Origin: Burkholderiales bacterium | Lineage (GTDB): Bacteria; Pseudomonadota; Gammaproteobacteria; Burkholderiales; SG8-41 | Length of the DNA: 64,000 nucleotides | Reading direction: 5' to 3' | Assembly: GCA_030683105.1 (NCBI GenBank) | Contig: JAUXMZ010000039.1 | Span: 1 to 64,000 of the forward strand | Shown: positions 1 through 64,000 of the stretch, one piece after another | Layout: every line of letters starts with the position of its first letter | How positions within the stretch are numbered: the first letter of the stretch is position 1 | Position numbers and translations under genes: made by a program | Notes under the pieces: generated by a model | Seen by the model: the letters and a program-made list of their open reading frames with translations, nothing else | Told to the model about the DNA's origin: nothing | The model's database searches: none

Positions 1-71
1 CCTCACCCCTCACCCCTCACCCCTCACCCCTCACCCCTCACCCCTCACCCCTCACCCCTCCCCCCCCCCGT
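1..71. repeat. Heptamer tandem repeat CTCACCC plus C-tract
   Basis: The window opens inside a perfect array of the 7-bp unit CTCACCC, about eight copies, that runs into a short C-tract ending a few bases before prmA. No purine-rich Shine-Dalgarno sequence is visible between the array and the prmA ATG. It belongs with the other period-7 intergenic arrays of this window, each built from a different heptamer. Confidence 0.95.
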
Positions 72-76
72 TCCTA

Positions 77-967
77 ATGCCCTGGCTCGCAGTCTTATTT
101 GAAGCAGATCCCGAGCGCATCGATTTGCTCACTGATGCGCTGCTCGAAGCCGGTGCGTCCGCGGTTGATGTCAGCGATGCCGAAGCCGGTACGCCGCAGG
201 AAACCCCGATTTTCGGCGAACCGGGCAGCACAACCGCGCGCGGCTGGGAACGCAGCCGGGTGAGCGCGCTGTTCCCGGCCAATGCGGACTTGCAGCCGGC
301 CCTCGCGAAGGCGTTCGCGGCTGCCGGCCTTGCGGCTACCAAGCAGTATCGCGTCGAGCGCGTCGATGACCAGGACTGGGTGCGGATCACACAAGACCAG
401 TTTACGCCGCAGCAGATTACCCCTCGGCTGTGGGTGGTGCCGAGTTGGCATACTGCGCCAGATCCCAAGGCGATCAATATCGTGCTCGATCCCGGCCTTG
501 CGTTCGGCACCGGCACCCATCCGACAACGCGGTTGTGCCTGCGCTGGCTCGATCGGCATGTTCACGGCAGCGAGTCGGTGATCGATTTCGGCTGCGGTTC
601 GGGGATACTGGCGATTGCGGCCCTGAAACTCGGCGCTGCCCGGGCATGCGGGATCGACATCGACGAGCAGGCACTGCTTGCGGCGCGGCACAATGCTATG
701 CAAAATCAGGTAAGCGCCGTCTTTTTGGATGCGGACGACAACCTGGCACAGCCGGCGCAGATTGTGGTTGCCAATATTCTGGCCAATCCGCTGCGGGTGC
801 TGGCGCCGCTGCTCGCCAAGCACACCCTTCAACAGGGCCGGGTGGTGCTGTCCGGCGTGCTTGCGGAGCAGGCTGACGAGGTGCGAGAGGCCTACCGGCC
901 ATGGTTTGACATGGATATGACCGAACACGATGACGGCTGGGTATTGCTGAGCGGAAAGAAAAAGTGA
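77..967 (+). CDS. prmA: Ribosomal protein L11 methyltransferase
   Basis: PrmA uses S-adenosylmethionine to trimethylate ribosomal protein L11 in the cytoplasm. The 296-aa length is normal for the family. The start MPWL is the usual PrmA N-terminus, which supports this ATG despite the lack of an obvious ribosome binding site. The N-terminal L11-recognition region is followed by the Rossmann methyltransferase fold: SAM motif I DFGCGSG lies near residue 170, an acidic GIDID follows, and the family motif VANILANPL is near residue 233. It is followed after 34 bp by the DUF3426 gene, which is a common betaproteobacterial order. Identification is confident from the motifs and length. Confidence 0.95.
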   Translation: MPWLAVLFEADPERIDLLTDALLEAGASAVDVSDAEAGTPQETPIFGEPGSTTARGWERSRVSALFPANADLQPALAKAFAAAGLAATKQYRVERVDDQDWVRITQDQFTPQQITPRLWVVPSWHTAPDPKAINIVLDPGLAFGTGTHPTTRLCLRWLDRHVHGSESVIDFGCGSGILAIAALKLGAARACGIDIDEQALLAARHNAMQNQVSAVFLDADDNLAQPAQIVVANILANPLRVLAPLLAKHTLQQGRVVLSGVLAEQADEVREAYRPWFDMDMTEHDDGWVLLSGKKK

Positions 968-1001
968 GGGATATCGTCAGGGGTATCAAGAGGGGTGAGT
1001 T

Positions 1002-1904
1002 ATGAGCATGGTCACTAAGTGTCCCGCCTGCAACACTCTGTTTCGCGTTACGCCGCAACAACTGCAGGCGCAGCGGGGCCAGGTGCGCTGCGGGCAATGC
1101 ATGACGGTGTTCGATGGCCTTGGCGAAATGACCTCCACTCCCGCGCCGGCCGCGGCCCGGGTGCCGCCGGCAACAGCCCGGGAACAGGGCCCGGCTGCCC
1201 CAGCACCCGTCACCAAGCCTGCTCAGGCGATCGAGATTGAAAGCCCGCCGACTTTTCCCGAATTTACGCTAGAACCGCTGGCCGCGCAGGAGGTGGTTGC
1301 CGCGGAACCGCTGCAGAATCCGGTTGAGCCGAATGTCTCGCCGACTGCTGCAGCCATGCCGCCACCGTTGCATGCGGATGAGATGGATGTCCCTGAAGCG
1401 TATCCCGAACCGCCGCGTCGCTCGAGATTGTGGGCCGTGGGCAGCGTGTTGGCGCTGCTCACGCTGGCCGGCCAGGCGGCGTATTTTTACCGGACAGAAC
1501 TGGCGGCAAATTATCCCGGCCTCAAACCGGTGATGATGCAGGCCTGCGAGGCGCTCGGATGCGTTGTGCCGCTGCCGCAGCGTCCGAAGTTGATCAGCGT
1601 CGAAGCCTCGGACCTGCAAGCGATCGATCCGGCCCAACCGCACGTGATTCAGCTGACCGCAACCCTGCGCAATCAGGCCAAATATGACCTGGGTTATCCG
1701 GCGCTCGACCTGGTGCTGACCAACAGCAAGGACCACACTCTGGCACGCCGCATTTTCAAGCCTGCGGAATATCTGGAGCGCGGCAGGGACGTCCGTGCCG
1801 GGCTTGCCGCCAATGCTGAAATTACGATACGCCTGAGTCTCGATACCGGCACGCTCGGCGCCGCCGGTTTTCGTCTCGACCTGCTGCCGGGGCCTGCACA
1901 CTGA
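1002..1904 (+). CDS. Zinc-ribbon and DUF3426 single-pass membrane protein
   Basis: This 300-aa protein begins with an MJ0042-type zinc ribbon with cysteine pairs at C7/C10 and C30/C33. A low-complexity Ala/Pro/Glu-rich linker of about 100 residues follows. One transmembrane helix lies near residues 143-163, and the C-terminal part matches the DUF3426 type (ISVEASDLQAIDP onward). The predicted topology is a cytoplasmic zinc ribbon with an external DUF3426 domain. The molecular function of the family is not established. The ATG has a plausible ribosome binding site (GAGGGGTGAG) upstream. It sits between prmA and gcvT on the same strand. Confidence 0.85.
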   Translation: MSMVTKCPACNTLFRVTPQQLQAQRGQVRCGQCMTVFDGLGEMTSTPAPAAARVPPATAREQGPAAPAPVTKPAQAIEIESPPTFPEFTLEPLAAQEVVAAEPLQNPVEPNVSPTAAAMPPPLHADEMDVPEAYPEPPRRSRLWAVGSVLALLTLAGQAAYFYRTELAANYPGLKPVMMQACEALGCVVPLPQRPKLISVEASDLQAIDPAQPHVIQLTATLRNQAKYDLGYPALDLVLTNSKDHTLARRIFKPAEYLERGRDVRAGLAANAEITIRLSLDTGTLGAAGFRLDLLPGPAH

Positions 1905-1925
1905 GCGGGCGTTCAGGTCTGACGG

Positions 1926-3023
1926 GTGAAGCTCATTAAAACGACATCGCTCAATGCGGCGCATCGCGCGCTGGGCGCAAAAATGGTCGATTTTTCGGGT
2001 TGGGATATGCCGCTGCATTACGGTTCCCAGCTCGAAGAGCATCGCAGTGTGCGACGCGATGCCGGCATGTTCGACGTCTCCCACATGCAGGTGATCGACC
2101 TGCGCGGGGCCGGGGTACGCGATTTCCTGAGGCGGTTGCTGGCCAATGACGTCGCAAAGCTCGGACGCCCGGGCAAGGCCCTGTACTCGTGCATGCTCAA
2201 CGACACTGGCGACGTGCTCGATGATCTCATTGTTTATTATCTGTCCGGGGACTGGTTCAGGCTGGTGGTCAACGCCGGCACCGCGGACAAGGATATGGCC
2301 TGGATAGCCGCGCAGCGTGACCGGTTTGCATTACGATTTGATCTGGAGCCGCGCCGCGACCTGGCGATCATCGCGGTGCAGGGGCCGCGGGCGCGTGAAA
2401 AAACATGGCGGGCGCTGCCGCAGGTTCGCGCCAGATCGGAGTCACTTGGATATTTCCATGTGGCGCAGGAAGCAGACATCATGCTGGCGCGCACAGGGTA
2501 CACTGGCGAAGACGGTTTTGAGGTTATTTTGCCTGCGGAGCACGCGGAACAGCTGTGGCAGGCGCTGCACTGTCACGGCGTGGCGCCGACGGGACTGGGC
2601 GCACGCGACACGCTGCGGCTGGAGGCGGGTCTGAATCTTTACGGTCAGGATATGGATGAAACAGTGAGCCCGCTCGAATCCGCGCTGGCGTGGACTGTGG
2701 CGCTGACTGAGGCGCGTGACTTCATCGGCAAAGCTGCGTTGCTTCAGAAAGCAGTGACGCGGCAGCTGACGGGACTGGTTCTTCTGGACAAGGGTGTGAT
2801 GCGTAGTCACCAGCACGTGCGCTGCGGGGACGGCGATGGCGTCATTACCAGCGGTGGTTTTGCGCCGACGCTCAACCGGTCGATTGCATTGGCGCGAATA
2901 CCGAAAGCGGTCGCAAACGGGGGCACGGTCGAAGTCGAAGTGCGCGACAAATGGCTGCGCGCGGAAGTGGTCAAGCCACCGTTCGTGCGCAATGGAAAGG
3001 TTTTGATCAGTGTTGAGTGTTGA
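1926..3023 (+). CDS. gcvT: Glycine cleavage system T protein (aminomethyltransferase)
   Basis: GcvT transfers the methylene carbon from aminomethyl-lipoyl GcvH to tetrahydrofolate and releases ammonia. The 365-aa length is typical. The family motifs GYTGEDGFE and [15 protein letters not shown] are present in the expected order. The start is GTG ([26 protein letters not shown] aligns with the family N-terminus when split as [10 protein letters not shown] and onward). The last codons (ISVEC then TGA) are themselves made of the reverse complement of the heptamer repeated just downstream, so the repeat has reached into the coding end. It is the first gene of the gcvT-gcvH-gcvPA-tpx-gcvPB run. Confidence 0.95.
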
Positions 3024-3122
3024 ATGAAAGACCGGCCATCCAATTTAATTTCAACTCAACACTCAACACTCAACACTCAACACTCAACACTCAACACTCA
3101 ACACTCAACACTCAACACTCAA
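3010..3122. repeat. Heptamer array ACTCAAC with inverted units in the gcvT 3' end
   Basis: About ten near-perfect copies of ACTCAAC fill 3054-3122. Two reverse-complement units (GTGTTGA repeated) form the last codons of gcvT at 3010-3023, so the transcript could fold into a hairpin between the gcvT stop and the array. The array ends just before the gcvH Shine-Dalgarno sequence in ACACGGAGAGG. Confidence 0.95.
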
Positions 3123-3147
3123 AATTAAACATTACACGGAGAGGGTT

Positions 3148-3537
3148 ATGACAACGCCAGACAATCTGAAATACACAGAATCCCATGAATGGATTAAGCA
3201 GGAATCCGACGGCACGGTCACCGTGGGCATCACCTTCCATGCCCAGAGCCAGCTCGGCGATGTGGTGTTCGTCGAAACACCAGCGGCCGGACGCACGGTC
3301 AAACAGGGCGAGGAGTGCGGGGTGATCGAGTCGGTGAAAGCGGCCGCTGACATTTATGCGCCGCTGTCGGGCGAGATCGTTGCCGCCAACCCTGAGCTCG
3401 TGGACGCGCCGGAGAAAATCAACCAGGATCCGTACTCGGCGTGGATGTTCCGGATCAAGCCCGGCAACCCGGCGGAACTCGCCGGACTGCTCGATGCCGC
3501 GGCGTATCAGAAAATCGCGGATGCGGATAAACATTAA
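3148..3537 (+). CDS. gcvH: Glycine cleavage system H protein
   Basis: GcvH is the lipoylated carrier that shuttles the aminomethyl group between the P, T and L proteins. The 129-aa length fits the family. The lipoyl-lysine motif [12 protein letters not shown] places the modified residue at K64, and the N-terminal YTESHEWI is the standard family start. A strong ribosome binding site (CACGGAGAGGG) precedes the ATG. It lies in the glycine cleavage operon, separated from gcvT and gcvPA by heptamer repeat spacers. Confidence 0.97.
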
Positions 3538-3538
3538 A

Positions 3539-3658
3539 GTGAAGGGTGAATGCGTGAAGGGTGAAGGGTAAAAACCACCCTCTCCCCCGTTGCCGGGGGA
3601 GAGGGCCAGGGTAAGGGGGATCACCCTTCACCCTTTACCCTTTACCCTTCACGGAGAA
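3539..3658. repeat. GTGAAGG heptamer hairpin spacer
   Basis: The gcvH-gcvPA gap consists of forward heptamers (GTGAAGG type, 3539-3571), an 11-bp perfect inverted repeat with arms 3578-3588 and 3595-3605 (CCCTCTCCCCC and its complement), and reverse-complement heptamers (TTCACCC/TTTACCC, about 3627-3655). The whole spacer can fold as one long stem. The last unit merges into the gcvPA ribosome binding site CACGGAGA. Confidence 0.93.
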
Positions 3659-3663
3659 AAAAC

Positions 3664-5067
3664 ATGCCCTTCATTCCCCACACCGAAGAAGACATCCGGG
3701 CGATGCTGAAGGCTATCGGGGTCGGTTCGATCGAGCAGTTGTTCGACGAAATCCCGGCGTCGCTGCGCAACGACCGTCTCGAGAACGTGCCTTCGGCGAT
3801 GAACGAGATGGACATCACGCGGCTCATGAGCGAACGCGCGGCGCATGACGGCACCTATTTGAATTTCATCGGCGCCGGCGCCTATGAGCACCATATCCCT
3901 GCAGCGGTGTGGCAGATCGCGACACGCGGCGAATTCTATTCGGCGTATACGCCGTACCAGGCCGAGGCGAGCCAGGGTACGCTGCAGGTGCTCTATGAGT
4001 ACCAGTCGATGATGGCGTCACTGACGGCGATGGACGTCACCAACGCCAGTCTTTATGACGGCGCTTCGGCGCTCGCCGAAGCGGTGCTGATGGCGGTGCG
4101 CACGCACAAGGGTGCGAAGCGGGTGCTGCTGCCGCTGTCGGTGCATCCGGTGTGGCGCAGAGTCGTTAAAACCATCGTGCGCAACCAGGGCATAGAACTG
4201 GTCGATGTGCCGTACTGCGCCGAGGCCGGCCATATTCTTCCCGATGCGCTGGCGCAATTCAAAGGACAGGAGATTGCCGCGCTGGTGGTGCCTCAGCCCA
4301 ATTTTTTCGGCGTGCTGGAACCGGCCGATGAACTCACCGACTGGGCGCATGCCAACAATGCGCTGCTGATCGCGGCGGTCAATCCGCTGGCGCTGGCGAT
4401 ACTCAAGCCGCCGGGGGCATGGGGCGCGATGGGCGCCGACATTGCCGTCGGCGATGGCCAGCCACTGGGCATCCCGCTGGCGAGCGGTGGCCCCTATTTC
4501 GGATTCCTGGCCTGCCGCAAATCGTTGCTCAGGCAGTTGCCGGGGCGGTTGGTCGGCGCCACTGTAGATACCGAAGGCAAGCCCGGCTATGTGCTGACGC
4601 TGCAGGCGCGCGAGCAGCATATCCGCCGCTCCAGGGCGACCTCAAATATTTGCACCAATCAGGGACTGATGGTGACGGCGGCGACCATTTACATGGCGCT
4701 GCTCGGCCCCGACGGGCTTGCGCGAGCCGCCCGCGCCTCCCATACCAACGCGCTTGCGCTGCTCAAGGACCTGACCGCGATCGAAGGTGTCGAGCGCGCA
4801 TTCAACGGCCCGGTGTTTCACGAATTCGTGCTGCGCCTGAAGACCCCGCTCGCGCTATTGTTGAAAGCGCTCAAGGCGCAGGGCATACTCGGCGGGCTCA
4901 ATCTGGCGCAGGATCACCCGGAACTCGGCCAGTCGTTGCTCGTTTGCGCGACCGAGACCAAGACCGCGGAAGATCTCAGGCGTTACACGGAGAATATGGC
5001 GCGCATTGTGGGCAAGCATTTCCGCACCGCCCCGTGCGCCCTCAAACCATCACCCAATAAATTCTAA
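3664..5067 (+). CDS. gcvPA: Glycine dehydrogenase (decarboxylating) subunit 1
   Basis: This is the N-terminal half of a split glycine cleavage P protein. With GcvPB it decarboxylates glycine and transfers the aminomethyl group to lipoyl-GcvH. It is 467 aa, normal for the alpha subunit. The family N-terminus [19 protein letters not shown] and the conserved [10 protein letters not shown] and [11 protein letters not shown] stretches are visible. The PLP-binding lysine is on the partner subunit, as expected for split P proteins. The ribosome binding site GGAGA is provided by the end of the upstream repeat. The partner gcvPB is not adjacent, because tpx lies between. Confidence 0.96.
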
Positions 5068-5077
5068 GGAGAACAGC

Positions 5078-5578
5078 ATGGCAAACGTCACTCTCGCGGG
5101 CAATCCCATCAGTGTTGCCGGAAATTTCCCGAAAAAAGGCGATACCGCGCCTGATTTCACCCTTACCGCCAAGGATCTCAAGGAAGTCGGCCTCAAGGAT
5201 TTTGCGGGCAAACGCAAAGTGCTCAACATCGTGCCCAGTCTCGATACGCCGGTATGCGCAAAATCGACGCGCGTATTCAACGAGAAGGCGGGCAGCCTCG
5301 GCAATACCGTGGTGCTGGTGATCGCCGCCGATCTGCCCTTCGCGATGGGCCGTTTCTGCGGCGCCGAAGGCCTCGAGAATGTCATCACGCTGTCGACGTT
5401 CCGCAACCGCGATTTTCATGGCAAGTACGGCGTCGATATCGCCGACGGCCCGTTGCGGGGGTTGACCGCGCGCGGCGTGGTGGTGATGGACGAGAACAAC
5501 AAGGTGCTGCATGCCGAGCTGGTGCCCGAGATCAAGCAGGAACCCAACTATGATGCGGCGCTGGCGGAGCTGAAGTGA
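5078..5578 (+). CDS. tpx: Thiol peroxidase (Tpx, atypical 2-Cys peroxiredoxin)
   Basis: Tpx reduces hydroperoxides with electrons from thioredoxin. I start the gene at the ATG at 5078, which follows AAGGAGAACAGC and gives 166 aa, the normal length. The longer frame from 5006 would overlap the end of gcvPA. The peroxidatic cysteine is C60 in [11 protein letters not shown] and the resolving cysteine is C94 in GRFCGAEG, the standard Tpx pair. The gene lies only 10 bp after gcvPA and before gcvPB, so a peroxidase gene interrupts the two halves of the P protein. Co-transcription with the operon is likely. Confidence 0.96.
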
Positions 5579-5580
5579 GG

Positions 5581-5634
5581 GAAGAGTAAGGAGTAAGTAA
5601 AGAGTAAAGAGTAAAGAGTAAAGAGAAAAGAGGG
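5581..5634. repeat. AAAGAGT heptamer array
   Basis: The tpx-gcvPB gap is a purine-only array of degenerate then regular AAAGAGT heptamers ending nine bases before the gcvPB ATG. No reverse-complement block is present here. The purine-rich units could themselves serve as ribosome binding sequence for gcvPB. Confidence 0.9.
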
Positions 5635-5643
5635 GCGGGCACG

Positions 5644-7095
5644 ATGCTGATATTCGAACTATCCAGACCTGGCCGGCGCAATCCGGCGCAGGCGCCCGCC
5701 GCGCCGGGCGGGGAGTGCGCGATACCGCCGCAGTATCTGCGCGCAGCCCCCCCTGCGCTGCCGGAAGTCTCGGAGCTCGATGCCGTGCGCCACTACACTG
5801 CGCTCTCGCAAAAAAATTACTCGATCGACACGCATTTCTACCCGCTGGGTTCGTGCACCATGAAGTACAACCCGCGGGCCTGTAATCATCTGGCGATGCT
5901 TTCGGAGTTTCTCGCGCGCCACCCCGACGCGCCGGACGACACCGGGCAAGGATTTCTCGCCTGCATGTTCGAGCTGCAGGAAATGCTCAGGGACGTGACC
6001 GGCATGGCGGCGGTGAGCCTCGCGCCGATGGCCGGGGCGCAGGGCGAATTCACCGGCGTGGCGATGATCCGCGCTTTTCACGATTCGCGCGGCGACACCG
6101 CTCGCCGCGAAATCCTGGTGCCGGATGCGGCACACGGCACCAATCCGGCGACCGCGGTGATGTGCGGCTACACCGTGCGCGAGATCGCCACCGACAGCGA
6201 CGGCAACGTCGAGCTTGCCGCGCTCAAGGCCGCGGTCGGCCCGCAGACTGCGGGGCTGATGCTCACCAATCCGTCGACACTGGGGGTATTCGAGAAGCAC
6301 ATACTCGACATCGAGAAAATTGTGCACGATGCAGGCGGGATGCTGTATTACGACGGCGCCAATCTCAATGCCATCCTCGGCAAGGTCAAGCCGGGCGACA
6401 TGGGTTTCGACGCGATCCACATTAATCTGCACAAGACCTTCTCCACGCCGCACGGCGGCGGCGGACCCGGCGCCGGGCCAGTGGGCGTGTCGCGCAAGCT
6501 CGTTCCGTTTCTGCCGTTGCAGGTAGTGGGGCAGGTGAAAGACGAGTACCGGCTGCTCGGCGAGAGAGATCTGCCCCTGTCCATAGGACGGCTGGCGGCG
6601 CACATGGGCAACGCCGGCGTGCTGCTGCGCGCTTACGTCTACATGCGGCTGATCGGCAGGGAGGGCATGCAGCGCGTGGCCGATTTCTCCACGCTCAACG
6701 CGAACTATCTGATGGCAGAACTCAAGCGCGCGGGCTTCGACATCGCCTTTCCCACGCGGCGCGCGAGCCACGAGTTCGTCGTTACGCTAAAAAAGCTCAA
6801 GGAGGAGACCGGCGTCACCGCGATGGACGTGGCGAAACGCCTGCTCGACAAGGGTTTTCATGCGCCGACCACCTATTTTCCGCAACTGGTGCCGGAGTGC
6901 CTGTTGATCGAGCCCACGGAAACTGAATCCAAACAGACGCTTGATGCTTTCGTTGCGGCGATGAAAGAAATTCTCGAAGAGGCGCGCACGCAGCCCGAAG
7001 TGGTGAAAACCGCGCCCCATACCACGCCGGTGCGCCGCCTCGACGAGGTCAGGGCTGCGCGCGAACTCGACCTCGCCTGGAAGAAGCCGGCATAA
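5644..7095 (+). CDS. gcvPB: Glycine dehydrogenase (decarboxylating) subunit 2
   Basis: This is the C-terminal half of the split glycine cleavage P protein, carrying the PLP site. The 483-aa chain contains the glycine-rich PLP motif NLHKTFSTPHGGGGPG, with the Schiff-base lysine in HKT, and the substrate region PLGSCTMKYNP near residue 75. The ATG at 5644 gives the usual N-terminus MLIFELSRPGRRN. It completes the glycine cleavage operon except for the L protein (dihydrolipoamide dehydrogenase), which is not in this window. Confidence 0.96.
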   Translation: MLIFELSRPGRRNPAQAPAAPGGECAIPPQYLRAAPPALPEVSELDAVRHYTALSQKNYSIDTHFYPLGSCTMKYNPRACNHLAMLSEFLARHPDAPDDTGQGFLACMFELQEMLRDVTGMAAVSLAPMAGAQGEFTGVAMIRAFHDSRGDTARREILVPDAAHGTNPATAVMCGYTVREIATDSDGNVELAALKAAVGPQTAGLMLTNPSTLGVFEKHILDIEKIVHDAGGMLYYDGANLNAILGKVKPGDMGFDAIHINLHKTFSTPHGGGGPGAGPVGVSRKLVPFLPLQVVGQVKDEYRLLGERDLPLSIGRLAAHMGNAGVLLRAYVYMRLIGREGMQRVADFSTLNANYLMAELKRAGFDIAFPTRRASHEFVVTLKKLKEETGVTAMDVAKRLLDKGFHAPTTYFPQLVPECLLIEPTETESKQTLDAFVAAMKEILEEARTQPEVVKTAPHTTPVRRLDEVRAARELDLAWKKPA

Positions 7096-7104
7096 GCCGC
7101 AGAA

Positions 7105-7479
7105 ATGAACATGGAAAGACCGCACAGGGGCAGGACAGGGTTGAAACGCGTCTGGAACGCTTTGTTCTATTCGATCGACGGTCTTGCCGCGGCGTTCCGG
7201 CACGAAGCCGCTTTTCGCCAGGAGGTTGTGCTGGCCGTCATCCTGATTCCATCGGCATTGCTGTTACCCGCAAGCGGCATCGGCAAGGCGCTGATGATCG
7301 CCAGCGTGCTGCTGGTGTTGATCGTCGAGCTGCTGAATTCCGCAGTCGAGGCCGTAGTTGATAGAATATCTCTTGAAAAACATACGCTTGCAAAGCGCGC
7401 CAAAGATATCGGCAGCGCCGCAGTGATGCTGTCGCTGATCAATGTGCCGGCGGTCTGGCTGCTGGTGCTGCTGGGCTAG
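7105..7479 (+). CDS. dgkA: Diacylglycerol kinase
   Basis: DgkA phosphorylates diacylglycerol released during membrane-derived glycan or LPS modification and returns it to phospholipid synthesis at the inner membrane. It has 124 aa with three transmembrane helices. The catalytic signature ELLNSAVEAVVDR lies near residue 78, followed by the conserved AKDIGSAAV. The start is 9 bp after gcvPB, so it may be read with the glycine operon, although the functions are unrelated. Confidence 0.95.
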   Translation: MNMERPHRGRTGLKRVWNALFYSIDGLAAAFRHEAAFRQEVVLAVILIPSALLLPASGIGKALMIASVLLVLIVELLNSAVEAVVDRISLEKHTLAKRAKDIGSAAVMLSLINVPAVWLLVLLG

Positions 7480-7513
7480 CAGCCTGTCGGACTTAGCCCC
7501 GACAAACTCCTGA
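7480..7513. repeat. Dispersed CAGCCTGTCGG / CCGACAAACTCC repeat, copy A
   Basis: Directly after the dgkA stop is CAGCCTGTCGG, a short loop, then CCGACAAACTCCT. It forms a 6-bp TGTCGG/CCGACA stem between the convergent dgkA and the minus-strand gene at 7518. The same two blocks recur in inverted orientation near 18229-18286, so this is a dispersed intergenic repeat. Confidence 0.7.
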
Positions 7514-7517
7514 TCGC

Positions 7518-8810
7518 TCAGAAATAAATTCGCGCCATCAATTCCAGACGGCGTGAATTTTGCTTCTCGCCAAAATCGGTGTTCGCCCCGCCCGCCAGAA
7601 AAAGCGCGCGCAGCCTGAGTTCGACGTTGGTAATTCCGGTATAGAGCAACTCCGGAGTCACCGAAAAACTGCGATCGCCGAGGTTCGAAATCAAGGTCAC
7701 CGCCGGCGTGAAGTACAACATGTCGAAAGGCTCTTTTTGCGAGATGCGCAGGTAAAGATAATCGCGGCCTGAGTTCGGACTGCCGTAGCCGCCCTGACTC
7801 AGCGCGAGAGCGCGCTGCAACAATGACGGGTTGGCGGTGTTCTGGAACTGGGCGTAGCCGTTGTTGACGAGGCCGTAGAAGCCGCGCATCTCGTCCCCGG
7901 TGTAGCCTGAACCGTTGCGGTAATACTCGAGTATGGTGGTCGTGTCTCGTTCCGAGAGATAGCGCAGCCCCAGCAGATAACTGTGCACGGTCGAAGTCGT
8001 CGTGGTTACGGCGCCCGCGGCATTGGTTACGGGCCGCTGTGCGTCCTCGATGCGCGCCCATTCGCCATGGATCTCGAGATTGCTCGACAGGTTGCGCGAA
8101 AAATCCGCGCCGTAGCGCCGCGTGCGGCTGCCGTTCGACAAAAACATGAAGTCGATGTCGGTGTCGCGGTACAGCAGATAGAGTTTTGCCGCAACATTGA
8201 CGTGGTCCGGCGCGCCGAAACTGTTGTTCAGGTCAGAGGTGACGGGCACCAGCACCGGCGTGAACGCTACGGTCTGCAACGGTCCGTCAAGGTTGCGGAT
8301 GAAATCGGCGCTCAGCAGGGTGAAGCCCTCGCGCGCGAGTTCGGGATCGTTCGGGTCCTTGGCGCGCTCGACGAACCCGACCGGATTCCAGGCGTAGCCC
8401 TTGCCCCATTTCATCGCCACCTTGCCGGCATCGAGCGTGAAACCGGCGTGGGGCTTGAGCGACAGGCTGAATTCCTCGAAGCGGTTGGCCTGGTCGTTGC
8501 CGGTGCTGCTGACCTGGCGCTCGACATGCGCGCGGAAATTGAACGTTGCGATCCCCGCGCTGAATTTGCCGGACGGCTTCAGTATCGCCGTGCTGCGGTT
8601 TAGCACGGAACGCGGCTGACTGAAGAAATTGAGCTTATAGAACGCGCCATCCGGGTTGAGCCGGAACTGATCGTGGCGCAATTCGACGTAGCTGCCGAAC
8701 TCCAGCGGTTTCCTGCTGAACTCCGCGGCATCGAACGCGAACTCTTCCGCGCCGCGCGCGCCGGCGGCGACGAGCGCCAGAAAGCAGATCGCGAACGCCC
8801 GGGACAGCAT
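7518..8810 (-). CDS. Predicted outer-membrane protein of the ABC/LolA-like operon
   Basis: This 430-aa protein has a clear Sec signal peptide, with cleavage expected after ALVAAGARG or nearby. The rest alternates short polar and aromatic beta-strand-like segments and ends in MARIYF, with the C-terminal phenylalanine typical of outer-membrane beta-barrels. No catalytic motif is visible. It is the last gene of a four-gene minus-strand operon (ABC ATPase, FtsX-type permease, LolA-like protein, this protein), with a 1-bp TAATG overlap with the LolA-like gene. I infer that it is the outer-membrane component or cargo of that system. The exact family is not recognised. Confidence 0.7.
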   Translation of the reverse strand: MLSRAFAICFLALVAAGARGAEEFAFDAAEFSRKPLEFGSYVELRHDQFRLNPDGAFYKLNFFSQPRSVLNRSTAILKPSGKFSAGIATFNFRAHVERQVSSTGNDQANRFEEFSLSLKPHAGFTLDAGKVAMKWGKGYAWNPVGFVERAKDPNDPELAREGFTLLSADFIRNLDGPLQTVAFTPVLVPVTSDLNNSFGAPDHVNVAAKLYLLYRDTDIDFMFLSNGSRTRRYGADFSRNLSSNLEIHGEWARIEDAQRPVTNAAGAVTTTTSTVHSYLLGLRYLSERDTTTILEYYRNGSGYTGDEMRGFYGLVNNGYAQFQNTANPSLLQRALALSQGGYGSPNSGRDYLYLRISQKEPFDMLYFTPAVTLISNLGDRSFSVTPELLYTGITNVELRLRALFLAGGANTDFGEKQNSRRLELMARIYF

Positions 8811-9541
8811 TATTTGCGCAGGTCTTCGACCCGCGGCAGGTAGTTCAGCGTGAACACTTCGTCAGCCAACGAAGTCTTCTTCAACTGCGAGTAGAGCATC
8901 ACCGATTTGTAGCCCTTGTACAGCGGGCTGTCGGTCTCGACGGTCGCCGGACGCCGGATGCCGCCGCCGAAATCCTTGATATCCCTGAAATGCAGCGTCT
9001 TGATCAGCAATCCGCTCGCCGCGTAGGCTTCGATCATCACCGGCAGCACGGTTTTGCGGTCGACCCACATTTTAAGCCGGTCATAGGCGACTTCTCCGGT
9101 GCGCGCCTTGAGCGACAGAACGTAGGCGTCCTTTTCCTCGTCGACCTTCTCGGCGTTGTATTCCGTGGCGTAGTCGATGCGCAGGATGTCGGCGTTGTTG
9201 AACACGCCGCCCACCACCGATTGCAGGCTGGTGATGCGCACCGGCTTGCCGACGCTCGGGATGTAGAGCCACATGTTGTCGCCCAGGCGCAGCGTCGCGC
9301 GTCCCTTGTCGGAGGACGGCGCGAGAAACAGCGCAACGACCTTGTCGCGCCCCTTCTTCACCGAGTAGAGCACGAACTCCTTCTTGCTGCCATTGGGCTC
9401 GATGTTGATCAGCTTGCGGTACATTTCATACGATTCGGGCTCGAGATTGCGGTCGACTTTCCTGAGCAGTTCATTGCCGTCTATCGCCCACGCCGGGAAC
9501 GCGAGCGCGATCAGAAACAGGGTCAGCAGTCGCTTGATCAT
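8810..9541 (-). CDS. LolA-like outer membrane lipoprotein-sorting protein
   Basis: The protein has a signal peptide (MIKRLLTLFLIALAFPAWA) followed by a domain with the YRKLINIEPNG and MWLYIPSVGKPVRI stretches of the LolA-like lipoprotein-sorting family, which folds as an open beta-barrel that carries hydrophobic ligands. I choose the ATG at 9541 because it starts at the signal peptide and lies just after the upstream permease. An earlier ATG adds 13 residues that do not look like a signal peptide and overlaps the permease. The 243-aa product probably shuttles lipid or lipoprotein across the periplasm for the adjacent ABC transporter. That role is inferred from context. Confidence 0.8.
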   Translation of the reverse strand: MIKRLLTLFLIALAFPAWAIDGNELLRKVDRNLEPESYEMYRKLINIEPNGSKKEFVLYSVKKGRDKVVALFLAPSSDKGRATLRLGDNMWLYIPSVGKPVRITSLQSVVGGVFNNADILRIDYATEYNAEKVDEEKDAYVLSLKARTGEVAYDRLKMWVDRKTVLPVMIEAYAASGLLIKTLHFRDIKDFGGGIRRPATVETDSPLYKGYKSVMLYSQLKKTSLADEVFTLNYLPRVEDLRK

Positions 9542-9572
9542 AGAATGGTCCATAAAGTTTATGTGCATGGGG

Positions 9573-10820
9573 TCAGACATGGCGCAACGCGGTGATGGGA
9601 TCCATGCGCGAGGCTTTCCATGCCGGATGCAGGCTCGCGATGATCGCGACCCCGATCACCATCGCGGCAATGGTGATAACGTCGCCGGCCCCGATGGTGG
9701 GGGCAAGCAGCAATCCCTGCTGCTGCCCGAACGAGTAGGTGAATTTAGACAGGTTGAGCGCATAGATCGCGCCGAGGCTGACCGCGACGCCGATCAGGGT
9801 GCCGGCGACGCCCAGCAGCAGGCCTTCGCCCAGGAACAGCGCCAGTATGCGCCGCGGCGGCGTGCCGATGGCTGAAATCGTGCCGATTTCGCGGATGCGC
9901 TCGTAGACTGCCATCACCATCACATTCATGATTGCGACCAGCACGATGGACACCAGCATGACCTTGATCGCGAGCGTCAGGATGTCGATCATGTTGGCGA
10001 TATTGGCGAACGGCGTGAGCCGCTGCCACGGGTGTACTTCCAGCGCCGGTTGCCCCTGCTTGTTCTTGACCTCGGCCAGTACGCCATTGAGCGCGGCGTG
10101 GACGCGATCGACACGATCGGGGTTCTTCACGCTCACCGCAAATTCACTCACTTCCGGTTGTGCCATGCGCAGCAGCTCACGCGCATCGTCAATATGGATA
10201 TAACCGTCGCGTCCACCGGGCCCGGTAGCGCTCTCCAGCGTGCCGCGGATGACAAAAGTCTTGCCATTGACCGATCCATCCTTGTTGGTGGCAATCAGCA
10301 CCACGGTGTCGCCGGCCTTGACCTGCAGTCCGCGCGCCACCAGCACCGGCACCAGCATTTCTCCGGGCTTGACCAGCGGGCCGCCGCGCTCGCCGTCCTG
10401 CTGGCGCGCCGGCAGCAGCGGCGTCACCTTGACCTCTGCATCGGGGTCGATGCCATTCACGCGCACGCTGGTGGTTTCGGTGAAGTTGCTGAACATCGCG
10501 CCGAATTTGACGCGCGGCGCGTAGGCGGCAATGCCGGGATTGGCATCTAGCGCCTCTTTGACTTTTGCAGCCAGTTGCGGCGGCATGTTGAGATTGAGCG
10601 GCAGGCTTTCTATCGAAGCGACGTAACCCCGGCGGTGCACCTGCATGTGCCCGAGCATGGAATCGGTGATTTGCCCGACCATCATGGTTTTGAACGAGCC
10701 GGTGATGGCGACGAACAGCAGCACCGCGACCACGCCGATTACCACCAGCAGCGAGGTGAGCAGGGTGCGGCGGCGGTAGCGGAGCAGATTGCGAGCTGCG
10801 ATCTTGAGGATTTTAATCAT
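9573..10820 (-). CDS. ABC transporter permease, FtsX/LolC-MacB type
   Basis: This 415-aa inner-membrane protein has the FtsX-type architecture: an N-terminal transmembrane helix after ILKIAARNLLRYRRR, a large periplasmic domain of about 230 residues, and three C-terminal helices containing the conserved ERIREIGTISAIG segment and the end DPITALRHV. Its start overlaps the end of the ATPase gene by 8 bp. With the ATPase and a LolA-like periplasmic protein it resembles a lipoprotein or lipid export machine of the LolCDE type with a single permease. Substrate is unknown. Confidence 0.88.
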   Translation of the reverse strand: MIKILKIAARNLLRYRRRTLLTSLLVVIGVVAVLLFVAITGSFKTMMVGQITDSMLGHMQVHRRGYVASIESLPLNLNMPPQLAAKVKEALDANPGIAAYAPRVKFGAMFSNFTETTSVRVNGIDPDAEVKVTPLLPARQQDGERGGPLVKPGEMLVPVLVARGLQVKAGDTVVLIATNKDGSVNGKTFVIRGTLESATGPGGRDGYIHIDDARELLRMAQPEVSEFAVSVKNPDRVDRVHAALNGVLAEVKNKQGQPALEVHPWQRLTPFANIANMIDILTLAIKVMLVSIVLVAIMNVMVMAVYERIREIGTISAIGTPPRRILALFLGEGLLLGVAGTLIGVAVSLGAIYALNLSKFTYSFGQQQGLLLAPTIGAGDVITIAAMVIGVAIIASLHPAWKASRMDPITALRHV

Positions 10821-11508
10821 GATGGCTGGGCGGATTGGTTATGAATCGGCCGTCTTCGAGGGTGAAGGTGACTTCTGCTTCGCGCATGATCTTGGCGTCA
10901 TGGGTCGAGAATACGAACGTGGTGCCGAATTCGTCGCGCATTTTGCGCATCAGCTCGATGATTCGATACGCTGTATCGTGGTCAAGGTTTGCGGTGGGTT
11001 CGTCGGCGAGCACCAGTTTGGAGTTGGCGACCAGCGCGCGCGCCACGGCGACCCGCTGTTTTTGCCCGCCGGAAAGCTGGTCCGGCCGCTTGCCCGCCTG
11101 GTCCGCCATTCCCACCGCGTCCAGCAGGCTCATCACCCGGTCGTGTCGCTGCGCTGCCGGCCAGTTCTGAACCATGACCAGCGGATACTCGATGTTTTCG
11201 TAGGCGGTCAGCACCGGGATCAGGTTGAAGTCCTGAAAAATGAACCCTATGTGGCGTCCGCGGAATTCCGCGCTCGCGCTGCGGTTGAGCGCGGCCACAT
11301 CGGTATCGAGCACCGTGAGCTTGCCGCTGGTGGGGTGGTCCAGGCAGCCGACCAGGTTGAGCAGCGTGCTTTTGCCGCTGCCCGATGGCCCGACAAAAGC
11401 GACAAACGAGGACGGTTCGATGACGAAATCGATCCCTTTCAGAGCCGGCACTTCGAGATCGCCGACGCGATAGGATTTCGCCAGATTTTGTGCGTGTATC
11501 AGACTCAC
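10813..11508 (-). CDS. ABC transporter ATP-binding protein, LolD/MacB type
   Basis: This 231-aa nucleotide-binding subunit carries Walker A GPSGSGKST near residue 40, the signature LSGGQKQRVAVARAL near 145, Walker B LVLADEPTANLD and the switch histidine in FSTHD. Sequence type and length match the LolD/MacB family that energises FtsX-type permeases. It heads the four-gene minus-strand operon and overlaps the permease start. It powers lipid or lipoprotein transfer only by inference from the LolA-like partner. Confidence 0.9.
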   Translation of the reverse strand: MSLIHAQNLAKSYRVGDLEVPALKGIDFVIEPSSFVAFVGPSGSGKSTLLNLVGCLDHPTSGKLTVLDTDVAALNRSASAEFRGRHIGFIFQDFNLIPVLTAYENIEYPLVMVQNWPAAQRHDRVMSLLDAVGMADQAGKRPDQLSGGQKQRVAVARALVANSKLVLADEPTANLDHDTAYRIIELMRKMRDEFGTTFVFSTHDAKIMREAEVTFTLEDGRFITNPPSHHD

Positions 11509-11848
11509 GGCATCTCCCGTAGCTTTGAGACGGGGTCAATATACCGGGAGAGACAGGCACCGGTTCAGGAGATTTGTATCGCAGCATAACAGCTCGCCCG
11601 GCTGCAAGACTGCGATACAAAAAAGCGCTGCTGTGCCATGAGCAGTTACAACTTATTAGTTTGACGGGCCTTTCTGGGGCCGCCTGCCTGCCGGTGTACA
11701 TTGCTGAAAGCGAGTGACCGAAGTAATGACCCTTAACTTTTCTGCAGGGTCACGTCGCGGAGGTGCGGGTTGACCCGGGACGGGATGCTTGCAATGATGC
11801 GCAGCGCGAGAGCGAAACAAACCCGCGTAGCGCACAGGAGATGAATAA
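11509..11848. other. Divergent intergenic region with a 12-bp inverted repeat
   Basis: The 340-bp gap between the divergent ABC operon and the methyltransferase fragment holds no convincing ORF. It contains a perfect inverted repeat, TTTGTATCGCAG at 11573-11584 and CTGCGATACAAA at 11610-11621, separated by 25 bp. This could be an operator pair or a stem-loop. I see no clear promoter hexamers and no T-run that would make it a terminator. Confidence 0.5.
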
Positions 11849-12265
11849 ATGAACCGGACCTCGTTGCTCAACCCAGCCCTGATTCTGCTGAGTTGTGCCG
11901 GATTATCGACAGGACTCGCAGTGGCGCAGTCCCCCCACACCCACGAACACAGCTTCAGCGGCGCCGAGAAATGGGCGCAGGTGTTCGACGATCCGCAGCG
12001 CGACGCGTGGCAGAAACCCCACGAAGTAATCCAGGCGCTGGCGCTCAAACCCGACGCCATCATTGCCGACATCGGCTCCGGCACCGGCTACTTCTCGATG
12101 CGCTTCGCGCACATGGCGCCCAAAGGCCGGGTGTATGGCGTGGATACCGAACCCGACATGGTGAAGTACCTTGCCGCGCGCCTTCCTGCCAAACCAGTAT
12201 TTCCTGGTATTCCGGCCGGCGAAGTCCTGAGCGACGGCGAGGCGGCAGCGTGGAAATATGATTAA
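11849..12265 (+). pseudogene. Truncated secreted SAM-dependent methyltransferase
   Basis: The ORF has a signal peptide (to about residue 27, GLAVAQ) and then the start of a class I methyltransferase domain: the SAM motif IADIGSGTGYFSMRFA near residue 75 and VYGVDTEPDMVKYLA follow family order. After residue 112 the sequence leaves the family pattern and ends at 138 aa, with about half of the methyltransferase fold missing. Full-length relatives are periplasmic-targeted methyltransferases of over 200 aa. The fragment is likely nonfunctional. I could not find the missing part in another frame downstream. Confidence 0.65.
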
Positions 12266-12309
12266 AATCACGATATTACGTGCATTCCCCGCATTCCGCG
12301 TAAATAAAC

Positions 12310-13620
12310 TCAGCCGCTTTCCCCGCGTACGATAAACACGGGCGCAAAGCCGCCCCCGGGCGTGCGGAAATTCGTGGTCTGGCCTTGGTAGAGCCGCGCC
12401 GCAACGAACTGGATTGCGCCGCGATAAACATAGGCCCGCACATCCAGCTTCAAGTCAGTCCCGGCGCCGTCTGCCTCCACGCGGCGCTCGCTCGGCGGCA
12501 CCATGGCCTGGGCGACGTAATCCCCCTCGAGTATCTCAGTCCACACGCGTCGCGTGAGCTTGTCGCCCCGATATGCCGCTTTGCCGCCGTAACCGGCGGT
12601 GGGTTTGAAGAACAACTTCCGGCGCTCTGTCCACAGCGTGTCGGCTGTCTCGGGCGTTACCCGCGCGGTGCGGGGAACCCCCGCGAGGAGGACTTTCCGC
12701 ATTTCCGGATCTGCGCCCAGCGCGGCGAGCGCGTGGTCATCGCTCAGCGTAACGAGGTTACGCTTGTCGGCGTAGAGAGCATGCGCGCGGGGGTTGGGTG
12801 TGACTACGACCGCTTTAGCCTCGTAGGCGGCGCGCAGAGCGGCGTGCGCGGGTTCCTGCAGATAGAAATCCGTCAGCCGGTTGTAAACAAGGTCCACCGG
12901 TTCTCCTCTATGCCACAGCCGGTTCCTCTTCCACTCCATCTCCCGGGCGTCGGCGACAAAGGCCTCTACTCCAAAGCGATTGAACATGCGCTCGAACAAT
13001 TGGAATTCCGGATATAAATATTGGGCAGCAGGATCATCGTCCACGATGGCGATTCGCTCTAACGAAACTTTCCCACGTTGCCGGCGCCATTCCTCGGTGA
13101 ACATCGTGAAAAAGGCTAGTTCCAGATTGTCCAGATCAGCCGTGGGCTCGAACGCGGCAGTAATCATTTCCCGGCAACACGCTTCCTGGGCGCGGGCCAG
13201 CGCCACGTTAAGCAGCGCTCCCCCGGCATTGGTGTTGATCTCGATGAGTTGCGGGCCACGGGAAGCAAGATGAAAATCGAATCCCAGGAAAGCTCCGAGT
13301 GGACCGGGGTCGAGCCGGGCGATCGCCGGGTCCGTGCCGAGGACCATCTCCCGATAACCGGGCAAATTCACCACACTTTCCACCGCAGCCACGATAGCCG
13401 CCATGCGATCGAGTTGCTCAGGAGAAATAAAAACGGCAGTGGCGGAGAAGAGTTGGGGCCGGGTACGGACGATTTCGTCGGCGAGGCCGGCGAGGGACGG
13501 GTCCGCCTCCAGCTGACGCCGCAGGCGGTCGCGGTTGAGGGTGCGGCAGGTGCAGCCGCGATTGAGACCGTCTGCGGTAATCGGGCAGAACCGCGCTGGC
13601 TCGATGGAGACAGGATTCAT
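12310..13620 (-). CDS. Unknown ATP-grasp-like protein
   Basis: This 436-aa protein has features of an ATP-grasp ligase: LIEINTNAGG near residue 150, FFKPTAGYGGKAAYRG near 335 resembling the nucleotide-binding glycine-rich segment, and a C-terminal KLDVRAYVYRG followed by TTNFRTPGGGFAPV, which would supply metal-binding and substrate residues. The N-terminus has three cysteines (C12, C22, C24). It starts 8 bp after the stop of the class II amidotransferase gene and is surely co-transcribed with it. A peptide or amide bond forming ligase paired with an amide hydrolase is a reasonable inference. The substrate is unknown. Confidence 0.65.
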   Translation of the reverse strand: MNPVSIEPARFCPITADGLNRGCTCRTLNRDRLRRQLEADPSLAGLADEIVRTRPQLFSATAVFISPEQLDRMAAIVAAVESVVNLPGYREMVLGTDPAIARLDPGPLGAFLGFDFHLASRGPQLIEINTNAGGALLNVALARAQEACCREMITAAFEPTADLDNLELAFFTMFTEEWRRQRGKVSLERIAIVDDDPAAQYLYPEFQLFERMFNRFGVEAFVADAREMEWKRNRLWHRGEPVDLVYNRLTDFYLQEPAHAALRAAYEAKAVVVTPNPRAHALYADKRNLVTLSDDHALAALGADPEMRKVLLAGVPRTARVTPETADTLWTERRKLFFKPTAGYGGKAAYRGDKLTRRVWTEILEGDYVAQAMVPPSERRVEADGAGTDLKLDVRAYVYRGAIQFVAARLYQGQTTNFRTPGGGFAPVFIVRGESG

Positions 13621-13628
13621 GACCGTAC

Positions 13629-14438
13629 TTACGGCATCACGGTGCCGAGTACTTGCCCTGCCGACACGGCCACGACTTCACCTTCGGCAAAAGGCCGCCA
13701 CTTCCCGTCGGTGAGCGGAACGCTGGCGATCAGCAACACTTCCTGGAAACCGGGCGCGACGGACACCCCGCTTGCGTGTATGGGTTCGTCCGCATCCGGA
13801 CACCGGCGCGACAGCAGAAAAAGACCGGGCGGCGCGATGTCGCCGGCCGCTTGTATGCGCCGATGACCATGCGCAAACAGGGTATCGCCATCCGCGTAAA
13901 GAAAATTGGCGGGTCCCAGCTTGCGCAGATCGGAAGCAAATTGCGATACGACAGAAAGGCGCTCATCGAGTGACGGCAGCCGGGAAGCCGAGTCGCAAAG
14001 ACGACGCATACGCTCGAGCAGCGCGCAGAACGCGTGTTCGGAGTCCGTCGTGCCGACCGGGCGGTAACGGTCGAACGCAAGATCTCCAGTCCGCTCGATG
14101 CCGGGCAGATCACCGTTATGGGCGAACACGTGCATGCGGCCCGCCAACTCCCGCGCGTAGGGCTGGGTGTTCGAGAGCGCGACCGCGCCGCGGGTTGCGC
14201 GCCGGATGTGCGAGACGGCAAGCGTGGTGCCCGGTCCCTGCGTTTCAACAAAGCGAACGAGAGGGCTGTCACCGGCCGCCATCGGCTCCCGAAACAGCGC
14301 CACATCATTGTCCTGATAAAACGCGGCGCCCCAGCCGTCGTGAGTCCTTCCGCCGGCTCCGCCACGGGCTGCGAGCGCACTGAGCGAGAAGGTCAAATGG
14401 GCCGGACGATTGCTGGACATTGCAAGGAGTTCACACAT
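13629..14438 (-). CDS. Class II glutamine amidotransferase (YafJ/EgtC-like)
   Basis: Starting at the ATG at 14438 gives MCELLAMSSNRP, which places the catalytic nucleophile at Cys2 after removal of Met1, as in Ntn-type amidotransferases. An upstream in-frame ATG would bury it. The domain has the expected HNGDLPG and TDSEHAF motifs. The 269-aa product is a stand-alone glutaminase domain like YafJ or the EgtC gamma-glutamyl hydrolase, with no synthase domain. Its tight linkage to the ATP-grasp-like gene suggests a joint pathway for making and trimming a glutamyl amide. That is inference. Confidence 0.85.
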   Translation of the reverse strand: MCELLAMSSNRPAHLTFSLSALAARGGAGGRTHDGWGAAFYQDNDVALFREPMAAGDSPLVRFVETQGPGTTLAVSHIRRATRGAVALSNTQPYARELAGRMHVFAHNGDLPGIERTGDLAFDRYRPVGTTDSEHAFCALLERMRRLCDSASRLPSLDERLSVVSQFASDLRKLGPANFLYADGDTLFAHGHRRIQAAGDIAPPGLFLLSRRCPDADEPIHASGVSVAPGFQEVLLIASVPLTDGKWRPFAEGEVVAVSAGQVLGTVMP

Positions 14439-14445
14439 GGTTTTT

Positions 14446-15154
14446 CTAGATCGTTTTTCGGTCGGCGAGTCGGGGTGGCAGGGCGCAGCCGTGATCGAGC
14501 CGGCCGATTTCGATCTGGATTGTCGGATGCGTGATCTCATGGCGATCATGCAGCGCTGCCGCGATCTCTTCGAAGAAAGCGTCGCCGGGATGCCCGCCGG
14601 GCATTCCCAGGTGCGCGGTCAGCGCGATTTCGGAAGTGCTCATGGCCCAGACGTGCAGATCATGCACATCCTCGACCCCGGGCTGTGACAGCAGATAGGC
14701 CTGCACTGCAATCAGGTCGACCGATTCGGGCACGCCGTCGAACATCAGGTGCAGCGACTGCCTGAACAATCCCCATGTGCCGATGACGACCACCAGGGCG
14801 ATGGCGAGGCTGGTGACGGGGTCGAGCCAGTCCCATCCGGTCCACAGATACAGCGCGCCGGCCGCGACAACGCCCAGGGACACCAGCGCGTCGGCAGCCA
14901 TGTGCAGGAAGGCGCCGCGAATGTTGAGATCGGTCGACCTGCCAGACATGAACAGGGCCGCGGTGACGCCGTTGACGACGACCCCGGCCGCTGCGACCGC
15001 GATGATGGTCAGGCCCTCGGTCGGCGTCGGCGCGTGCAAACGGGAGATGGCTTCCCAGGCCAGCGATCCCATCGCAACGAGCAGCAGGATGGCGTTGGCG
15101 AAGGCGCGGTTGAAAGCGCCATGGCAGTGCGTGATCGTGGTTGTCATGGGCCAT
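14446..15154 (-). pseudogene. Cation diffusion facilitator (CDF) metal exporter, internally deleted
   Basis: Most of the chain is CDF-like: the second metal half-site HMAADA in GAFLHMAADALVSLG, and the cytoplasmic domain HDLHVWAMSTSEIALTAHL. The N-terminus is damaged. A typical His-rich start MAHDNHDH at 15154 lies in one frame, while CHGAFNRAFA lies in another. FNRAFA is then joined directly to NAILLLVAMGS, which in relatives lies about 85 residues later. The first transmembrane helices and the LLADAGH metal half-site are therefore missing. One frameshift plus one in-frame deletion explains this. A product from 15147 could be made but should not transport metal. Confidence 0.75.
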
Positions 15155-15240
15155 CTCAGGACAAGCCGGATGAATAAGACTTGCCGAGGCGTATCAGTCC
15201 GTTCGCCCTGTCCATTAAAATATCATTCCCGGGCAACGCC

Positions 15241-16488
15241 TCAATAAAACGCCAGCCACTGGGGCCGGAACAGCAACATCAGGCCAATGGCGGCGAGAAC
15301 CACGCCGCCGACCAGTCGGCTGGCGCGGGCGTAACGCGTGCCGATGCCGGTCATCTGCAGCGTCGCCACTGCGACATAGAACATCGCGATGTCGTCGAGC
15401 ATGTAGATGAGGTTGTAGAGCGCCAGATAACCGTAGTACTGCCAGGCCGGCAGGGGCGTGAGCGCCAGTAACTGTGTATAGACAGCCGGAATGCCGGCGG
15501 AACAGACCAGCTCGATCATATTGACGGCGATGGCGAGCAGCAGCACGCCGACGACCGCCGGCCACAATCGCTCTTCCAGCGCGAAACGCCGCAGCTGGCC
15601 GAGCACCTGCTGGCGGTTGCCGGTGTGCGACACCTCGCAGGCGGCGTCGGGATTGGTGGCGAAATCGTGCAGATAGTAGGCGGCTGCTCCCAGCGCCACC
15701 ACGCCGACTGCGATGCGGATCCAGAAGGAGAATCCGATCGCCAGCAGCACGTTGAGCCATGCCGCCATGATGAGAAAGTACACCAAGGCCGACCCGAACA
15801 GGAAGGTGAGGCCGAGTATCCACATGCGCTTGCGGTCCTTCGTGCCCATCAGCAATCCGAGCAGGAAGACCAGCGCCCACATGGCGCAGGGATTGAATCC
15901 GTCGATGGCGCCGAGGACGACAGTAAGGGCGGGCAGCGAGAGCGTTGCCGTGGCGACCTCTCCGATCAGTGGTAGCGTGATGGTCTCCGGCAACAGCCCG
16001 GCTTTGTCCACGCGTATCGGTGACGCGAGCGGCTTGCCGGCCAGGATTGCCGCCACGCTGTCCGGGCAGTTTTGGTCCAGGCAGCGCGCGACCTGCGCTT
16101 GTATGGCCGCGCCGGTCCATTCGTCGCCGCGGTAACCGATCATCGCCCAGTCGCCGATGAGGATAAACGGGACGCCGGCGTCACGCAGGCCCAGGGCTTC
16201 CCCCAGCTTGATGAACTGCTCGCGGCCGACCGGGTCGTAATTGACCTCGTAATCGCGTATCGCGATCCGCGCATCCGCGGCGTAACGCTTGAGAAACGCG
16301 CCTGCATGCTCGCAGTGCGGACAGCCTTCGGCACGAAAATAGTAAATCGTCACTGTGGGCGCAGTGGGTGACGCCGCCCTTTCGCCCGGTTCGGTTCCTT
16401 CGCCGGCAACCGCCCCATAGCCCGCAAACAGCAGCAGCATGAAAGCGAACGTCCGGCACAAGGCGACGAAAGCAATGCGCTGCCGCAT
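15241..16488 (-). CDS. Glutaredoxin-like domain fused to a DsbD/CcdA-like membrane protein
   Basis: This 415-aa protein has a signal peptide, then a thioredoxin/glutaredoxin-like domain with the redox pair in EGCPHCEH (near residue 57), followed by about six to seven transmembrane helices containing DGFNPCAMWAL and VNMIELVCSAGIPAVY, the cysteine-proline segments typical of CcdA/DsbD electron-transfer domains. It probably passes electrons across the inner membrane to a periplasmic thiol. It overlaps the small thioredoxin gene by one base (TGATG), so the two are translationally coupled in the ArsR-led operon. Confidence 0.8.
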   Translation of the reverse strand: MRQRIAFVALCRTFAFMLLLFAGYGAVAGEGTEPGERAASPTAPTVTIYYFRAEGCPHCEHAGAFLKRYAADARIAIRDYEVNYDPVGREQFIKLGEALGLRDAGVPFILIGDWAMIGYRGDEWTGAAIQAQVARCLDQNCPDSVAAILAGKPLASPIRVDKAGLLPETITLPLIGEVATATLSLPALTVVLGAIDGFNPCAMWALVFLLGLLMGTKDRKRMWILGLTFLFGSALVYFLIMAAWLNVLLAIGFSFWIRIAVGVVALGAAAYYLHDFATNPDAACEVSHTGNRQQVLGQLRRFALEERLWPAVVGVLLLAIAVNMIELVCSAGIPAVYTQLLALTPLPAWQYYGYLALYNLIYMLDDIAMFYVAVATLQMTGIGTRYARASRLVGGVVLAAIGLMLLFRPQWLAFY

Positions 16489-16718
16489 CAGAACCAGCTC
16501 TCGACCTTGGCGCGCGCCGGCACACCGCCGGCATGCACGACCTTGCCGTCTATCACTACGCCCGGCGTCGACATGACGCCATAGGTCATGATGTCCTGGA
16601 TCTGTTCCACTTTTTCGAGCTCGACCTCGATGCCTTTGGCTTTGGTGACTTCATCGATCAGCTTGATCGTATTCTTGCAATTGGCACAACCGGTGCCGAG
16701 AACTTTCACGTTTTTCAC
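16488..16718 (-). CDS. Small thioredoxin-family redox disulfide protein
   Basis: A 76-aa thioredoxin-fold protein of the archaeal/bacterial redox-active disulfide protein 2 type. It starts MKNVKVLGTGCANCKNT, with the active-site CANC at residues 11-14, and contains the cis-proline region VMSTPGVVIDGKVVHAG. Such proteins are often encoded beside ArsP/YraQ-type permeases, as here. It probably exchanges dithiol electrons with the permease or with the downstream DsbD-like protein. It starts 9 bp after the permease stop. Confidence 0.88.
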   Translation of the reverse strand: MKNVKVLGTGCANCKNTIKLIDEVTKAKGIEVELEKVEQIQDIMTYGVMSTPGVVIDGKVVHAGGVPARAKVESWF

Positions 16719-16727
16719 AATGACTCC

Positions 16728-17771
16728 TTACAGAATGGCGTTGAAAACATAGCCCACCACCAGGATGCCCAGGGCAACTACCCCCGTGAAGGTCGCGATC
16801 AACGGCAGCTTGAGGACCTTGCGCAGGATGATCATCTCAGGAAGCGACAAGGCGATCACGCTCATCATGAACGCCAGCACCGTGCCCAGCGCGGCGCCCT
16901 TGCCGATGAGGGCTTCCACGACCGGGATGATGCCGGCCGCATTGGCATACATCGGCACGCCGATCACGACTGCGGCGGGCACCGACCACCAGGGGGCGTC
17001 CTTGCCCATGATGCCGGCCATGAAGTCCTCGGGCACATAACCGTGGATGCCGGCGCCGAGCGCGATCCCGGCGAGCAGGTAGGGCCACACCTTGCCGACG
17101 ATTTCCCTGACATGACTGACGCCGGCATCGATGCGTTCGGCCCAGGAAGGACGATCGACAGCCAACTCAGCGGTATTGCCGGCCTGAATGGCGCGGACCC
17201 AGTCCTCGAGGTAACGCTCCATGCCCAGCTTGCCGATGACGAGCCCGGCAACGATGGCGACGGCAAGCCCCATGACGAGGTAGAGTCCCGCTATTTTCCA
17301 GCCGAACATCCCGAACAGAAGCGCGAGCGCGACTTCGTTCACCATCGGCGCGGCGATGAGAAACGAGAAGGTCACGCCCAGCGGCACGCCCGCCGAGAGA
17401 AAGCCGATGAACAGCGGCACCGCCGAGCACGAGCAGAACGGCGTGACGATACCCAGAGTAGCCGCGAACACGTTGCCTGCTCCCAGCCGCCGGCTCGACA
17501 GAAAAGCCCGGGTGCGCTCGGGTGAGATGAAAGTGTGCACGATGCCCATCACGAAAACGATGCCGGTGAGCAGCAGCAGCACCTTGGGCGTGTCGTATAG
17601 GAAGAAATGCAGCGCTTCCCCCAGATGCGTTTGGCGGGGAAGTCCGGTGAGCGCGACAATGGCGTCGGCGAACGGCGTCAGGTTCGCGTATGCCGCAATC
17701 CACAGAATGACCGCGAGCATCATCCAGCCCCAGGGGGCGCGGCGGGGAAGATCGCTCGTGAGCGTCGTCAT
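16728..17771 (-). CDS. DUF318/ArsP-YraQ family permease
   Basis: A 347-aa inner-membrane permease with about eight to ten helices and the family signature TPFCSCSAVPLFIGF near residue 110, followed by GVTFSFLIAAPMVNEVAL. In the ArsP branch, this cysteine-rich motif binds trivalent organoarsenicals. Whether this copy exports arsenicals or another thiophilic solute cannot be told from sequence alone. It is 9 bp downstream of the ArsR-type regulator and upstream of two redox proteins, forming one operon. Confidence 0.88.
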   Translation of the reverse strand: MTTLTSDLPRRAPWGWMMLAVILWIAAYANLTPFADAIVALTGLPRQTHLGEALHFFLYDTPKVLLLLTGIVFVMGIVHTFISPERTRAFLSSRRLGAGNVFAATLGIVTPFCSCSAVPLFIGFLSAGVPLGVTFSFLIAAPMVNEVALALLFGMFGWKIAGLYLVMGLAVAIVAGLVIGKLGMERYLEDWVRAIQAGNTAELAVDRPSWAERIDAGVSHVREIVGKVWPYLLAGIALGAGIHGYVPEDFMAGIMGKDAPWWSVPAAVVIGVPMYANAAGIIPVVEALIGKGAALGTVLAFMMSVIALSLPEMIILRKVLKLPLIATFTGVVALGILVVGYVFNAIL

Positions 17772-17780
17772 GTCAGTTGC

Positions 17781-18119
17781 TCACGCGGCAACGCGCGCTG
17801 GCCGGCCAGGCATTTTTTTGAGACGCGCCCGATCCGCGGTCAAATCGGGGACGGCGCCTGTGCGCAGCGTGTCGAGAAGATCACGCACCCAGCGCGGCAG
17901 GGGCGCGGCGAGGCGGTAGTAGACCCAGGTTCCCTCCCGGCGCACGCTTGCCAGTCCCGCTTCCCGGATCACCGAAAGATGCCGGGATACCTTGGGCTGG
18001 ATGTCATCCAGAGCGGCCATCAGTTCGCAGACGCACAATTCGCCCTCCGCGGCGAGCAGGGCAAGAATACGGCGGCGCGTTGCGTCGCCGATGACGTCGA
18101 AAATTGATTGCGAATCCAT
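17781..18119 (-). CDS. ArsR/SmtB family transcriptional regulator
   Basis: A 112-aa winged-helix repressor. The metalloid-sensing motif ELCVCELMAAL (residues about 26-36) holds the CxC pair of ArsR-type sensors, followed by the recognition helix QPKVSRHLSVIREAGL and the wing VRREGTWVYYRL. It heads the permease-thioredoxin-DsbD-like operon and probably represses its own promoter, relieved by trivalent arsenic or antimony. The ATG lies within about seven bases of the predicted -10 box, so the mRNA may be leaderless. Confidence 0.92.
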   Translation of the reverse strand: MDSQSIFDVIGDATRRRILALLAAEGELCVCELMAALDDIQPKVSRHLSVIREAGLASVRREGTWVYYRLAAPLPRWVRDLLDTLRTGAVPDLTADRARLKKMPGRPARVAA

Positions 18120-18125
18120 ATTGTT

Positions 18126-18153
18126 AATATACGCTGTCCCATATATATGTCAA
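18126..18153 (-). promoter_or_regulatory. Promoter of the ArsR operon
   Basis: On the minus strand TTGACA (18148-18153) is a perfect -35 box, followed after a 16-bp spacer by TATATT (18126-18131). The start codon is at 18119, leaving almost no 5' leader. The surrounding ATAT-rich sequence is an imperfect dyad that would suit an ArsR dimer. Confidence 0.7.
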
Positions 18154-18228
18154 GAAGCATATAGCGACCATGCTGGCCGCGGCGACTCACCGCGCAGGGG
18201 GGGCGTAACCGGCTTCGGCAGTCTGCCG

Positions 18229-18286
18229 AGGAGTTTGTCGGATTCGGGTTCGACAAACTCCTAAATGGGGCCAAGCCCGACAGGCT
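18229..18286. repeat. Dispersed AGGAGTTTGTCG hairpin repeat, copy B
   Basis: A perfect 12-bp stem (AGGAGTTTGTCG at 18229-18240 and its complement at 18251-18262) is followed by CCCGACAGGCTG. Read on the minus strand this is CAGCCTGTCGGG followed by CGACAAACTCCT units, the same blocks as at 7480-7513. It lies in the 224-bp divergent gap between arsR and the 3' end of mscL, which otherwise shows nothing. Confidence 0.7.
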
Positions 18287-18343
18287 GCGGTCAGGGAAGG
18301 CCGCGGGCCTCGCCCGCCGCGGGGGGCGGGACAGCGGCCGGGA

Positions 18344-18769
18344 CTACTTCCTCAACGCATCGCGGATCTCGCGCAGCAACACCACTTCCTCCGGCGGCGC
18401 GGCCGGGGCAGCGGGTTTTGCCTCCTCCGCGCGCTTGAGCCGGTTAATGGTACGGATCAGCATGAAAACGGCGAAAGCCACGATCAGGAAGCTGATGCAG
18501 GTGTTGATGAACATGCCATAGTTGAATGTCACCGCGCCGGCTTTTTGCGCGGCCTCGACTGACAGATAAGGACCGGCGGAGGCGCCTTCCCTCAGCACGG
18601 CAAACAGGTTGGAGAAATCGACCTTGCCCAGCAGCAGGCCGATCGGCGGCATGATCAGGTCCTTCACCAGCGATTCGACGATCTTGCCGAAGGCGGCACC
18701 GATGATGATGCCGACCGCCATGTCGACCACGTTGCCGCGCATCGCGAATTCCCTGAACTCCTTCAGCAT
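18344..18769 (-). CDS. mscL: Large-conductance mechanosensitive channel
   Basis: MscL opens under membrane tension to release solutes during osmotic downshock. Starting at the ATG at 18769 gives [31 protein letters not shown] in family order (split here as [13 protein letters not shown] and onward), a standard MscL N-terminus. An upstream ATG adds 24 unlikely residues. The 141-aa protein has two transmembrane helices, a periplasmic loop and the C-terminal helical bundle ending in [10 protein letters not shown]. It appears monocistronic. Confidence 0.97.
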
Positions 18770-18913
18770 GATGAACGCTCCTGTCGCAATTGATGAATGA
18801 GAGTGCGGTTTCGCGCTGGTGTCTGCGAACGCTGCAGCCATTATGCTTCAAGGGCAGTCTTGCTGGAAATGGCGCCGGTCTTGCGCCGGCGGCGCAGGCA
18901 AGCCTGACTACAA

Positions 18914-18922
18914 TGCTATAAT
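18914..18922 (+). promoter_or_regulatory. Extended -10 promoter of the PfkB kinase gene
   Basis: TGCTATAAT is a perfect extended -10 element ending 27 bp before the ATG at 18950. No good -35 box is at the matching distance, which is common for extended -10 promoters. Confidence 0.6.
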
Positions 18923-18949
18923 TCCTCACCTTTTTTTGACGGATTTGGC

Positions 18950-19885
18950 ATGCGCACACTGATCTGCGGCTCAATCGCCTACGACACCATCATGGTGTTT
19001 CGCGACCAGTTCAAGAACCACATCCTTCCCGACCAGCTGCATATCCTGAATGTCGCATTCCTGGTGCCTGACATGCGCCGCGAATTCGGCGGCTGCGCCG
19101 GCAACATTGCCTACAGTCTCAGAATGCTGGGCGGGGAGCCGCTGATCATGGCCACGGTCGGCGACGACTATCAGCCCTACGCCTACCGCCTCGACAAGCT
19201 GCAATTGCCGCAGCAGAACATCCGCAAAATACCCGACACCTTTACCGCGCAGGCGTTCATTACCACCGATCTCGACGACAACCAGATTACGGCTTTCCAT
19301 CCCGGCGCGATGAACCATTCGCACGAGAATCACGTGCAGGATGCCGAAAACGTCGGTCTCGGCATCATCGCTCCCGACGGGCGCGACGGTATGCTGCAGC
19401 ACGCGCGCGAATTCCACGCGGCGGGCATTCCCTTCGTGTTTGATCCGGGCCAGGGACTGCCCATGTTCAACGGCGAGGAACTGCTCGATTTCGTGCGCAT
19501 GGCGGAATATGTCACGGTCAACGATTACGAAGGCCAGATGCTGCAGGAGCGAACCGGGAAAAAAATCACGGAATTGGCGAAACTCGTCAAGGCGTTGATT
19601 GTCACAATGGGTGCGGGCGGATCTGTGATCCATACCGACGGTCAACAGATCGTGATTCCATGCGTTAATGCTAAAGAGTTGCTCGATCCCACCGGTTGCG
19701 GAGACGCCTTTCGCGCCGGGCTGTTGTATGGCATCGCTGCCGGGCTGGACTGGCCGCTCACCGGCAGACTGGCATCGTTAATGGGCGCGATCAAGATTGC
19801 CAGTCGCGGCGGGCAGAATCACCATTTCACTCGCGACGAGATTGCGCAACGCTTCAAGGAAAGTTTCGGCAACCGGATTTGGTAA
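18950..19885 (+). CDS. PfkB-family carbohydrate/nucleoside kinase (adenosine kinase-like)
   Basis: A 311-aa ribokinase-fold kinase. The N-terminal substrate region GSIAYDTIM and the GGCAGNIAYSLRMLGG motif are followed by the catalytic PfkB signature DPTGCGDAFRAGLLYG near residue 250, in which the aspartate is the catalytic base. The N-terminal YDTIMVF and the overall type resemble bacterial adenosine kinase-like members more than fructokinases, but substrate cannot be fixed from sequence. It is followed 12 bp later by the SlyB-like lipoprotein gene. Confidence 0.85.
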   Translation: MRTLICGSIAYDTIMVFRDQFKNHILPDQLHILNVAFLVPDMRREFGGCAGNIAYSLRMLGGEPLIMATVGDDYQPYAYRLDKLQLPQQNIRKIPDTFTAQAFITTDLDDNQITAFHPGAMNHSHENHVQDAENVGLGIIAPDGRDGMLQHAREFHAAGIPFVFDPGQGLPMFNGEELLDFVRMAEYVTVNDYEGQMLQERTGKKITELAKLVKALIVTMGAGGSVIHTDGQQIVIPCVNAKELLDPTGCGDAFRAGLLYGIAAGLDWPLTGRLASLMGAIKIASRGGQNHHFTRDEIAQRFKESFGNRIW

Positions 19886-19897
19886 GCGGAGATTGAT

Positions 19898-20353
19898 ATG
19901 AGACTGATTACAGTAGTGGCCTCAGCGGCGGTGGCGGTAACCCTGGTCAGCGGCTGTGCGCCGAGCATGTCGGGCGGTGCTTATACGCGCGACCAGGCGA
20001 GAAAAGAGCAAAACGTGCGGCTGGGCGTGGTCGAGAGCGTGCGCCAGGTGCAGATCGAAGGCACGCGCAGCGGTATTGGTCCGGCGGCCGGTGCGGTGGT
20101 GGGAGGTATTGCCGGCAGCACTATTGGTCAGGGCAGGGGCTCCGCGGTTGGTGCGGTGCTTGGCGGTGTCGCAGGCGGCGTCGCGGGCCAGGCTGCCGAA
20201 GAAGTCGGGACGCGCAAGACGGGTCTCGAAATCACGGTCAAGCTCGACGGCGGCAAGCTGGTCGCCATCACCCAGGAAGCGGACGAAGCGTTCAAGCCGG
20301 GCGAGCGCGTGCGCATCATCTCCGATGGCAGCACATCGCGCGTTACGCACTGA
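19898..20353 (+). CDS. Glycine-zipper outer membrane lipoprotein (SlyB/PcP-like)
   Basis: A 151-aa lipoprotein with lipobox LVSGC placing the lipidated cysteine at residue 20. A glycine-zipper segment, GPAAGAVVGGIAGSTIG to GGVAGGVAG, follows and could insert into the membrane, and a C-terminal beta domain ends the chain (ITVKLDGGKLVAITQEAD). This is the SlyB/17-kDa surface antigen architecture associated with outer membrane integrity. It ends 3 bp before the convergent apaH stop. Confidence 0.88.
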   Translation: MRLITVVASAAVAVTLVSGCAPSMSGGAYTRDQARKEQNVRLGVVESVRQVQIEGTRSGIGPAAGAVVGGIAGSTIGQGRGSAVGAVLGGVAGGVAGQAAEEVGTRKTGLEITVKLDGGKLVAITQEADEAFKPGERVRIISDGSTSRVTH

Positions 20354-20355
20354 AG

Positions 20356-21183
20356 CTATCCTTCAGACGCTGTTCCCGCAATCTCCGCGCAGTCGCACTG
20401 AAAAATCCGCCGGTCCTCGAGCCGCAGCGCACTGAGCTGCCGGCCCCACACGCAGCCGGTATCGAGCGCGAACAGCCCGGGACGCACGACCAGGCCCAGC
20501 GCCGCCCAGTGACCGGTAATAAGTGGCGTATCCCGGCTCCGGCGATCCGGAACCTCGTACCAGGGCAGGAATCCGGTCGGCAGGTTCTGAATCCCGGTTT
20601 TGTGCGAGAACTCCATGGTGCCGTCCGGCGCGCACAGCCGCAGGCGCGTCATGGCATTGGTGATGACACGCAGCCTGTCGTAGCCTGACAACTCATCGCG
20701 CCAGAAGCCGGGGGCATTGCCGTACATTTTGCGCAGGAAGCCGGGGTAGTCATTGCTGCGCAGCGCCTCCTCGACTTCCCGCCCCAGCGCCAGCGCCTGC
20801 GTGACCGTCCACTGCGGCAGCAGCCCCGCGTGCACCATGGCGTAGCCGTTTTCGACATGCATCATTTTTCTGTGCCTGAGCCAGGCCAGCAGCTCGTCGC
20901 GGTCGGGCGCGGCGAGAACGTCGTCCAGCGTGTCGCCGCGATGAGGCTTCCTGACGCCTTCGGCTACGACCAGCAGGTGCAGATCATGATTGCCGAGCAC
21001 GGTTACAGCGCAATCGCCGAGACTTTTGACAAAGCGCAGGATGGCCAGCGATTGCGGGCCGCGATTGACGAGATCGCCGACGAACCACAGGCGGTCGCGG
21101 GCCGGATCGAAAGTCAGGGTGTCGAGCAGACGCTGCAACTGATCGTAGCAGCCCTGCACATCGCCGATTGCGTAGGTGGACAT
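20356..21183 (-). CDS. apaH: Symmetrical bis(5'-nucleosyl)-tetraphosphatase
   Basis: ApaH cleaves diadenosine tetraphosphate into two ADP and also removes Np4 caps from RNA. The 275-aa protein has the metallophosphatase motifs in order: GDVQG (residues about 7-11), GDLVNRGP near 37, GNHD near 65 and the C-terminal LDTGCVWG. It is transcribed convergently to the SlyB-like gene. The start is preceded by the heptamer array at 21187, so the leader of this mRNA consists largely of repeat. Confidence 0.96.
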   Translation of the reverse strand: MSTYAIGDVQGCYDQLQRLLDTLTFDPARDRLWFVGDLVNRGPQSLAILRFVKSLGDCAVTVLGNHDLHLLVVAEGVRKPHRGDTLDDVLAAPDRDELLAWLRHRKMMHVENGYAMVHAGLLPQWTVTQALALGREVEEALRSNDYPGFLRKMYGNAPGFWRDELSGYDRLRVITNAMTRLRLCAPDGTMEFSHKTGIQNLPTGFLPWYEVPDRRSRDTPLITGHWAALGLVVRPGLFALDTGCVWGRQLSALRLEDRRIFQCDCAEIAGTASEG

Positions 21184-21186
21184 ATG

Positions 21187-21384
21187 AGGTGAATAGTAAA
21201 TCGTGATTGGTGATTGGTGATTGGTGATTGGTGAGTGACCACACGTTGTCTGAGGCGCAGTGCGCTCGGCAAAGTGAGTGTCCTATTGTGCGATCGCTCA
21301 GTGCCGGCGAAGCTACTAAAACAATAAGGCGCAGCAGCGCTGCGCCTTATTGTTCACTAATCACCAATCACTAATCACCGTTCA
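21187..21384. repeat. GTGATTG heptamer arrays flanking a terminator hairpin
   Basis: Forward GTGATTG units fill about 21198-21238, next to the apaH start. Reverse-complement units (ACTAATC/ACCAATC) fill 21355-21384 and reach into the stop codon of the cytochrome gene. The two blocks enclose the 35-bp terminator-like palindrome at 21320-21354. The spacer therefore has the same forward block, hairpin, reverse block layout as the gcvH-gcvPA gap. Confidence 0.93.
21320..21354 (-). terminator. Hairpin terminator downstream of the cytochrome gene
   Basis: Perfect 16-bp arms 21320-21335 and 21339-21354 (AACAATAAGGCGCAGC and its complement) with a 3-nt loop. On the minus strand the stem is followed by TTTTAG, so it can terminate transcription coming from the cytochrome gene before apaH. 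Confidence 0.8.
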
Positions 21385-22440
21385 CTTGGACAGGCCCGCC
21401 AGATAATCGACCGCGGCTTTGACGTCGTCCTCGGACAACGCCATATTCCCGCCCTTGGGCGGCATCGCGTTCTTGCCCTTGAGCGAGCTTGCATAAAGCG
21501 CAGGCATGCCGCTCTTGAGGCGCGGCGCCCAGGCCGCCTTGTCACCGGCTTTCGGCGCGCCTGCGACACCCGATGCATGGCACGCGGCGCAGCTCGCGTC
21601 ATACACCGACTTGCCCTTGCCGGCATCGGCTTTCGCCGGTGCGGCGGCCGGGACCTCCGCCTTGGTTTCGGTCGCAGTCCCGCCGCTTTGGTTAAACATG
21701 TAAAGCACGGCGCCGCGAAACTCGGCGTCGGTCAGTTCGGCCATGCCGCCGCGGGCCGGCATGTTGTCGTGGCCTCTGATGGCAGCAAGCGTCAGGGCGC
21801 TGATGCCGTTTTTGCCCCGCGTCAGCCAGTCCTTGCGGTCACCGATTTTTGGGGCGCCGCCCACGCCGGTCTGGTGGCATTTGCTGCATTGGGCCGTGAC
21901 GATTTTATCGCCCGTGAGTTCGACTCCGGGCGCCGGCTTCGATTCAGGTTCTTTCCAGTTGGCGCCCGCCTGGTTGGCCAGGTAGGCAACAGCGCGCGCA
22001 AATTCGATATCGGTCAGGTCAGGATTGCCGCCCCGCGGGGGCATCTGGCGCACACCCTTGATCGCGCTCTGCGTCAGCTTTTCCTGGCCTGCGGCGATCA
22101 GCTTGCCCCATGCCGCCTTGTCGCCGATCTTGGGCGCGTTGAGTGCGCCGGTCGCATGACAGGCTGCACACGCTATTTCAACCACCTGCTGGCCGGTTTT
22201 TTCAACTTTCGGCGCGTTGGCATCGGTGACCACCACCACGCCCACCGGCTGGAGCCGCCTGGCGATCGCTTCCTCGGTCATCCCGGGGTGGTCCTTGCCG
22301 AAACCGGCGCCGCCGGTTACCAGTTGCGTCAGCATGACGATCAGCCCGATCGGTATCAGAAACGCCAGCAGGATGACGATGATCAGTTGCTTGGGGGTCT
22401 TGATCGGGGAAGAATGTTCTTCGAGGTGAACTTCGCTCAT
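21382..22440 (-). CDS. Membrane-anchored three-haem cytochrome c5-type protein
   Basis: From the ATG at 22440 the 352-aa protein has an N-terminal cytoplasmic stub, one transmembrane anchor (LIIVILLAFLIPIGLIVML) and three successive c5-like haem domains of about 90 residues. Each has a CxxCH site (CAACH, CSKCH, CAACH) and a later methionine ligand in MPPRGG, MPARGG and MPPKGG. The triplication of one domain is obvious. It probably shuttles electrons in the periplasm to a terminal oxidase. The upstream in-frame ATG adds 19 residues and is less likely. Confidence 0.9.
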   Translation of the reverse strand: MSEVHLEEHSSPIKTPKQLIIVILLAFLIPIGLIVMLTQLVTGGAGFGKDHPGMTEEAIARRLQPVGVVVVTDANAPKVEKTGQQVVEIACAACHATGALNAPKIGDKAAWGKLIAAGQEKLTQSAIKGVRQMPPRGGNPDLTDIEFARAVAYLANQAGANWKEPESKPAPGVELTGDKIVTAQCSKCHQTGVGGAPKIGDRKDWLTRGKNGISALTLAAIRGHDNMPARGGMAELTDAEFRGAVLYMFNQSGGTATETKAEVPAAAPAKADAGKGKSVYDASCAACHASGVAGAPKAGDKAAWAPRLKSGMPALYASSLKGKNAMPPKGGNMALSEDDVKAAVDYLAGLSK

Positions 22441-22542
22441 GGAGTGTCCTGCGGCTCGGAAAAGGTACGAAAGGCGCACATTATAGCGGCAATCCACACC
22501 TCGGTAAAACCTTGATTAAGCGAGAGTCAGGCCGTGCAGCTG

Positions 22543-22551
22543 TGATAAAAT
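22543..22551 (+). promoter_or_regulatory. Extended -10 promoter of tRNA-Arg
   Basis: TGATAAAAT, an extended -10 element, lies 12 bp before the 5' end of the tRNA. No matching -35 hexamer is evident. Confidence 0.5.
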
Positions 22552-22563
22552 GACCCTCATTGT

Positions 22564-22640
22564 GCGCCCGTAGCTCAGCTGGATAGAGTACTGCCCTCCG
22601 AAGGCAGGGGTCGCCCGTTCGAATCGGGCCGGGCGCGCCA
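22564..22640 (+). tRNA. tRNA-Arg (anticodon CCG)
   Basis: A 77-nt cloverleaf can be drawn. The acceptor stem pairs GCGCCCG with CGGGCGC and the CCA end is encoded. The anticodon stem CTGCC/GGCAG encloses the loop CTCCGAA, giving anticodon CCG for the arginine codon CGG. The T-arm is GCCCG-TTCGAAT-CGGGC. Its 3' end is partly repeated about 800 bp downstream beyond the VapBC genes. Confidence 0.97.
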
Positions 22641-22743
22641 ATTCCCTCTTCTTCACATTACGAAAGCAGATCGCCGATGCCCGGCTTTATTCCCTTTGGC
22701 GCCGTGCTTGGCAAGCGTCCCATAAATATGGCAATATGGGTGC

Positions 22744-23004
22744 ATGAAGACGACACTGGAACTTCCCGATCCGCTTTTCCGCAAAGCGAAGGCTACCGCG
22801 GCCCAGCGCGGTCAATCGCTTAAGGAATTCGTCACGGAGGCATTGCGCGACAAGCTGGTGCTTGACGCTGGGCGCGCCTACGCCAGCGAGCCGGAGTGGA
22901 TGAGGGGCTTTGGCAAGCTCAAGCGGCTGCATAAGGAAACCGTCCGCGTGCAATCCGTAGTCGACCAGGAGTTCGAGGTCATCGAACCTGAGGATCGGCG
23001 TTGA
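22744..23004 (+). CDS. VapB-type ribbon-helix-helix antitoxin
   Basis: An 86-aa antitoxin-like protein. The N-terminal MKTTLELPDPLFRKAKATAAQRGQSLKEF pattern (seen as MKTTLELPD and onward) is a ribbon-helix-helix DNA-binding domain, and the C-terminal tail EVIEPEDRR would wrap the toxin. Its TGA overlaps the toxin TTG start (TTGA), so the pair is translationally coupled. It should repress the operon and neutralise the PIN nuclease. Confidence 0.85.
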   Translation: MKTTLELPDPLFRKAKATAAQRGQSLKEFVTEALRDKLVLDAGRAYASEPEWMRGFGKLKRLHKETVRVQSVVDQEFEVIEPEDRR

Positions 23005-23378
23005 TCCTCGATACGAACGCGCTATCGGCGTTTGTCGATGGCGCGCCCGAGGTCGGAGCGATTTTGGGCCTGCAGCAGCGCGCGGCGATTCCTGTGATTG
23101 TGCTCGGTGAATTTCGATACGGCGTCATGGGTTCGAGACACCGGAAAACTTATGAAGAATGGCTCGAGAATCATCTTCGCCACTTCGACCTTCTGGCAAT
23201 TACCGCTGAAACGACCTTGCCCTACGCGTCGCTGCGCGCCACGCTCAAACGATTGGGGCGACCGATTCCTGCGAACGACGCCTGGATTGCAGCCCTTGCG
23301 ATGCAACACGGGTTACCAATACTCAGTCGCGACGAGCACTTTGATGCGCTACCTGATGTGCGACGGATCGGCTGGTAA
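23001..23378 (+). CDS. PIN-domain toxin ribonuclease (VapC-like)
   Basis: A 125-aa PIN-domain nuclease starting at TTG. The acidic active-site residues are visible in order: the Asp in ILDTNALSAF, the Glu in VLGEFRYGV, the Asp in IPANDAWIAALA and the final Asp in LSRDEHFD. All four catalytic acids are present, so the toxin looks intact. It forms a toxin-antitoxin pair with the overlapping antitoxin gene inside the tRNA-bounded islet. Confidence 0.9.
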   Translation: MILDTNALSAFVDGAPEVGAILGLQQRAAIPVIVLGEFRYGVMGSRHRKTYEEWLENHLRHFDLLAITAETTLPYASLRATLKRLGRPIPANDAWIAALAMQHGLPILSRDEHFDALPDVRRIGW

Positions 23379-23470
23379 AGGGCCGGGAAACGATATCTGA
23401 ATGAGTTCTGACCAGTGCCCGGTTTGATCCCGCCGGGCGCGCCAACTCCCTGAACAATACGCGACTCCTG

Positions 23471-25093
23471 ATGCCCAGCCCGAAACCGTATGACGCGCTG
23501 ATCGTCGGCGGCGGTCACAATGGCCTGGTCTGCGCCTGCTACCTTGCGGCCGCCGGGCTCAAGGTGCGGGTGCTCGAACGCCGCGCCGTGGTGGGCGGGG
23601 CCGCCGTCACCGAGGAATTCTTCCCGGGTTTTCGCAATTCGACCGCGAGCTACACGGTCAGCCTGCTGCACCCCAAGGTGATCCGTGACCTGAAGCTGGC
23701 CGAGCACGGCCTGCGCATCATCGAACGCCCCATCTCCAATTTCCTGCCGCTGTCCGACACCCAATACCTGAAAATAGGCGGCTCGCTCGAGGCCACGCAG
23801 GCCGAGGTCGCGAGATATTCGAAGCGCGACGCGCAGCAGCTTCCCGCGTATTACGCGATGCTGGAGCGCGTGGCCGGGGTGCTGCGCAGCCTGCTGCTGG
23901 AAACCCCGCCCAACATCGGCGGCGGCCTGCGGGATTTCGTGAGCACTCTCAAGACCGGCAACCGCCTGCGCAAACTCGACATGGCGGCGCGACGCGACGT
24001 GCTCGATCTTTTCGCCAAAAGCGCGGCGGACCTGCTCGATTCCTGGTTCGAATCCGAGCCGCTCAAGGCCGCGTTCGGCTTCGATGCCATCGTCGGCAAT
24101 TTCGCGAGCCCCTATGCGCCGGGCTCGGCCTATGTGCTGCTGCATCATGTGTTCGGCGAAGTGAACGGCAAACGCGGTGTGTGGGGCCATGCGGTAGGAG
24201 GCATGGGCGCGATCACCCAGGCGATGGCGCAGCAGGCACGCGACCTCGGCGTGGAAATCAACACCGACTGCGAAGTGGCCAAGGTATGCGTGGATGGCCG
24301 CGGCGCGCAGGGCGTGCAGCTTGCCGACGGGCGCGTGATCGACGCGCGCTGCGTGGTATCCAATCTGAATCCAAAACTGTTGTATCAGAAACTGATAGGC
24401 GAAAGCGTGCTGGATGCGGATTTCGCACAGCGCATACGCAACTGGAAATGCAGTTCGGCGACGTTCCGCATGAACGTCGCGCTGTCCGAGCTGCCGGATT
24501 TCACCTGCCTGCCGGGCAAATCGGCGCAGGAACATCACCAGTCCGGCATCATTATTGCGCCCTCGCTGCGCTACATGGAGCAGGCTTATTTCGATGCGCG
24601 CACGCTCGGTTGCGCGCGCGCGCCGGTGGTGGAGGTGCTGATCCCGTCCACTGTAGACGAGTCGCTGGCGCCGCCGGGCAAACATGTCGCGAGCCTGTTC
24701 TGCCAGCATTTCAATCCGGAACTGCCCAATGGTCTCAATTGGGACGAGATCAGGGAACCCGCAGCCGACCTCGTAATCGACACCGTTACCCGTTATGCGC
24801 CCAATTTCAAGGACGCCGTGCTGGGCAGGAGCATCCTCTCGCCGCTCGACCTTGAGCGCGAGTTCGGCATGATCGGCGGCGACATTTTTCATGGCGCGCT
24901 GACGTTGGATCAGTTGTGGAGTGCGCGCCCGGTGCTCGGCCACGCCGATTACCGCGGGCCCATAAAAGGGCTCTACATGTGCGGCGCCGGCACCCATCCG
25001 GGCGGCGGCGTCACAGGGATACCGGGGCACAACGCCGCGCGGGAAATCATCAGGGATTTCAAAAAAGGCCGGCTGAAAGACCAAAGCAAATGA
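23471..25093 (+). CDS. FAD-dependent oxidoreductase of the phytoene desaturase/PYROXD2 type
   Basis: A 540-aa flavoprotein. It opens with the dinucleotide-binding fold ALIVGGGHNGLVCACYLA and the following LERRAVVGGAAVTEE, and ends with the second FAD motif MCGAGTHPGGGVTGIPGHNAA, the signature of phytoene dehydrogenase-like amine oxidoreductases. No carotenoid genes are nearby, so a PYROXD2-like oxidoreductase of unknown substrate is the safer call. Its stop overlaps the esterase start by 4 bp (ATGA). Confidence 0.88.
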   Translation: MPSPKPYDALIVGGGHNGLVCACYLAAAGLKVRVLERRAVVGGAAVTEEFFPGFRNSTASYTVSLLHPKVIRDLKLAEHGLRIIERPISNFLPLSDTQYLKIGGSLEATQAEVARYSKRDAQQLPAYYAMLERVAGVLRSLLLETPPNIGGGLRDFVSTLKTGNRLRKLDMAARRDVLDLFAKSAADLLDSWFESEPLKAAFGFDAIVGNFASPYAPGSAYVLLHHVFGEVNGKRGVWGHAVGGMGAITQAMAQQARDLGVEINTDCEVAKVCVDGRGAQGVQLADGRVIDARCVVSNLNPKLLYQKLIGESVLDADFAQRIRNWKCSSATFRMNVALSELPDFTCLPGKSAQEHHQSGIIIAPSLRYMEQAYFDARTLGCARAPVVEVLIPSTVDESLAPPGKHVASLFCQHFNPELPNGLNWDEIREPAADLVIDTVTRYAPNFKDAVLGRSILSPLDLEREFGMIGGDIFHGALTLDQLWSARPVLGHADYRGPIKGLYMCGAGTHPGGGVTGIPGHNAAREIIRDFKKGRLKDQSK

Positions 25094-25731
25094 AATCGCA
25101 GATGCAGATGAACAGAAGCCGACATTCCGGGTATCTGCCAGCCATCCTGGTCCTGCTGGTCCTGCTGTTAGCCGGATGCGGCAAGGCGCCGAAGCTGCCG
25201 GCGCTCGCCGCGAATGATGTCATCGTGGCGTTTGGCGACAGTCTGACCTACGGCACCGGCGCCGGGGAAGAAGAAAGTTATCCGGTGGTGCTGGGCCAGC
25301 TCATCAACCGGCAGGTGGTGCGCGCCGGTGTGCCGGGCGAAGTCACGGCGCAGGGCCTGCAGCGCCTGCCGCAGATGCTCGACGAACACCGCCCGCAACT
25401 GGTGATCGTGTGTCTGGGCGGCAACGACATGCTGCGCAGGGCGGATCCCGCCCAGACCAAGGCCAATCTGCGCGCCATGCTCAGGATGCTCAAGGAACGC
25501 GGCATCGCGGCGGTGCTGGTCGGCGTGCCGCGACCCGCGCTGCTCGCCGGCGCGCCCGAATTCTACGAGGAACTGGCCAGGGAATTCGCCATCCCCTACG
25601 AGGGTGGCATCGTCAAGGATGTGCTGTATTCCGCCGACACCAAGTCCGATCCTATCCACCCCAATGCCGAGGGCTACCGGCGCATGGCGCAAGCCATCGC
25701 CGAACTGCTGCGCAAAGCCGGTGCGATTTAA
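25090..25731 (+). CDS. GDSL-family lipoprotein esterase (TesA-like)
   Basis: From the ATG overlapping the previous stop, the 213-aa protein has a lipoprotein signal ending in LLLAGCGK. It then has the SGNH hydrolase blocks: VAFGDSLTYGTG with the nucleophilic serine, CLGGNDMLRR with the oxyanion-hole Asn, and DPIHPNAEGY with the catalytic Asp and His. It is probably a periplasmic or outer-membrane-attached arylesterase/lysophospholipase. An earlier in-frame start would overlap the oxidoreductase widely and lacks the signal peptide. Confidence 0.9.
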   Translation: MKSQMQMNRSRHSGYLPAILVLLVLLLAGCGKAPKLPALAANDVIVAFGDSLTYGTGAGEEESYPVVLGQLINRQVVRAGVPGEVTAQGLQRLPQMLDEHRPQLVIVCLGGNDMLRRADPAQTKANLRAMLRMLKERGIAAVLVGVPRPALLAGAPEFYEELAREFAIPYEGGIVKDVLYSADTKSDPIHPNAEGYRRMAQAIAELLRKAGAI

Positions 25732-25739
25732 GACCCGGC

Positions 25740-25872
25740 CATTCAAGGGCAATGAAACCGCCGATTAACGCCGATGAACGCAGATAAGATCAACCTCTAA
25801 ACTTTAGCCACAGAGCACACAGAGAAAAGAGAAAGTATAAGATGTGAAAACATCTATCTGATTTTTCTCTTT
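25740..25872. repeat. Intergenic repeat cluster (CGCCGATTAAC and CACAGAG types)
   Basis: The 222-bp gap before the MFS gene holds CCGATTAACGCCGATGAACG-like units, then CCACAGAGCACACAGAG, then inverted versions (TTTTTCTCTTTTAATCGG and GGCTATCGGCG). The two unit types are nested, each with its reverse complement, as in a composite hairpin. No gene is seen. Confidence 0.8.
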
Positions 25873-25953
25873 TAATCGGCGGCTATCGGCGTACCCCTCA
25901 AGGGGGTATAAAAAAGAATGCATCGGCAGCTAATCGGTTTTTGATTTTGGGAG

Positions 25954-27177
25954 ATGAGTTTGACACATTCCTATTCGGCCATCCGGCTCACGCTCATCAT
26001 GTGCGCGGCCGAAGCCATGTCGATGACCGGTTTCGCCGGGTACACTTCGCTGCTGCCCATGATCCAGCGCGAGTGGGGCTTGTCCAACTCCGCGGCGGGG
26101 CTGATCGGCGGCGTCTTCTTCGCCGGCTACATGGCGGCGGTGCCCATACTCACCAGCCTGACCGACCGTATCGATTCGCGCCGCGTTTATATGTGGGCGT
26201 GTCTGATATCCAGCGTGGGCGCAGTCGGCTTTGCCTTTTTCGCCGAAGGCGTGATGAGCGCGCTGTTTTTCCAGTTCCTGATCGGCTTTGGCCTGGGCGG
26301 CACCTACATGCCGGGGCTGAAGACCCTTACCGACCATCTTGAAGGTGCAGTGCAGTCGCGCGCCACCGCGTTCTACACCGCGAGCTTCGGCATCGGCTCC
26401 AGCATTTCCATAGGCGTGTGCGGCAAGCTGGGCGCGGAGTTTGGCTGGCAGGCCGCGTTTATTTTCGGTGCCATCGGCCCCCTGCTGGCGGCGGCGCTGG
26501 TCAGCCTCAGCATGCCGCGCGGCATCACCCATCCTGAAAATGTGGCCAAGCCGGCGCTGCTCGATTTTCGCCCGGTGCTGAAAAACCGCAAGACGCTGGC
26601 CTACATCATCGGTTATTCGGCGCACAACTATGAACTGTTCGGGCAGCGCGGCTGGATGGTGGCCTTCCTCGTGTTCTGCGCCTCGCTGCAGCCGGTGGAT
26701 GCCCCCATGCTGCTCAGTGCCGCAACCCTTGCCGCCATCATCAACATGCTGGGCCCGGTGATGAGCGTATCGGGCAATGAACTGGCGATCCGCTACGGCC
26801 GCCAACGCATTATTTTCACGTTCATGACGCTGTCGGGCCTGACTGCGTGCTTCCTCGGTTTCACCGCGTCGCTGCCGTGGATCATCGTGTTCATCATCAT
26901 GAGCGTGCATTACGGGCTGATGCTGGGGGACTCCGCGGCGCTCACCTCGGGCGCCATCGCCTCCGCGCCGCCCGGATTGCGCGGCGCCAGCATGGCGATA
27001 TATTCCCTGATCGGATTCAGTGCCGCATTTCTGGCGCCGCTGGTGTTCGGGGTGGTGCTCGATCTGGCCGGCGGCAACCAGAGCACGGTGGCCTGGGGCT
27101 TTGCTTTCGCCAGCATCGGCATTTTCGGTGCGCTGGCCCCAATCGCCCGCCGGCTCTACGGCGGGAAATTCAGCTAG
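25954..27177 (+). CDS. Major facilitator superfamily transporter
   Basis: A 407-aa inner-membrane transporter with twelve predicted helices. The motif ILTSLTDRIDSRRVYMW between helices 2 and 3 fits the MFS motif A position (DRxxxRR), and FLIGFGLGGTYMPGLKTL follows in helix 4. Relatives with this pattern include cyanate/nitrate-type and uncharacterised MFS members. The substrate cannot be told. No regulator is adjacent. Confidence 0.85.
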   Translation: MSLTHSYSAIRLTLIMCAAEAMSMTGFAGYTSLLPMIQREWGLSNSAAGLIGGVFFAGYMAAVPILTSLTDRIDSRRVYMWACLISSVGAVGFAFFAEGVMSALFFQFLIGFGLGGTYMPGLKTLTDHLEGAVQSRATAFYTASFGIGSSISIGVCGKLGAEFGWQAAFIFGAIGPLLAAALVSLSMPRGITHPENVAKPALLDFRPVLKNRKTLAYIIGYSAHNYELFGQRGWMVAFLVFCASLQPVDAPMLLSAATLAAIINMLGPVMSVSGNELAIRYGRQRIIFTFMTLSGLTACFLGFTASLPWIIVFIIMSVHYGLMLGDSAALTSGAIASAPPGLRGASMAIYSLIGFSAAFLAPLVFGVVLDLAGGNQSTVAWGFAFASIGIFGALAPIARRLYGGKFS

Positions 27178-27195
27178 CGCTGGATTTCACGACGC

Positions 27196-27585
27196 TTAGC
27201 GCGTGACGATTTCCCACAGGCCCCAGGCCAGCAGCAGCACCCACGCCAGCGTGTACAGCCATGCATCAGCCAGCAGTTGCGCGATGCTGCGGGTTTCCAC
27301 CCAGGCCATGAGCCGGGAGGCATAGGGTGCGATGCCGGCCATGAGCATCAACACCACGAACAAACTTACCGCCAGAATCTGCACGATGCTCATGCCCGAT
27401 GCGACGAGCGCGTAGAGCAGGGCGGCGGCCAGTGCCAGCGCTACGACTGCGACAACCTGCGGCCGCGCGTAGATTCGCTTCATCCAGAGGATCCACAACG
27501 GCCAGTTGGTGAACAGCAGGACGATCTTGATCGCGGCGATGCCGATCAGGATGAGCGCCAGGATTTCCAGAATGCCGAATTGCAT
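27196..27585 (-). CDS. Unknown four-helix membrane protein
   Basis: A 129-aa hydrophobic protein with about four transmembrane segments (ILEILALILIGIAAIKIVLLF, VVAVVALALAAALLYALVA, VQILAVSLFVVLMLMAGIA and the C-terminal LYTLAWVLLLAWGLW). No conserved motif is recognised. It lies between convergent MFS and the small DUF1161 gene on the same strand as the latter. The codon use and the lack of interruptions support a real gene. Confidence 0.65.
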   Translation of the reverse strand: MQFGILEILALILIGIAAIKIVLLFTNWPLWILWMKRIYARPQVVAVVALALAAALLYALVASGMSIVQILAVSLFVVLMLMAGIAPYASRLMAWVETRSIAQLLADAWLYTLAWVLLLAWGLWEIVTR

Positions 27586-27638
27586 GGTGCGCCTCTTTGT
27601 TGTGCAAAGGGCGGATGCGATTCAGCGCAAACTGCGCT

Positions 27639-27860
27639 TCAGCCGCGCTTGTAGACGATCTTCTTTGTCCCGCCGTCGCAGGTGCCGACGACTTTGCCGT
27701 CCTTCTGTTCGTCCTTGCCCGCGATTTCAAGGGTGAACGTCTTCACGCCCCTGGCTGATATTTTGGCCTCGATTTCGGCCTTGAGTTCATCGCAGGATTT
27801 TTTTGCCAGCGCGGGTGTGGCGATCAGCATCAGGGCTATGGCGGCGATCAGGGGTTTCAT
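27639..27860 (-). CDS. DUF1161 small secreted protein
   Basis: From the ATG at 27860 the 73-aa product has a signal peptide (MKPLIAAIALMLIATPALA) and a short mature domain with the DUF1161 pattern SCDELKAEIEAKISARGV, VGTCDGGTKKIVYKR. The two cysteines (in SCDEL and GTCDG) would form a periplasmic disulfide. Function of the family is not known. The earlier ATG at 27917 adds a non-signal extension and is rejected. Confidence 0.88.
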   Translation of the reverse strand: MKPLIAAIALMLIATPALAKKSCDELKAEIEAKISARGVKTFTLEIAGKDEQKDGKVVGTCDGGTKKIVYKRG

Positions 27861-28075
27861 GTGCGGCCTCCGTGGGGTAATCAATAACCGTCTGTCATCA
27901 GCAGACAGAATTGACATCTATCATGGCATGTCGCTGTCATGGCGCGCAAGGTTGTCGAGTTAAAAAAGGCGTTGACTTCGGATGCAGAACACCGTAGCGT
28001 GCTCCGCTATAAGTGTCTGATAATGTTCATATATTTTTGCTGCCAGGCAGCGGCAGACCGGCCGGCGAAGCGGGC

Positions 28076-28633
28076 TCAGGCCTTGGCTCCGGTGTAGTGC
28101 TGTGGCCACCTTTCAAGCACGGCTTCGCTGTTATCGGCATACACGTGGCAGGACCCTATTTGGTAGGGTTTTTTCGCCGGTGGTTTTCCGGCATTACGCG
28201 CTTCGCGCGCGCGGCCCGTGGCCTGGAACGCCACCGTGCCCAGCGGGCCCAGCATCTCGACCAGATGGGTGCAGCCTTTAATGCCGCCCACGCGCGCCAC
28301 GATGTCGCGGCGCCAGCCGGCGCCTATGGTGACGCCGATCAGCGCCTTGAAATTGGGCGTGATGTCGCCGCAGATCGTGTAGGGTCCATCGTCGGTTGCT
28401 GCTTCGACATCATGGATTTTGAAATCGAGGTCGATGGTCAGACGCAGCCACATATTGTGCACCGGCTCGCCGGGCGCGCGCTCGCGGCCGCCATCACGGC
28501 GCGTGTGGACATAGGTTTTGGTGTCGACCAGATGACCTTCGATATCCCACAGACCATCTACGCGCTCATAGCCTTTGCACTCGATGGCGCGGGTGTGCTT
28601 CAGTTTGCGGGGGGCGGGGGCAGGCAACGGCAT
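28076..28633 (-). CDS. DUF2889 family protein
   Basis: A 185-aa protein with the DUF2889 features: IECKGYERVDGLWDIEGHLVDTKTY (seen as IECKGYERVDGLWDIEGHL), PVHNMWLRLTIDLDF, and a late GGIKGCTHLVEMLGPLGTVAFQ with conserved Cys and His. Members are often found with CoA-ester degradation genes. It is the last gene downstream of the leucine catabolic cluster on the same strand, separated by a repeat-filled gap. Biochemical role unknown. Confidence 0.85.
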   Translation of the reverse strand: MPLPAPAPRKLKHTRAIECKGYERVDGLWDIEGHLVDTKTYVHTRRDGGRERAPGEPVHNMWLRLTIDLDFKIHDVEAATDDGPYTICGDITPNFKALIGVTIGAGWRRDIVARVGGIKGCTHLVEMLGPLGTVAFQATGRAREARNAGKPPAKKPYQIGSCHVYADNSEAVLERWPQHYTGAKA

Positions 28634-28658
28634 GTTCGACTCCAGGATTCAAGAACCT

Positions 28659-28800
28659 GAGCCACAGAGGACACAGAGTTCACAGAGAAGGACTTAACAG
28701 ATATTAATAAAAAGCTATTAGCTGTGGATGGATCTGAATTTGTGATGTTTCGATTTTCTCTGTGACCTCTGTGACCTCTGTGACCTCTGTGGCTAAAGCC
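28659..28800. repeat. CACAGAG-family inverted tandem repeat
   Basis: Forward units GCCACAGAGGACACAGAG-type (28659-28690) face reverse units (CTCTGTGAC repeated, 28756-28797) around an AT-rich centre. The period here is 9 bp. The same family occurs at 25803 and 50440, always in intergenic gaps. Confidence 0.9.
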
Positions 28801-28825
28801 TTTTAGGGTTGGTCTAATTTTCGGC

Positions 28826-29734
28826 TCAGACTTTTTGCTTTGCCGCGATGGCGCGCGCCGCGCGCGAATGCGTGGGCCGGCCCAGCACGCCGCAGATATA
28901 TTCGCCGGCCGCCATGAGCTTCGCCATGTCTACGCCGGTTTCTATGCCGAGGCCGTCGAGCATGTAGAGCACATCTTCGGTCGCGACGTTGCCGGTCGCG
29001 CCTTTGGCATAAGGGCAGCCGCCCAGGCCGGCCACCGAACTGTCGAAAATCGCCACCCCGCATTCGAGTGCGGCATAGGTGTTGGCGAGCGCCTGGCCAT
29101 AGGTGTCGTGAAAGTGGCCCGCGAGGCGATCCAGGGAGATGTGCTTCGCCACGGCTTCGAATGCGGCACGTGTTTTTCCGGGTGTGCCGGTGCCTATGGT
29201 GTCGCAGATCGAAATTTCGTAGCAGCCCATGGCGTCGAGCTCGCGCGCGACGCGCACTACGGCATCCGGGGCCACCTCGCCTTCGAACGGGCAGCCCAGG
29301 CACACCGAGATATCGCCGCGCACTTTAAGTCCCTGTGCCAGCGCCTGCGCGCAGACTTCGGCAAAGCGCGCGAGCCCCTCAGCAATCGTGCAGTTGGTAT
29401 TGCGCTTCGAGAAACTCTCGGTCGCGGCGCCAAACACCACGACTTCCTCGGCGCCGGCGGCGATCGCCGCGTCCAGGCCTGTTCGGTTCGGCACCAGCAC
29501 CGGATACGTCACGCCGGGCTTGCGGCGGATGCCGGCCATGACCTGCGCATTGTCGGCCATCTGCGGCACCCACCTGGGCGAGACGAAGGCGGTGGCTTCG
29601 ATCGCCTGCAGCCCCGCGTCCTGCAGGCGGTGGATGAGTTCGATCTTGACCTCGGTCGCCACCGGCGTGGGTTCGTTCTGCAGCCCGTCGCGCGGGCCGA
29701 CTTCAAACAGTTTTACTTTTTTTGGCAGTGTCAT
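28826..29734 (-). CDS. Hydroxymethylglutaryl-CoA lyase
   Basis: This enzyme splits 3-hydroxy-3-methylglutaryl-CoA into acetyl-CoA and acetoacetate, the last step of leucine degradation (liuE/mvaB type). The 302-aa TIM-barrel protein has the N-terminal GPRDGLQNE motif, the metal-binding HFHDTYGQA, and the active-site signature SSVAGLGGCPYAKGATGNVA with its catalytic cysteine. It lies at the 3' end of the liu cluster, separated from the hydratase gene by a repeat-filled 143-bp gap, where the biotin-carboxylase subunit gene often sits in relatives. Confidence 0.95.
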   Translation of the reverse strand: MTLPKKVKLFEVGPRDGLQNEPTPVATEVKIELIHRLQDAGLQAIEATAFVSPRWVPQMADNAQVMAGIRRKPGVTYPVLVPNRTGLDAAIAAGAEEVVVFGAATESFSKRNTNCTIAEGLARFAEVCAQALAQGLKVRGDISVCLGCPFEGEVAPDAVVRVARELDAMGCYEISICDTIGTGTPGKTRAAFEAVAKHISLDRLAGHFHDTYGQALANTYAALECGVAIFDSSVAGLGGCPYAKGATGNVATEDVLYMLDGLGIETGVDMAKLMAAGEYICGVLGRPTHSRAARAIAAKQKV

Positions 29735-29756
29735 AAACAGAACATTAACAGCATGA

Positions 29757-29882
29757 ACGCGAAGGGCGCAAAGGTTCGCGAAGGAAAAACCAAAAGATTA
29801 TGGTGTTGATTTGTATTATTTGTGCAATTGCTTTTTCAGTTCTTGCTCTTACTTTGCGATCCTTTGCGTCCTTTGCGTTATG
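29757..29882. repeat. CGCAAAGG-family inverted repeat in the liu cluster
   Basis: Forward units GCGAAGGGCGCAAAGG (about 29759-29784) face reverse units CCTTTGCGTCCTTTGCGTT (29860-29878) around an AT-rich core. The reverse block reaches the hydratase stop codon at 29878. Unit length is about 9 bp. Confidence 0.85.
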
Positions 29883-30693
29883 CTTTTTTGGTATTCCGAT
29901 CTGAAGCGGGTTCAATCCACGCCGGCTTGCGCTTTTCCAGGAACGCACTCAGTCCTTCCTGCGCTTCCGGTGTGGCCCTGACATCGGCGATGCGCCGCGC
30001 GGTCTCCTCAACGATGTCCGAGCCCAGCGGCGCATGCGCACTCACCGGGATCAGGCGCTTGATGGCCGCCACGGCGTCGGGGCCGCTGGTGTGCAGATGC
30101 GCGAGCATATGGCCCACGGTTGCCGTGAGTTTGTCCTCGTCGACGATCTCATGCAGCAGGCCGATGCGGTACGCTTCTGCGGCATTGAATTCCTCGCCGG
30201 TCAGCATGTAGCGATGCGCCATGCGTTCGCCGATGGCGGCGATCACGTATGGGCTGATCATGGCCGGGATCACGCCTATCTTCACTTCCGAGAGGCGGAA
30301 TGTAGCGTCGCGCGCGGCAATGGCGATATCGCAGGCTGCCGCCAGCCCCACGCCCCCGCCGCGCACCGCGCCGCGGATGCAGGCGATGGTAGGCTTTGCG
30401 AGTTGGTAGAGCGTGTACAGCATGCGGGCCGTCAGGTGCGCCGCGTCGAAATTCTGTTCGGGCGTGTAGGTCGCGCTTTTTTTCATGTGGGTGATGTCGG
30501 CGCCCGCGCAGAAGCTTTTGCCCGCGCCGACGAGCACCACTGCACGCACCCTGGCATCAGCTTCGAGTTGTTTCAGCGTTGCGTCCAGCGCTTCCGCCAT
30601 CTCGGGGTCGAAAGCGTTGTGGACTTCGGGACGGTTGAGGATCACCGTCGCATTGCCATCAGAGTCGATTTGCGCGAGTACCTTGTCACTCAT
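29878..30693 (-). CDS. Enoyl-CoA hydratase (3-methylglutaconyl-CoA hydratase type)
   Basis: A 271-aa crotonase-fold enzyme, by context hydrating 3-methylglutaconyl-CoA to HMG-CoA in leucine degradation (liuC type). The oxyanion-hole segments SFCAGADITHM and IRGAVRGGGVGLAAACDIAIA are present, followed by EVKIGVIPAMISPYV. I start at the ATG at 30693. An upstream frame extension runs into the MITE terminal repeat and is not expected to be coding. The MITE ends only about 20 bp upstream, so it forms most of this gene's 5' leader. Confidence 0.9.
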   Translation of the reverse strand: MSDKVLAQIDSDGNATVILNRPEVHNAFDPEMAEALDATLKQLEADARVRAVVLVGAGKSFCAGADITHMKKSATYTPEQNFDAAHLTARMLYTLYQLAKPTIACIRGAVRGGGVGLAAACDIAIAARDATFRLSEVKIGVIPAMISPYVIAAIGERMAHRYMLTGEEFNAAEAYRIGLLHEIVDEDKLTATVGHMLAHLHTSGPDAVAAIKRLIPVSAHAPLGSDIVEETARRIADVRATPEAQEGLSAFLEKRKPAWIEPASDRNTKKA

Positions 30694-30713
30694 GGTGTGG
30701 TTCCAGGTTATAA

Positions 30714-30978
30714 GAGTCCCTAACATAATGAAACGCATGATGCGCTGGCACGATTTTGGCTCAGGACGCGAAGCTTCCCGCAGGCCCTATCGTGAATATG
30801 GGCAAGGGGAGCGACAAAGTCATGGGCCAAAACTCGTGCCAGCCCGAAGGGTTGCGATCAAAATCGGCGCTGACTTTGTCGGCCGGCTTGACCATATTCG
30901 CGATATGCTCTGCGCCGTCCTTCGCGTCATCACCAATTTTGATCGCAACGCACACGTGTTTCATTATGTTAGGGACTC
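30714..30978. mobile_element. MITE-like element with 21-bp terminal inverted repeats
   Basis: The 265-bp element has perfect 21-bp terminal inverted repeats (starting GAGTCCCTAACATAATGAAA) and is flanked by TAA on both sides (30711-30713 and 30979-30981), a plausible target duplication. It lies between the carboxylase and hydratase genes of the liu operon. Inside, each half is itself a stem-loop. The left half pairs 30938-30955 with 30849-30867, and the right half pairs 30743-30759 with 30826-30842. The loops of the two halves are related in inverted orientation. No transposase gene is present. Confidence 0.8.
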
Positions 30979-31018
30979 TAAGTGCTGCGTGCCAGTATTC
31001 GGAATGTGACATGCATGC

Positions 31019-32626
31019 CTACATGCGGAACACGCCGAAGCGGGTTTGCTCCGCGGGCGCATTGCAGCTTGCCGCCAGTCCGAGCGCCAGCATCCGGCGC
31101 GTGTCTTTGGGATCGATGATGCCGTCGTCCCACAGCCGCGCGCTGGCGTAGTAGGCACTGCTTTGGCGCGCATATTGTTCAACGACGGGCGCCTTGAATG
31201 CGGCCTCATCTTCTGCGCTCCATGCCTTGTCATTTTTTTCCAGTGCGTCGCGCCTGACCTGTGCCAGCACATTGGCCGCCTGCTCGCCGCCCATCACTGA
31301 AATCCTGGCGTTGGGCCAGGACCACAGAAAACGCGGCCCGAAGGCGCGTCCGCACATGCCGTAGTTGCCGGCGCCGAAGCTGCCGCCGGTGATGACGGTG
31401 AACTTAGGCACTTTGGCGCAGGCGACCGCGGTCACCATTTTGGCGCCGTCCTTGGCGATGCCGCCGGCCTCGTATTTTTTACCGACCATGAAGCCGGTAA
31501 TGTTCTGCAGAAACACCAGCGGAATGCCGCGCTGGCAGCACAGCTCGATGAAGTGCGTGCCTTTCAGGGCGGACTCCGAAAACAGGATGCCGTTGCTGGC
31601 GATGATGCCGATGCGATGGCCTTCGATCTGCGCAAAGCCGCACACCAGCGTGGCGCCGTAGCGCGCCTTGAATTCGTCGAACTCGCTGCCGTCAACAATG
31701 CGCGCGATGATTTCGCGCACGTCGAACGGCGTGCGCGGGCTCACCGGGATCACACCGTAGAGTTCGTCGGCTTCGTATAGCGGTGCGGGAAAGGCAGCGG
31801 GAGACGTTTGTAACATATTGTTATTATGAATGTTTTTTACGGCGGTGCGGGCAAGCGCCAGCGCCTGCGCATCGTCTTCGGCAAGATGGTCGGCCACGCC
31901 CGAGACGCGCGTGTGCACATCGGCGCCGCCCAGTTCTTCGGCGCTCACGACTTCGCCGGTTGCGGCCTTGACCAGCGGCGGGCCGGCGAGAAAGATCGTG
32001 CCCTGATTCTTGACCATGATGGTCTCGTCCGACATCGCGGGCACATACGCGCCGCCTGCGGTACACGAACCCATCACGACCGCGATCTGCGCGATGCCGG
32101 CCGCCGACATCGTGGCCTGGTTGTAGAAAATGCGGCCGAAGTGATCACGATCGGGGAACACTTCATCCTGGCTGGGTAAATGCGCACCGCCGGAATCAAC
32201 GAGATAAATGCATGGCAGGCGGTTTTCCAGCGCGATTTCCTGGGCGCGCAAATGCTTTTTCACCGTCAGCGGAAAGTAAGTGCCGCCTTTGACAGTGGCG
32301 TCGTTGGCGATGACCATGCAGGCACGGCCATTGACCTGACCCACGCCGGTAATGATGCCGGCCGCGGGCACCGGTTCGTCGTACACCTCCCATGCCGCGA
32401 GCGGCGACAATTCCAGAAACGGCGTATCGGCGTCTAGCAGCGCATTGATGCGCTCGCGCGGCAGCAGTTTGCCGCGCCCCTGGTGTTTGGCGCGCGCGGT
32501 CTTGTCGCCTCCCTGCCTGACCTGATCGAGCCGGCGCTGGAATTCGTCTACCTGCGTGCGCATGGCCTGTGTCGCGGCCTTGAATTCAGCGGCACCGGTG
32601 TCGAGACGGGTTTTGATGACGGCCAT
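31019..32626 (-). CDS. Methylcrotonyl-CoA carboxylase beta (carboxyltransferase) subunit
   Basis: The 535-aa carboxyltransferase moves CO2 from carboxybiotin to 3-methylcrotonyl-CoA (liuB/mccB type). It has the two-crotonase-lobe architecture. [20 protein letters not shown] lies near residue 55, [25 protein letters not shown] (N-lobe, seen as [13 protein letters not shown]) near 145, and the C-lobe [21 protein letters not shown] (seen as [14 protein letters not shown]) near 420. It starts 2 bp after the macro-domain stop. The biotin carboxylase/biotin carrier subunit it needs is not encoded in this cluster. Confidence 0.94.
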
Positions 32627-32628
32627 GG

Positions 32629-33147
32629 TCAGTCCTGGAGCCGGTCGAGTTCCGCGCGGTACAGATCGAGCATGGTGCGGTCAAAGCATGCGAACATGAT
32701 TTTCTCCAGTTTCGCCCCGTCAGTCAGAACAGCGGCGCATTCGCGCACCGCGATTTTCACCGCGTCTGCCAGCGGATAGCCGTAGACGCCACAGCTGATT
32801 GCGGGAAAGGCGATGCTGCTAAGCTTGTTCTCGACCGCGAGCCCGAGACTCATCCGGTAGCACGAGGCGAGCAGATCCGGCTCGCCGCGCGTGCCGCCTT
32901 GCCACACCGGGCCTACGGTGTGGATCACGTGTTTTGCCGGCAGGCGAAAGCCTTGGGTGATTTTGGCCTGTCCGGTCGCGCAGCCATTGAGGGCGCGGCA
33001 GGCTTCGAGCAACTCCGGCCCCGCGGCACGATGAATGGCGCCGTCCACACCGCCCCCGCCCAACAACGCGGCGTTCGCCGCATTGACGATGGCATCGACT
33101 TCGAGCGTGACTATGTTGACCTGCTGTGCATGTAGTTTTTCGCGCAT
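32629..33147 (-). CDS. Macro-domain ADP-ribose hydrolase (MacroD-type)
   Basis: From the ATG at 33147 the 172-aa protein is a single macro domain with [29 protein letters not shown] (here seen as [19 protein letters not shown]), the MacroD/YmdB signature for ADP-ribose binding and deacetylation of O-acetyl-ADP-ribose. [12 protein letters not shown] forms the distal phosphate loop. It lies inside the leucine degradation cluster, which makes acyl-CoA and acetyl groups, but a functional link is not established. The longer frame upstream runs through heptamer repeats and is not coding. Confidence 0.92.
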
Positions 33148-33165
33148 ACGCTTACTTACATTACA

Positions 33166-33245
33166 TGTTCCAGGTTCCAGGTCGGCCGCTCGCCGCTGTG
33201 CTCTTGAACCCGGAACCTGGAACTTTGAACTTGGAACATTGAACG
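33166..33245. repeat. GTTCCAG heptamer inverted array
   Basis: Forward GTTCCAG units (33166-33182) face reverse heptamers GGAACCT/GGAACTT/TGAACTT/GGAACAT (33204-33245) in the gap between the isomerase-like gene and the macro-domain gene. The period is 7 bp and the blocks are complementary, making a hairpin in the liu operon mRNA. Confidence 0.9.
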
Positions 33246-33254
33246 GTTTCATGT

Positions 33255-33857
33255 TCACCAGCCACCGGTGGCAAGCCACTTTTCCACCTGGTCGAGGCGG
33301 TCGGAACCCCAGAACGGTTCTTTGTCGACGATGATGAATGGCGAGCCGAACACGCCGCGCTCTATGGCGGCATCGACTTCGATCTTGAGGCGTTCTTTCA
33401 CCGCAGGGTCGTTCAGCGCCTGCAACACCTGATCTTTATCCAGCCCCAGTTTGGCCGCGACGTTGGCCGTGACTTCCGGATTGGAGATGTCGCGGTCTTC
33501 GGCGAAATAAGCGCGATAAAGCGCCTGCGCGAGTTTTACGGCGAGGTCGCGGTCCTTGTCGCCGACCCAGTAGTAAGCGCGGCTCGGCGCCGTGCTCGAA
33601 ATCGGAAACTTCGACGGCAGCTTGTACGGCAGGCCGAAGAGCCGTGCCGAGCGCACGAGGTCGTGATTGGCATAGTTGCCTTTGAGCGGTATGGTCGGCA
33701 GCGGCTGCTGACCGGTGATCTTGAACGCCGCGCCGAGCAGTATCGGCCGCCAGATCACGCTGCGTCCGAATTTGGCGGCGAGCTCGTCGATTTTAGTGCT
33801 GGCGAAATAGCCATAGGGAGAAGAAAAATCGAAGTAAAAGTCGATGGGTTCGGCCAT
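33255..33857 (-). CDS. DsbA-fold 2-hydroxychromene-2-carboxylate isomerase-like protein
   Basis: A 200-aa kappa-class glutathione transferase/HCCA isomerase relative. The start [20 protein letters not shown] has the catalytic serine in the FSSPY motif (S12/S13) that replaces the DsbA Cxx[13 protein letters not shown] and [20 protein letters not shown] (seen as [14 protein letters not shown]) are family-conserved. The ATG at 33857 is chosen because the upstream frame overlaps the thiolase gene. Its role in the leucine cluster is unclear; glutathione-dependent CoA-ester or aromatic metabolism is possible. Confidence 0.88.
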
Positions 33858-33871
33858 GGCGGATTCCTTAT

Positions 33872-35059
33872 TCAGTCGAGTCGTTCGAGCGCGATGGCGG
33901 TGGCCTCGCCGCCACCGATGCACAAGGAGGCGATGCCGCGCTTCACATCGTATTTCTGGAGTGCGGCGAGCAGCGTCACCATGATACGCGCGCCGGATGC
34001 GCCCAGCGGATGTCCCAGCGCACAGGCGCCGCCGTGCACGTTGACCTTGTCGTGCGGCAGATTCAGATCGTGCATCGCTGCCAGCGCCACGACTGCGAAC
34101 GCTTCGTTGATTTCGAACAGATCGGTGGTTTTTTCGTCCCAGCCGGTGATCGCGAACAGTTTCTGTATGGCACCGACCGGCGCGGTGGTGAACCACTGCG
34201 GTTCCTGCGAGTGAGTGGCGTGGCCGGCGATTCTGGCGAGCGGTTTAAGTCCGCGCTGTTCCGCCTGCGACAGGCGCATCAGCACCAGGGCCGCCGCGCC
34301 GTCGGAAATCGAACTCGAATTGGCCGCAGTTACCGTGCCGTCATTTTTGAATGCGGGTTTGAGCAGCGGAATTTTGTCGGGATTCGCCTTGAGCGGTTGC
34401 TCGTCTGTATCAACCATCGTCTTGCCCTTGTTCGTGACGATATTCACCGGCACGATTTCTGCCGCGAAACTGCCGTTCCTGATGGCGTCCTGCGCCCGGG
34501 TCAGCGAGGTGATGGCGTAACGATCCTGCGCTTCGCGCGAAAATTGATATTTCGCCGCACAGTCCTCGGCGTAAGTGCCCATCAGGCGGCCGCGGTCATA
34601 GGCGTCTTCCAGACCGTCAAGAAACATGTGATCCTTGATTTCGCCATGGCCGAGCCGGAACCCGGCGCGCGCCTTGGGCAGCAGATAAGGCGCATTGGAC
34701 ATGCTTTCCATGCCGCCCGTCACCATCACGTCGTTGGTGCCCAGCGCCAGCATGTCGTGTGCCAGCATCGCCGCTTTCATGCCCGAGCCGCACACTTTGT
34801 TGATGGTCATGCACCCTGCTGCCGGCGGTAGCCCGGCGGCCAGTGCCGCCTGTCGTGCCGGCGCCTGACCCTGGCCCGCGGGCAGCACGTTGCCCATGAT
34901 GACTTCCTGCACATCTTCCGGCCGGATGCCGGCGCGTTCGACCGCGGCACGGATCGCCGCCGCGCCTAGTTCCGGCGCAGGCACTAGTTTGAGATCGCCC
35001 AAAAATCCGCCCATGGGGGTGCGCACTGCGCTGACGATGACAATCGGATCGTTTTTCAT
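33872..35059 (-). CDS. Acetyl-CoA C-acetyltransferase (thiolase)
   Basis: A 395-aa degradative/biosynthetic thiolase. The nucleophilic cysteine is in [10 protein letters not shown] near residue 89, the second active-site region is NEAFAVVAL, and the C-terminal [13 protein letters not shown] and [10 protein letters not shown] supply the catalytic His and Cys. It probably handles acetoacetyl-CoA formed from the acetoacetate released by HMG-CoA lyase. The start overlaps the acyl-CoA dehydrogenase stop by 4 bp (ATGA), so the two are coupled. Confidence 0.95.
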
Positions 35060-36222
35060 CCGGTTTGCTCGAACAGTTCGCGCCCGATCAGCCAGCGGCG
35101 AATTTCGGAAGTCCCGGCGCCGATCTCGTAGAGCTTGGCGTCGCGCAGCAACCGCCCGGCAGGCGATTCGTTGATGTAGCCCATGCCGCCCAGGCACTGT
35201 ATGGCTTCGAGCGCCATCCAGGTGGCTTTCTCCGCGGCATACAGGATGGCGCCGGCGGCATCCTTGCGCGCGACATGGCCGGCGTCGCAGGCGCGGGCCA
35301 CGGCGTAAACATAGGCGCGGCAAGCGTTCATGGTGGTGTACATGTCGGCGAGCTTGCCCTGCATCAACTGGAATGTACCTATGGGCTGGCCGAACTGGTT
35401 TCGTTCGTGCACATAGGGCAGCACCACGTCCATGCACGCCTGCATGATGCCCAGGGGGCCGGCGGCGAGCACGACGCGCTCGTAGTCGAGTCCGCTCATC
35501 AACACTTCCACGCCCCGGCCTTCCTCGCCCAGCAGGTTTTCCGCGGGCACTTCGCAGTCCTGGAACACCAGTTCGCAGGTGTTGGAGCCGCGCATGCCGA
35601 GCTTGTCGAGTTTTTGCGCGGTGGAAAAACCGTTGAACGTTTTTTCGATGATGAAAGCGCTGATGCCGCGCGCCTGGGCCGAGGGATCGGTTTTGGCATA
35701 GACCACCAGCACGTCGGCATCCGGGCCGTTGGTGATCCACATCTTGGTGCCGTTCAATAGATAGCGGTCGCCCTTGCGTTCGGCGCGCAGCTGCATGCTG
35801 ACCACATCCGAGCCGGCATTGGGCTCGCTCATGGCGAGCGCGCCGACATGCTCGCCTGAAATCAAGCCGGGCAGATGGCGCCGTTTCTGCGCCGTGCTGC
35901 CGTTGCGGCGGATCTGGTTGACGCACAGGTTGGAGTGCGCGCCGTATGAGAGGCCGACCGCTGCCGAAGCGCGGCTGATTTCCTCCATGGCGACGACATG
36001 AGCAACATACCCCATGCCGGCACCACCGAACGTTTCTTCAACGGTGATGCCGAGCAGCCCCAGCGCGCCCAGCTTGCGCCACAGATCGTGCGGGAAATCG
36101 TTGGCCTGGTCGATGGCGGCGGCGCGCGGCGCGATTTCGCCTGCGGCAAAGTCCTGCACGGTCTCGCGCAGGAGTGTCAGCGTTTCGTCCAGGCCGAAGT
36201 CGAGGGTCGGGTATCGCAACAT
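35056..36222 (-). CDS. Isovaleryl-CoA dehydrogenase-type acyl-CoA dehydrogenase
   Basis: A 388-aa flavoprotein that oxidises isovaleryl-CoA to 3-methylcrotonyl-CoA (liuA/ivd type). Conserved features are [18 protein letters not shown] (FAD/substrate contact), [19 protein letters not shown] (seen as [12 protein letters not shown]), and the C-terminal [22 protein letters not shown] (seen as [17 protein letters not shown]). The placement under LiuR with methylcrotonyl-CoA carboxylase supports isovaleryl-CoA as substrate. It is the first gene of the minus-strand liu operon, with a LiuR-like site 134 bp upstream of its ATG. Confidence 0.94.
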
Positions 36223-36355
36223 CGTCGGCTGCCCCTGTTCAATAGTTCAGCATAGTAATACTGTGCGCCAGCCGGTAACTTTTGGCGCCGGCAGGCCGGG
36301 CGCCCTGAGCAGATTTGGTTTTTCAGTGTTGTATGCTGTTTCGGACATTTTATAC

Positions 36356-36375
36356 TTACGTTGACGTTAACGTAA
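36356..36375. promoter_or_regulatory. LiuR-like operator upstream of isovaleryl-CoA dehydrogenase
   Basis: TTACGTTGACGTTAACGTAA is a 7-bp inverted repeat (TTACGTT/AACGTAA) with a 6-bp spacer, and its core ACGTTAACGT is a perfect palindrome. It resembles the TTTACGTWWACGTAA-type sites known for LiuR. It sits between the liu operon and the convergently placed liuR gene end. Confidence 0.75.
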
Positions 36376-36409
36376 TGAAAGTCGCAGTCTATGTCACGCC
36401 GCCATGGTT

Positions 36410-36811
36410 TTATGCAGACTTGGTTTTATCATCATTATTTTTTGCACTCAACATGCGGCGGCACTGGTTGGCGAAAAAATTGATTTCATTGAGCATGACT
36501 TCGATGTCCTCGCGTTGCAGTTCCAGAAAAGCGCGGCGTTTCTCGAGTTTGCCCAGGAATTCCTCGACCTGTTTTTTTTCGTCCTTGGACAGGTCATACA
36601 GTTCGAACAACTCGCGGATGTCACTCAGGGAGAACCCCAGGCGCTTGCCGCGCAATGCGAGTTTGAGCCGGATCCGGTCGCGGTTGCTGAAGATGCGGTT
36701 GGTGCCTTCCCGCTGGGGATTCAGCAGCCCCTGTTCTTCGTAGTGGCGTATCGTGCGCGTCGTGACCTCGAATTCGGCGGCGAGGTCGGAAATGGTATAG
36801 GTCGTTGTCAT
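36410..36811 (-). CDS. liuR: MerR-family regulator LiuR
   Basis: From the ATG at 36811, the 133-aa protein has the MerR N-terminal winged helix TYTISDLAAEFEVTTRTIRHYEEQGLLNP (seen as TYTISDLAAEFEVTTRTIR), a long dimerisation coiled coil (DLSKDEKKQVEEFLGKLEKR) and no metal-binding cysteine cluster. It represses branched-chain/leucine degradation genes in related betaproteobacteria and is relieved by pathway CoA intermediates. It is divergent from phaC, with a second operator-like site in between, and upstream of the liu operon on the same strand. Confidence 0.9.
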   Translation of the reverse strand: MTTTYTISDLAAEFEVTTRTIRHYEEQGLLNPQREGTNRIFSNRDRIRLKLALRGKRLGFSLSDIRELFELYDLSKDEKKQVEEFLGKLEKRRAFLELQREDIEVMLNEINFFANQCRRMLSAKNNDDKTKSA

Positions 36812-36865
36812 TGTGCTATGCAGCAAAACTATGTAGAATCTACAGGACAGCGCATCATAATATGT

Positions 36866-36883
36866 CGTTTACGTAAGCGTCAA
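36866..36883. promoter_or_regulatory. Second LiuR-like operator between liuR and phaC
   Basis: CGTTTACGTAAGCGTCAA matches the first operator in its TTTACGTAAGCGTCAA core. It lies between the divergent liuR and phaC start codons. LiuR could control its own gene and phaC from here. A separate TGTAGA-A-TCTACA palindrome is next to it at 36832-36844. Confidence 0.65.
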
Positions 36884-36934
36884 GTTCCGGTTGATATGCT
36901 GTGCCGTACTCGCCAAGACCTAAGGAAAGTCCAG

Positions 36935-38764
36935 ATGAACAAAACCAAGCAGACTGAACGCCCGCAGCAGGATCCCGCTGATATGGCAAAACTTTACGCG
37001 GACATTGCACAAAAAAGCGGTGAGCTCGTGAACCGCTTTCTGGCAAGCGGCGGCAAGGATACGCATTCAGCGCTTTCCGACGAACTCGGGCTAAGCCAGG
37101 CATTTTTCGAGGCGTGGAGCAAGATGCTGTCTGACCCGGCCAAGCTGGCCGAGGCGCAGATGAAGGCGTGGCAGGACTATATGTCGCTGTGGCAGAACGC
37201 CATGCTTAAAATGATGGGCCAGGACATCCAGCCCGTGGCTGAGGCCGCGCACGGCGATCGTCGTTTCAAGCACGAGGACTGGCAGCAGAATTTTTTCTAC
37301 GACTACATCAAGCAGTCGTATCTGATCGCAGCCAAGCACCTGCATCAGTCGCTGGGCAAGGTCGAAGGGCTGGATCAAAAGACTTCGCAGAAAGTCGATT
37401 TTTACACGCGTCAGTACATCGACGCACTGTCGCCGTCCAACTTCATGCTGACCAATCCCGAGGTGCTGCGCGAGGCCGTCAATTCGGGCGGACAGAGCCT
37501 GGTCAAGGGGCTGAACAACCTGCTCGAAGACCTGGTGCGCGGAGAAGGCGGGCAGCTGCGCATGAAAATGACCGACACCGAAGCCTTCAGGCTGGGCGAG
37601 AATATTGCGCTGACCCCGGGCAAGGTGGTTTTCCAGAACGAGTTGTTGCAGCTGATCCAGTACCAGCCGCTGACCAGGGAAGTTCATGCGCGGCCACTGC
37701 TGATCATTCCACCTTGGATCAACAAGTACTACATCCTCGACCTGCGCGACAACAATTCTTTCATCAAATGGGCGGTCGGTCAGGGCCACACCGTGTTCGT
37801 AATCTCATGGGTTAACCCTGACAAGCGGATGGCGCACAAGAGCTTCGACGACTACCTGCAGGAGGGTGCGCTGGCAGCGCTCGACGCGATAGAGCGCGCT
37901 ACCGGTGAGCGGGAGATCAACGTCATCGGCTACTGTCTGGGCGGCACTTTGCTCGCCTGCACCCTGGCTTATCTGGACGCCAAAAAAGACAACCGCATAC
38001 ACAGCGCGACGTTCTTCGTCGCCATGATCGACTTCGAGCGCCCCGGCGAACTCGAGGTGTTCATCGACGAGAAGCAGGTCGCGGCGCTGGAGGAAAAAAT
38101 GAATGTGCGCGGTTATCTCGAAGGCAGCGAGATGGCACACACTTTCAACATGCTGCGCGCCAACGATCTGATCTGGTCGTTCGTCGTCAACAATTACCTG
38201 CTGGGAAAAGACCCGTTTCCGTTCGACCTGCTGTACTGGAACTCGGATTCGACGCGCATGCCAGCGGCGATGCACAGTTTCTACCTGCGCAACATGTATC
38301 TGGGAAACCTGCTCCGGGAGCCGGGAGGCATTACGCTCTCCGGCGTGCCGATCGACGTCACCCGCATCAAGACCCCGGCGTATTTCATTTCCACCGTCGA
38401 GGACCACATTGCACCGTGGAAATCGACTTATGCCGGTGCGAAACTGCTCAAGGGGCCGGTGCGTTTCGTGCTGGGCGGCTCGGGACATATCGCCGGCATC
38501 ATCAATCCGCCGGCGGCGAACAAGTACTGTTACTGGACTAACGACGATCGGGTTGCCGACCCCGATGCATGGCTGGTGCAGGCCGCGCAGCATCCGGGGT
38601 CGTGGTGGGCCGACTGGGGCCGCTGGGCGGCGCAGCACGGTGGCGGGAAAGTCGCCGCGCGCATCCCGGGCAAGGGCAAACTCAAAGCGCTAGAGGATGC
38701 GCCGGGTGCGTATGTGAAAGTGCACGTCGACGCACATCCCCACAAACGGAAGTCCAAACCCTGA
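36935..38764 (+). CDS. phaC: Class I poly(3-hydroxyalkanoate) synthase
   Basis: PhaC polymerises 3-hydroxyacyl-CoA into PHA storage granules. The 609-aa length is that of class I synthases. The lipase-like box GYCLGG puts the catalytic cysteine at residue 334. The catalytic Asp lies in STVEDHIAPW and the His in GGSGHIAGIINPP. The ATG at 36935 has the ribosome binding site TAAGGAAAG, and a much longer frame upstream overlaps liuR and is not coding. It is divergent from liuR, with a LiuR-like site upstream, and is followed by an SDR and a hydratase that could feed it hydroxyacyl-CoA. Confidence 0.96.
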   Translation: MNKTKQTERPQQDPADMAKLYADIAQKSGELVNRFLASGGKDTHSALSDELGLSQAFFEAWSKMLSDPAKLAEAQMKAWQDYMSLWQNAMLKMMGQDIQPVAEAAHGDRRFKHEDWQQNFFYDYIKQSYLIAAKHLHQSLGKVEGLDQKTSQKVDFYTRQYIDALSPSNFMLTNPEVLREAVNSGGQSLVKGLNNLLEDLVRGEGGQLRMKMTDTEAFRLGENIALTPGKVVFQNELLQLIQYQPLTREVHARPLLIIPPWINKYYILDLRDNNSFIKWAVGQGHTVFVISWVNPDKRMAHKSFDDYLQEGALAALDAIERATGEREINVIGYCLGGTLLACTLAYLDAKKDNRIHSATFFVAMIDFERPGELEVFIDEKQVAALEEKMNVRGYLEGSEMAHTFNMLRANDLIWSFVVNNYLLGKDPFPFDLLYWNSDSTRMPAAMHSFYLRNMYLGNLLREPGGITLSGVPIDVTRIKTPAYFISTVEDHIAPWKSTYAGAKLLKGPVRFVLGGSGHIAGIINPPAANKYCYWTNDDRVADPDAWLVQAAQHPGSWWADWGRWAAQHGGGKVAARIPGKGKLKALEDAPGAYVKVHVDAHPHKRKSKP

Positions 38765-38804
38765 TTACGGCGCCCCGGTGGCGCTACAATTCGTGATGCC
38801 GGTA

Positions 38805-38857
38805 TAGGGCCTGTTAACAATTACCACATCTCACGCGGTAATTGTTAACAGGCCCTA
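38805..38857. repeat. Perfect 21-bp inverted repeat between phaC and the SDR gene
   Basis: Arms 38805-38825 and 38837-38857 (TAGGGCCTGTTAACAATTAC and one more base, with complement) are perfectly complementary around an 11-nt loop. There is no T-tract, so it is not a simple terminator. Its GGGCCTGTTAACA ends look like the tips of a mobile element, but there is no second copy in this window. The 181-bp gap holds nothing else. Confidence 0.9.
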
Positions 38858-38945
38858 GTGACGGCGTCAGGCAGGCGAACCGCGGTGCGGTTTCACGGGC
38901 CGGCAATCCTTTGCCGGCGAGGGGTCTGTTTTTGGAGGACGGCCG

Positions 38946-39713
38946 GTGCAGATCAAACATGCTGTGTTTCTCGTGACGGGCGGCGGTTCCGGGTTGGGTG
39001 AGGCCACCGTGCGCAGACTGGCTGCGGCTGGAGCCTTGGTGACGATAGTCGATGTCAATCGCGATCAGAGTGAGCAGTTGGCGCAAGACCTGGGTGAAAA
39101 TGTACTCTTTGCTACAGCCGATGTTACCGATGAAGCGCAGGTCACTGCCGCAATAGCGGTGGCGTGCAGCAAGTTCGGCGCGCTACACGGCGCGATCAAC
39201 TGCGCGGGCATCGCTCCGGGCGAACGCGTGCTCGGCAAAAATGGTCCGCACCGCCTCGAATCATTCAACCGGGCGATCCAGATCAATCTCGTCGGCACGT
39301 TCAACGTGACGCGGCTTGCGGCGCAGGCGATGGAAAAAAATGCACCCAATGCCGACGGCGAGCGCGGCATCATCATCAACACCGCATCGGTTGCCGCTTT
39401 CGATGGCCAGATCGGCCAAGCGGCCTACAGCGCGTCCAAAGCGGGCGTGGCCGGCATGACGTTGCCGATTGCGCGTGAGCTGGCAAAACACGGCATCCGC
39501 GTCATGAGTATCGCGCCCGGGCTGTTCGAGACGCCGATGATGGCGGGCTTCGCTGACGAGCTGAAAGCCTCGCTTGCCTCGCAGGTGCCGTTTCCAGCGC
39601 GGCTGGGCAGGCCGGAGGAATTCGCGATGCTGGTCGAGCAGATCATCGTCAACCCGATGCTGAACGGTGAAGTGATCCGGTTGGATGGCGCGCTGCGGAT
39701 GAACGCAAAATGA
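38946..39713 (+). CDS. Short-chain dehydrogenase (3-hydroxyacyl-CoA dehydrogenase type II-like)
   Basis: A 255-aa classical SDR starting at GTG. The cofactor motif [14 protein letters not shown] is near residue 11, NCAGIAPG near 88, and the catalytic [10 protein letters not shown] near 160 with the preceding active-site serine in NTASVAAF. The insertion [26 protein letters not shown] (seen as [14 protein letters not shown]) matches 3-hydroxyacyl-CoA/2-methyl-3-hydroxybutyryl-CoA dehydrogenases of the HSD10 type. With the following enoyl-CoA hydratase and phaC it suits beta-oxidation of branched or short acyl-CoA. Confidence 0.88.
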
Positions 39714-39726
39714 TTAAGGGTTTGAC

Positions 39727-40512
39727 ATGACTTTCCAGAACATTCTCCTAGAACAACCTGAGCCCGGCATCTACCTGCTGACGCTCAACCGGCCGCAAGC
39801 GCTCAACGCGCTCAATGCGCTGACGCTCGCAGAACTGGCGCAGGCGATCGCGCGGGTCATGGCCGATGAGTCCGCGCGCGTGCTGCTGGTGACGGGCAGC
39901 GGCGAGAAAGCGTTTGTCGCCGGCGCCGACATCAGCGAAATGCAGAACCTGACCGCAAACGAGGCGCGCGCCTTTTCGGAAAAAGGCATGCGCGTGATGC
40001 ATGCGCTCGAAGCGCTGCGGGTGCCGGTGATCGCGCTGGTCAACGGTTATGCGCTGGGCGGCGGCTGCGAGCTGGCGCTGGCGTGCGACTGGATCCTCGC
40101 AGCGGACAACGCGGTGTTCGGGCAGCCGGAAGTGAATCTGGGCATTCCGCCGGGCTTCGGCGGCACGCAGCGCCTGGCGCGGCAGGTGGGGCGTGCGATG
40201 GCGCTGGAGCTGATCATCACGGCGCGCCAGGTGAAAGCCGACGAAGCGCTGCGAATCGGCCTCGCCAATCATGTTTATCCCGCAGCGGAACTTCGCGATC
40301 AGGGATTGGAGATGGCGCGCACCATCGCCGCCAAGGGACCGGTGGCGGTGAGCCTCGCCAAGCAGGCGGTGCATTGCGGCCAGCATCTTGATCTCGCCAG
40401 CGCCTGCGAACTGGAAACGAATGTGTTCGCGCGCACCTTCAGCACCGAGGACCAGAAGGAAGGCATGCGCGCCTTTCTCGAAAAGCGCGCCGGGAAGTTC
40501 AAAGGCCGGTAA
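39727..40512 (+). CDS. Enoyl-CoA hydratase
   Basis: A 261-aa crotonase with the oxyanion-hole motifs EKAFVAGADISEMQ and NGYALGGGCELALACD, both catalytic-position glutamates in place (GGCELALAC and QPEVNLGIPPGFGGTQRL, seen as PEVNLGIPPGFGGTQRL), typical of short-chain enoyl-CoA hydratase (FadB1/PaaF-like). It lies 13 bp after the SDR gene, consistent with one operon carrying two consecutive beta-oxidation steps. Confidence 0.92.
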   Translation: MTFQNILLEQPEPGIYLLTLNRPQALNALNALTLAELAQAIARVMADESARVLLVTGSGEKAFVAGADISEMQNLTANEARAFSEKGMRVMHALEALRVPVIALVNGYALGGGCELALACDWILAADNAVFGQPEVNLGIPPGFGGTQRLARQVGRAMALELIITARQVKADEALRIGLANHVYPAAELRDQGLEMARTIAAKGPVAVSLAKQAVHCGQHLDLASACELETNVFARTFSTEDQKEGMRAFLEKRAGKFKGR

Positions 40513-40594
40513 CGCTTTCCGGATTTCCCCCCTTGCGCACGAGGTCTTTGCTTGCGCAGCGCAGCATGCGCGCGCGGGTTGCGGGAGGGGGCGA

Positions 40595-40603
40595 TGATAT
40601 AAT
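40595..40603 (+). promoter_or_regulatory. Extended -10 promoter of aceE
   Basis: TGATATAAT, a perfect extended -10 element, lies 102 bp upstream of the aceE ATG. No good -35 hexamer is seen at 16-18 bp. It would give a leader of roughly 95 nt. Confidence 0.6.
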
Positions 40604-40704
40604 TTCCATATTCGGGGACTTGGAGCTCGTTTCATCACGTTCGGACGCTTGGGCGCCAAAAGTGCCTGAAAGTCCTACAGAACAAACCTCACAAAGGTAG
40701 TGCC

Positions 40705-43377
40705 ATGGATATGAGAGACATCCTGCCTGATTCCGATCCGCAGGAAACAAGGGAATGGCTGGAAGCGCTGGCATCCGTGCTCGAACACGAGGGCCCGGAC
40801 CGCGCGCACTTCCTGCTCGAAAAGCTGGTCGACAAGGCGCGTCATTCGGGCGCCTATATTCCGTACAACGCCAACACCGCGTACATGAATACCATCCCGC
40901 CGAACCGTGAGGAACGCTCGCCGGGCGATGCTGAAATCGAGAATGATATCCGGTCGCTGGTCCGCTGGAATGCCATGGCGATGGTGGTGCGCGCCAACAA
41001 GGACTCTTCCGAGCTCGGGGGCCATATCGCAAGCTTCGCCTCCGCAGCAACACTTTACGATATCGGCTTCAACCACTTCTTCCGCGCGGCCAACGAACAC
41101 TTTCACGGCGATCTCGTCTACGTTCAGGGGCATTCGGCGCCGGGGATATACGCCCGTGCCTATCTGGAAGGCCGCATTACCGAAGCGCAGCTCGAGAATT
41201 TCCGTCGCGAAGTCGATGGCAAAGGCCTGTCCTCCTATCCCCATCCCTGGCTGATGCCGGATTTCTGGCAGTTCCCCACGGTATCGATGGGCCTCGGGCC
41301 GCTGATGGCGATCTACCAGGCGCGTTTCATGCGCTATCTCAAGGACCGCAGCCTCATCGAAGCGCAGGGCCGCAAAGTATGGGCGTTCATGGGCGATGGC
41401 GAGATGGACGAACCCGAATCGCTGGGCGCGATTTCGCTCGCCGGGCGCGAGAAGCTCGACAACCTGATCTTCGTCATCAACTGCAACCTGCAGCGTCTCG
41501 ACGGCCCGGTGCGCGGCAACGGCAAGATCATCCAGGAACTCGAGGCCCATTTCCGCGGCGCCGGCTGGAACGTGATCAAGGTGATCTGGGGCTCGTACTG
41601 GGAGCCGCTGTTCATGCGCGACAAGACCGGGATCCTGCTGAAACGCATGGAAGAGTGCGTGGACGGCGAATACCAGACCTTCAAGTCCAAGGACGGCGCC
41701 TATGTGCGCAAGCATTTCTTCGGCAAGTATCCGGAATTGCTCGATATGGTGGCCCACATGTCGGATGACGATATCTGGCGCTTAAACCGCGGCGGCCACG
41801 ATCCGCACAAGGTTTATGCCGCGTATGCGGCGGCGGTCAAGCACCGGGACCAGCCCACCGTGATCCTGGCCAAGACCGTCAAGGGCTATGGCATGGGCGA
41901 GGCGGGCGAGGGCCAGAACATCACCCATCAGCAGAAGAAGATGGGAACGGCATCGATCAAGGCGTTTCGCGACCGCTTTGATGTACCCATCCCCGACGAC
42001 AAGCTTGAGGAGGTGCCGTTTTACCGGCCCCCGTCGGACAGCCCCGAGATGAAATATCTGATGGATCGAGTCAAGGCCATGGGTGGCCTGTTGCCGGCGC
42101 GCCGCCGCACCGCGCCGCCGCTCGAGGTGCCGCCGCTGTCTGCGTTCGAAACCCAGTTAAAGGGCACTGAAGACCGCGAGATATCGACCACCATGGCGTT
42201 CGTGCGCATTCTCAACACCATCATCCGCGACAAGACGCTCGGCAAGCTGGTGGTGCCCATCGTGCCCGACGAGTCGCGCACGTTCGGCATGGAGGGCATG
42301 TTCCGGCAGCTCGGCATCTATTCCCACGTCGGCCAGCTCTACACGCCGCAGGACGCCGACCAGCTGATGTTCTACAAGGAGGACAAGAAGGGGCAGATCC
42401 TGGAAGAAGGCATCAACGAAGCGGGTGCGATGTCGTCATGGATCGCCGCCGCCACCTCGTACAGCAGCAACGGCGTGACGATGATTCCGTTTTACATTTT
42501 TTATTCGATGTTCGGTTTCCAGCGCATCGGCGATCTTGCCTGGGCGGCAGGCGACATGCGCGCGCGCGGCTTCCTGCTGGGCGGCACGGCCGGCCGCACC
42601 ACGCTCAACGGCGAAGGCTTGCAGCACGAGGACGGCCACAGCCATGTGCTGGCCTCGACCATTCCCAACTGCGTGTCCTATGACCCGACCTTTGCTTACG
42701 AGCTCGCGGTGATCATCCAGGACGGCATGCGCCGCATGTATCAGGAGCAGGAGGACGTCTATTACTACATTACCGTGATGAACGAGAACTATACGCATCC
42801 GGCGATGCCCGAAGGTGTCGAAAAAGGGATACTCAAGGGGATGTACCTGCTCAGCGAAGGCAAGGCCAGGAAGAACCAGCCCAGGGTGCAGTTGCTTGGC
42901 AGCGGGACCATCCTGCGCGAGGTGATTGCCGGAGCCGAGTTGTTGAAAAAGGATTTCGGCATCGCGGCCGATATCTGGAGCGTGACCAGCTTCAACGAGC
43001 TGCGGCGCGACGGGCTGGAGACGCAGCGCTGGAACATGCTGCATCCGGAAGCGGAGCCACGCCTCTCGCATGTCGAGCAGTGTCTGAAGGACAGGCCCGG
43101 CCCGGTGGTCGCGGCCAGCGATTACATGAAGATATTCGCCGACCAGATCCGCGCTTTCCTGCCGACGCATAATTTCATCACGCTCGGCGCCGATGGCTTC
43201 GGCCGCTCGGACACCCGCAAGCAGTTGCGCAAGTTCTTCGAGGTTGATCGTCACTACGTTGCGGTCGCGGCCCTGAAAGCGCTGGCTGATCAGGAAGCGG
43301 TGCCGCGCAAGAAAGTCACCGAGGCGATCAAGAAATATGGCATCGATCCGGAGAAACCGAATCCGACGACAGTTTAA
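40705..43377 (+). CDS. aceE: Pyruvate dehydrogenase E1 component (homodimeric type)
   Basis: The 890-aa thiamine-diphosphate enzyme decarboxylates pyruvate and reductively acetylates the lipoyl domain of AceF. The length is that of the homodimeric E1 of gamma- and betaproteobacteria. The ThDP motif FMGDGEMDEPES near residue 230, and the following NLIFVINCNLQRLDGPVRGN (seen as INCNLQRLDGPVRGN), and the C-terminal half with GRTTLNGEGLQHEDGHSH are characteristic. It starts downstream of an extended -10 promoter and is separated from aceF by a heptamer hairpin. Confidence 0.97.
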   Translation: MDMRDILPDSDPQETREWLEALASVLEHEGPDRAHFLLEKLVDKARHSGAYIPYNANTAYMNTIPPNREERSPGDAEIENDIRSLVRWNAMAMVVRANKDSSELGGHIASFASAATLYDIGFNHFFRAANEHFHGDLVYVQGHSAPGIYARAYLEGRITEAQLENFRREVDGKGLSSYPHPWLMPDFWQFPTVSMGLGPLMAIYQARFMRYLKDRSLIEAQGRKVWAFMGDGEMDEPESLGAISLAGREKLDNLIFVINCNLQRLDGPVRGNGKIIQELEAHFRGAGWNVIKVIWGSYWEPLFMRDKTGILLKRMEECVDGEYQTFKSKDGAYVRKHFFGKYPELLDMVAHMSDDDIWRLNRGGHDPHKVYAAYAAAVKHRDQPTVILAKTVKGYGMGEAGEGQNITHQQKKMGTASIKAFRDRFDVPIPDDKLEEVPFYRPPSDSPEMKYLMDRVKAMGGLLPARRRTAPPLEVPPLSAFETQLKGTEDREISTTMAFVRILNTIIRDKTLGKLVVPIVPDESRTFGMEGMFRQLGIYSHVGQLYTPQDADQLMFYKEDKKGQILEEGINEAGAMSSWIAAATSYSSNGVTMIPFYIFYSMFGFQRIGDLAWAAGDMRARGFLLGGTAGRTTLNGEGLQHEDGHSHVLASTIPNCVSYDPTFAYELAVIIQDGMRRMYQEQEDVYYYITVMNENYTHPAMPEGVEKGILKGMYLLSEGKARKNQPRVQLLGSGTILREVIAGAELLKKDFGIAADIWSVTSFNELRRDGLETQRWNMLHPEAEPRLSHVEQCLKDRPGPVVAASDYMKIFADQIRAFLPTHNFITLGADGFGRSDTRKQLRKFFEVDRHYVAVAALKALADQEAVPRKKVTEAIKKYGIDPEKPNPTTV

Positions 43378-43380
43378 AAC

Positions 43381-43476
43381 CAGGATTCAGGATCAAGGAT
43401 TCAGGATTCGGTCAAAAGCGAGAGCCGCCCGCGTGACCTGTTTTCCCTGAATCCCGAATCCTGAGTCCCGAATCCT
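43381..43476. repeat. GGATTCA heptamer inverted array between aceE and aceF
   Basis: Forward heptamers GGATTCA/GGATCAA (43381-43413) face reverse units CCTGAAT/CCCGAAT/CCTGAGT (about 43444-43476). The blocks are complementary, giving a long stem in the aceEF intercistronic mRNA, and they end five bases before the aceF AAGG ribosome binding site. Confidence 0.92.
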
Positions 43477-43490
43477 ATATAAGGTTGAGC

Positions 43491-44801
43491 ATGAGCAATC
43501 TGGTCGAAGTAAAAGTCCCCGACATCGGGGACTACAAGAACATCCCGGTCATCGAAGTCCTGGTCAAGCCCGGCGACAAAGTTGCCGCCGAAGATTCGCT
43601 GCTCACGCTCGAATCCGACAAGGCGACGATGGAAGTTCCGTCGCCCGCAGCCGGGGTGGTGAAAGAGCTGAAGGTCAAGGTCGGCGACAAGGTGTCCGAA
43701 GGTACGCTGGTGTTGACGCTGGAGGCTGACGTTGCCGCCGCTGCACTACAGAAGCCGGAGCCGGCGGTATCTGCGCCGCCAGCCGCCGAGCGCAAGCCGG
43801 CGTCTCCCGTGAAGCCTGTCGCTGCGCCCGCCGAACCGCAGCTCCGGGCGCCTGAACCGGAATCCGCTGCTCCGGCCGGCGATGCCGTTGCGGCGCATGC
43901 GAGCCCCTCGGTGCGGCGACTGGCGCGCGAGTTTGGCGTGGACCTGTCTCGTGTCAAAGGCACGGGGCCCAAGCAGCGCATCCTCAAGGAGGATGTGCAG
44001 AACCACGTCAAGACGGAGCTGAGCCAGCCTCGCGGCGGCACTGCGGCTGCAGGCGGCATGGGTTTCAATCTGCCGCCGCTGCCGCAAGTCGATTTTGCCA
44101 AGTTCGGCCCGGTCGAATCGAAACCGCTGTCGCGCATCAGGAAACTCTCCGGCGCCTTCCTGCACCGCAACTGGGTCAGCATCCCGCACATCACCCAGCA
44201 CGATGAAGCCGACATTACCGAACTCGAGGCGTTCCGCAAATCGCAGGCGGATGAGGCCAAAAAAAGCGGCATCAAGTTCACCATGCTGGGCTTCCTGATG
44301 AAAGCGGTGGTGGTGGCGCTGAAACAACATCCTGAATTCAACGCCTCGCTCTCGCCCGACGGCGAAAACCTGATCATCAAGCAGTACTATCATATCGGTG
44401 TCGCGGTCGACACGCCCAACGGGCTGGTGGTGCCGGTGATCAGGGATGCCGACAAGAAAGGCCTGCTGGAGATTGCAAAGGATCTGGGAGAGATGAGCGC
44501 GCGCATGCGGGCCGGCAAGATTGCGCCGGCCGACCTGCAGGGCGGATGCTTCTCGATCTCCAGCCTCGGTGGCCTTGGCGGAACCTTGTTCACCCCTATC
44601 ATCAATGCCCCCGAGGTGGCGATCCTCGGCGTCGGCAAGGCAATGATGAAGCCGGTGTGGAACGGCAAGGAATTTACGCCGCGGCTGATGCTGCCGCTGT
44701 CGCTGTCCTACGACCACCGCGTGATAGACGGCGCCCAGGGCGCGCGCTTCATCTCGTTCCTGAGCTCGGTGCTGTCCGATATCCGCCGGCTGGTGCTTTA
44801 G
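43491..44801 (+). CDS. aceF: Pyruvate dehydrogenase E2 (dihydrolipoamide acetyltransferase)
   Basis: The 436-aa E2 core has a single lipoyl domain with the lysine in ESDKATMEVPSP near residue 45. A Pro/Ala-rich linker follows, then the E1/E3-binding domain ASPSVRRLAREFGVDLSRVKGTGPKQRILKEDV (seen as SPSVRRLAREFGVDLSRVKG), another linker and the catalytic domain ending in YDHRVIDGAQGARF with the catalytic histidine. I choose ATG 43491, which follows AAGGTTGAGC; an upstream TTG is less likely. E3 is not in the window. Confidence 0.96.
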   Translation: MSNLVEVKVPDIGDYKNIPVIEVLVKPGDKVAAEDSLLTLESDKATMEVPSPAAGVVKELKVKVGDKVSEGTLVLTLEADVAAAALQKPEPAVSAPPAAERKPASPVKPVAAPAEPQLRAPEPESAAPAGDAVAAHASPSVRRLAREFGVDLSRVKGTGPKQRILKEDVQNHVKTELSQPRGGTAAAGGMGFNLPPLPQVDFAKFGPVESKPLSRIRKLSGAFLHRNWVSIPHITQHDEADITELEAFRKSQADEAKKSGIKFTMLGFLMKAVVVALKQHPEFNASLSPDGENLIIKQYYHIGVAVDTPNGLVVPVIRDADKKGLLEIAKDLGEMSARMRAGKIAPADLQGGCFSISSLGGLGGTLFTPIINAPEVAILGVGKAMMKPVWNGKEFTPRLMLPLSLSYDHRVIDGAQGARFISFLSSVLSDIRRLVL

Positions 44802-44807
44802 TGAATA

Positions 44808-44888
44808 AGGCGAGAGGCGAGAGGCGAGAGGCGGGTCGATGCGCCAGCAAGCGCTTTGCGCCTCACTCATCACTCCTCACCCCTCACG
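44808..44888. repeat. GCGAGAG / CTCACTC heptamer inverted array
   Basis: GCGAGAG units (44808-44834) and reverse-type units CTCACTC/ATCACTC/CTCACCC (44861-44888) enclose a GC-rich centre (GCCAGCAAGCGCTTTGCGCC). The last unit runs into CACGGGAG, a Shine-Dalgarno-like sequence before nadD. Unit identity is close to the CTCACCC array at the start of the window. Confidence 0.9.
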
Positions 44889-44902
44889 GGAGCTGTTGAC
44901 GC

Positions 44903-45586
44903 ATGTCAACTCCGACCGCCCCCATCGGCATCCTCGGCGGCACTTTCGATCCGGTTCATTTCGGCCATCTGCGCCTGGCGCAGGAAATCGGGCAGGCGCT
45001 GAAACTCGACGAAGTGCGCTTCATTCCCAGCGGCACGCCGCCGCATCGTGGCTCGCCGCAGGCTTCTGCAGCCGACCGCCTGGCGATGGTGAGTCTGGCG
45101 ATTGGGGATAATCCACTGTTCAGTGTCGATGACCGCGAAATCCGGCGGGCAGGCACCGACTATACCGTGGACACGCTCACCGAACTGCGCCGTGAATTGG
45201 GCGCCTCGCGCCCCATCTGCCTGCTGCTCGGGGCCGATGCGTTTCTCGATCTGGCGACGTGGAGCCGCTGGCATGAGCTTTTTGTCCTCGCCCATGTCGT
45301 GATCGCGCACCGTCCCGGGTTCGCGGTCGATACCTGGCAGGCGCGCATGCCGCAGCCGCTCGCCAAAGAATACTCGGCGCGGCTGATGCAGCAGCCGCTT
45401 GCCGTGCATCTGGCCGCCGCCGGCGGCGTGGCCGTGGCGCCGATCGCGGCGCTGGACATTTCGGCAACCCTGATCCGTGACGGGGTAGGCCGCGGTGCAA
45501 GTCCGCGTTATTTGCTACCGGACTCCGTTCTCGACTATATTCATTCCAAGGGACTTTACGTTCAGGACATTAATGAGACACGATAA
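44903..45586 (+). CDS. nadD: Nicotinate-nucleotide adenylyltransferase
   Basis: NadD adenylates nicotinate mononucleotide in NAD synthesis. The 227-aa protein has the nucleotidyltransferase motif GGTFDPVHFGHLRLA with the HxGH site, RFIPSGTPPHRG for the substrate, and the C-terminal DISATLIRDGVGRGASPRYLLP (seen as DISATLIRDGVGRG). It overlaps rsfS by 14 bp, the usual order in proteobacteria. Confidence 0.95.
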   Translation: MSTPTAPIGILGGTFDPVHFGHLRLAQEIGQALKLDEVRFIPSGTPPHRGSPQASAADRLAMVSLAIGDNPLFSVDDREIRRAGTDYTVDTLTELRRELGASRPICLLLGADAFLDLATWSRWHELFVLAHVVIAHRPGFAVDTWQARMPQPLAKEYSARLMQQPLAVHLAAAGGVAVAPIAALDISATLIRDGVGRGASPRYLLPDSVLDYIHSKGLYVQDINETR

Positions 45587-45938
45587 AATTACCAAGGCTG
45601 CGATCAGCGCGCTGGAAGACATCAAGGCGCGCGACATCGTGGTGCTCGATGTAAAAAAAATGACCTCGATGTTCGACAAGGTCATAGTGGCAAGCGCCGA
45701 TTCGGCGCGTCAGGGCAAGGCGCTCTCCAAGAACCTGCAGGAAAAGCTCAGGGCGATCGGTTCGAAAGTGTATGGCGTCGAGGGCGAGCAGACCGGCGAG
45801 TGGGTGCTGGTTGACCTCGGGTCGGTCGTGGTTCACATCATGCAGCCCACGATCCGCCAGTATTACAATCTCGAGGAGTTGTGGTCGCCGCCCGCAGCCA
45901 AACCGCGACGACGCGCTTCAAAAGCGACAGCCGCCTGA
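45573..45938 (+). CDS. rsfS: Ribosomal silencing factor RsfS
   Basis: RsfS binds ribosomal protein L14 and blocks subunit joining during starvation. The ATG at 45573 gives 121 aa starting MRHDKITKAAISALEDIKARDI, in register with the family. Earlier in-frame starts overlap nadD widely. The motifs DKVIVASADSARQGKAL and YGVEGEQTGEWVLVDLGSVVVH (seen as GEWVLVDLGSVVVHIM) are the RsfS core. It is followed 13 bp later by rlmH. Confidence 0.95.
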   Translation: MRHDKITKAAISALEDIKARDIVVLDVKKMTSMFDKVIVASADSARQGKALSKNLQEKLRAIGSKVYGVEGEQTGEWVLVDLGSVVVHIMQPTIRQYYNLEELWSPPAAKPRRRASKATAA

Positions 45939-45951
45939 TTATTACATATAC

Positions 45952-46434
45952 ATGAAACTCCATGTCGTGGCGGTAGGCCACCGCATGCCGGAATGGGTCA
46001 ACGCTGGATTCGAGGAGTATGCGAAGCGCATGCCGCGCGAGGCGCGCCTGTTCCTGACGGAAATCAAGCCCGAAAGCCGTGGCAGTGGTGCTGCCGGCGC
46101 GCAGGCTGTAGCACGGATGTTGCGCGACGAGCACAAGCGGATTGTTGCGGCGCTTCCGGCAGGGTGCTGCAAAGTGGTGCTCGATGAACGCGGCCGCAGC
46201 TTTCCCACGCGGCAGCTTGCCGATACCATGGCCCGGTGGCAGCAGGAGGGGCGGGATATCGCGTTCGTCATCGGCGGAGCCGACGGGACCGCGGCGGCGC
46301 TCCGGGAGGAGGCGGACTTGTTGTGGTCGCTGTCGCCCCTTACACTGCCGCACGCGCTGGTGCGGGTGGTGCTGGCCGAGCAGCTTTACAGGGCGATATC
46401 GATTTTGAAGAACCATCCCTATCACCGCGAGTGA
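45952..46434 (+). CDS. rlmH: 23S rRNA pseudouridine-1915 N3-methyltransferase
   Basis: RlmH (SPOUT fold) methylates pseudouridine 1915 in helix 69 of 23S rRNA. The 160-aa protein starts MKLHVVAVGHRMPEWV and carries the trefoil-knot SAM site DIAFVIGGADGT and the C-terminal LWSLSPLTLPHALVRVVLAEQLYRA (seen as SLSPLTLPHALVRVVLAEQL). Its TGA lies in the first unit of a GAGTAAT heptamer array. Confidence 0.96.
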   Translation: MKLHVVAVGHRMPEWVNAGFEEYAKRMPREARLFLTEIKPESRGSGAAGAQAVARMLRDEHKRIVAALPAGCCKVVLDERGRSFPTRQLADTMARWQQEGRDIAFVIGGADGTAAALREEADLLWSLSPLTLPHALVRVVLAEQLYRAISILKNHPYHRE

Positions 46435-46464
46435 GGAGTAATGAGTAATGAGTAATGAGTGAGG
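46432..46464. repeat. GAGTAAT heptamer array
   Basis: GTGAGGAGTAAT followed by repeated GAGTAAT units starts on the rlmH stop codon and ends 68 bp before maf. No reverse-complement block is visible here. Confidence 0.88.
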
Positions 46465-46532
46465 ATGCTGCGACGGAAGCGCCGTAGCTCATCCGCATAC
46501 TTTTCCATCCGCGACCCATTACAAACGATCAC

Positions 46533-47147
46533 ATGGCAGAAAAACGCATTTATCTCGCTTCACGCAGTCCGCGCCGCCGCGAGCTTTTAAAGCAAATCGG
46601 CGTGAATTTCGAATTGCTGTTGATGCGCGAGGATCCCAAGCGCGGCTTCGATGTGAATGAGACGCCGCTTCCGGACGAGTCGCCGGGCGTTTACGCGCTG
46701 CGTGTCGCCACCAGCAAAGCCAGCTTTGCCGCGCGCCAGATCGCGCAGCGCGCGCTGCCGCTCAATCCGGTGCTGGCCGCGGACACCACGGTGGTGCTCG
46801 ATGACCAGGTGATCGGCAAACCCGATGACGCAGAACATGCGGCGCGCATACTTCGCAGCCTGTCGGGACGCGAGCACACGGTCATCACCGCCGTCGCGGT
46901 GGCCCGAAAAGATCAGATCGAAACGCAGATCTCGGTTTCAACGGTGCAGTTCCGCGATCTTTCCGAAACCGCAATCCGCCGCTATATCGCGAGCGGAGAG
47001 CCGCTCGGCAAGGCCGGCGCCTACGCCATCCAGGGGCGCGCGGCGGCATTCATCATCCGGATCGAGGGCAGCTATTCGGGCATCATGGGTTTGCCTCTGG
47101 CCGAGACGGCGGAACTGCTGCAGAAGTTCGACATCGAAATACTGTAA
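46533..47147 (+). CDS. Maf-family nucleotide pyrophosphatase (YhdE type)
   Basis: A 204-aa house-cleaning dTTP/UTP pyrophosphatase of the Maf family. The nucleotide-binding start YLASRSPRRRELLKQIG, VLAADTTVVLDDQVIGKP near residue 85 and AGAYAIQGRAAAFI near 165 match the YhdE branch. It lies between rlmH and rng, the standard betaproteobacterial order. Confidence 0.93.
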   Translation: MAEKRIYLASRSPRRRELLKQIGVNFELLLMREDPKRGFDVNETPLPDESPGVYALRVATSKASFAARQIAQRALPLNPVLAADTTVVLDDQVIGKPDDAEHAARILRSLSGREHTVITAVAVARKDQIETQISVSTVQFRDLSETAIRRYIASGEPLGKAGAYAIQGRAAAFIIRIEGSYSGIMGLPLAETAELLQKFDIEIL

Positions 47148-47165
47148 CCGGCGCCCTCCCGCCCG

Positions 47166-48620
47166 ATGGCCGAAGATATTCTCATCAATGTCACCCCGCA
47201 GGAAACCCGCGTCGCCGTAATCGAGCACGGCATCGTGCAGGAACTGCACATCGAGCGCACTTCCGCGCGCGGTCTGGTCGGCAGCATCTTTACCGGGCGC
47301 GTGGTGCGGGTGCTGCCGGGCATGCAGTCGGCCTTCGTCGACATCGGCGGCGAGCGCGCGGCGTTCCTGCATGTCGCGGACATCTGGAGCAATCGCCACA
47401 ATGGCGATCCCATCGTGCCGATCGAGCGACTGTTGTCCGAAGGCCAGAATCTGATGGTGCAGGTGATCAAGGATCCGATCGGCACCAAGGGCGCGCGCCT
47501 GTCTACCCAGATCAGCATTGCGGGCAGGCTCCTGGTCTACCTGCCGCAGGATACCCATATCGGCATTTCCCAGCGCATCGAGGACGAGGAAGAACGCCAG
47601 CATTTGCGCGAGAAACTGCAGCAACTGCTGCTGCCTGAGGAAAAGGGCGGCTACATCATCCGCACCATGGCCGAGACCGCGTCGGACCGTGAGCTCGCCC
47701 TCGACATCGATTATCTGAGAAAACTGTGGCACGGCATCCAGGAAAAAGCGCAGGCGGGCACGGCGCTTGCCCTGCTTTACCGCGATCTTGATCTGAGCCT
47801 GCGCGTGCTGCGCGATTTCGTGAACGAGGAAACCAAGCGCATCCTGATCGATTCGCACGAGACCTTTCAGACCATGCAGAATTTTGCCCGCGAGTTCACG
47901 CTGGCCGGGGCGGAACGCATCGAGCACTACCAGGGTGAGCGCCCGCTGTTCGATCTCTTCGGAACCGAGGACGAAATCGAAAAAGCCCTGGCACGGCGCG
48001 TCGATCTGAAGTCCGGCGGCTATCTCATCATCGACCAGACCGAAGCGCTGACCACCATCGACGTCAACACCGGCGGTTTTGTCGGCGTACGCAGTTTCGA
48101 CGACACCATCTTCAAGACCAACCTCGAGGCGGCGCAGGTGATCGCGCGCCAGCTGCGGTTGAGGAATCTCGGCGGCATCATCATCATCGACTTCATCGAC
48201 ATGGACACCGAGGAACACAAGAATGCCGTGTTGAACGAATTCAGAAAGGCGCTGGCGCGCGACCGCACGCGCATGACCGTCAACGGGTTTACCCAGCTGG
48301 GGCTGGTGGAGATGACGCGCAAGCGCACGCGCGAATCGCTGGCCCATGTGCTGTGCGTGGCGTGTCCGGTGTGCGAGGGGCGCGGGCAACTCAAAACCGC
48401 GCAGACCGTGTGCTATCAGATCCTGCGCGAACTGCTGCGCGAGGCGCGCCAGTTCAGCGCGCGGGAATTCCGCATCCTCGCTTCGCAGCAGGTGATCGAC
48501 ATGTTCCTCGACGAGGAGTCTCAGACTCTCGCCATGCTCTCCGATTTCATTGGCAAACCGGTGTCGCTGCAGGTCGAAAGCGTCTACAACCAGGAGCAGT
48601 TCGACATCGTGCTGATGTAA
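47166..48620 (+). CDS. rng: Ribonuclease G
   Basis: RNase G cleaves 5'-monophosphorylated RNAs and matures the 16S rRNA 5' end. The 484-aa protein has the S1 domain at residues about 35-130, the catalytic metal-binding acids in TTIDVNTGGFVG and IIIDFIDMD, and the zinc-link CPVCEGRG near residue 400. The length excludes the longer RNase E. It starts 18 bp after maf. Confidence 0.96.
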   Translation: MAEDILINVTPQETRVAVIEHGIVQELHIERTSARGLVGSIFTGRVVRVLPGMQSAFVDIGGERAAFLHVADIWSNRHNGDPIVPIERLLSEGQNLMVQVIKDPIGTKGARLSTQISIAGRLLVYLPQDTHIGISQRIEDEEERQHLREKLQQLLLPEEKGGYIIRTMAETASDRELALDIDYLRKLWHGIQEKAQAGTALALLYRDLDLSLRVLRDFVNEETKRILIDSHETFQTMQNFAREFTLAGAERIEHYQGERPLFDLFGTEDEIEKALARRVDLKSGGYLIIDQTEALTTIDVNTGGFVGVRSFDDTIFKTNLEAAQVIARQLRLRNLGGIIIIDFIDMDTEEHKNAVLNEFRKALARDRTRMTVNGFTQLGLVEMTRKRTRESLAHVLCVACPVCEGRGQLKTAQTVCYQILRELLREARQFSAREFRILASQQVIDMFLDEESQTLAMLSDFIGKPVSLQVESVYNQEQFDIVLM

Positions 48621-48724
48621 GGCAGTATGCAGCGCCCCGCCCGGGTAGGGGATGCTTATAACTTGTTGTTTTAATTACATTATTAACTCAGCGCCTCCAT
48701 CCGCACCTGCGGACGCAGCAAGGA

Positions 48725-49051
48725 TTAGCGCCTGTGGACAGGCGCTGCGGCGCTGGTGATCCGCGCGAGGATCGCACTACCGGCGCCGGCGATATCCACC
48801 ACTTTGCGCCGGCCGCGCGCACCATGGCGTAGGGTGATCCGGGAGGAAGGCAACTGCAGGAAGCGGTGCAGAAAATCGAGCAGCGCGGCGTTCGCCTTGT
48901 TGTCGACAGCGGGCGCGGCGACTCTGATCTTGAGCGCATCCCCGTGTACCCCGGCAATTTCACTGACTTTTGCGTTGGGTTGCACATGAATGCTCAGCGT
49001 CAGGCACCCGCTGCCGGGATCCAGCCGGCACCAGGACGGTGCCACGGCCAT
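48725..49051 (-). CDS. DUF167/YggU family protein
   Basis: A 108-aa YggU-type protein. The sequence LSIHVQPNAKVSEIAGVHGDALKIRVAAPAVDNKANAAL (seen as LSIHVQPNAKVSEIAGVHGD and KIRVAAPAVDNKANAAL) is the DUF167 core. The ATG at 49051 overlaps the yggT stop by one base (TAATG), so the long upstream frame overlapping yggT is not used. Biochemical function is unknown. Confidence 0.9.
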   Translation of the reverse strand: MAVAPSWCRLDPGSGCLTLSIHVQPNAKVSEIAGVHGDALKIRVAAPAVDNKANAALLDFLHRFLQLPSSRITLRHGARGRRKVVDIAGAGSAILARITSAAAPVHRR

Positions 49052-49629
49052 TAGAGCATCCGCGACAATGTCATTTCGAGCCAGGCCACCGGAACCATCA
49101 GCAGCAGCTGGCAGCTGATAATGACGAACAGCGGCGACAGATCGACATTGCCTATCGGCGGAATCCGTTTCTGAAACAGGCGCAGAAAAGGCCGCGTCAT
49201 GCTGTTCAGCAGCGGCGCCAGCGGACTGTATGAATTGACCCAGGACAGCACCGCCTGAATGATCACCGCCACCATCACGATGTAGATCACGAGCTTGATG
49301 AGCGTCACGACGGACAGCAGCGCCAGTAGGGCCAGCGTGGTGCCGGCTGCATCGCCCAGTTGATAGCCCTTGATCTGGAGCACGATCAGCGCTTCGAGCA
49401 GTTGCGCGAGCCATGCCAGCGTGAGCGTTGCCAGATCGTAGCCCCACAGCCCGGGTATGATGCGTCGCGCCGGGAGCACCGCAAAATTGGTGAGTGCGCC
49501 AAGGAAATCCGACAGCGGGTTGCGGTATGACGAGCGTGTGCACTGAAGGTAAAAGCGCAGCAGCAGCGCGACCGTAAACAGCCCGAATGCGGTATCGACC
49601 AGAAATATCAGGGCGCCGGTAAGCATCAC
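49051..49629 (-). CDS. YggT family integral membrane protein
   Basis: A 192-aa membrane protein made of two YGGT repeats. Each has a pair of helices around RFYLQCTRSSYRNPLSDFLGALTNFAV (seen as NPLSDFLGALTNF) and VLSWVNSYSPLAPLLNSMTRPFLRLFQKRIPPIGN (seen as PLLNSMTRPFLRLFQKRIPP). YggT proteins are linked to membrane and cell-shape homeostasis but not biochemically defined. The start overlaps proC by 4 bp. Confidence 0.9.
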   Translation of the reverse strand: MMLTGALIFLVDTAFGLFTVALLLRFYLQCTRSSYRNPLSDFLGALTNFAVLPARRIIPGLWGYDLATLTLAWLAQLLEALIVLQIKGYQLGDAAGTTLALLALLSVVTLIKLVIYIVMVAVIIQAVLSWVNSYSPLAPLLNSMTRPFLRLFQKRIPPIGNVDLSPLFVIISCQLLLMVPVAWLEMTLSRML

Positions 49630-50435
49630 TTGCCGAATTCGTCGCCGAGTTCGCGCGAGCGTTGTGCCGCCGCGCTCACGGCGCGCGCGATGATCTGCCG
49701 GAGGTGGTCTTTTTCCATGGTGTCGAGCGCGCGCTCGGTGGTGCCGCCTTTGGAAGTCACGCGCGCACGCAGTTCAGAAACGTCTTCGCTGCTGCCGGCG
49801 GCGAGCTTGATGGCGCCCGAGAAGGTGTCGAGCGCCAGTTGCCGCGCCTGCGCCGCGTCCAGGCCGAGTTCCGCTGCCGCCTGCTGCAGCGCTTCGATAA
49901 AGTAGAACACATAGGCCGGCCCGCTGCCGGATACCGCGGTAACTGCGTCCATCTGCTCTTCGCGCGCCAGCCACAGCGTGGAGCCCACGGCGCCCATTAT
50001 CTTTTCCGCCTGCGCGCGGTCCGTGGCTGCCACCGCGGGCATCGCGTACAGCCCCGAAATGCCGGAGAGCACCAGCGCCGGGGTATTGGGCATCACGCGC
50101 ACGATGCGCGGGTAATCGCCGAGCCAGCGCGATAAATCGGCGGCGCGTATGCCGGCGGCAATGGACATTACCAATTGTGAGGCGAGGCCAGGACGAACAG
50201 CCATCGCAACCGCCCGCATCTGCTGCGGCTTGGCGGCGAGCACGATGCAGTCGCTGCCATCCATGCCGGGACCCGCTTCGGCGTATGTCCTGATGCCGAA
50301 TGTGGTTTCCAGGCGGGCACGGGCGCCGGCGTCGGGATCGACCGCGCGCAGGGCGTGTGAATGCCAGCCCTTTTGCAGCAGTCCGCCGATGATGGCGCTG
50401 GCCATGTTGCCGCCGCCGATGAATGTAATGTTCAT
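49626..50435 (-). CDS. proC: Pyrroline-5-carboxylate reductase
   Basis: ProC reduces pyrroline-5-carboxylate to proline with NAD(P)H. The 269-aa protein starts MNITFIGGGNMASAIIGGL with the Rossmann glycine motif. It also has VLAAKPQQM, VRVMPNTPALV and AVSGSGPAYVFYFIEAL, all ProC-typical. It heads a proC-yggT-yggU minus-strand operon and is separated from yggS by a CACAGAG-type repeat. Confidence 0.95.
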   Translation of the reverse strand: MNITFIGGGNMASAIIGGLLQKGWHSHALRAVDPDAGARARLETTFGIRTYAEAGPGMDGSDCIVLAAKPQQMRAVAMAVRPGLASQLVMSIAAGIRAADLSRWLGDYPRIVRVMPNTPALVLSGISGLYAMPAVAATDRAQAEKIMGAVGSTLWLAREEQMDAVTAVSGSGPAYVFYFIEALQQAAAELGLDAAQARQLALDTFSGAIKLAAGSSEDVSELRARVTSKGGTTERALDTMEKDHLRQIIARAVSAAAQRSRELGDEFGK

Positions 50436-50437
50436 AA

Positions 50438-50560
50438 AAAACTTTAGCCACAGAGGGCACAGAGATCACAGAGGAAAACCAACAATTCTTACGCGAATAT
50501 TACGCAATTCAAGCCGCCCTGTCTTTCTCTGTGTTCTCCGTGTTCTCTGTGGTTTATGCT
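50438..50560. repeat. CACAGAG-family inverted repeat between proC and yggS
   Basis: Forward units TTTAGCCACAGAGGGCACAGAG (seen as GCCACAGAGGGCACAGAG, about 50442-50475) face reverse units CTCTGTGTTCTCCGTGTTCTCTGTGG (about 50527-50551). This is the third copy of the family also at 25803 and 28659. Confidence 0.88.
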
Positions 50561-51243
50561 TTTTGCCGTTGCCCGAAGATCGCGGTGCCCACGCGCACCA
50601 TGGTCGCGCCCTCGGCGATGGCGGCTTCCAGGTCGTCCGACATGCCCATCGACAGCGTATCGAGCTGGATGCCGGCCGCGACCAGTTGGTCTTTGATCTC
50701 CCGCAGCAGCGCGAAACGCCGCCGCTGCAACTGCATATCGGGCGTCGGTTCGGGGATCGCCATCAGGCCGCGCAGGCGCAGCCGCGGCAGGGCGAGGATG
50801 GCGCGCGCCAGTTCGAGTTCCGCGCCGGGGGCAACTCCGCTTTTGCTGTCCTCGCCGCTGACATTGACCTGCATGCAAACATCGAGCGGGGGCAGGTGCG
50901 CGGGACGCGCGTCGTTCAGGCGCTGCGCGATCTTTGCGCGCGCTATGCTGTGCACCCACTGGAAATGCCCGGCGATGGCGCGCGTCTTGTTGCTCTGGAT
51001 CGGCCCGATAAAATGCCAGATCAGCGGCAGATCCGACAATTGCGTGACTTTTTCCACGGCCTCCTGCACATAACTCTCGCCGAAAGCACGCTGCCCCGCG
51101 GCATGGGCCTCTGCGATGGCTTGCGCCGGGAAGGTTTTGCTGACCGCAATCAGCTCGACCTCGGAAGCGATTCGCCCCGCGGTCTGCGCGGCGCGTTCTA
51201 TGCGTTCACGCACGGCTTGCATGTTTGCGGCAATTGTTGCCAT
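50554..51243 (-). CDS. YggS-type PLP homeostasis protein
   Basis: A 229-aa alanine-racemase-fold PLP-binding protein (YggS/PROSC). The PLP lysine is in ELIAVSKTFPAQAI near residue 35, with WHFIGPIQSNKTRAI and LSMGMSDDLEAAIAEGATMVRVGTAIFG (seen as SMGMSDDLEAAIAEGATMVR) following. It maintains free PLP and amino acid balance. It is divergent from pilT, the usual proteobacterial arrangement. Confidence 0.95.
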   Translation of the reverse strand: MATIAANMQAVRERIERAAQTAGRIASEVELIAVSKTFPAQAIAEAHAAGQRAFGESYVQEAVEKVTQLSDLPLIWHFIGPIQSNKTRAIAGHFQWVHSIARAKIAQRLNDARPAHLPPLDVCMQVNVSGEDSKSGVAPGAELELARAILALPRLRLRGLMAIPEPTPDMQLQRRRFALLREIKDQLVAAGIQLDTLSMGMSDDLEAAIAEGATMVRVGTAIFGQRQKA

Positions 51244-51333
51244 AATTTTCCCGGTGTCGTTCGGGCTGTTCAGTGTAAAATCAAACCTTAAGCGTGATTG
51301 CGGTCCGGATTGCGCCGCAACGGAGCAATTATA

Positions 51334-52380
51334 ATGGACATCTCAGAACTCCTGGCCTTCGTAGTCAAGAACAAAGCGTCCGATCTGCACTTGTCGTCGG
51401 GCCTGCCGCCGATGATCCGCGTGCAGGGAGACATACGCCGCATCAATCTGCCGTCGCTCGAGCATAAAGACGTGCATGCGATGGTTTACGACATCATGAA
51501 TGACGGCCAGCGCAAGTTCTACGAGGAAAACCTCGAGTGCGACTTCTCGTTTGCGATCCCCAACCTCGCGCGCTTTCGTGTCAACGCCTTCGTGCAGCAA
51601 CGCGGCTCCGCCGCAGTGTTCCGGACCATTCCGTCCAAGGTGCTGTCGCTGGAAGACCTCAAGTGCCCGAAGAGTTTTGTCGACATCGCCAACCAGCCGC
51701 GCGGCGTGGTGCTGGTGACGGGCCCGACGGGTTCAGGCAAGTCGACGACGCTCGCGGCCATGGTCGATCACGTCAATGCCAACGAGCAGGGTCACATTCT
51801 GACGGTCGAGGATCCTATCGAGTTTGTGCACGAATCCAAAAAATGCCTGATCAACCAGCGCGAGGTCGGGCCGCACACGCTGTCGTTTGCCAATGCGCTG
51901 CGCTCCGCGCTGCGCGAGGATCCGGACATCATTCTGGTGGGCGAGATGCGCGACCTGGAAACCATACGGCTGGCAATGACCGCGGCCGAAACCGGCCACC
52001 TGGTGTTCGGCACGCTGCACACCAGTTCCGCGGCGAAGACCATAGACCGCATCATCGACGTGTTCCCGGCCGAGGAAAAGGAAATGATGCGCGCGATGCT
52101 GTCGGAATCCCTGCGCGCAGTGATTTCGCAGACGCTGCTCAAGACCAAGGATGGCAACAGTCGCGTTGCGGCGCACGAGATCATGATTGCAACGCCGGCC
52201 ATACGCAACCTGATCCGCGAGTCCAAGGTGGCGCAGATGTATTCGGCGATCCAGACCGGCGCGGGAGTGGGCATGCAGACGCTGGACCAGAACCTGCAGG
52301 ATCTGGTCAAGCGCAACATCGTTTCCGCATCCGAGGCACGCGGCAAGGCGATGAACAAGGATTTGTTTCAGGGCGCTTAG
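51334..52380 (+). CDS. pilT: Type IV pilus retraction ATPase PilT
   Basis: PilT disassembles type IV pili for twitching motility. The 348-aa hexameric ATPase starts at ATG 51334 with GGAG upstream. It has Walker A GPTGSGKSTTLAAMV near residue 130, the Asp box FVHESK.. region, Walker B DPDIILVGEMRD, the His box TGHLVFGTLHTSSA and the PilT-specific C-terminal AIRNLIRESKVAQMYSAIQTG (seen as AIRNLIRESKVAQMYSAIQ). It is followed after 63 bp by pilU. Confidence 0.96.
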   Translation: MDISELLAFVVKNKASDLHLSSGLPPMIRVQGDIRRINLPSLEHKDVHAMVYDIMNDGQRKFYEENLECDFSFAIPNLARFRVNAFVQQRGSAAVFRTIPSKVLSLEDLKCPKSFVDIANQPRGVVLVTGPTGSGKSTTLAAMVDHVNANEQGHILTVEDPIEFVHESKKCLINQREVGPHTLSFANALRSALREDPDIILVGEMRDLETIRLAMTAAETGHLVFGTLHTSSAAKTIDRIIDVFPAEEKEMMRAMLSESLRAVISQTLLKTKDGNSRVAAHEIMIATPAIRNLIRESKVAQMYSAIQTGAGVGMQTLDQNLQDLVKRNIVSASEARGKAMNKDLFQGA

Positions 52381-52443
52381 CGCGCGGCATAGCCGTATTG
52401 AGCTTCGAGCTGTTGCCCGTTTGGACTATTCAAGAGGTAATCC

Positions 52444-53580
52444 ATGGAAAGAGACCAGGCTGTCAAGTTCACCCATGACCTTCTGCGGGCGATGGTCGCC
52501 AAGAAGGCTTCGGATCTGTTTCTCACGGTCGGCTACCCGCCTGCGATCAAGCTCGACGGCAAGATGACCCCGGTGGCGAATCAGCCGCTGACGGCGCAGC
52601 ACACCGCCGAACTTGCACGCGCCATGATGAACGACAAGCAGGCCGGCGAGTTCGAGGCGACCAAAGAGTGCAATTTCGCCATCAGCCCCGGCGATATCGG
52701 CCGCTTCCGCGTCAATGCCTTCATACAGCAGGGCCGCATCGGCATCGTGCTGCGTACCATCACCACCGCGATACCGAAATTCGAGGATCTCAACCTGCCC
52801 ACGGTGCTGAAGGACGTGGTGATGACCAAGCGCGGCCTTATCATCATGGTCGGCGGCACGGGCTCGGGAAAATCGACGTCACTGGCGGCAATGGTCGGCT
52901 ACCGCAACGAAAACAGCTATGGCCATATCATCACCATCGAGGACCCGATCGAATACGTGCACGAACACAAGAACTGCGTGATCACGCAGCGCGAAGTGGG
53001 TGTGGATACCGACTCCTGGCACGCCGCGCTCAAAAACACCTTGCGCCAGGCGCCGGACGTTATCCTTATCGGCGAGATCCGGGACCGCGAAACCATGGAT
53101 TATGCGATTGCTTTCGCCGAGACCGGCCACCTGTGCATGTCAACGCTGCATGCCAACAGCGCCAACCAGGCGCTGGACCGCATCATCAACTTCTTCCCGG
53201 AGGAACGCAAACACCAGTTGCTGATGGACCTTTCGCTCAACGTGCGCGCACTGGTCTCGCAGCGCCTGATTCCGAAAAAAGACGGCAAGGGGCGTGTCGC
53301 GGCGGTAGAGATCATGCTCAATTCGCCGTTGATCGCTGACCTCATCTTCAAGGGCGAGGTGCAGGAGATCAAAAGTATCATGGGCAAGTCGCGTGAACTC
53401 GGCATGCAGACCTTCGACCAACACCTGTTCGATATCTACGAGACCGGGCAGATCAGCTACGAGGATGCGCTGCGCAACGCCGACTCGGTCAACGAACTGC
53501 GGCTCATGATCAAGTTGAACAGCAAGGATGCCAAGGAAAAGGATGTCATGTCCGGCATCGAACACCTGAACATCGTCTGA
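52444..53580 (+). CDS. pilU: Type IV pilus accessory retraction ATPase PilU
   Basis: PilU is a PilT paralogue that assists retraction under load. The 378-aa protein has an altered but functional Walker A VGGTGSGKSTSLAAMV, Walker B PDVILIGEIRDRET and the His box TGHLCMSTLHANSA. The length and the C-terminal SVNELRLMIKLNSK distinguish it from PilT. A rho-independent terminator lies 78 bp downstream of the stop. Confidence 0.95.
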   Translation: MERDQAVKFTHDLLRAMVAKKASDLFLTVGYPPAIKLDGKMTPVANQPLTAQHTAELARAMMNDKQAGEFEATKECNFAISPGDIGRFRVNAFIQQGRIGIVLRTITTAIPKFEDLNLPTVLKDVVMTKRGLIIMVGGTGSGKSTSLAAMVGYRNENSYGHIITIEDPIEYVHEHKNCVITQREVGVDTDSWHAALKNTLRQAPDVILIGEIRDRETMDYAIAFAETGHLCMSTLHANSANQALDRIINFFPEERKHQLLMDLSLNVRALVSQRLIPKKDGKGRVAAVEIMLNSPLIADLIFKGEVQEIKSIMGKSRELGMQTFDQHLFDIYETGQISYEDALRNADSVNELRLMIKLNSKDAKEKDVMSGIEHLNIV

Positions 53581-53657
53581 TACCGGACACTGTGTGCCGG
53601 ATCAGATGCGCCGGTTCGAACGGTCGGCAATGCCGCCGTTCAACCGGTGCGGATTGG

Positions 53658-53688
53658 AAAAAGCCGGGGTAAGAACCGGCTTTTTTTT
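53658..53688 (+). terminator. Rho-independent terminator after pilTU
   Basis: A stem AAAAAGCCGG / CCGGCTTTTT with an 8-nt loop is followed by a run of T residues. The T-run ends exactly at the ATG of the next gene, so the terminator of pilU directly abuts the following coding region. Confidence 0.9.
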
Positions 53689-54432
53689 ATGACCATACCT
53701 TTCGATCTTTCAACCTTTGTCATCGCCGCCGCCGCCGTTGCGGCGGCCTACGTGATATTCGGCATTTCGGCGTTTGGCGCCGCGCTGTTCACGGTGCCGC
53801 TGCTGTCGTTTTTTTATCCGCTGGATTTCGTGTTGCCGATGGTGGTGTTGCTTGATCTGGCCGCGGCGCTCGCGCTGGGGCGGCGGTTTTCACGTGAGGC
53901 TGACAAGTCGGAACTAAAGTGGCTGGCCCCGTTTTCGATTGCCGGCGCAATTCTGGGCGTGACGCTGCTCGTGACCCTGCCGCGCAGCGCCACGCTCATT
54001 GCCCTGGGCGTATTCCTGCTGGCCTACGGCGCTTATTCATTGCACGAGGGCGTGCCCACGCGCAGGGTGAGCCGGGGCTGGGCGCCGGTGGCGGGCTTTG
54101 CCGGCGGCACCATGGGCACGCTGTTCGGCGCCGGTGCGCCGCCCTATGCCATTTATCTTTCGCGGCGCCTCCAGGACAAGGGCAGGTTGCGCGCCACCCT
54201 GTCCAACATCGTGCTGCTTTCGGTCACCATACGCGCGCTGGTCTTTACGTTCAGCGGCCTGATGCTGGCCGACCGGCTGATCGCCTTCGTCATGCTGGTG
54301 CCGTTTGCATTCGCCGGGTTATGGCTGGGCAACCGCATCCACGGCCGGATCTCGCATGCCGCACTGCTGCGCTTCGTCGCCGTATTGCTGGTGCTGATGG
54401 GGCTCTCGCTGCTGGGGCGGGCGGTATTTTGA
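53689..54432 (+). CDS. TSUP/TauE-SafE family membrane transporter
   Basis: A 247-aa membrane protein with about eight helices and the TauE/SafE pattern: FGISAFGAALFTVPLLSFFYPLDF (seen as FGISAFGAALFTVPLLSF), a central FAGGTMGTLFGAGAPPYAIYL, and LSNIVLLSVTIRALVFTFSG (seen as LSNIVLLSVTIRA). The family exports sulfite, sulfoacetate or related anions. The only sensible start, the ATG at 53689, sits immediately after the T-run of the pilU terminator, with no Shine-Dalgarno sequence. The in-frame GTG at 53647 would place the terminator hairpin inside the gene. Confidence 0.85.
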   Translation: MTIPFDLSTFVIAAAAVAAAYVIFGISAFGAALFTVPLLSFFYPLDFVLPMVVLLDLAAALALGRRFSREADKSELKWLAPFSIAGAILGVTLLVTLPRSATLIALGVFLLAYGAYSLHEGVPTRRVSRGWAPVAGFAGGTMGTLFGAGAPPYAIYLSRRLQDKGRLRATLSNIVLLSVTIRALVFTFSGLMLADRLIAFVMLVPFAFAGLWLGNRIHGRISHAALLRFVAVLLVLMGLSLLGRAVF

Positions 54433-54519
54433 GGAAGCGTATCCGCGGAAGAATTGTAAGTATATGATATTATTGATATATTTATTTATGTGCTGTGGCA
54501 GCCTGGGGAGACAAGCGGC

Positions 54520-55677
54520 ATGAAAGACAACACGCTCGGTGCGTACGACATCGCCGATCTGCGCGAACTCGCGCGCCGGCGCCTGCCCAAGGGTGTGTTC
54601 GAGTTCTTCGACCGCGGCAACGGCGACGAAGTGGCGGTCGCCAACAACCGCGCGGCGTTCGAGCGCATCAAGCTGAATCCGCACATGCTGGTCGATACCT
54701 CCGCGCGCAGCCAGGCGATCACGCTCCTTGGCAAGGCGCAGAAAATGCCGATCGTGGTCGCGCCCACCGGCTCGGCGGGCCTTGCGTGGTACGAAGGTGA
54801 AATCGCGCTCGCGCGCGCGGCGAAAGCCGCGGGCATCCCGTTCACGCTGGCGACCGGATCGATGACTTCGCTCGAGCGCGTCGCAGCCGAGGCCGGAGGC
54901 AGCCTGTGGTTCCAGGTCTACATGTGGCCGGACCGCTCGCTCTCGCACGGCCTGATCGAGCGCGCTAGGGCGGCGGGATACGAGGCGCTCGTCGTCACGG
55001 TCGACACGCCGGTGCCGCCGGGGCGCGAGTACAACCTGAGAAACGGCATGACCGTGCCGTTCCGCTTCACGCGCCGCAACGTGACCGACGTGGCTATGCA
55101 CCCGCGCTGGCTCGCGGGCGTGCTCGCGCGCTACCTGCTCACCACCGGCATGCCGCGCTACCAGAACTACCCGACCCAGATGAAGGCGCGCATCACCGCA
55201 CTGCCCATGGGCCGCTCGATGATGGTGACCGACTCGCTGACCTGGGACGACCTGCGTGAAATCCGCAGGCGCTGGCCGCACGCGCTGATGGTGAAGGGGA
55301 TCCTGCGCGCAGAGGACGCGCGGCTCGCCGCCGACTGCGGCGTCGACGGCGTCATCGTCTCCAACCACGGCGGGCGCGCCGTGGACAGCGCGCGCGCGAC
55401 TATCGAGATCCTGCCCGAGGTCGTGGCCGCGGCCGGCAGCCGCGTCACCGTGCTCGTCGACAGCGGTTTTCGCCGCGGCGAAGACGTGATCAAGGCGCTG
55501 GCGCTGGGCGCGAAAGCGGTGCTGATCGGCCGTGCGCCGCTGCACGGCACCGCCGTCGCCGGCGAGGCCGGTGCCGCGCGCGCGATAGAAATTTACCGCG
55601 ACGAGATCGACCGCCTCATGGCGCTGATCGGCTGCCCGGGCGTCAGTGCGCTCGACGCGAGCTACCTCGCGCGCTGA
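54520..55677 (+). CDS. FMN-dependent alpha-hydroxy-acid oxidase/dehydrogenase
   Basis: A 385-aa TIM-barrel flavoenzyme of the lactate/mandelate dehydrogenase family. The N-terminal APTGSAGL and LATGSMTSLERVA bind FMN, TVDTPVPPGREYNLRNG lies mid-chain, and the active-site KGILRAEDARLAADCGVDGVIVSNHGGRAVD (seen as VDGVIVSNHGGRAVDS) carries the catalytic histidine and arginine. DSGFRRGEDVIKALALGAKAVLIGR (seen as DSGFRRGEDVIKALALG) binds the FMN phosphate. The start at 54520 follows GGGGAG. The upstream gap is very AT-rich for this genome and may hold the promoter. Confidence 0.9.
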   Translation: MKDNTLGAYDIADLRELARRRLPKGVFEFFDRGNGDEVAVANNRAAFERIKLNPHMLVDTSARSQAITLLGKAQKMPIVVAPTGSAGLAWYEGEIALARAAKAAGIPFTLATGSMTSLERVAAEAGGSLWFQVYMWPDRSLSHGLIERARAAGYEALVVTVDTPVPPGREYNLRNGMTVPFRFTRRNVTDVAMHPRWLAGVLARYLLTTGMPRYQNYPTQMKARITALPMGRSMMVTDSLTWDDLREIRRRWPHALMVKGILRAEDARLAADCGVDGVIVSNHGGRAVDSARATIEILPEVVAAAGSRVTVLVDSGFRRGEDVIKALALGAKAVLIGRAPLHGTAVAGEAGAARAIEIYRDEIDRLMALIGCPGVSALDASYLAR

Positions 55678-55690
55678 GCTCGGTGTATCG

Positions 55691-55828
55691 TAGCCCGGAT
55701 GGAGCGCCACGTAATCCGGGAGTTCGGAGGGTTAAAAGCGCGGCCCCGGATTGCACGTTGTTTCATCCAGGCTACCGCACCGCGTCGCGGGCCAGTGTAG
55801 CCCGGATGGAGCGCCGCGGAATCCGGGG
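55691..55828. repeat. REP sequences downstream of the RAYT gene
   Basis: Three related REP units lie here: TAGCCCGGATGGAGCGCC... at 55691-55720, an inverted degenerate copy at 55744-55774 and a second direct copy at 55798-55828. Each can form a CCCGGAT/ATCCGGG hairpin. Together with the unit at 56377 they flank the REP-associated transposase gene. Confidence 0.9.
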
Positions 55829-56365
55829 TCAGGCCGGGGGCTCCCCGAAATCACCCGCATCGAGTCCTGCGCTTCCACCCCAGTCCAACGGTAACATTCC
55901 GCGCCTGACGTAATGCGTGAAAGAAGAATACGGCCAGTCTTTTACGTGCGCGACCAGCCCGTGCCGGACAGGGTTGATGTGGATGTAATCGACATGCCGG
56001 CAGAGGTCGTCATCGTCCCGGATGGTGTGCTCCCAGAAGCGCCGCTGCCACAGGTTGTATTCGCCTTTGCGATTTCTGACGAGCGGCACGCCGCGCGCAA
56101 CGAGCGCGTGGGTGAAAAGGCTTTTAATGCGTCGCCAGCGTCCTGAAAAATCGGCATCGCCCGGCGGCAGGTTGAAAATCGTATGTATGTGATCGGGCAG
56201 AACCACGATCGCCGCGATCGCGAAAGGCCGTTCGCGCCGGGCAATCCGGAATGCGCAGCGCAGTGCGTCAAGATGGTCGATGAGCAGGCTTGCGCGCCGG
56301 TCGTCGAGCGTTGCCGTAAAGAAGAACGTTCCGCCGGGAACGGGATTGCGCCGGTAGAAAACCAT
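55829..56365 (-). CDS. REP-associated tyrosine transposase (RAYT)
   Basis: A 178-aa single-domain Y1 HUH nuclease. The metal-binding HUH motif is LPDHIHTIF near residue 58, and the catalytic tyrosine is in HVDYIHINPVRHGLV near residue 130. The FWEHTIRDDDD segment is typical of the RAYT branch rather than of IS200/IS605 TnpA. REP units flank it on both sides and its stop codon directly adjoins the REP at 55798. RAYTs are domesticated transposases thought to mobilise REP sequences. Confidence 0.92.
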   Translation of the reverse strand: MVFYRRNPVPGGTFFFTATLDDRRASLLIDHLDALRCAFRIARRERPFAIAAIVVLPDHIHTIFNLPPGDADFSGRWRRIKSLFTHALVARGVPLVRNRKGEYNLWQRRFWEHTIRDDDDLCRHVDYIHINPVRHGLVAHVKDWPYSSFTHYVRRGMLPLDWGGSAGLDAGDFGEPPA

Positions 56366-56376
56366 GCGAGACCCCG

Positions 56377-56407
56377 CCCCGGATTGCGCTGTGCTCCATC
56401 CGGGCTA
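56377..56407. repeat. REP sequence upstream of the RAYT gene
   Basis: CCCCGGATTGCGCTGTGCTC continuing to CATCCGGGCTA is an inverted REP unit between the RAYT start and the next gene. Its terminal CTA provides the TAG stop codon of the minus-strand gene 56405-56836. Confidence 0.9.
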
Positions 56408-56836
56408 CGTTGATTGTGATCGTCTCGCGGGCTGGGCGGCAGGCTTCGGCGGATAGCGCAACGGCGCGGTCAGCGCGGATGCGTCGATCTTGCCGAGTTT
56501 GAGCAGACGCGCTTCGATTCCCGCGTGGGTGCGGCCGTGCAGCTTCGCCAGTTCGGCGACGGTCTTTCCGGAGTCGAAGCCCGCGGCAAGCCGCTGTTCC
56601 TCCTCGGAAGTCCAGCGCGATCCGGCGCCGCTTTGCGGCGGAGCGGCTGGTTTGTGTTCGACAGCGGCCGCAGGCGCAGGCGCGCGGCCGCCTTCGATGG
56701 CGCGCACCGCGTCGAACAAGGCCCGCACCGTGTCGGGGTGCTGGTAGGGGCTGTCGGCGGAAAACTTCTCGCCGGTTGCCGGATCGACGCCGCCGGCGAG
56801 CGCATTAAGTATCCTGAGCGTGTGTTCACGTTCCAT
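56405..56836 (-). CDS. Unknown protein with a Myb/SANT-like helix-turn-helix segment
   Basis: From the ATG at 56836 (ribosome binding site GGAGGAAACC) the product is 143 aa. The N-terminus (EREHTLRILNALAGGVDPATGEKF) is followed by a Pro/Ala-rich linker, then RWTSEEEQRLAAGFDSGKTVAELAKLHGRTHAGIEARLLKLG (seen as RWTSEEEQRLAAGFDSGKT), which resembles a small SANT/helix-turn-helix unit. Such proteins occur widely in betaproteobacteria without defined function. The REP downstream supplies its stop codon. Confidence 0.65.
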   Translation of the reverse strand: MEREHTLRILNALAGGVDPATGEKFSADSPYQHPDTVRALFDAVRAIEGGRAPAPAAAVEHKPAAPPQSGAGSRWTSEEEQRLAAGFDSGKTVAELAKLHGRTHAGIEARLLKLGKIDASALTAPLRYPPKPAAQPARRSQST

Positions 56837-57188
56837 GATGGTTTCCTCCGTAACGTTGTGTGGGAGCGGGATGGGTAACCCCGCATGATGTGAGCAACGC
56901 GAAGGCGCGTGGGTGGGTTGACAGCAAACAATCAACCTGAGAGAAGGACGAAAGCAGAAACACGAAGGATTCTTTTCAATACCCGCTTGACGGGTACACG
57001 AAGGACACGAAGGAACAATAAAAAATTATGGATCACATCAGGCCATGCTGACGAGTGCAGCGCAAAACGTACTGCCTTGTTCTAATAAATATTTCCCGCC
57101 TCTCCCTCGGCGGTGCGGTATTTCCCGCGCCGCTCCTCGACACGGTCGAGCGGGCTCGACTGCGAAGGGCGGAGCAGTGCCTGCAGGC
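56837..57188. other. Intergenic region with ACGAAGG-type repeats
   Basis: This 352-bp gap precedes the integron. It holds ACACGAAGGACACGAAGG-type units near 56940-57025 around CCCGCTTGACGGG, which can form a small hairpin. The remainder up to the integrase end shows no ORF or signal I can support. Confidence 0.6.
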
Positions 57189-57644
57189 TCAGCCTGTAGG
57201 TGCGACCCCGGAGCTGGCGGAGCGCGTCGGCATAATTTCGCAGTCGTAACGCGCGCCTTCGCCGTCACATTCCCAGTAAGTGGGGCCCCTGCTCCAGGCT
57301 CCGACGCGCACGCCGCGCCCGCTCTTGTTCAGAACATGCGTGTAGATCATCGTGGTTGACACATCCGAGTGGCCCAGCAGCTCCTGCACTGTGCGTATGT
57401 CGTAGCCAGACTGAAGCAGATGCGTGGCGAACCAGCTGAGAAACGCCGTCACTTCAGGTGCACCCATCTCAGCGGGGTGGCGCTTGTTGTTATGGAAAAT
57501 GAAGTAGCGGATCCAGAACCAATAGGTTTTTTCGGTGCGAGGACTGTAGTGCCGCGAGCGGATCGCCGCGCGAAAGCGATCGATCAGGCGGGGCGCATTA
57601 GATGCATTTGAAGAATTCCGCAAGGAATCAGAGACTTGTCCCAT
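57189..57644 (-). pseudogene. intI: Integron integrase IntI with central deletion
   Basis: The N-terminal part ([21 protein letters not shown], ending VTAFLSWFA) is the SAM-like domain of integron integrases, and it is joined in frame to [39 protein letters not shown], the C-terminal end with the GH and tyrosine-nucleophile region (seen as [19 protein letters not shown]). About 200 residues between SWLA and RHSFAT of full-length IntI are absent, removing the first catalytic Arg and the HxxR pair. The two joints share FA/TTCGCC, suggesting deletion at a short homology. The gene is oriented divergently from the cassettes, as in active integrons. Confidence 0.9.
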
Positions 57645-57709
57645 AAATAGCTGTTCATCATGTCTGCTGTAGAAACATACTTTGTGTAACGCACTGATTC
57701 AGAGGAAAG

Positions 57710-57738
57710 TTGACGAAACGAACACCGTGGACAATCAT
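57710..57738 (+). promoter_or_regulatory. Possible cassette promoter (Pc-like)
   Basis: TTGACG at 57710-57715 and AATCAT at 57733-57738 with a 17-bp spacer lie between the integrase start and the attI site and point into the cassettes. The -10 match is weak, so this is only a candidate for the integron common promoter. Confidence 0.3.
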
Positions 57739-57768
57739 GTTAATAAGCACTTTTGCTTATGATTGAAC

Positions 57769-57775
57769 GTTAGGC
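57769..57775 (+). other. attI-like recombination core site
   Basis: GTTAGGC is the GTTRRRY crossover site at the boundary between the integrase side and the first cassette. The first cassette's own attC starts with GCCTAAC, the exact complement, which confirms the boundary. Confidence 0.8.
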
Positions 57776-57785
57776 AGCGGCTTAC

Positions 57786-58265
57786 ATGGCCAGATATTGG
57801 TGGCAATGCATCTCGTGCGGCGACCGCCCCGCTTGGTTGACGGTCTGTCATTCACGCAGCATAGCCGCCTTCATCTGGGACGAATTGGCGCCAAGCGGCT
57901 GGGATCAGCGCCTTCTGCACCGCAGGTGCAAATGTAAACGCCGCTCGCTACGCATCACGTACCGGTTTCAACGCGGAGATCCCGAAAGGATCAGTATCAA
58001 ACACATCGTTGGGCTTGCCCCGGATGGCGACTATCTCCCTATGCTCTGGGTCACCTTTAGACACTCCAGTCCTCGGACGCATTGGATCGACTTCAAGTAC
58101 CAAAGGGGCCGCAGCCCTTGGGGTCTCACCAAACGGCTGGTCTTGGAGAAGGCAAGACTTGCGCGCCTGCTGCGAGCGTATGAACAGGCGACTGGTACGG
58201 TAATCATGCCGTTGCCTAACTTTAGTTCGAGCGGACGCACAAAAAGCGCGCGCCGCCCAACATGA
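57786..58265 (+). CDS. Integron cassette 1: unknown cysteine-rich protein
   Basis: A 159-aa basic protein with no recognised family. It opens with WWQCISCGDRPAWLTVC and continues with RRCKCKRRSLRITY, giving four to five cysteines that could bind zinc. HIVGLAPDGDYLPMLWVTFRHSS and a basic tail follow. It begins 10 bp after the attI-like site and its stop lies inside attC1, the usual compact cassette layout. No ribosome binding site is obvious upstream of the ATG. Confidence 0.7.
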   Translation: MARYWWQCISCGDRPAWLTVCHSRSIAAFIWDELAPSGWDQRLLHRRCKCKRRSLRITYRFQRGDPERISIKHIVGLAPDGDYLPMLWVTFRHSSPRTHWIDFKYQRGRSPWGLTKRLVLEKARLARLLRAYEQATGTVIMPLPNFSSSGRTKSARRPT

Positions 58266-58273
58266 CGTTGGGC
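58214..58273 (+). other. attC site of cassette 1
   Basis: R'' box GCCTAAC (58214-58220) and R' box GTTGGGC (58267-58273) with a GC-rich imperfect palindrome between them form a 60-bp attC. R'' pairs with the first bases of cassette 1 (TTAGGC), as expected for its own site. Confidence 0.85.
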
Positions 58274-58294
58274 ATCTCAAGTAAGGGGCGCGCA

Positions 58295-58693
58295 ATGGAA
58301 CCACGCATTAGCCTTGTAACTCTCGGCGTATCCGATCTTGAGAGAGCTACTCGGTTCTACGAAGAGTGCCTTGGCCTTCCGCGGCTGAAAACGCCACCGT
58401 CAATCACGTTCTTTGAGCTTGGAAAGACATGGCTTGCTCTTTGGCCGCGGGAGAGCCTCGCCGCCGACGCCGGCCTTTCGGCTGAGGGCTCCGGTTTTCG
58501 TGGCTTCGCGCTTGCGCATAACGTGCGCTCCCCGGCAGAGGTAGATGCATTGCTCGCGCGTGTTGCCACCTTCGGGGCCAAGGTCACGAAGCCGGGACAA
58601 CCTACGGACTGGGGTGGTTACTCTGGATACTTCACAGACCTCGACGGGTTTGTCTGGGAAGTTGCTCATAACCCGAGCTTTCCTCATGTGTGA
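58295..58693 (+). CDS. Integron cassette 2: VOC/glyoxalase-fold protein
   Basis: A 132-aa vicinal-oxygen-chelate protein: RISLVTLGVSDLERATRFYEECLGLP (seen as RISLVTLGVSDLERATRFYE) starts the first beta-alpha-beta unit, and YSGYFTDLDGFVWEVAHNP ends with the metal-ligand glutamate position of the fold. Cassette-borne VOC proteins include resistance proteins for bleomycin or fosfomycin, but this sequence is not assignable to either. The ATG at 58295 follows AAGGGGCG, and the longer frame from 58262 would start inside attC1. Confidence 0.85.
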   Translation: MEPRISLVTLGVSDLERATRFYEECLGLPRLKTPPSITFFELGKTWLALWPRESLAADAGLSAEGSGFRGFALAHNVRSPAEVDALLARVATFGAKVTKPGQPTDWGGYSGYFTDLDGFVWEVAHNPSFPHV

Positions 58694-58699
58694 CCGGAT

Positions 58700-58786
58700 G
58701 CCCAACCCTTTGTTGCTGCGGACGGGCCGCCAGCATCGTGCTATCACAAGCGTCATCGTGGCCCGCCGCAGAACAACATGTTAGGG
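58700..58786 (+). other. attC site of cassette 2
   Basis: R'' GCCCAAC (58700-58706) and R' GTTAGGG (58780-58786) bound an 87-bp imperfect palindrome containing TGCTGCGGACGGGCC and GTGGCCCGCCGCAG. R'' is complementary to the TTGGGC that opens cassette 2. The site is closely related to attC3. Confidence 0.88.
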
Positions 58787-58805
58787 TGCACAGAGATAGC
58801 GAACC

Positions 58806-59306
58806 GTGAGCGCTGAGCAGAAATTCCGAACCTTGTCGCTCGAGGAACTTCGGGCACTGTCCCCGCGGCAACGAGCCGAGTATCTGGGCCAGCTTGCCCT
58901 CCGCAATCTGCAAGAGGTGGCGAGGCGTGAGCAGTCAGCGACGCAAACTTCCAGCCCTAAGCAGTTCGATGATCACAAGGCCCGGGAACGAGGCGCGATC
59001 GCTGGCATCGTTGCCGTTGCTGCGACGTGGGTCCCCATCTACATCGCGTATATCTACTTAAGGCGCCCCCTTGGTGATGAATTAGCGTCAGGTATTTCGG
59101 CAGTGGCTGGCTTGGTCACAACCAGTCTGCTTTTTGTTGTGCGGGATCGATACGTAAGCTGGGAATTGAGACGATACTGCTCGAAGAATGGCCACGTGCT
59201 GAGGCATGAAGTCTCAAGCGACGGTCGGCCCTACGTTATTTGCACGAGGTGCTATGCAGTCATGGTCAACGAGCGCGCATCGGGCAGTGCGCACCCTAAC
59301 CCGTAG
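58806..59306 (+). CDS. Integron cassette 3: unknown two-helix membrane protein
   Basis: A 166-aa product starting at GTG. A charged N-terminal helical region (LSLEELRALSPRQRAEYLGQ) precedes two hydrophobic segments (IAGIVAVAATWVPIYIAYIYL and ISAVAGLVTTSLLFVV). A cytoplasmic tail with RYCSKNGHVLRHEV and YVICTRCYAVM follows, whose cysteines and histidines could bind a metal. I do not recognise the family. Confidence 0.7.
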   Translation: MSAEQKFRTLSLEELRALSPRQRAEYLGQLALRNLQEVARREQSATQTSSPKQFDDHKARERGAIAGIVAVAATWVPIYIAYIYLRRPLGDELASGISAVAGLVTTSLLFVVRDRYVSWELRRYCSKNGHVLRHEVSSDGRPYVICTRCYAVMVNERASGSAHPNP

Positions 59307-59381
59307 CTGGTGCGGACGGGCCGCCAGCGCCGTGCCAATTCGACCATCAGTGCCGGCCCGCCGCACAGCACGACGTTAGGT
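59294..59381 (+). other. attC site of cassette 3
   Basis: R'' CCCTAAC (59294-59300) and R' GTTAGGT (59375-59381) bound an 88-bp imperfect palindrome sharing the GTGCGGACGGGCCGCCAGC core with attC2. R'' is complementary to TTAGGG at the start of cassette 3. The cassette ORF stop lies inside the site. Confidence 0.88.
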
Positions 59382-59389
59382 GGCTTGAC

Positions 59390-59896
59390 ATGGACTTATC
59401 TTGGGCTAGGCATGGGATAACACGTATCGTCGCAGTGTACTTCCTGCTTATGATTATGGCTGTGCTCGCGCCGGAACCGAATGTCACGGAAGCCCAGCTT
59501 CTGTGCGATGGCCGAGTCTCTGGAAACTATCCCGATATGCTCTCATGTAGTAAGGATGCGCGATTCAAAGCATCTGAATGCGCATGTTTTCGTCCATTCA
59601 GTGAATGGAGCCGATGGTATGGGCTGGCGGTTGTCCCGGCGATCGGTGGAATTCTCGGGTACTTGCTACTCCAGGGCTCGCTTTGGAGTCGTCTTCTTTG
59701 GCTAAATGGCATCGCTGCCATCGTCTTCGTGACCGATCTGGTCCGACTAATACTCGATCGCGGCGCGGTGCAACTTTACGCGTTACCGAGCGCACCCGTA
59801 TCGTTGCTTGTATTTTTACTGAGCATTTCTTCTGTGTTTGCGCTCCTCGTCCTTATGCATCGTCTGTTGAACCTCAAACCCAATGTCAATGCTTAG
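59390..59896 (+). CDS. Integron cassette 4: unknown four-helix membrane protein
   Basis: A 168-aa integral membrane protein with hydrophobic segments ITRIVAVYFLLMIMAVLAP, WYGLAVVPAIGGILGYLLL, LLWLNGIAAIVFVTDLVRLIL and VSLLVFLLSISSVFALLVLM. A loop between helices 1 and 2 has four cysteines (LLCDG, LSCSKD, ECACF), so it probably forms disulfides outside the cytoplasm. No family is recognised. It starts nine bases after the R' site of attC3. Confidence 0.7.
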   Translation: MDLSWARHGITRIVAVYFLLMIMAVLAPEPNVTEAQLLCDGRVSGNYPDMLSCSKDARFKASECACFRPFSEWSRWYGLAVVPAIGGILGYLLLQGSLWSRLLWLNGIAAIVFVTDLVRLILDRGAVQLYALPSAPVSLLVFLLSISSVFALLVLMHRLLNLKPNVNA

Positions 59897-59917
59897 TGGC
59901 GCGGGTGGCACGGCGCC

Positions 59918-59977
59918 ACCTAACAACGCGTTCGAGAGCCGACGCGTTATAAGCGCGGCTCAACGCGGACGTTATGT
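59918..59977 (+). other. attC site of cassette 4
   Basis: R'' ACCTAAC (59918-59924) and R' GTTATGT (59971-59977) bound a 60-bp site of the classic short type, with AACGCGTTCGAGAGCCG facing CGCGGCTCAACGCGGAC. R'' is complementary to TTAGGT, which opens cassette 4. Confidence 0.9.
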
Positions 59978-60035
59978 GGCAGTCGCCTGTGATAGGTGGT
60001 TGTGGCAAGATAGCGGTAACTTGGAGGCTTAAGCT

Positions 60036-60218
60036 ATGTCCACGGTCAAGGAAGAACTTACTCGCCTGATTCAAGGTTAGCCCGACGACAGCTCGCGCGA
60101 GGAAATTGTGCGCGAGCTTGCATTTCATGTGATGGTCGAGCGTGGGCTCGCCGATTCGGACGCAAAACGCACCATCTCGAATGAAGAGATGGCGCGGCGC
60201 ATCCGTTCATGGCAATAG
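60036..60218 (+). pseudogene. Integron cassette 5: antitoxin gene with an amber codon
   Basis: The frame reads MSTVKEELTRLIQG, then TAG (60078-60080), then PDDSSREEIVRELAFHVMVE and on to EEMARRIRSWQ and a natural stop. The pattern is that of small antitoxins paired with ParE/RelE toxins (GQPDDSS... is expected, so CAG became TAG). One nonsense mutation therefore truncates a 60-aa antitoxin at residue 14. The next gene's ATG at 60209 overlaps its end, as in intact toxin-antitoxin operons. Confidence 0.75.
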
Positions 60219-60265
60219 CGTGGACCGACGAAGCTCGACAGTGGCTCGAGGACATCATCGCGGAC
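60209..60265 (+). pseudogene. Integron cassette 5: 5' fragment of a ParE/RelE-type toxin
   Basis: MAIAWTDEARQWLEDIIAD is the N-terminus of a ParE-family toxin, but it stops matching at GGACGTTATGC, where the next cassette begins. Only 19 codons remain; the frame reads on into unrelated sequence. The toxin was lost by recombination or deletion at the cassette boundary. Confidence 0.7.
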
Positions 60266-60272
60266 GTTATGC
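60266..60272 (+). other. Cassette boundary core site (cassette 5/6)
   Basis: GTTATGC fits GTTRRRY and is preceded by GCGGAC, the same six bases that precede the R' box of attC4. The matching left half of an attC (ACATAAC) for cassette 5 is missing. The next attC (GCATAAC at 60951) is complementary to the TTATGC here, which supports this as the start of cassette 6. Confidence 0.7.
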
Positions 60273-60324
60273 CCCATGAATCTACCTACTGGACAGTTAT
60301 ACGCCTTGGGCGTATAGTCGAGTT

Positions 60325-60635
60325 ATGTTCACGGTTGTTGAAACTTCCCTGTTCCAGAAGCAAAGGCCGCTCTACTGGAGCGAGGAAGATCGAGGCGAGT
60401 TCGCGGCATACATCGCCGAGTTTCCCGGCGCCGGAGACGTGGTGCCCAGTCTGGCGGTATTTGAAAGGTCTGCTGGCGCCGGGCTGGTACTGGTAAGTCC
60501 GGGGGCGTTCGCGTCATCTACTTCACGCATACCGCCGAGGAAGAAGTCGTTCTTCTACTAATGTATGCGAAGGCCAAGACAGACAACATCACCGGTCCTA
60601 AACTAAAGGAAATCCGTCGTGTCCTTGAAAACTAA
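60325..60635 (+). pseudogene. Integron cassette 6: HigB/RelE-type toxin, frameshifted
   Basis: The first part, MFTVVETSLFQKQRPLYWSE to AGDVVP, is in one frame. The rest, WRRAGTGKSGGVRVIYFTHT to EIRRVLEN, is in another and ends at 60635. One base is missing near 60450, and an in-frame TGA stands where an arginine codon (CGA) is expected just after. The intact relative would be a HigB-type mRNA interferase of about 105 aa. The toxin is therefore dead while its antitoxin is intact. Confidence 0.82.
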
Positions 60636-60933
60636 ACCACTTACTAGTGCAAAGCTCCGGGCCTATGAGGCCAAGCGTGACCTTGCTGCCGAGTTACTTG
60701 AGTCCGTGCGGCAAATGAAGGCTGGAAAGACTCACGTTGTCCTGTCACCCGCGATCGAAGCCCGTGAACGTACGGGTTTATCCCAATCGCAGTTCGCCAA
60801 GCTGCTTGGTGTGTCCGTGCGCACGCTTCAGGGCTGGGAACAAGGCCGCAAGCAGCCCAGCGGTGCCGCACGTACTCTGCTCACAATTGCACATACCAAT
60901 CCAAAAGCATTGCTGGCAGTGGTTGGCAAGTAG
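60619..60933 (+). CDS. Integron cassette 6: HigA-type XRE antitoxin
   Basis: A 104-aa helix-turn-helix protein starting at GTG, overlapping the 3' end of the toxin pseudogene. The recognition region RERTGLSQSQFAKLLGVSVRTLQGWEQGRKQPSG (seen as LSQSQFAKLLGVSVRTLQGW) is a canonical XRE domain. With the toxin broken, it is an orphan antitoxin that might still regulate or cross-neutralise. Confidence 0.9.
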   Translation: MSLKTKPLTSAKLRAYEAKRDLAAELLESVRQMKAGKTHVVLSPAIEARERTGLSQSQFAKLLGVSVRTLQGWEQGRKQPSGAARTLLTIAHTNPKALLAVVGK

Positions 60934-60950
60934 CGCATGGCCAACAAGGG

Positions 60951-61008
60951 GCATAACCGCCGGTTGCAGGCGACGCGCGTGAAGCCGCGCGCGCCTGAAC
61001 CGGAACGT
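60951..61008 (+). other. attC site of cassette 6, interrupted by the intron
   Basis: R'' GCATAAC (60951-60957) is followed by CCGGTTGCAGGCGACGCGCG and its near complement CGCGCGCGCCTGAACCGG, which pair with single unpaired G and A bases like the extrahelical bases of attC. The R' box is missing: the sequence turns into the group II intron 5' end after AACGT. Confidence 0.85.
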
Positions 61009-61387
61009 GTGCGCCGGGCATGGCGCGTTACTTCATAGGTGAAAGTCCTATGGCCAGGTTTTCGCAGAGCCGAAGGCAAGGAGAAGGGCACCAAAAGTAG
61101 GCGCCTCTATCTCTGGAAACAATGGGGGCCGTCGGGCTATCGGGAACTGCGCAAGCGCGGGGTGTCTGTGCGCGAAGCGTGGAATACCAGTAAGTCGGCC
61201 CATGGCCCGTGGCGGCTGTCCAAGACGCCGGCATTGGCGATCGCGTTACCATTGCGCTTCTTCACAAACTTGGGACTGCCGAATCTTGCACCACGGTAGG
61301 AATACAATTCATCGAACCGCCGGATACGTGACCCGTACGTCCGGTGGTGTGGGAGGGAGGGGCCGTGAGGCTTCTTCCTATCCCGAT
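61009..61387 (+). mobile_element. Remnant of a group II intron (class C-attC type)
   Basis: The 5' end GTGCGCC followed by AGGTGAAAGTCCTATGGCC (61033-61053 region) is typical of bacterial group II introns. From about 61098 to 61299 a frame encodes YLWKQWGPSGYRELRKRGVS to HGPWRLSKTPALAIALPLRF, the C-terminal maturase end of intron reverse transcriptases. Then GAACCGCCGGATACGTGACC (61315 onward) and TATCCCGAT mark the 3' ribozyme domains. Most of the ribozyme and reverse transcriptase is deleted (379 bp remain of about 2 kb). It sits in attC6, in the cassette orientation. Confidence 0.8.
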
Positions 61388-61482
61388 CGGGCGGCACTAT
61401 AGATGTTCATTTGGAGTAAAGGCGGACAGCCTTTGAGTATGTACGCAAGCCGCTGGCAAGCCGATTCAAAGAGAAGACAGTA

Positions 61483-62100
61483 ATGCAATTCTTCTTCTAC
61501 TGCCGTGACAAGGCCGGCGTCGGCAAGACGCGTCTGGGACTGCTGAAAGAGCATTGGGTGTTCATGCGTCGTTACATCGACGCAATGATCGCGCGCGGTC
61601 CGACCATGTCCGCCGACGGCAAGGCGGTTACGGGCAGCATGCACATGGTCGATCTTCCCGACGCCGACGCCGCGCGGGTTTTCGCCCACGACGACCCGCT
61701 GGCCAGGGGTGGCGTGTTCGAAGACATCATGGTGCGCCGGTATCACAATGTCCTGGGCCGTACCATGTGGCAGTTCGGCGGCGATCCTCAAAGACCGCGT
61801 TTTTTCTTCATCGGTGAAGCGCGGCCCGGCGCCCCGGAGCAGGTCCGGAATCTGCTCGGCGCCCAACGCGCCTATCTGGGCCACGCGGACCGCGCGGCGC
61901 AAGTCATCCTGTTTGGTCCCCTGCTCGGCGCCGACGGTGAGACTTGGGAGGGCACGGTGATGTTGCTGGAGACACCGGACCGCGCCGCTGCCGAAGCGCT
62001 CGTTCTGGGCGATCCCGCGTCGAAGCTGTACGCGCGCGCCGAGCTCCATCACTGGCGCTTTGGCGGCGAGGAAAACCTTCAGGATCTCGTTGCCCGGTAA
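61483..62100 (+). CDS. Tandem YCII-domain protein
   Basis: A 205-aa protein built of two YCII-like ferredoxin-fold halves. The N-terminal half has LLKEHWVFMRRYIDAMIARGPTMSADG and the C-terminal half LLGAQRAYLGHADRAAQVILFGPLL, each followed by GSMHMVD or EGTVMLLE and by AARVFAHDDPLARGGVFED or AAEALVLGDPASKLYARAE (all seen in short pieces). YCII proteins carry out diverse hydrolase or dehalogenase-like steps. It is 100 bp upstream of an MmgE/PrpD gene on the same strand. Confidence 0.82.
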   Translation: MQFFFYCRDKAGVGKTRLGLLKEHWVFMRRYIDAMIARGPTMSADGKAVTGSMHMVDLPDADAARVFAHDDPLARGGVFEDIMVRRYHNVLGRTMWQFGGDPQRPRFFFIGEARPGAPEQVRNLLGAQRAYLGHADRAAQVILFGPLLGADGETWEGTVMLLETPDRAAAEALVLGDPASKLYARAELHHWRFGGEENLQDLVAR

Positions 62101-62200
62101 GCGCTTGGAGAAAAACCCGAGCGCCTATAAGATCAAAAGCATGCCCGCTTCCGATAAAATTGCAGTGACTACCAATACAAAACGCAGAAGGAGAACCTAG

Positions 62201-63562
62201 ATGTCTACGACTGATATTACAGGGCGGTTGGCGCGGTATATGGTGGAAGCGCGGGAGCGGCGTCTTGCACCGGAGGTAGCCCGGGAGGCGCGACATCGCA
62301 TCCTCGACTCGCTGGCCGCGATGGTGTCGGGCGCGCATCTCAAACCCGGCGAGATGGCAATCAAGTACGCGCGGGCGCAGGGCGGGGTCGCGGAGGCGAC
62401 CGTGGTCACCACCGATATCCGGACTTCGGCCGTCAATGCCGCGCTGGCCAATGCGATGTTCGGCCACGCCGACGAGACCGACGACTTTCACCCGGCAACC
62501 AAAGCCCACCCGGGATGCTCCGTCGTGCCCGCGGCGCTGGCGATGGCCGAGCGCGAAGGCAGTTCGGGCACGGAGCTGCTCAACGCAGTCACGCTCGGCT
62601 ACGATCTGTGCTGCCGCTTTCTCATGGCGCTCAATGCGGATCTGGTGCGCGCGACGCACCGCAGCGCCGAGGGCACCAGTTCCACCATGGGCAGCGTGGG
62701 CGCCGCGGCCGCATTGGCCCGGCTGGACGAAAAAGGCATGCGCCACGCGCTGTCGTACGCCGCGCAGCAGGTCTCGGGCATCTGGAGCTGGGTGCGCGAC
62801 GCCGAGCACGTCGAAAAAGCATTCGATTTCTCCGGCATGGGCGCGCGCAACGGCGTGACCGCGGCGCTCATGGCGCAGATGGGATTTTCCGGCGTGTGGG
62901 ATGTGTTCGACGGCGAGCACAATGTGTTGATCGCGCTATCCACCGACCCGAAACCAGAGGAAATGGTGGCGGGGCTGGGCAGCCGTTATTTCATCACCGA
63001 AACCGCCATCAAGCCGTTCTCGGTCGGCTATCCGATCCAGGCGCCGCTGGACGCATTTCTCAGGCTGCAGCGCGAGCACGGGCTCACCGTGGACAACGTG
63101 GAAAAAATCGTCGCGAGACTGCCGGAGGACGGCGCGCGCGTCGTCAATGACCGCTCCATGCCGGACATCAACTGCCAGAACATCATCGCGGTCGCGCTGG
63201 TGACCGGCACCGTCTCGTTCGAGGACAGCCATTCCTATGAGCGGATGGCGGACCCGACAGTAAAGGCAGCGAAGGCGCGCGTGCAGCTGATCGCCGATCC
63301 CAAGCTCATGGATCGCGCCGCGCCGCGCAGCGGCATGGTGGAGGTGACGCTCAAGGATGGCCGCACCGTCAGCCACTTTACCCGCCACGCTCCGGGCACG
63401 CAGGAAAATCCGATGGATACGGAAAGCGTGAACGCCAAGGCGCGGCTGCTGATGGCGCCGGTGCTGGGCGACAAGCAGACCGAGGAAGTCATCCGGCGGG
63501 TGAACGCCCTGGAAGACGTGAAAAATGTGCGCGAGCTGCAGCCTTTCCTGGCGGGCAAGTAA
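62201..63562 (+). CDS. MmgE/PrpD family protein
   Basis: A 453-aa protein of the 2-methylcitrate dehydratase (PrpD)/cis-aconitate decarboxylase family. It has LDSLAAMVSGAHLKPGE near the N-terminus, NAMFGHADETDDFHPATKAHPGCSVVPAALA (seen as GHADETDDFHPATKAHPGC) with active-site Asp and His residues, and KPFSVGYPIQAPLDAFL in the C-terminal lid. The gene has AAGGAGAACC before the ATG. Without prpB/prpC neighbours the substrate is open. Confidence 0.9.
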   Translation: MSTTDITGRLARYMVEARERRLAPEVAREARHRILDSLAAMVSGAHLKPGEMAIKYARAQGGVAEATVVTTDIRTSAVNAALANAMFGHADETDDFHPATKAHPGCSVVPAALAMAEREGSSGTELLNAVTLGYDLCCRFLMALNADLVRATHRSAEGTSSTMGSVGAAAALARLDEKGMRHALSYAAQQVSGIWSWVRDAEHVEKAFDFSGMGARNGVTAALMAQMGFSGVWDVFDGEHNVLIALSTDPKPEEMVAGLGSRYFITETAIKPFSVGYPIQAPLDAFLRLQREHGLTVDNVEKIVARLPEDGARVVNDRSMPDINCQNIIAVALVTGTVSFEDSHSYERMADPTVKAAKARVQLIADPKLMDRAAPRSGMVEVTLKDGRTVSHFTRHAPGTQENPMDTESVNAKARLLMAPVLGDKQTEEVIRRVNALEDVKNVRELQPFLAGK

Positions 63563-63591
63563 GCACAGGCCCCGGCCCCCGGCATTTTTAT

Positions 63592-63963
63592 ATGCTTTTG
63601 GAAATCCGTAACGTCGAACAGGTGCCTGGAGAACCCAGGCGCAGGTGTTTTTTTTCTCATGAGCAGGATCTGTTGGTATGGTTTGGAGATGACGCTGTCC
63701 CAGTGGCGTTTCAACTTGCCTATGGAAAGTACCGCGACGAACATGCCATACGCTGGGAAGCCAGGCGCGGCTACACGCACCATCGCGTAGACGATGGCGA
63801 AAGCGGCGCGCTGTCCAATGACGCGCCTATTCTGGTGGCGGACGGCGTGTTCGATGCCCCGCGGGTGCTGAAGCGGTTTCGGGAGCTTGCCGCCGAGATG
63901 CCCCGGGAAATCGCAGATTTCATCGCCGCGCGACTGCAGGAACACCCGGAATTTCATGATTAA
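63592..63963 (+). CDS. Unknown small protein
   Basis: A 123-aa protein, no family recognised. The middle QLAYGKYRDEHAIRWEARRGYTHHRVDDGE is rich in charged and aromatic residues, and ADFIAARLQEHPEF forms a C-terminal helix. The ATG at 63592 lies 29 bp after the MmgE/PrpD stop. Its end overlaps the next start by 8 bp, so the three genes are probably one operon. Confidence 0.65.
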   Translation: MLLEIRNVEQVPGEPRRRCFFSHEQDLLVWFGDDAVPVAFQLAYGKYRDEHAIRWEARRGYTHHRVDDGESGALSNDAPILVADGVFDAPRVLKRFRELAAEMPREIADFIAARLQEHPEFHD

Positions 63964-64000
63964 CCGCCGCCAGTGCCTGATCATGCTGCCGCTGCTGTTG
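63956..64000 (+). CDS. Start of a secreted or membrane protein (cut by window end)
   Basis: Only 15 codons are present: MINRRQCLIMLPLLL. The twin arginine followed by a hydrophobic run suggests a signal peptide, possibly Tat or Sec. The start overlaps the previous gene by 8 bp. Nothing more can be said. Confidence 0.5.
   Translation, partial: MINRRQCLIMLPLLL

Follow-up and report, generated by a model that had tools for sequence, protein, structure and literature searches.

The element at 30714-30978 of the window (the whole stretch of 64,000 nucleotides analyzed here) is certainly a non-autonomous transposon of the MITE type, and its interior consists of two inverted, diverged copies of a single hairpin unit of ~100 nt. 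Comparison with related elements suggests, with a probability that we place at about 0.7, that IS5-family transposases act in trans on the ends of this element to mobilize it, and that its cargo, the hairpin unit, is old and strand-specific.

Structure of the element and its hairpin unit

The complete element spans 265 bp and is bounded by mismatch-free terminal inverted repeats of 21 bp at 30714-30734 (plus strand) and 30958-30978 (minus strand), each with TAA immediately outside it, as stated in the initial annotation of this DNA, which also termed the element MITE-like. That assignment stands: the element is devoid of a transposase gene, is shorter than ~600 bp, and combines inverted ends and TNA flanks with presence in several copies. 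Elsewhere in the window the 21-bp end sequence has no further site at up to 3 mismatches, and 100 dinucleotide shuffles yielded none. The neighboring genes, named by eye from their translations, are enoyl-CoA-hydratase-like and carboxyltransferase-like, and run in the same direction. Near the end of the window, at 61315-61387, there is a separate match to the group II intron model RF00029 of Rfam (41.7 bits against a cut-off of 40).

The core hairpin unit occupies 30851-30949, with the minus strand scoring as sense, and attains 105.1 bits with the covariance model R1, whose building sequences include this same copy. The second unit, at 30744-30843 on the plus strand, is a diverged inverted copy that displays the same parts when read on that strand. 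The arms are 93% complementary in the second unit (30744-30757/30830-30843) and 88% in the core unit (30851-30874/30926-30949). The initial annotation had likewise given each half a stem-loop of its own, but with left and right exchanged, GCTGGCACGA belonging to the left half on the plus strand and GTTGCGATCAAAAT to the right; it was correct in proposing a stretch common to both halves in inverted orientation, which measures 58 nt at 76%. Between the two units lies the junction CCCGAAGGG (30843-30851), which forms a small third hairpin and recurs, as such or in near variants, in many two-hairpin elements. The folding energy of the entire element is -143.4 kcal/mol, compared with -83.8 +/- 5 kcal/mol for shuffles (z = -11.9).

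An alignment of 35 elements from the host and related genomes defines the conserved half as a hairpin of ~98-101 nt, built of a 24-bp outer stem, an internal loop, a 7-bp stem, a GCA/AA loop, an 8-bp stem, and a tip. The first internal loop occurs in two versions, namely GCGAA/GACAAA and AAGGC/AACGCN, and the tip within the host family is mostly CGNGA. When read on the opposite strand, the second half shows the same parts in many elements, and a different or shortened hairpin in others. The unpaired loops on the 3' side are strongly conserved across the class, with AAC in 76 and AA in 72 of 80 distinct rows, which were picked by the model. In 27 class-wide rows the unpaired positions carry 1.09 bits, against 0.75 bits for paired ones.

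Copies and end types in the host genome

BLAST searches of the host genome recovered five near-complete copies of the window end type, including that in the window, with the other four at 90-95% identity, together with two interrupted copies with large internal insertions (C56 and C38) and additional fragments. The same end type also forms five short end-to-end palindromes of ~46-50 bp (C8, C15, C50, C11 and C68). This collection by end repeats excludes a single-copy element. At up to 3 mismatches the window end sequence occurs at 25 sites in the genome, compared with none for the reversed control; nine of these sites are ends of the five short palindromes, with C68 having just one end under the cut.

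The interior is also found in the host genome at ~69-79% identity between other ends. A sister end type, GGGCCTGTTAAC, has at least a dozen copies, several of them truncated by contig ends and most with an additional stretch within one hairpin, and a third end type, GGAACCTATCTTAACC, is represented by one copy. A 55-bp end-to-end palindrome with sister-type ends is present in the window itself, at 38805-38859. Nested GC-rich insertions in loops or arms are seen in three elements (G000 C56:32176-32567, C38:43953-44490 and C29:4124-4593), all of which contain a CGTTTGCCGCAGGCCCGTTTGCGGG-like stretch, and that on C38 has a second, different insertion; these are apparently other palindromic repeats that entered the hairpins. 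The congeneric genome G002 contains a distinct short element of ~89-115 bp on C217, C327, C253 and C375 (L173, L174, L175 and L177), whose ends resemble GAGCGCCTAACATAATGACG and GAGCGCCTAACAAAATAAAT.

Phyletic distribution of the unit

The exact tip pattern was recovered from the genome contig collection in 43 stretches, of which 24 come from betaproteobacterial MAGs or assemblies, another 11 from MAGs that bear the label Bordetella parapertussis, and eight from other groups; the last eight have no inverted ends around them and were taken as chance matches. Allowing one mismatch, the pattern was present in 15 of 60 relatives including the host genome, all from the host's family, and in none of 24 genomes from other families. 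The R1 covariance model finds more than the tip pattern: counting the host genome in each case, it has matches in 54 of 74 genomes of the host's family, covering 9 of 9 genera, in 37 of 369 sampled genomes of the class (E <= 1e-4), and in 27 of 398 sampled genomes of the phylum (E <= 1e-5), 16 of which lie outside the class. The copy numbers from the class and phylum searches are lower bounds because only 10-11 candidates were scored per genome.

Carriers found with BLAST include plasmids of Azotobacter chroococcum, such as pAcX50f of strain NCIMB 8003, of Pseudomonas aeruginosa PA83 and of Halomonas sp. PA16-9, as well as large replicons of Burkholderia cenocepacia and B. stagnalis; R1 recognizes full-length units in the Azotobacter, Pseudomonas and Halomonas carriers and in B. 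cenocepacia. The copy of P. aeruginosa resides in a gap between two annotated genes, without any listed feature. BLAST against plasmids with the window element and L358 as queries, and against phages with L437, gave no matches. Rfam has nothing over the element at the gathering score, and a lax threshold brought up three microRNA models with E values of 1.7 to 7.5, far under their cut-offs. A literature search that reached a minority of subscription journals returned no recognizable description of the unit. Thus we found no description of it in Rfam or in the literature searched, and older reports of individual members may exist.

Diverse ends around a conserved unit

Sixty of the matches listed in the R1 class search were taken for closer study. 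For the class-wide architecture, 90 units from 80 loci were retained after removal of two of 92 rows that were antisense readings of counted units. One-hairpin elements with spans of 149-188 bp account for 29 of the 90 units. Another 31 elements have the size of a two-hairpin element, 253-278 bp; R1 detected both units in 7 of them, and for the remainder the second hairpin is judged from element length and partial inspection. The spans of two elements fall outside both ranges, and no inverted ends were seen in 21 rows, many of which lie close to contig ends. Many relatives lack the second hairpin or have an unrelated or shortened one. Between the element end and the base of the nearer hairpin there are mostly 27-38 bp, with 40-45 bp in one genome.

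The end sequences, which include AGGAACCTCTGATTAATTC, CTAGTGTCCTGTCCC, CTAGTACTCCGTCAAGG and CTAGGGTCTGTTGACG among others, are highly diverse across the class. The hairpin unit, in turn, is common to different end types, both inside one genome and across genomes. Because it recurs between different ends, the unit is older and more widespread than the ends with which it is found. The ends would have changed by exchange or by co-divergence.

Probable connection to IS5-family insertion sequences

Elements of the window end type have TNA flanks, and both 3-bp flanks are identical in 11 of 24 elements, all 11 being TNA; the flanks of this end type, such as the TAA/TAA pair in the window, thus have the form of a target-site duplication. 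Among other end types, 5 of 15 rows have TA next to both ends, with 2 of the 15 rows read one base out of register.

Three genomes of the host's family contain complete IS5-family-like insertion sequences of 828, 824 and 831 bp, with one end, TAGGGYCTGTTAACAAT, nearly identical to the GGGCCTGTTAAC-type element end, and the other being TAGGGYCTGTACACA. The frames of the third (831 bp, G008) match DUF4096 and DDE_Tnp_1, and the first two (828 and 824 bp) were assigned by eye from the likeness of their frames to it. In each of the three, a run of A lies close to where the frames overlap, as in two-frame members of the IS5 family. G008 possesses at least 4 elements with the sister end type alongside the matching insertion sequence. 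Hence, of the initial annotation's suggestion of an insertion sequence with matching ends, the part that holds concerns the sister end type. For the window end type, no parent was found in 35 regions around lone ends of that type, among the ends listed; these and five sister-type regions, 40 in all, contained only the sister-type insertion sequence. The single match to DDE_Tnp_1 (PF01609) in the host genome is without window-type ends. A search of 17 hairpin-bearing genomes with DUF4096 (PF13340) gave 7 matches in 4 of them: one (L424) is the complete 831-bp insertion sequence with sister-type ends, another (L425) has one end somewhat like the window type with no right end found, and around the other five there is no complete insertion sequence with such ends. 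Judged from these sequence features, mobilization by IS5-family transposases appears likely.

Covariation and strand polarity of the fold

Both stems stay paired through compensatory changes, as the initial annotation had anticipated. RNAalifold detected two-sided, pairing-preserving changes in 24 of 33 pairs in 34 left units (alignment A1, comprising 34 of 35 units since L134 is identical to L117, with some C-type rows off by one column near the base), and in 19 of 29 pairs in 20 right units (A2, the 20 of 35 units judged clearly homologous). Across the class, 20 rows (A4, aligned to the model, with one antisense row retained) show such changes in 38 of 39 pairs, and 93.5% of their cells are paired, compared with 62% when shuffled and 34-40% when partners are slid. 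The persistence of pairing in both stems through compensatory changes points to selection on the structure rather than a decaying palindrome, and it is very likely that the structure is under selection.

The mismatches further reveal a polarity. The 97 distinct left units contain G-U 208 times against 39 A-C, G-A 98 times against 18 T-C, and G-G 55 times against a single C-C, and the 80 distinct class-wide rows give 229 G-U, 55 A-C, 124 G-A and 47 T-C. When counted by family across the class (n = 23), G-U exceeds A-C in 19, falls below it in 1 and ties in 3 (p = 4e-5). Alignment A3 used the best 150 of 237 matches, of which 20 were then removed as antisense readings of units already counted. 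Model-fitted alignments are biased towards pairing; rows of model length, taken without realignment, give 117 G-U to 29 A-C in 66 family rows and 92 to 24 in 27 class rows, with G-A not above T-C in the latter (44 to 39). In 100 loci hand-picked, rather than drawn at random, from the family R1 matches, left units score 85-111 bits in the sense reading and 30-63 bits in the antisense reading of the same sites. The right units show a weak excess of G-U (39 against 31 A-C, 18 of the latter from a single column). As unconstrained duplex DNA would produce the two mismatch types equally, the preponderance of G-U over A-C indicates that one given strand is selected as the fold. Thus, one particular strand of the unit folds, and neutral palindrome repair does not explain the G-U excess.

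The initial annotation had also envisaged two mutually exclusive folds, with arms paired within halves or loop with loop across them. This is energetically possible in the five copies of the window end type in the host genome, in which the cross-half duplex is within ~7 kcal/mol of the free minimum: the values are -140.2 against -146.8 kcal/mol for the window copy, and -134.6 against -131.9 kcal/mol for that on C76, where the duplex is slightly below the free minimum. In three other elements tried the duplex is 20-33 kcal/mol worse. Evolutionary support for the switch is absent, with the likeness of a half to its own partner being 0.527 against 0.506 to partners from other elements (mean rank 0.40, chance 0.5; n = 20). 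A fold switch is therefore possible in window-type copies, yet it is not the conserved property.

Gene context and orientation

When genes are called with a home-made ORF heuristic, 30 of 35 host-family elements are flanked by genes on both sides, of which 22 lie between tandem, 4 between convergent and 4 between divergent genes, and none is inside a called gene. Relative to the tandem genes, 11 are in the same and 11 in the opposite orientation. Among 28 one-hairpin elements from across the class, 14 are in tandem, 9 in convergent and 4 in divergent settings and 1 is inside a gene, with 6 in the same and 8 in the opposite orientation to tandem genes, a small sample; of 29 two-hairpin elements 17 are tandem, 9 of them in the same and 8 in the opposite orientation. 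The polar fold, being oriented nearly evenly with respect to tandem genes, does not follow transcription. Accordingly, action inside the host mRNA was rejected for want of an orientation bias (11/11, 6/8 and 9/8, small counts obtained with the home-made caller). A general replication-strand bias was likewise rejected, as neighboring units on one contig in the family and class R1 matches agree in strand, by eye, about as often as they disagree. On the 2.7-Mb single contig C1 of G664, all 10 of 10 scored units are on the plus strand at 0.30-1.38 Mb and on the minus strand at 1.67-2.59 Mb, a pattern that would fit orientation by replication and that the units on G042 and G829 do not share.

Nature of the folded form and alternative explanations

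Two explanations dispense with a selected nucleic acid fold. Template switching could copy one arm onto the other and so mimic compensatory change without selection. The long, near-perfect arms, the terminal repeats that are likewise kept perfect, and the compensatory changes seen between copies of a single genome are all compatible with such correction; it nevertheless predicts equal numbers of G-T and A-C mismatches, contrary to what is observed, and leaves the greater conservation of unpaired over paired positions unpredicted, making it an improbable account. The unit could alternatively be a gene for a small protein, since the core-unit strand is open in one frame in the window copy, where an 83-aa ORF on the minus strand (30761-31012) runs across the element. 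The paired changes at the tip (CATAT/ATATG, CGTAT/ATACG and CTTAT/ATAAG) alter residues, copies differ by one-base indels, and the frame from the ATG of the end stops at TGA after 11 codons in the C76 copy. The coding reading, which we regard as highly improbable, was rejected given that the two-sided changes in the tip stem run against the protein frame.

The folded form is hence taken to be RNA or single-stranded DNA, with RNA slightly preferred. That the unit is a mobile, structured non-coding RNA, produced by transcription of the element or by read-through and acting in trans or on the element's own copy, is a real possibility that falls short of an even chance. It would account for the tolerance of G-U and purine-purine pairs on one strand, for the conserved purine-rich internal loops whose sides change in step (GCGAA/GACAAA to AAGGC/AACGCN), and for the mostly C-GNRA tips in the host family. 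Against it are the mostly non-GNRA tips across the class, the lack of an Rfam match at threshold, the single-unit elements with no orientation bias towards transcription, and the fact that DNA, too, tolerates G-T and G-A better than other mismatches. Slightly less probably, a hairpin of single-stranded DNA might form in replication, transfer or repair and be bound by a host protein or by the transposition machinery, aiding transposition or protection. The random orientation relative to transcription, the presence of elements on plasmids as well, and the two inverted units, which provide one sense hairpin per strand, are consistent with this; the absence by eye of a general replication-strand bias speaks against it, although G664 splits cleanly, and to our knowledge IS5-type transposases have no requirement for single strands.

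With either form, we favor a non-autonomous element in which resident IS5-family transposases would move the ends in trans, and in which the cargo unit, in one copy or two inverted copies, would be retained because one strand must fold when single-stranded. The ends would change to fit whichever related transposase is resident, with the folded unit staying. Because its orientation is random relative to flanking genes, the folded unit would most likely serve the spread or persistence of the element itself and not the neighboring genes. A bolder version, which we advance only tentatively, would make the folded unit itself the selfish entity: a mobile structured nucleic acid (RNA or single-stranded DNA), so far undescribed and spread over the phylum, which borrows ends from successive IS5-type transposons.

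Relationship to known mobile elements

The closest parallels are the MITEs derived from the IS5 family, which are similarly short, without a transposase gene of their own, with inverted ends and TNA-type flanks, and mostly intergenic; the match of the sister end type to a resident IS5-family insertion sequence agrees with this. The present elements differ from them in the conserved folded unit that is common to different end types and absent from the insertion sequences seen. REPINs or BIMEs, which are REP doublets moved by RAYT, are also intergenic and contain two inverted hairpins, but the elements described here have 100-nt units with two internal loops, transposon-type inverted ends and target-like flanks. 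Identity with integron attC sites, which fold as single-strand hairpins of the form 5' RYYYAAC ... GTTRRRY 3', was rejected because the unit has the opposite polarity, 5' GTTGYGG ... CCRCAAC 3'. The Correia/NEMIS and ERIC elements are comparably MITE-like, and we know of no conserved internal-loop unit in them, in contrast to the single unit common to many end types across the phylum. The Correia/NEMIS and ERIC elements are reported in a review to affect transcripts via RNase III or RNase E, and QMITE2 of Coxiella is a MITE whose predicted transcript folds strongly and which, unlike the elements described here, is associated with direct repeats of 7-9 bp (PMC10969869).

Implications

MITEs are commonly viewed as deletion remnants with arbitrary interiors. 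In the elements described here conservation lies in the interior and change in the ends, with strand-specific selection on structure extending across the phylum. The R1 model could mark many unannotated copies, including those on plasmids of cultured strains. The folded unit seems to have a function, and the benefit that a folded strand brings to a bacterial mini-transposon thereby becomes a question amenable to testing.
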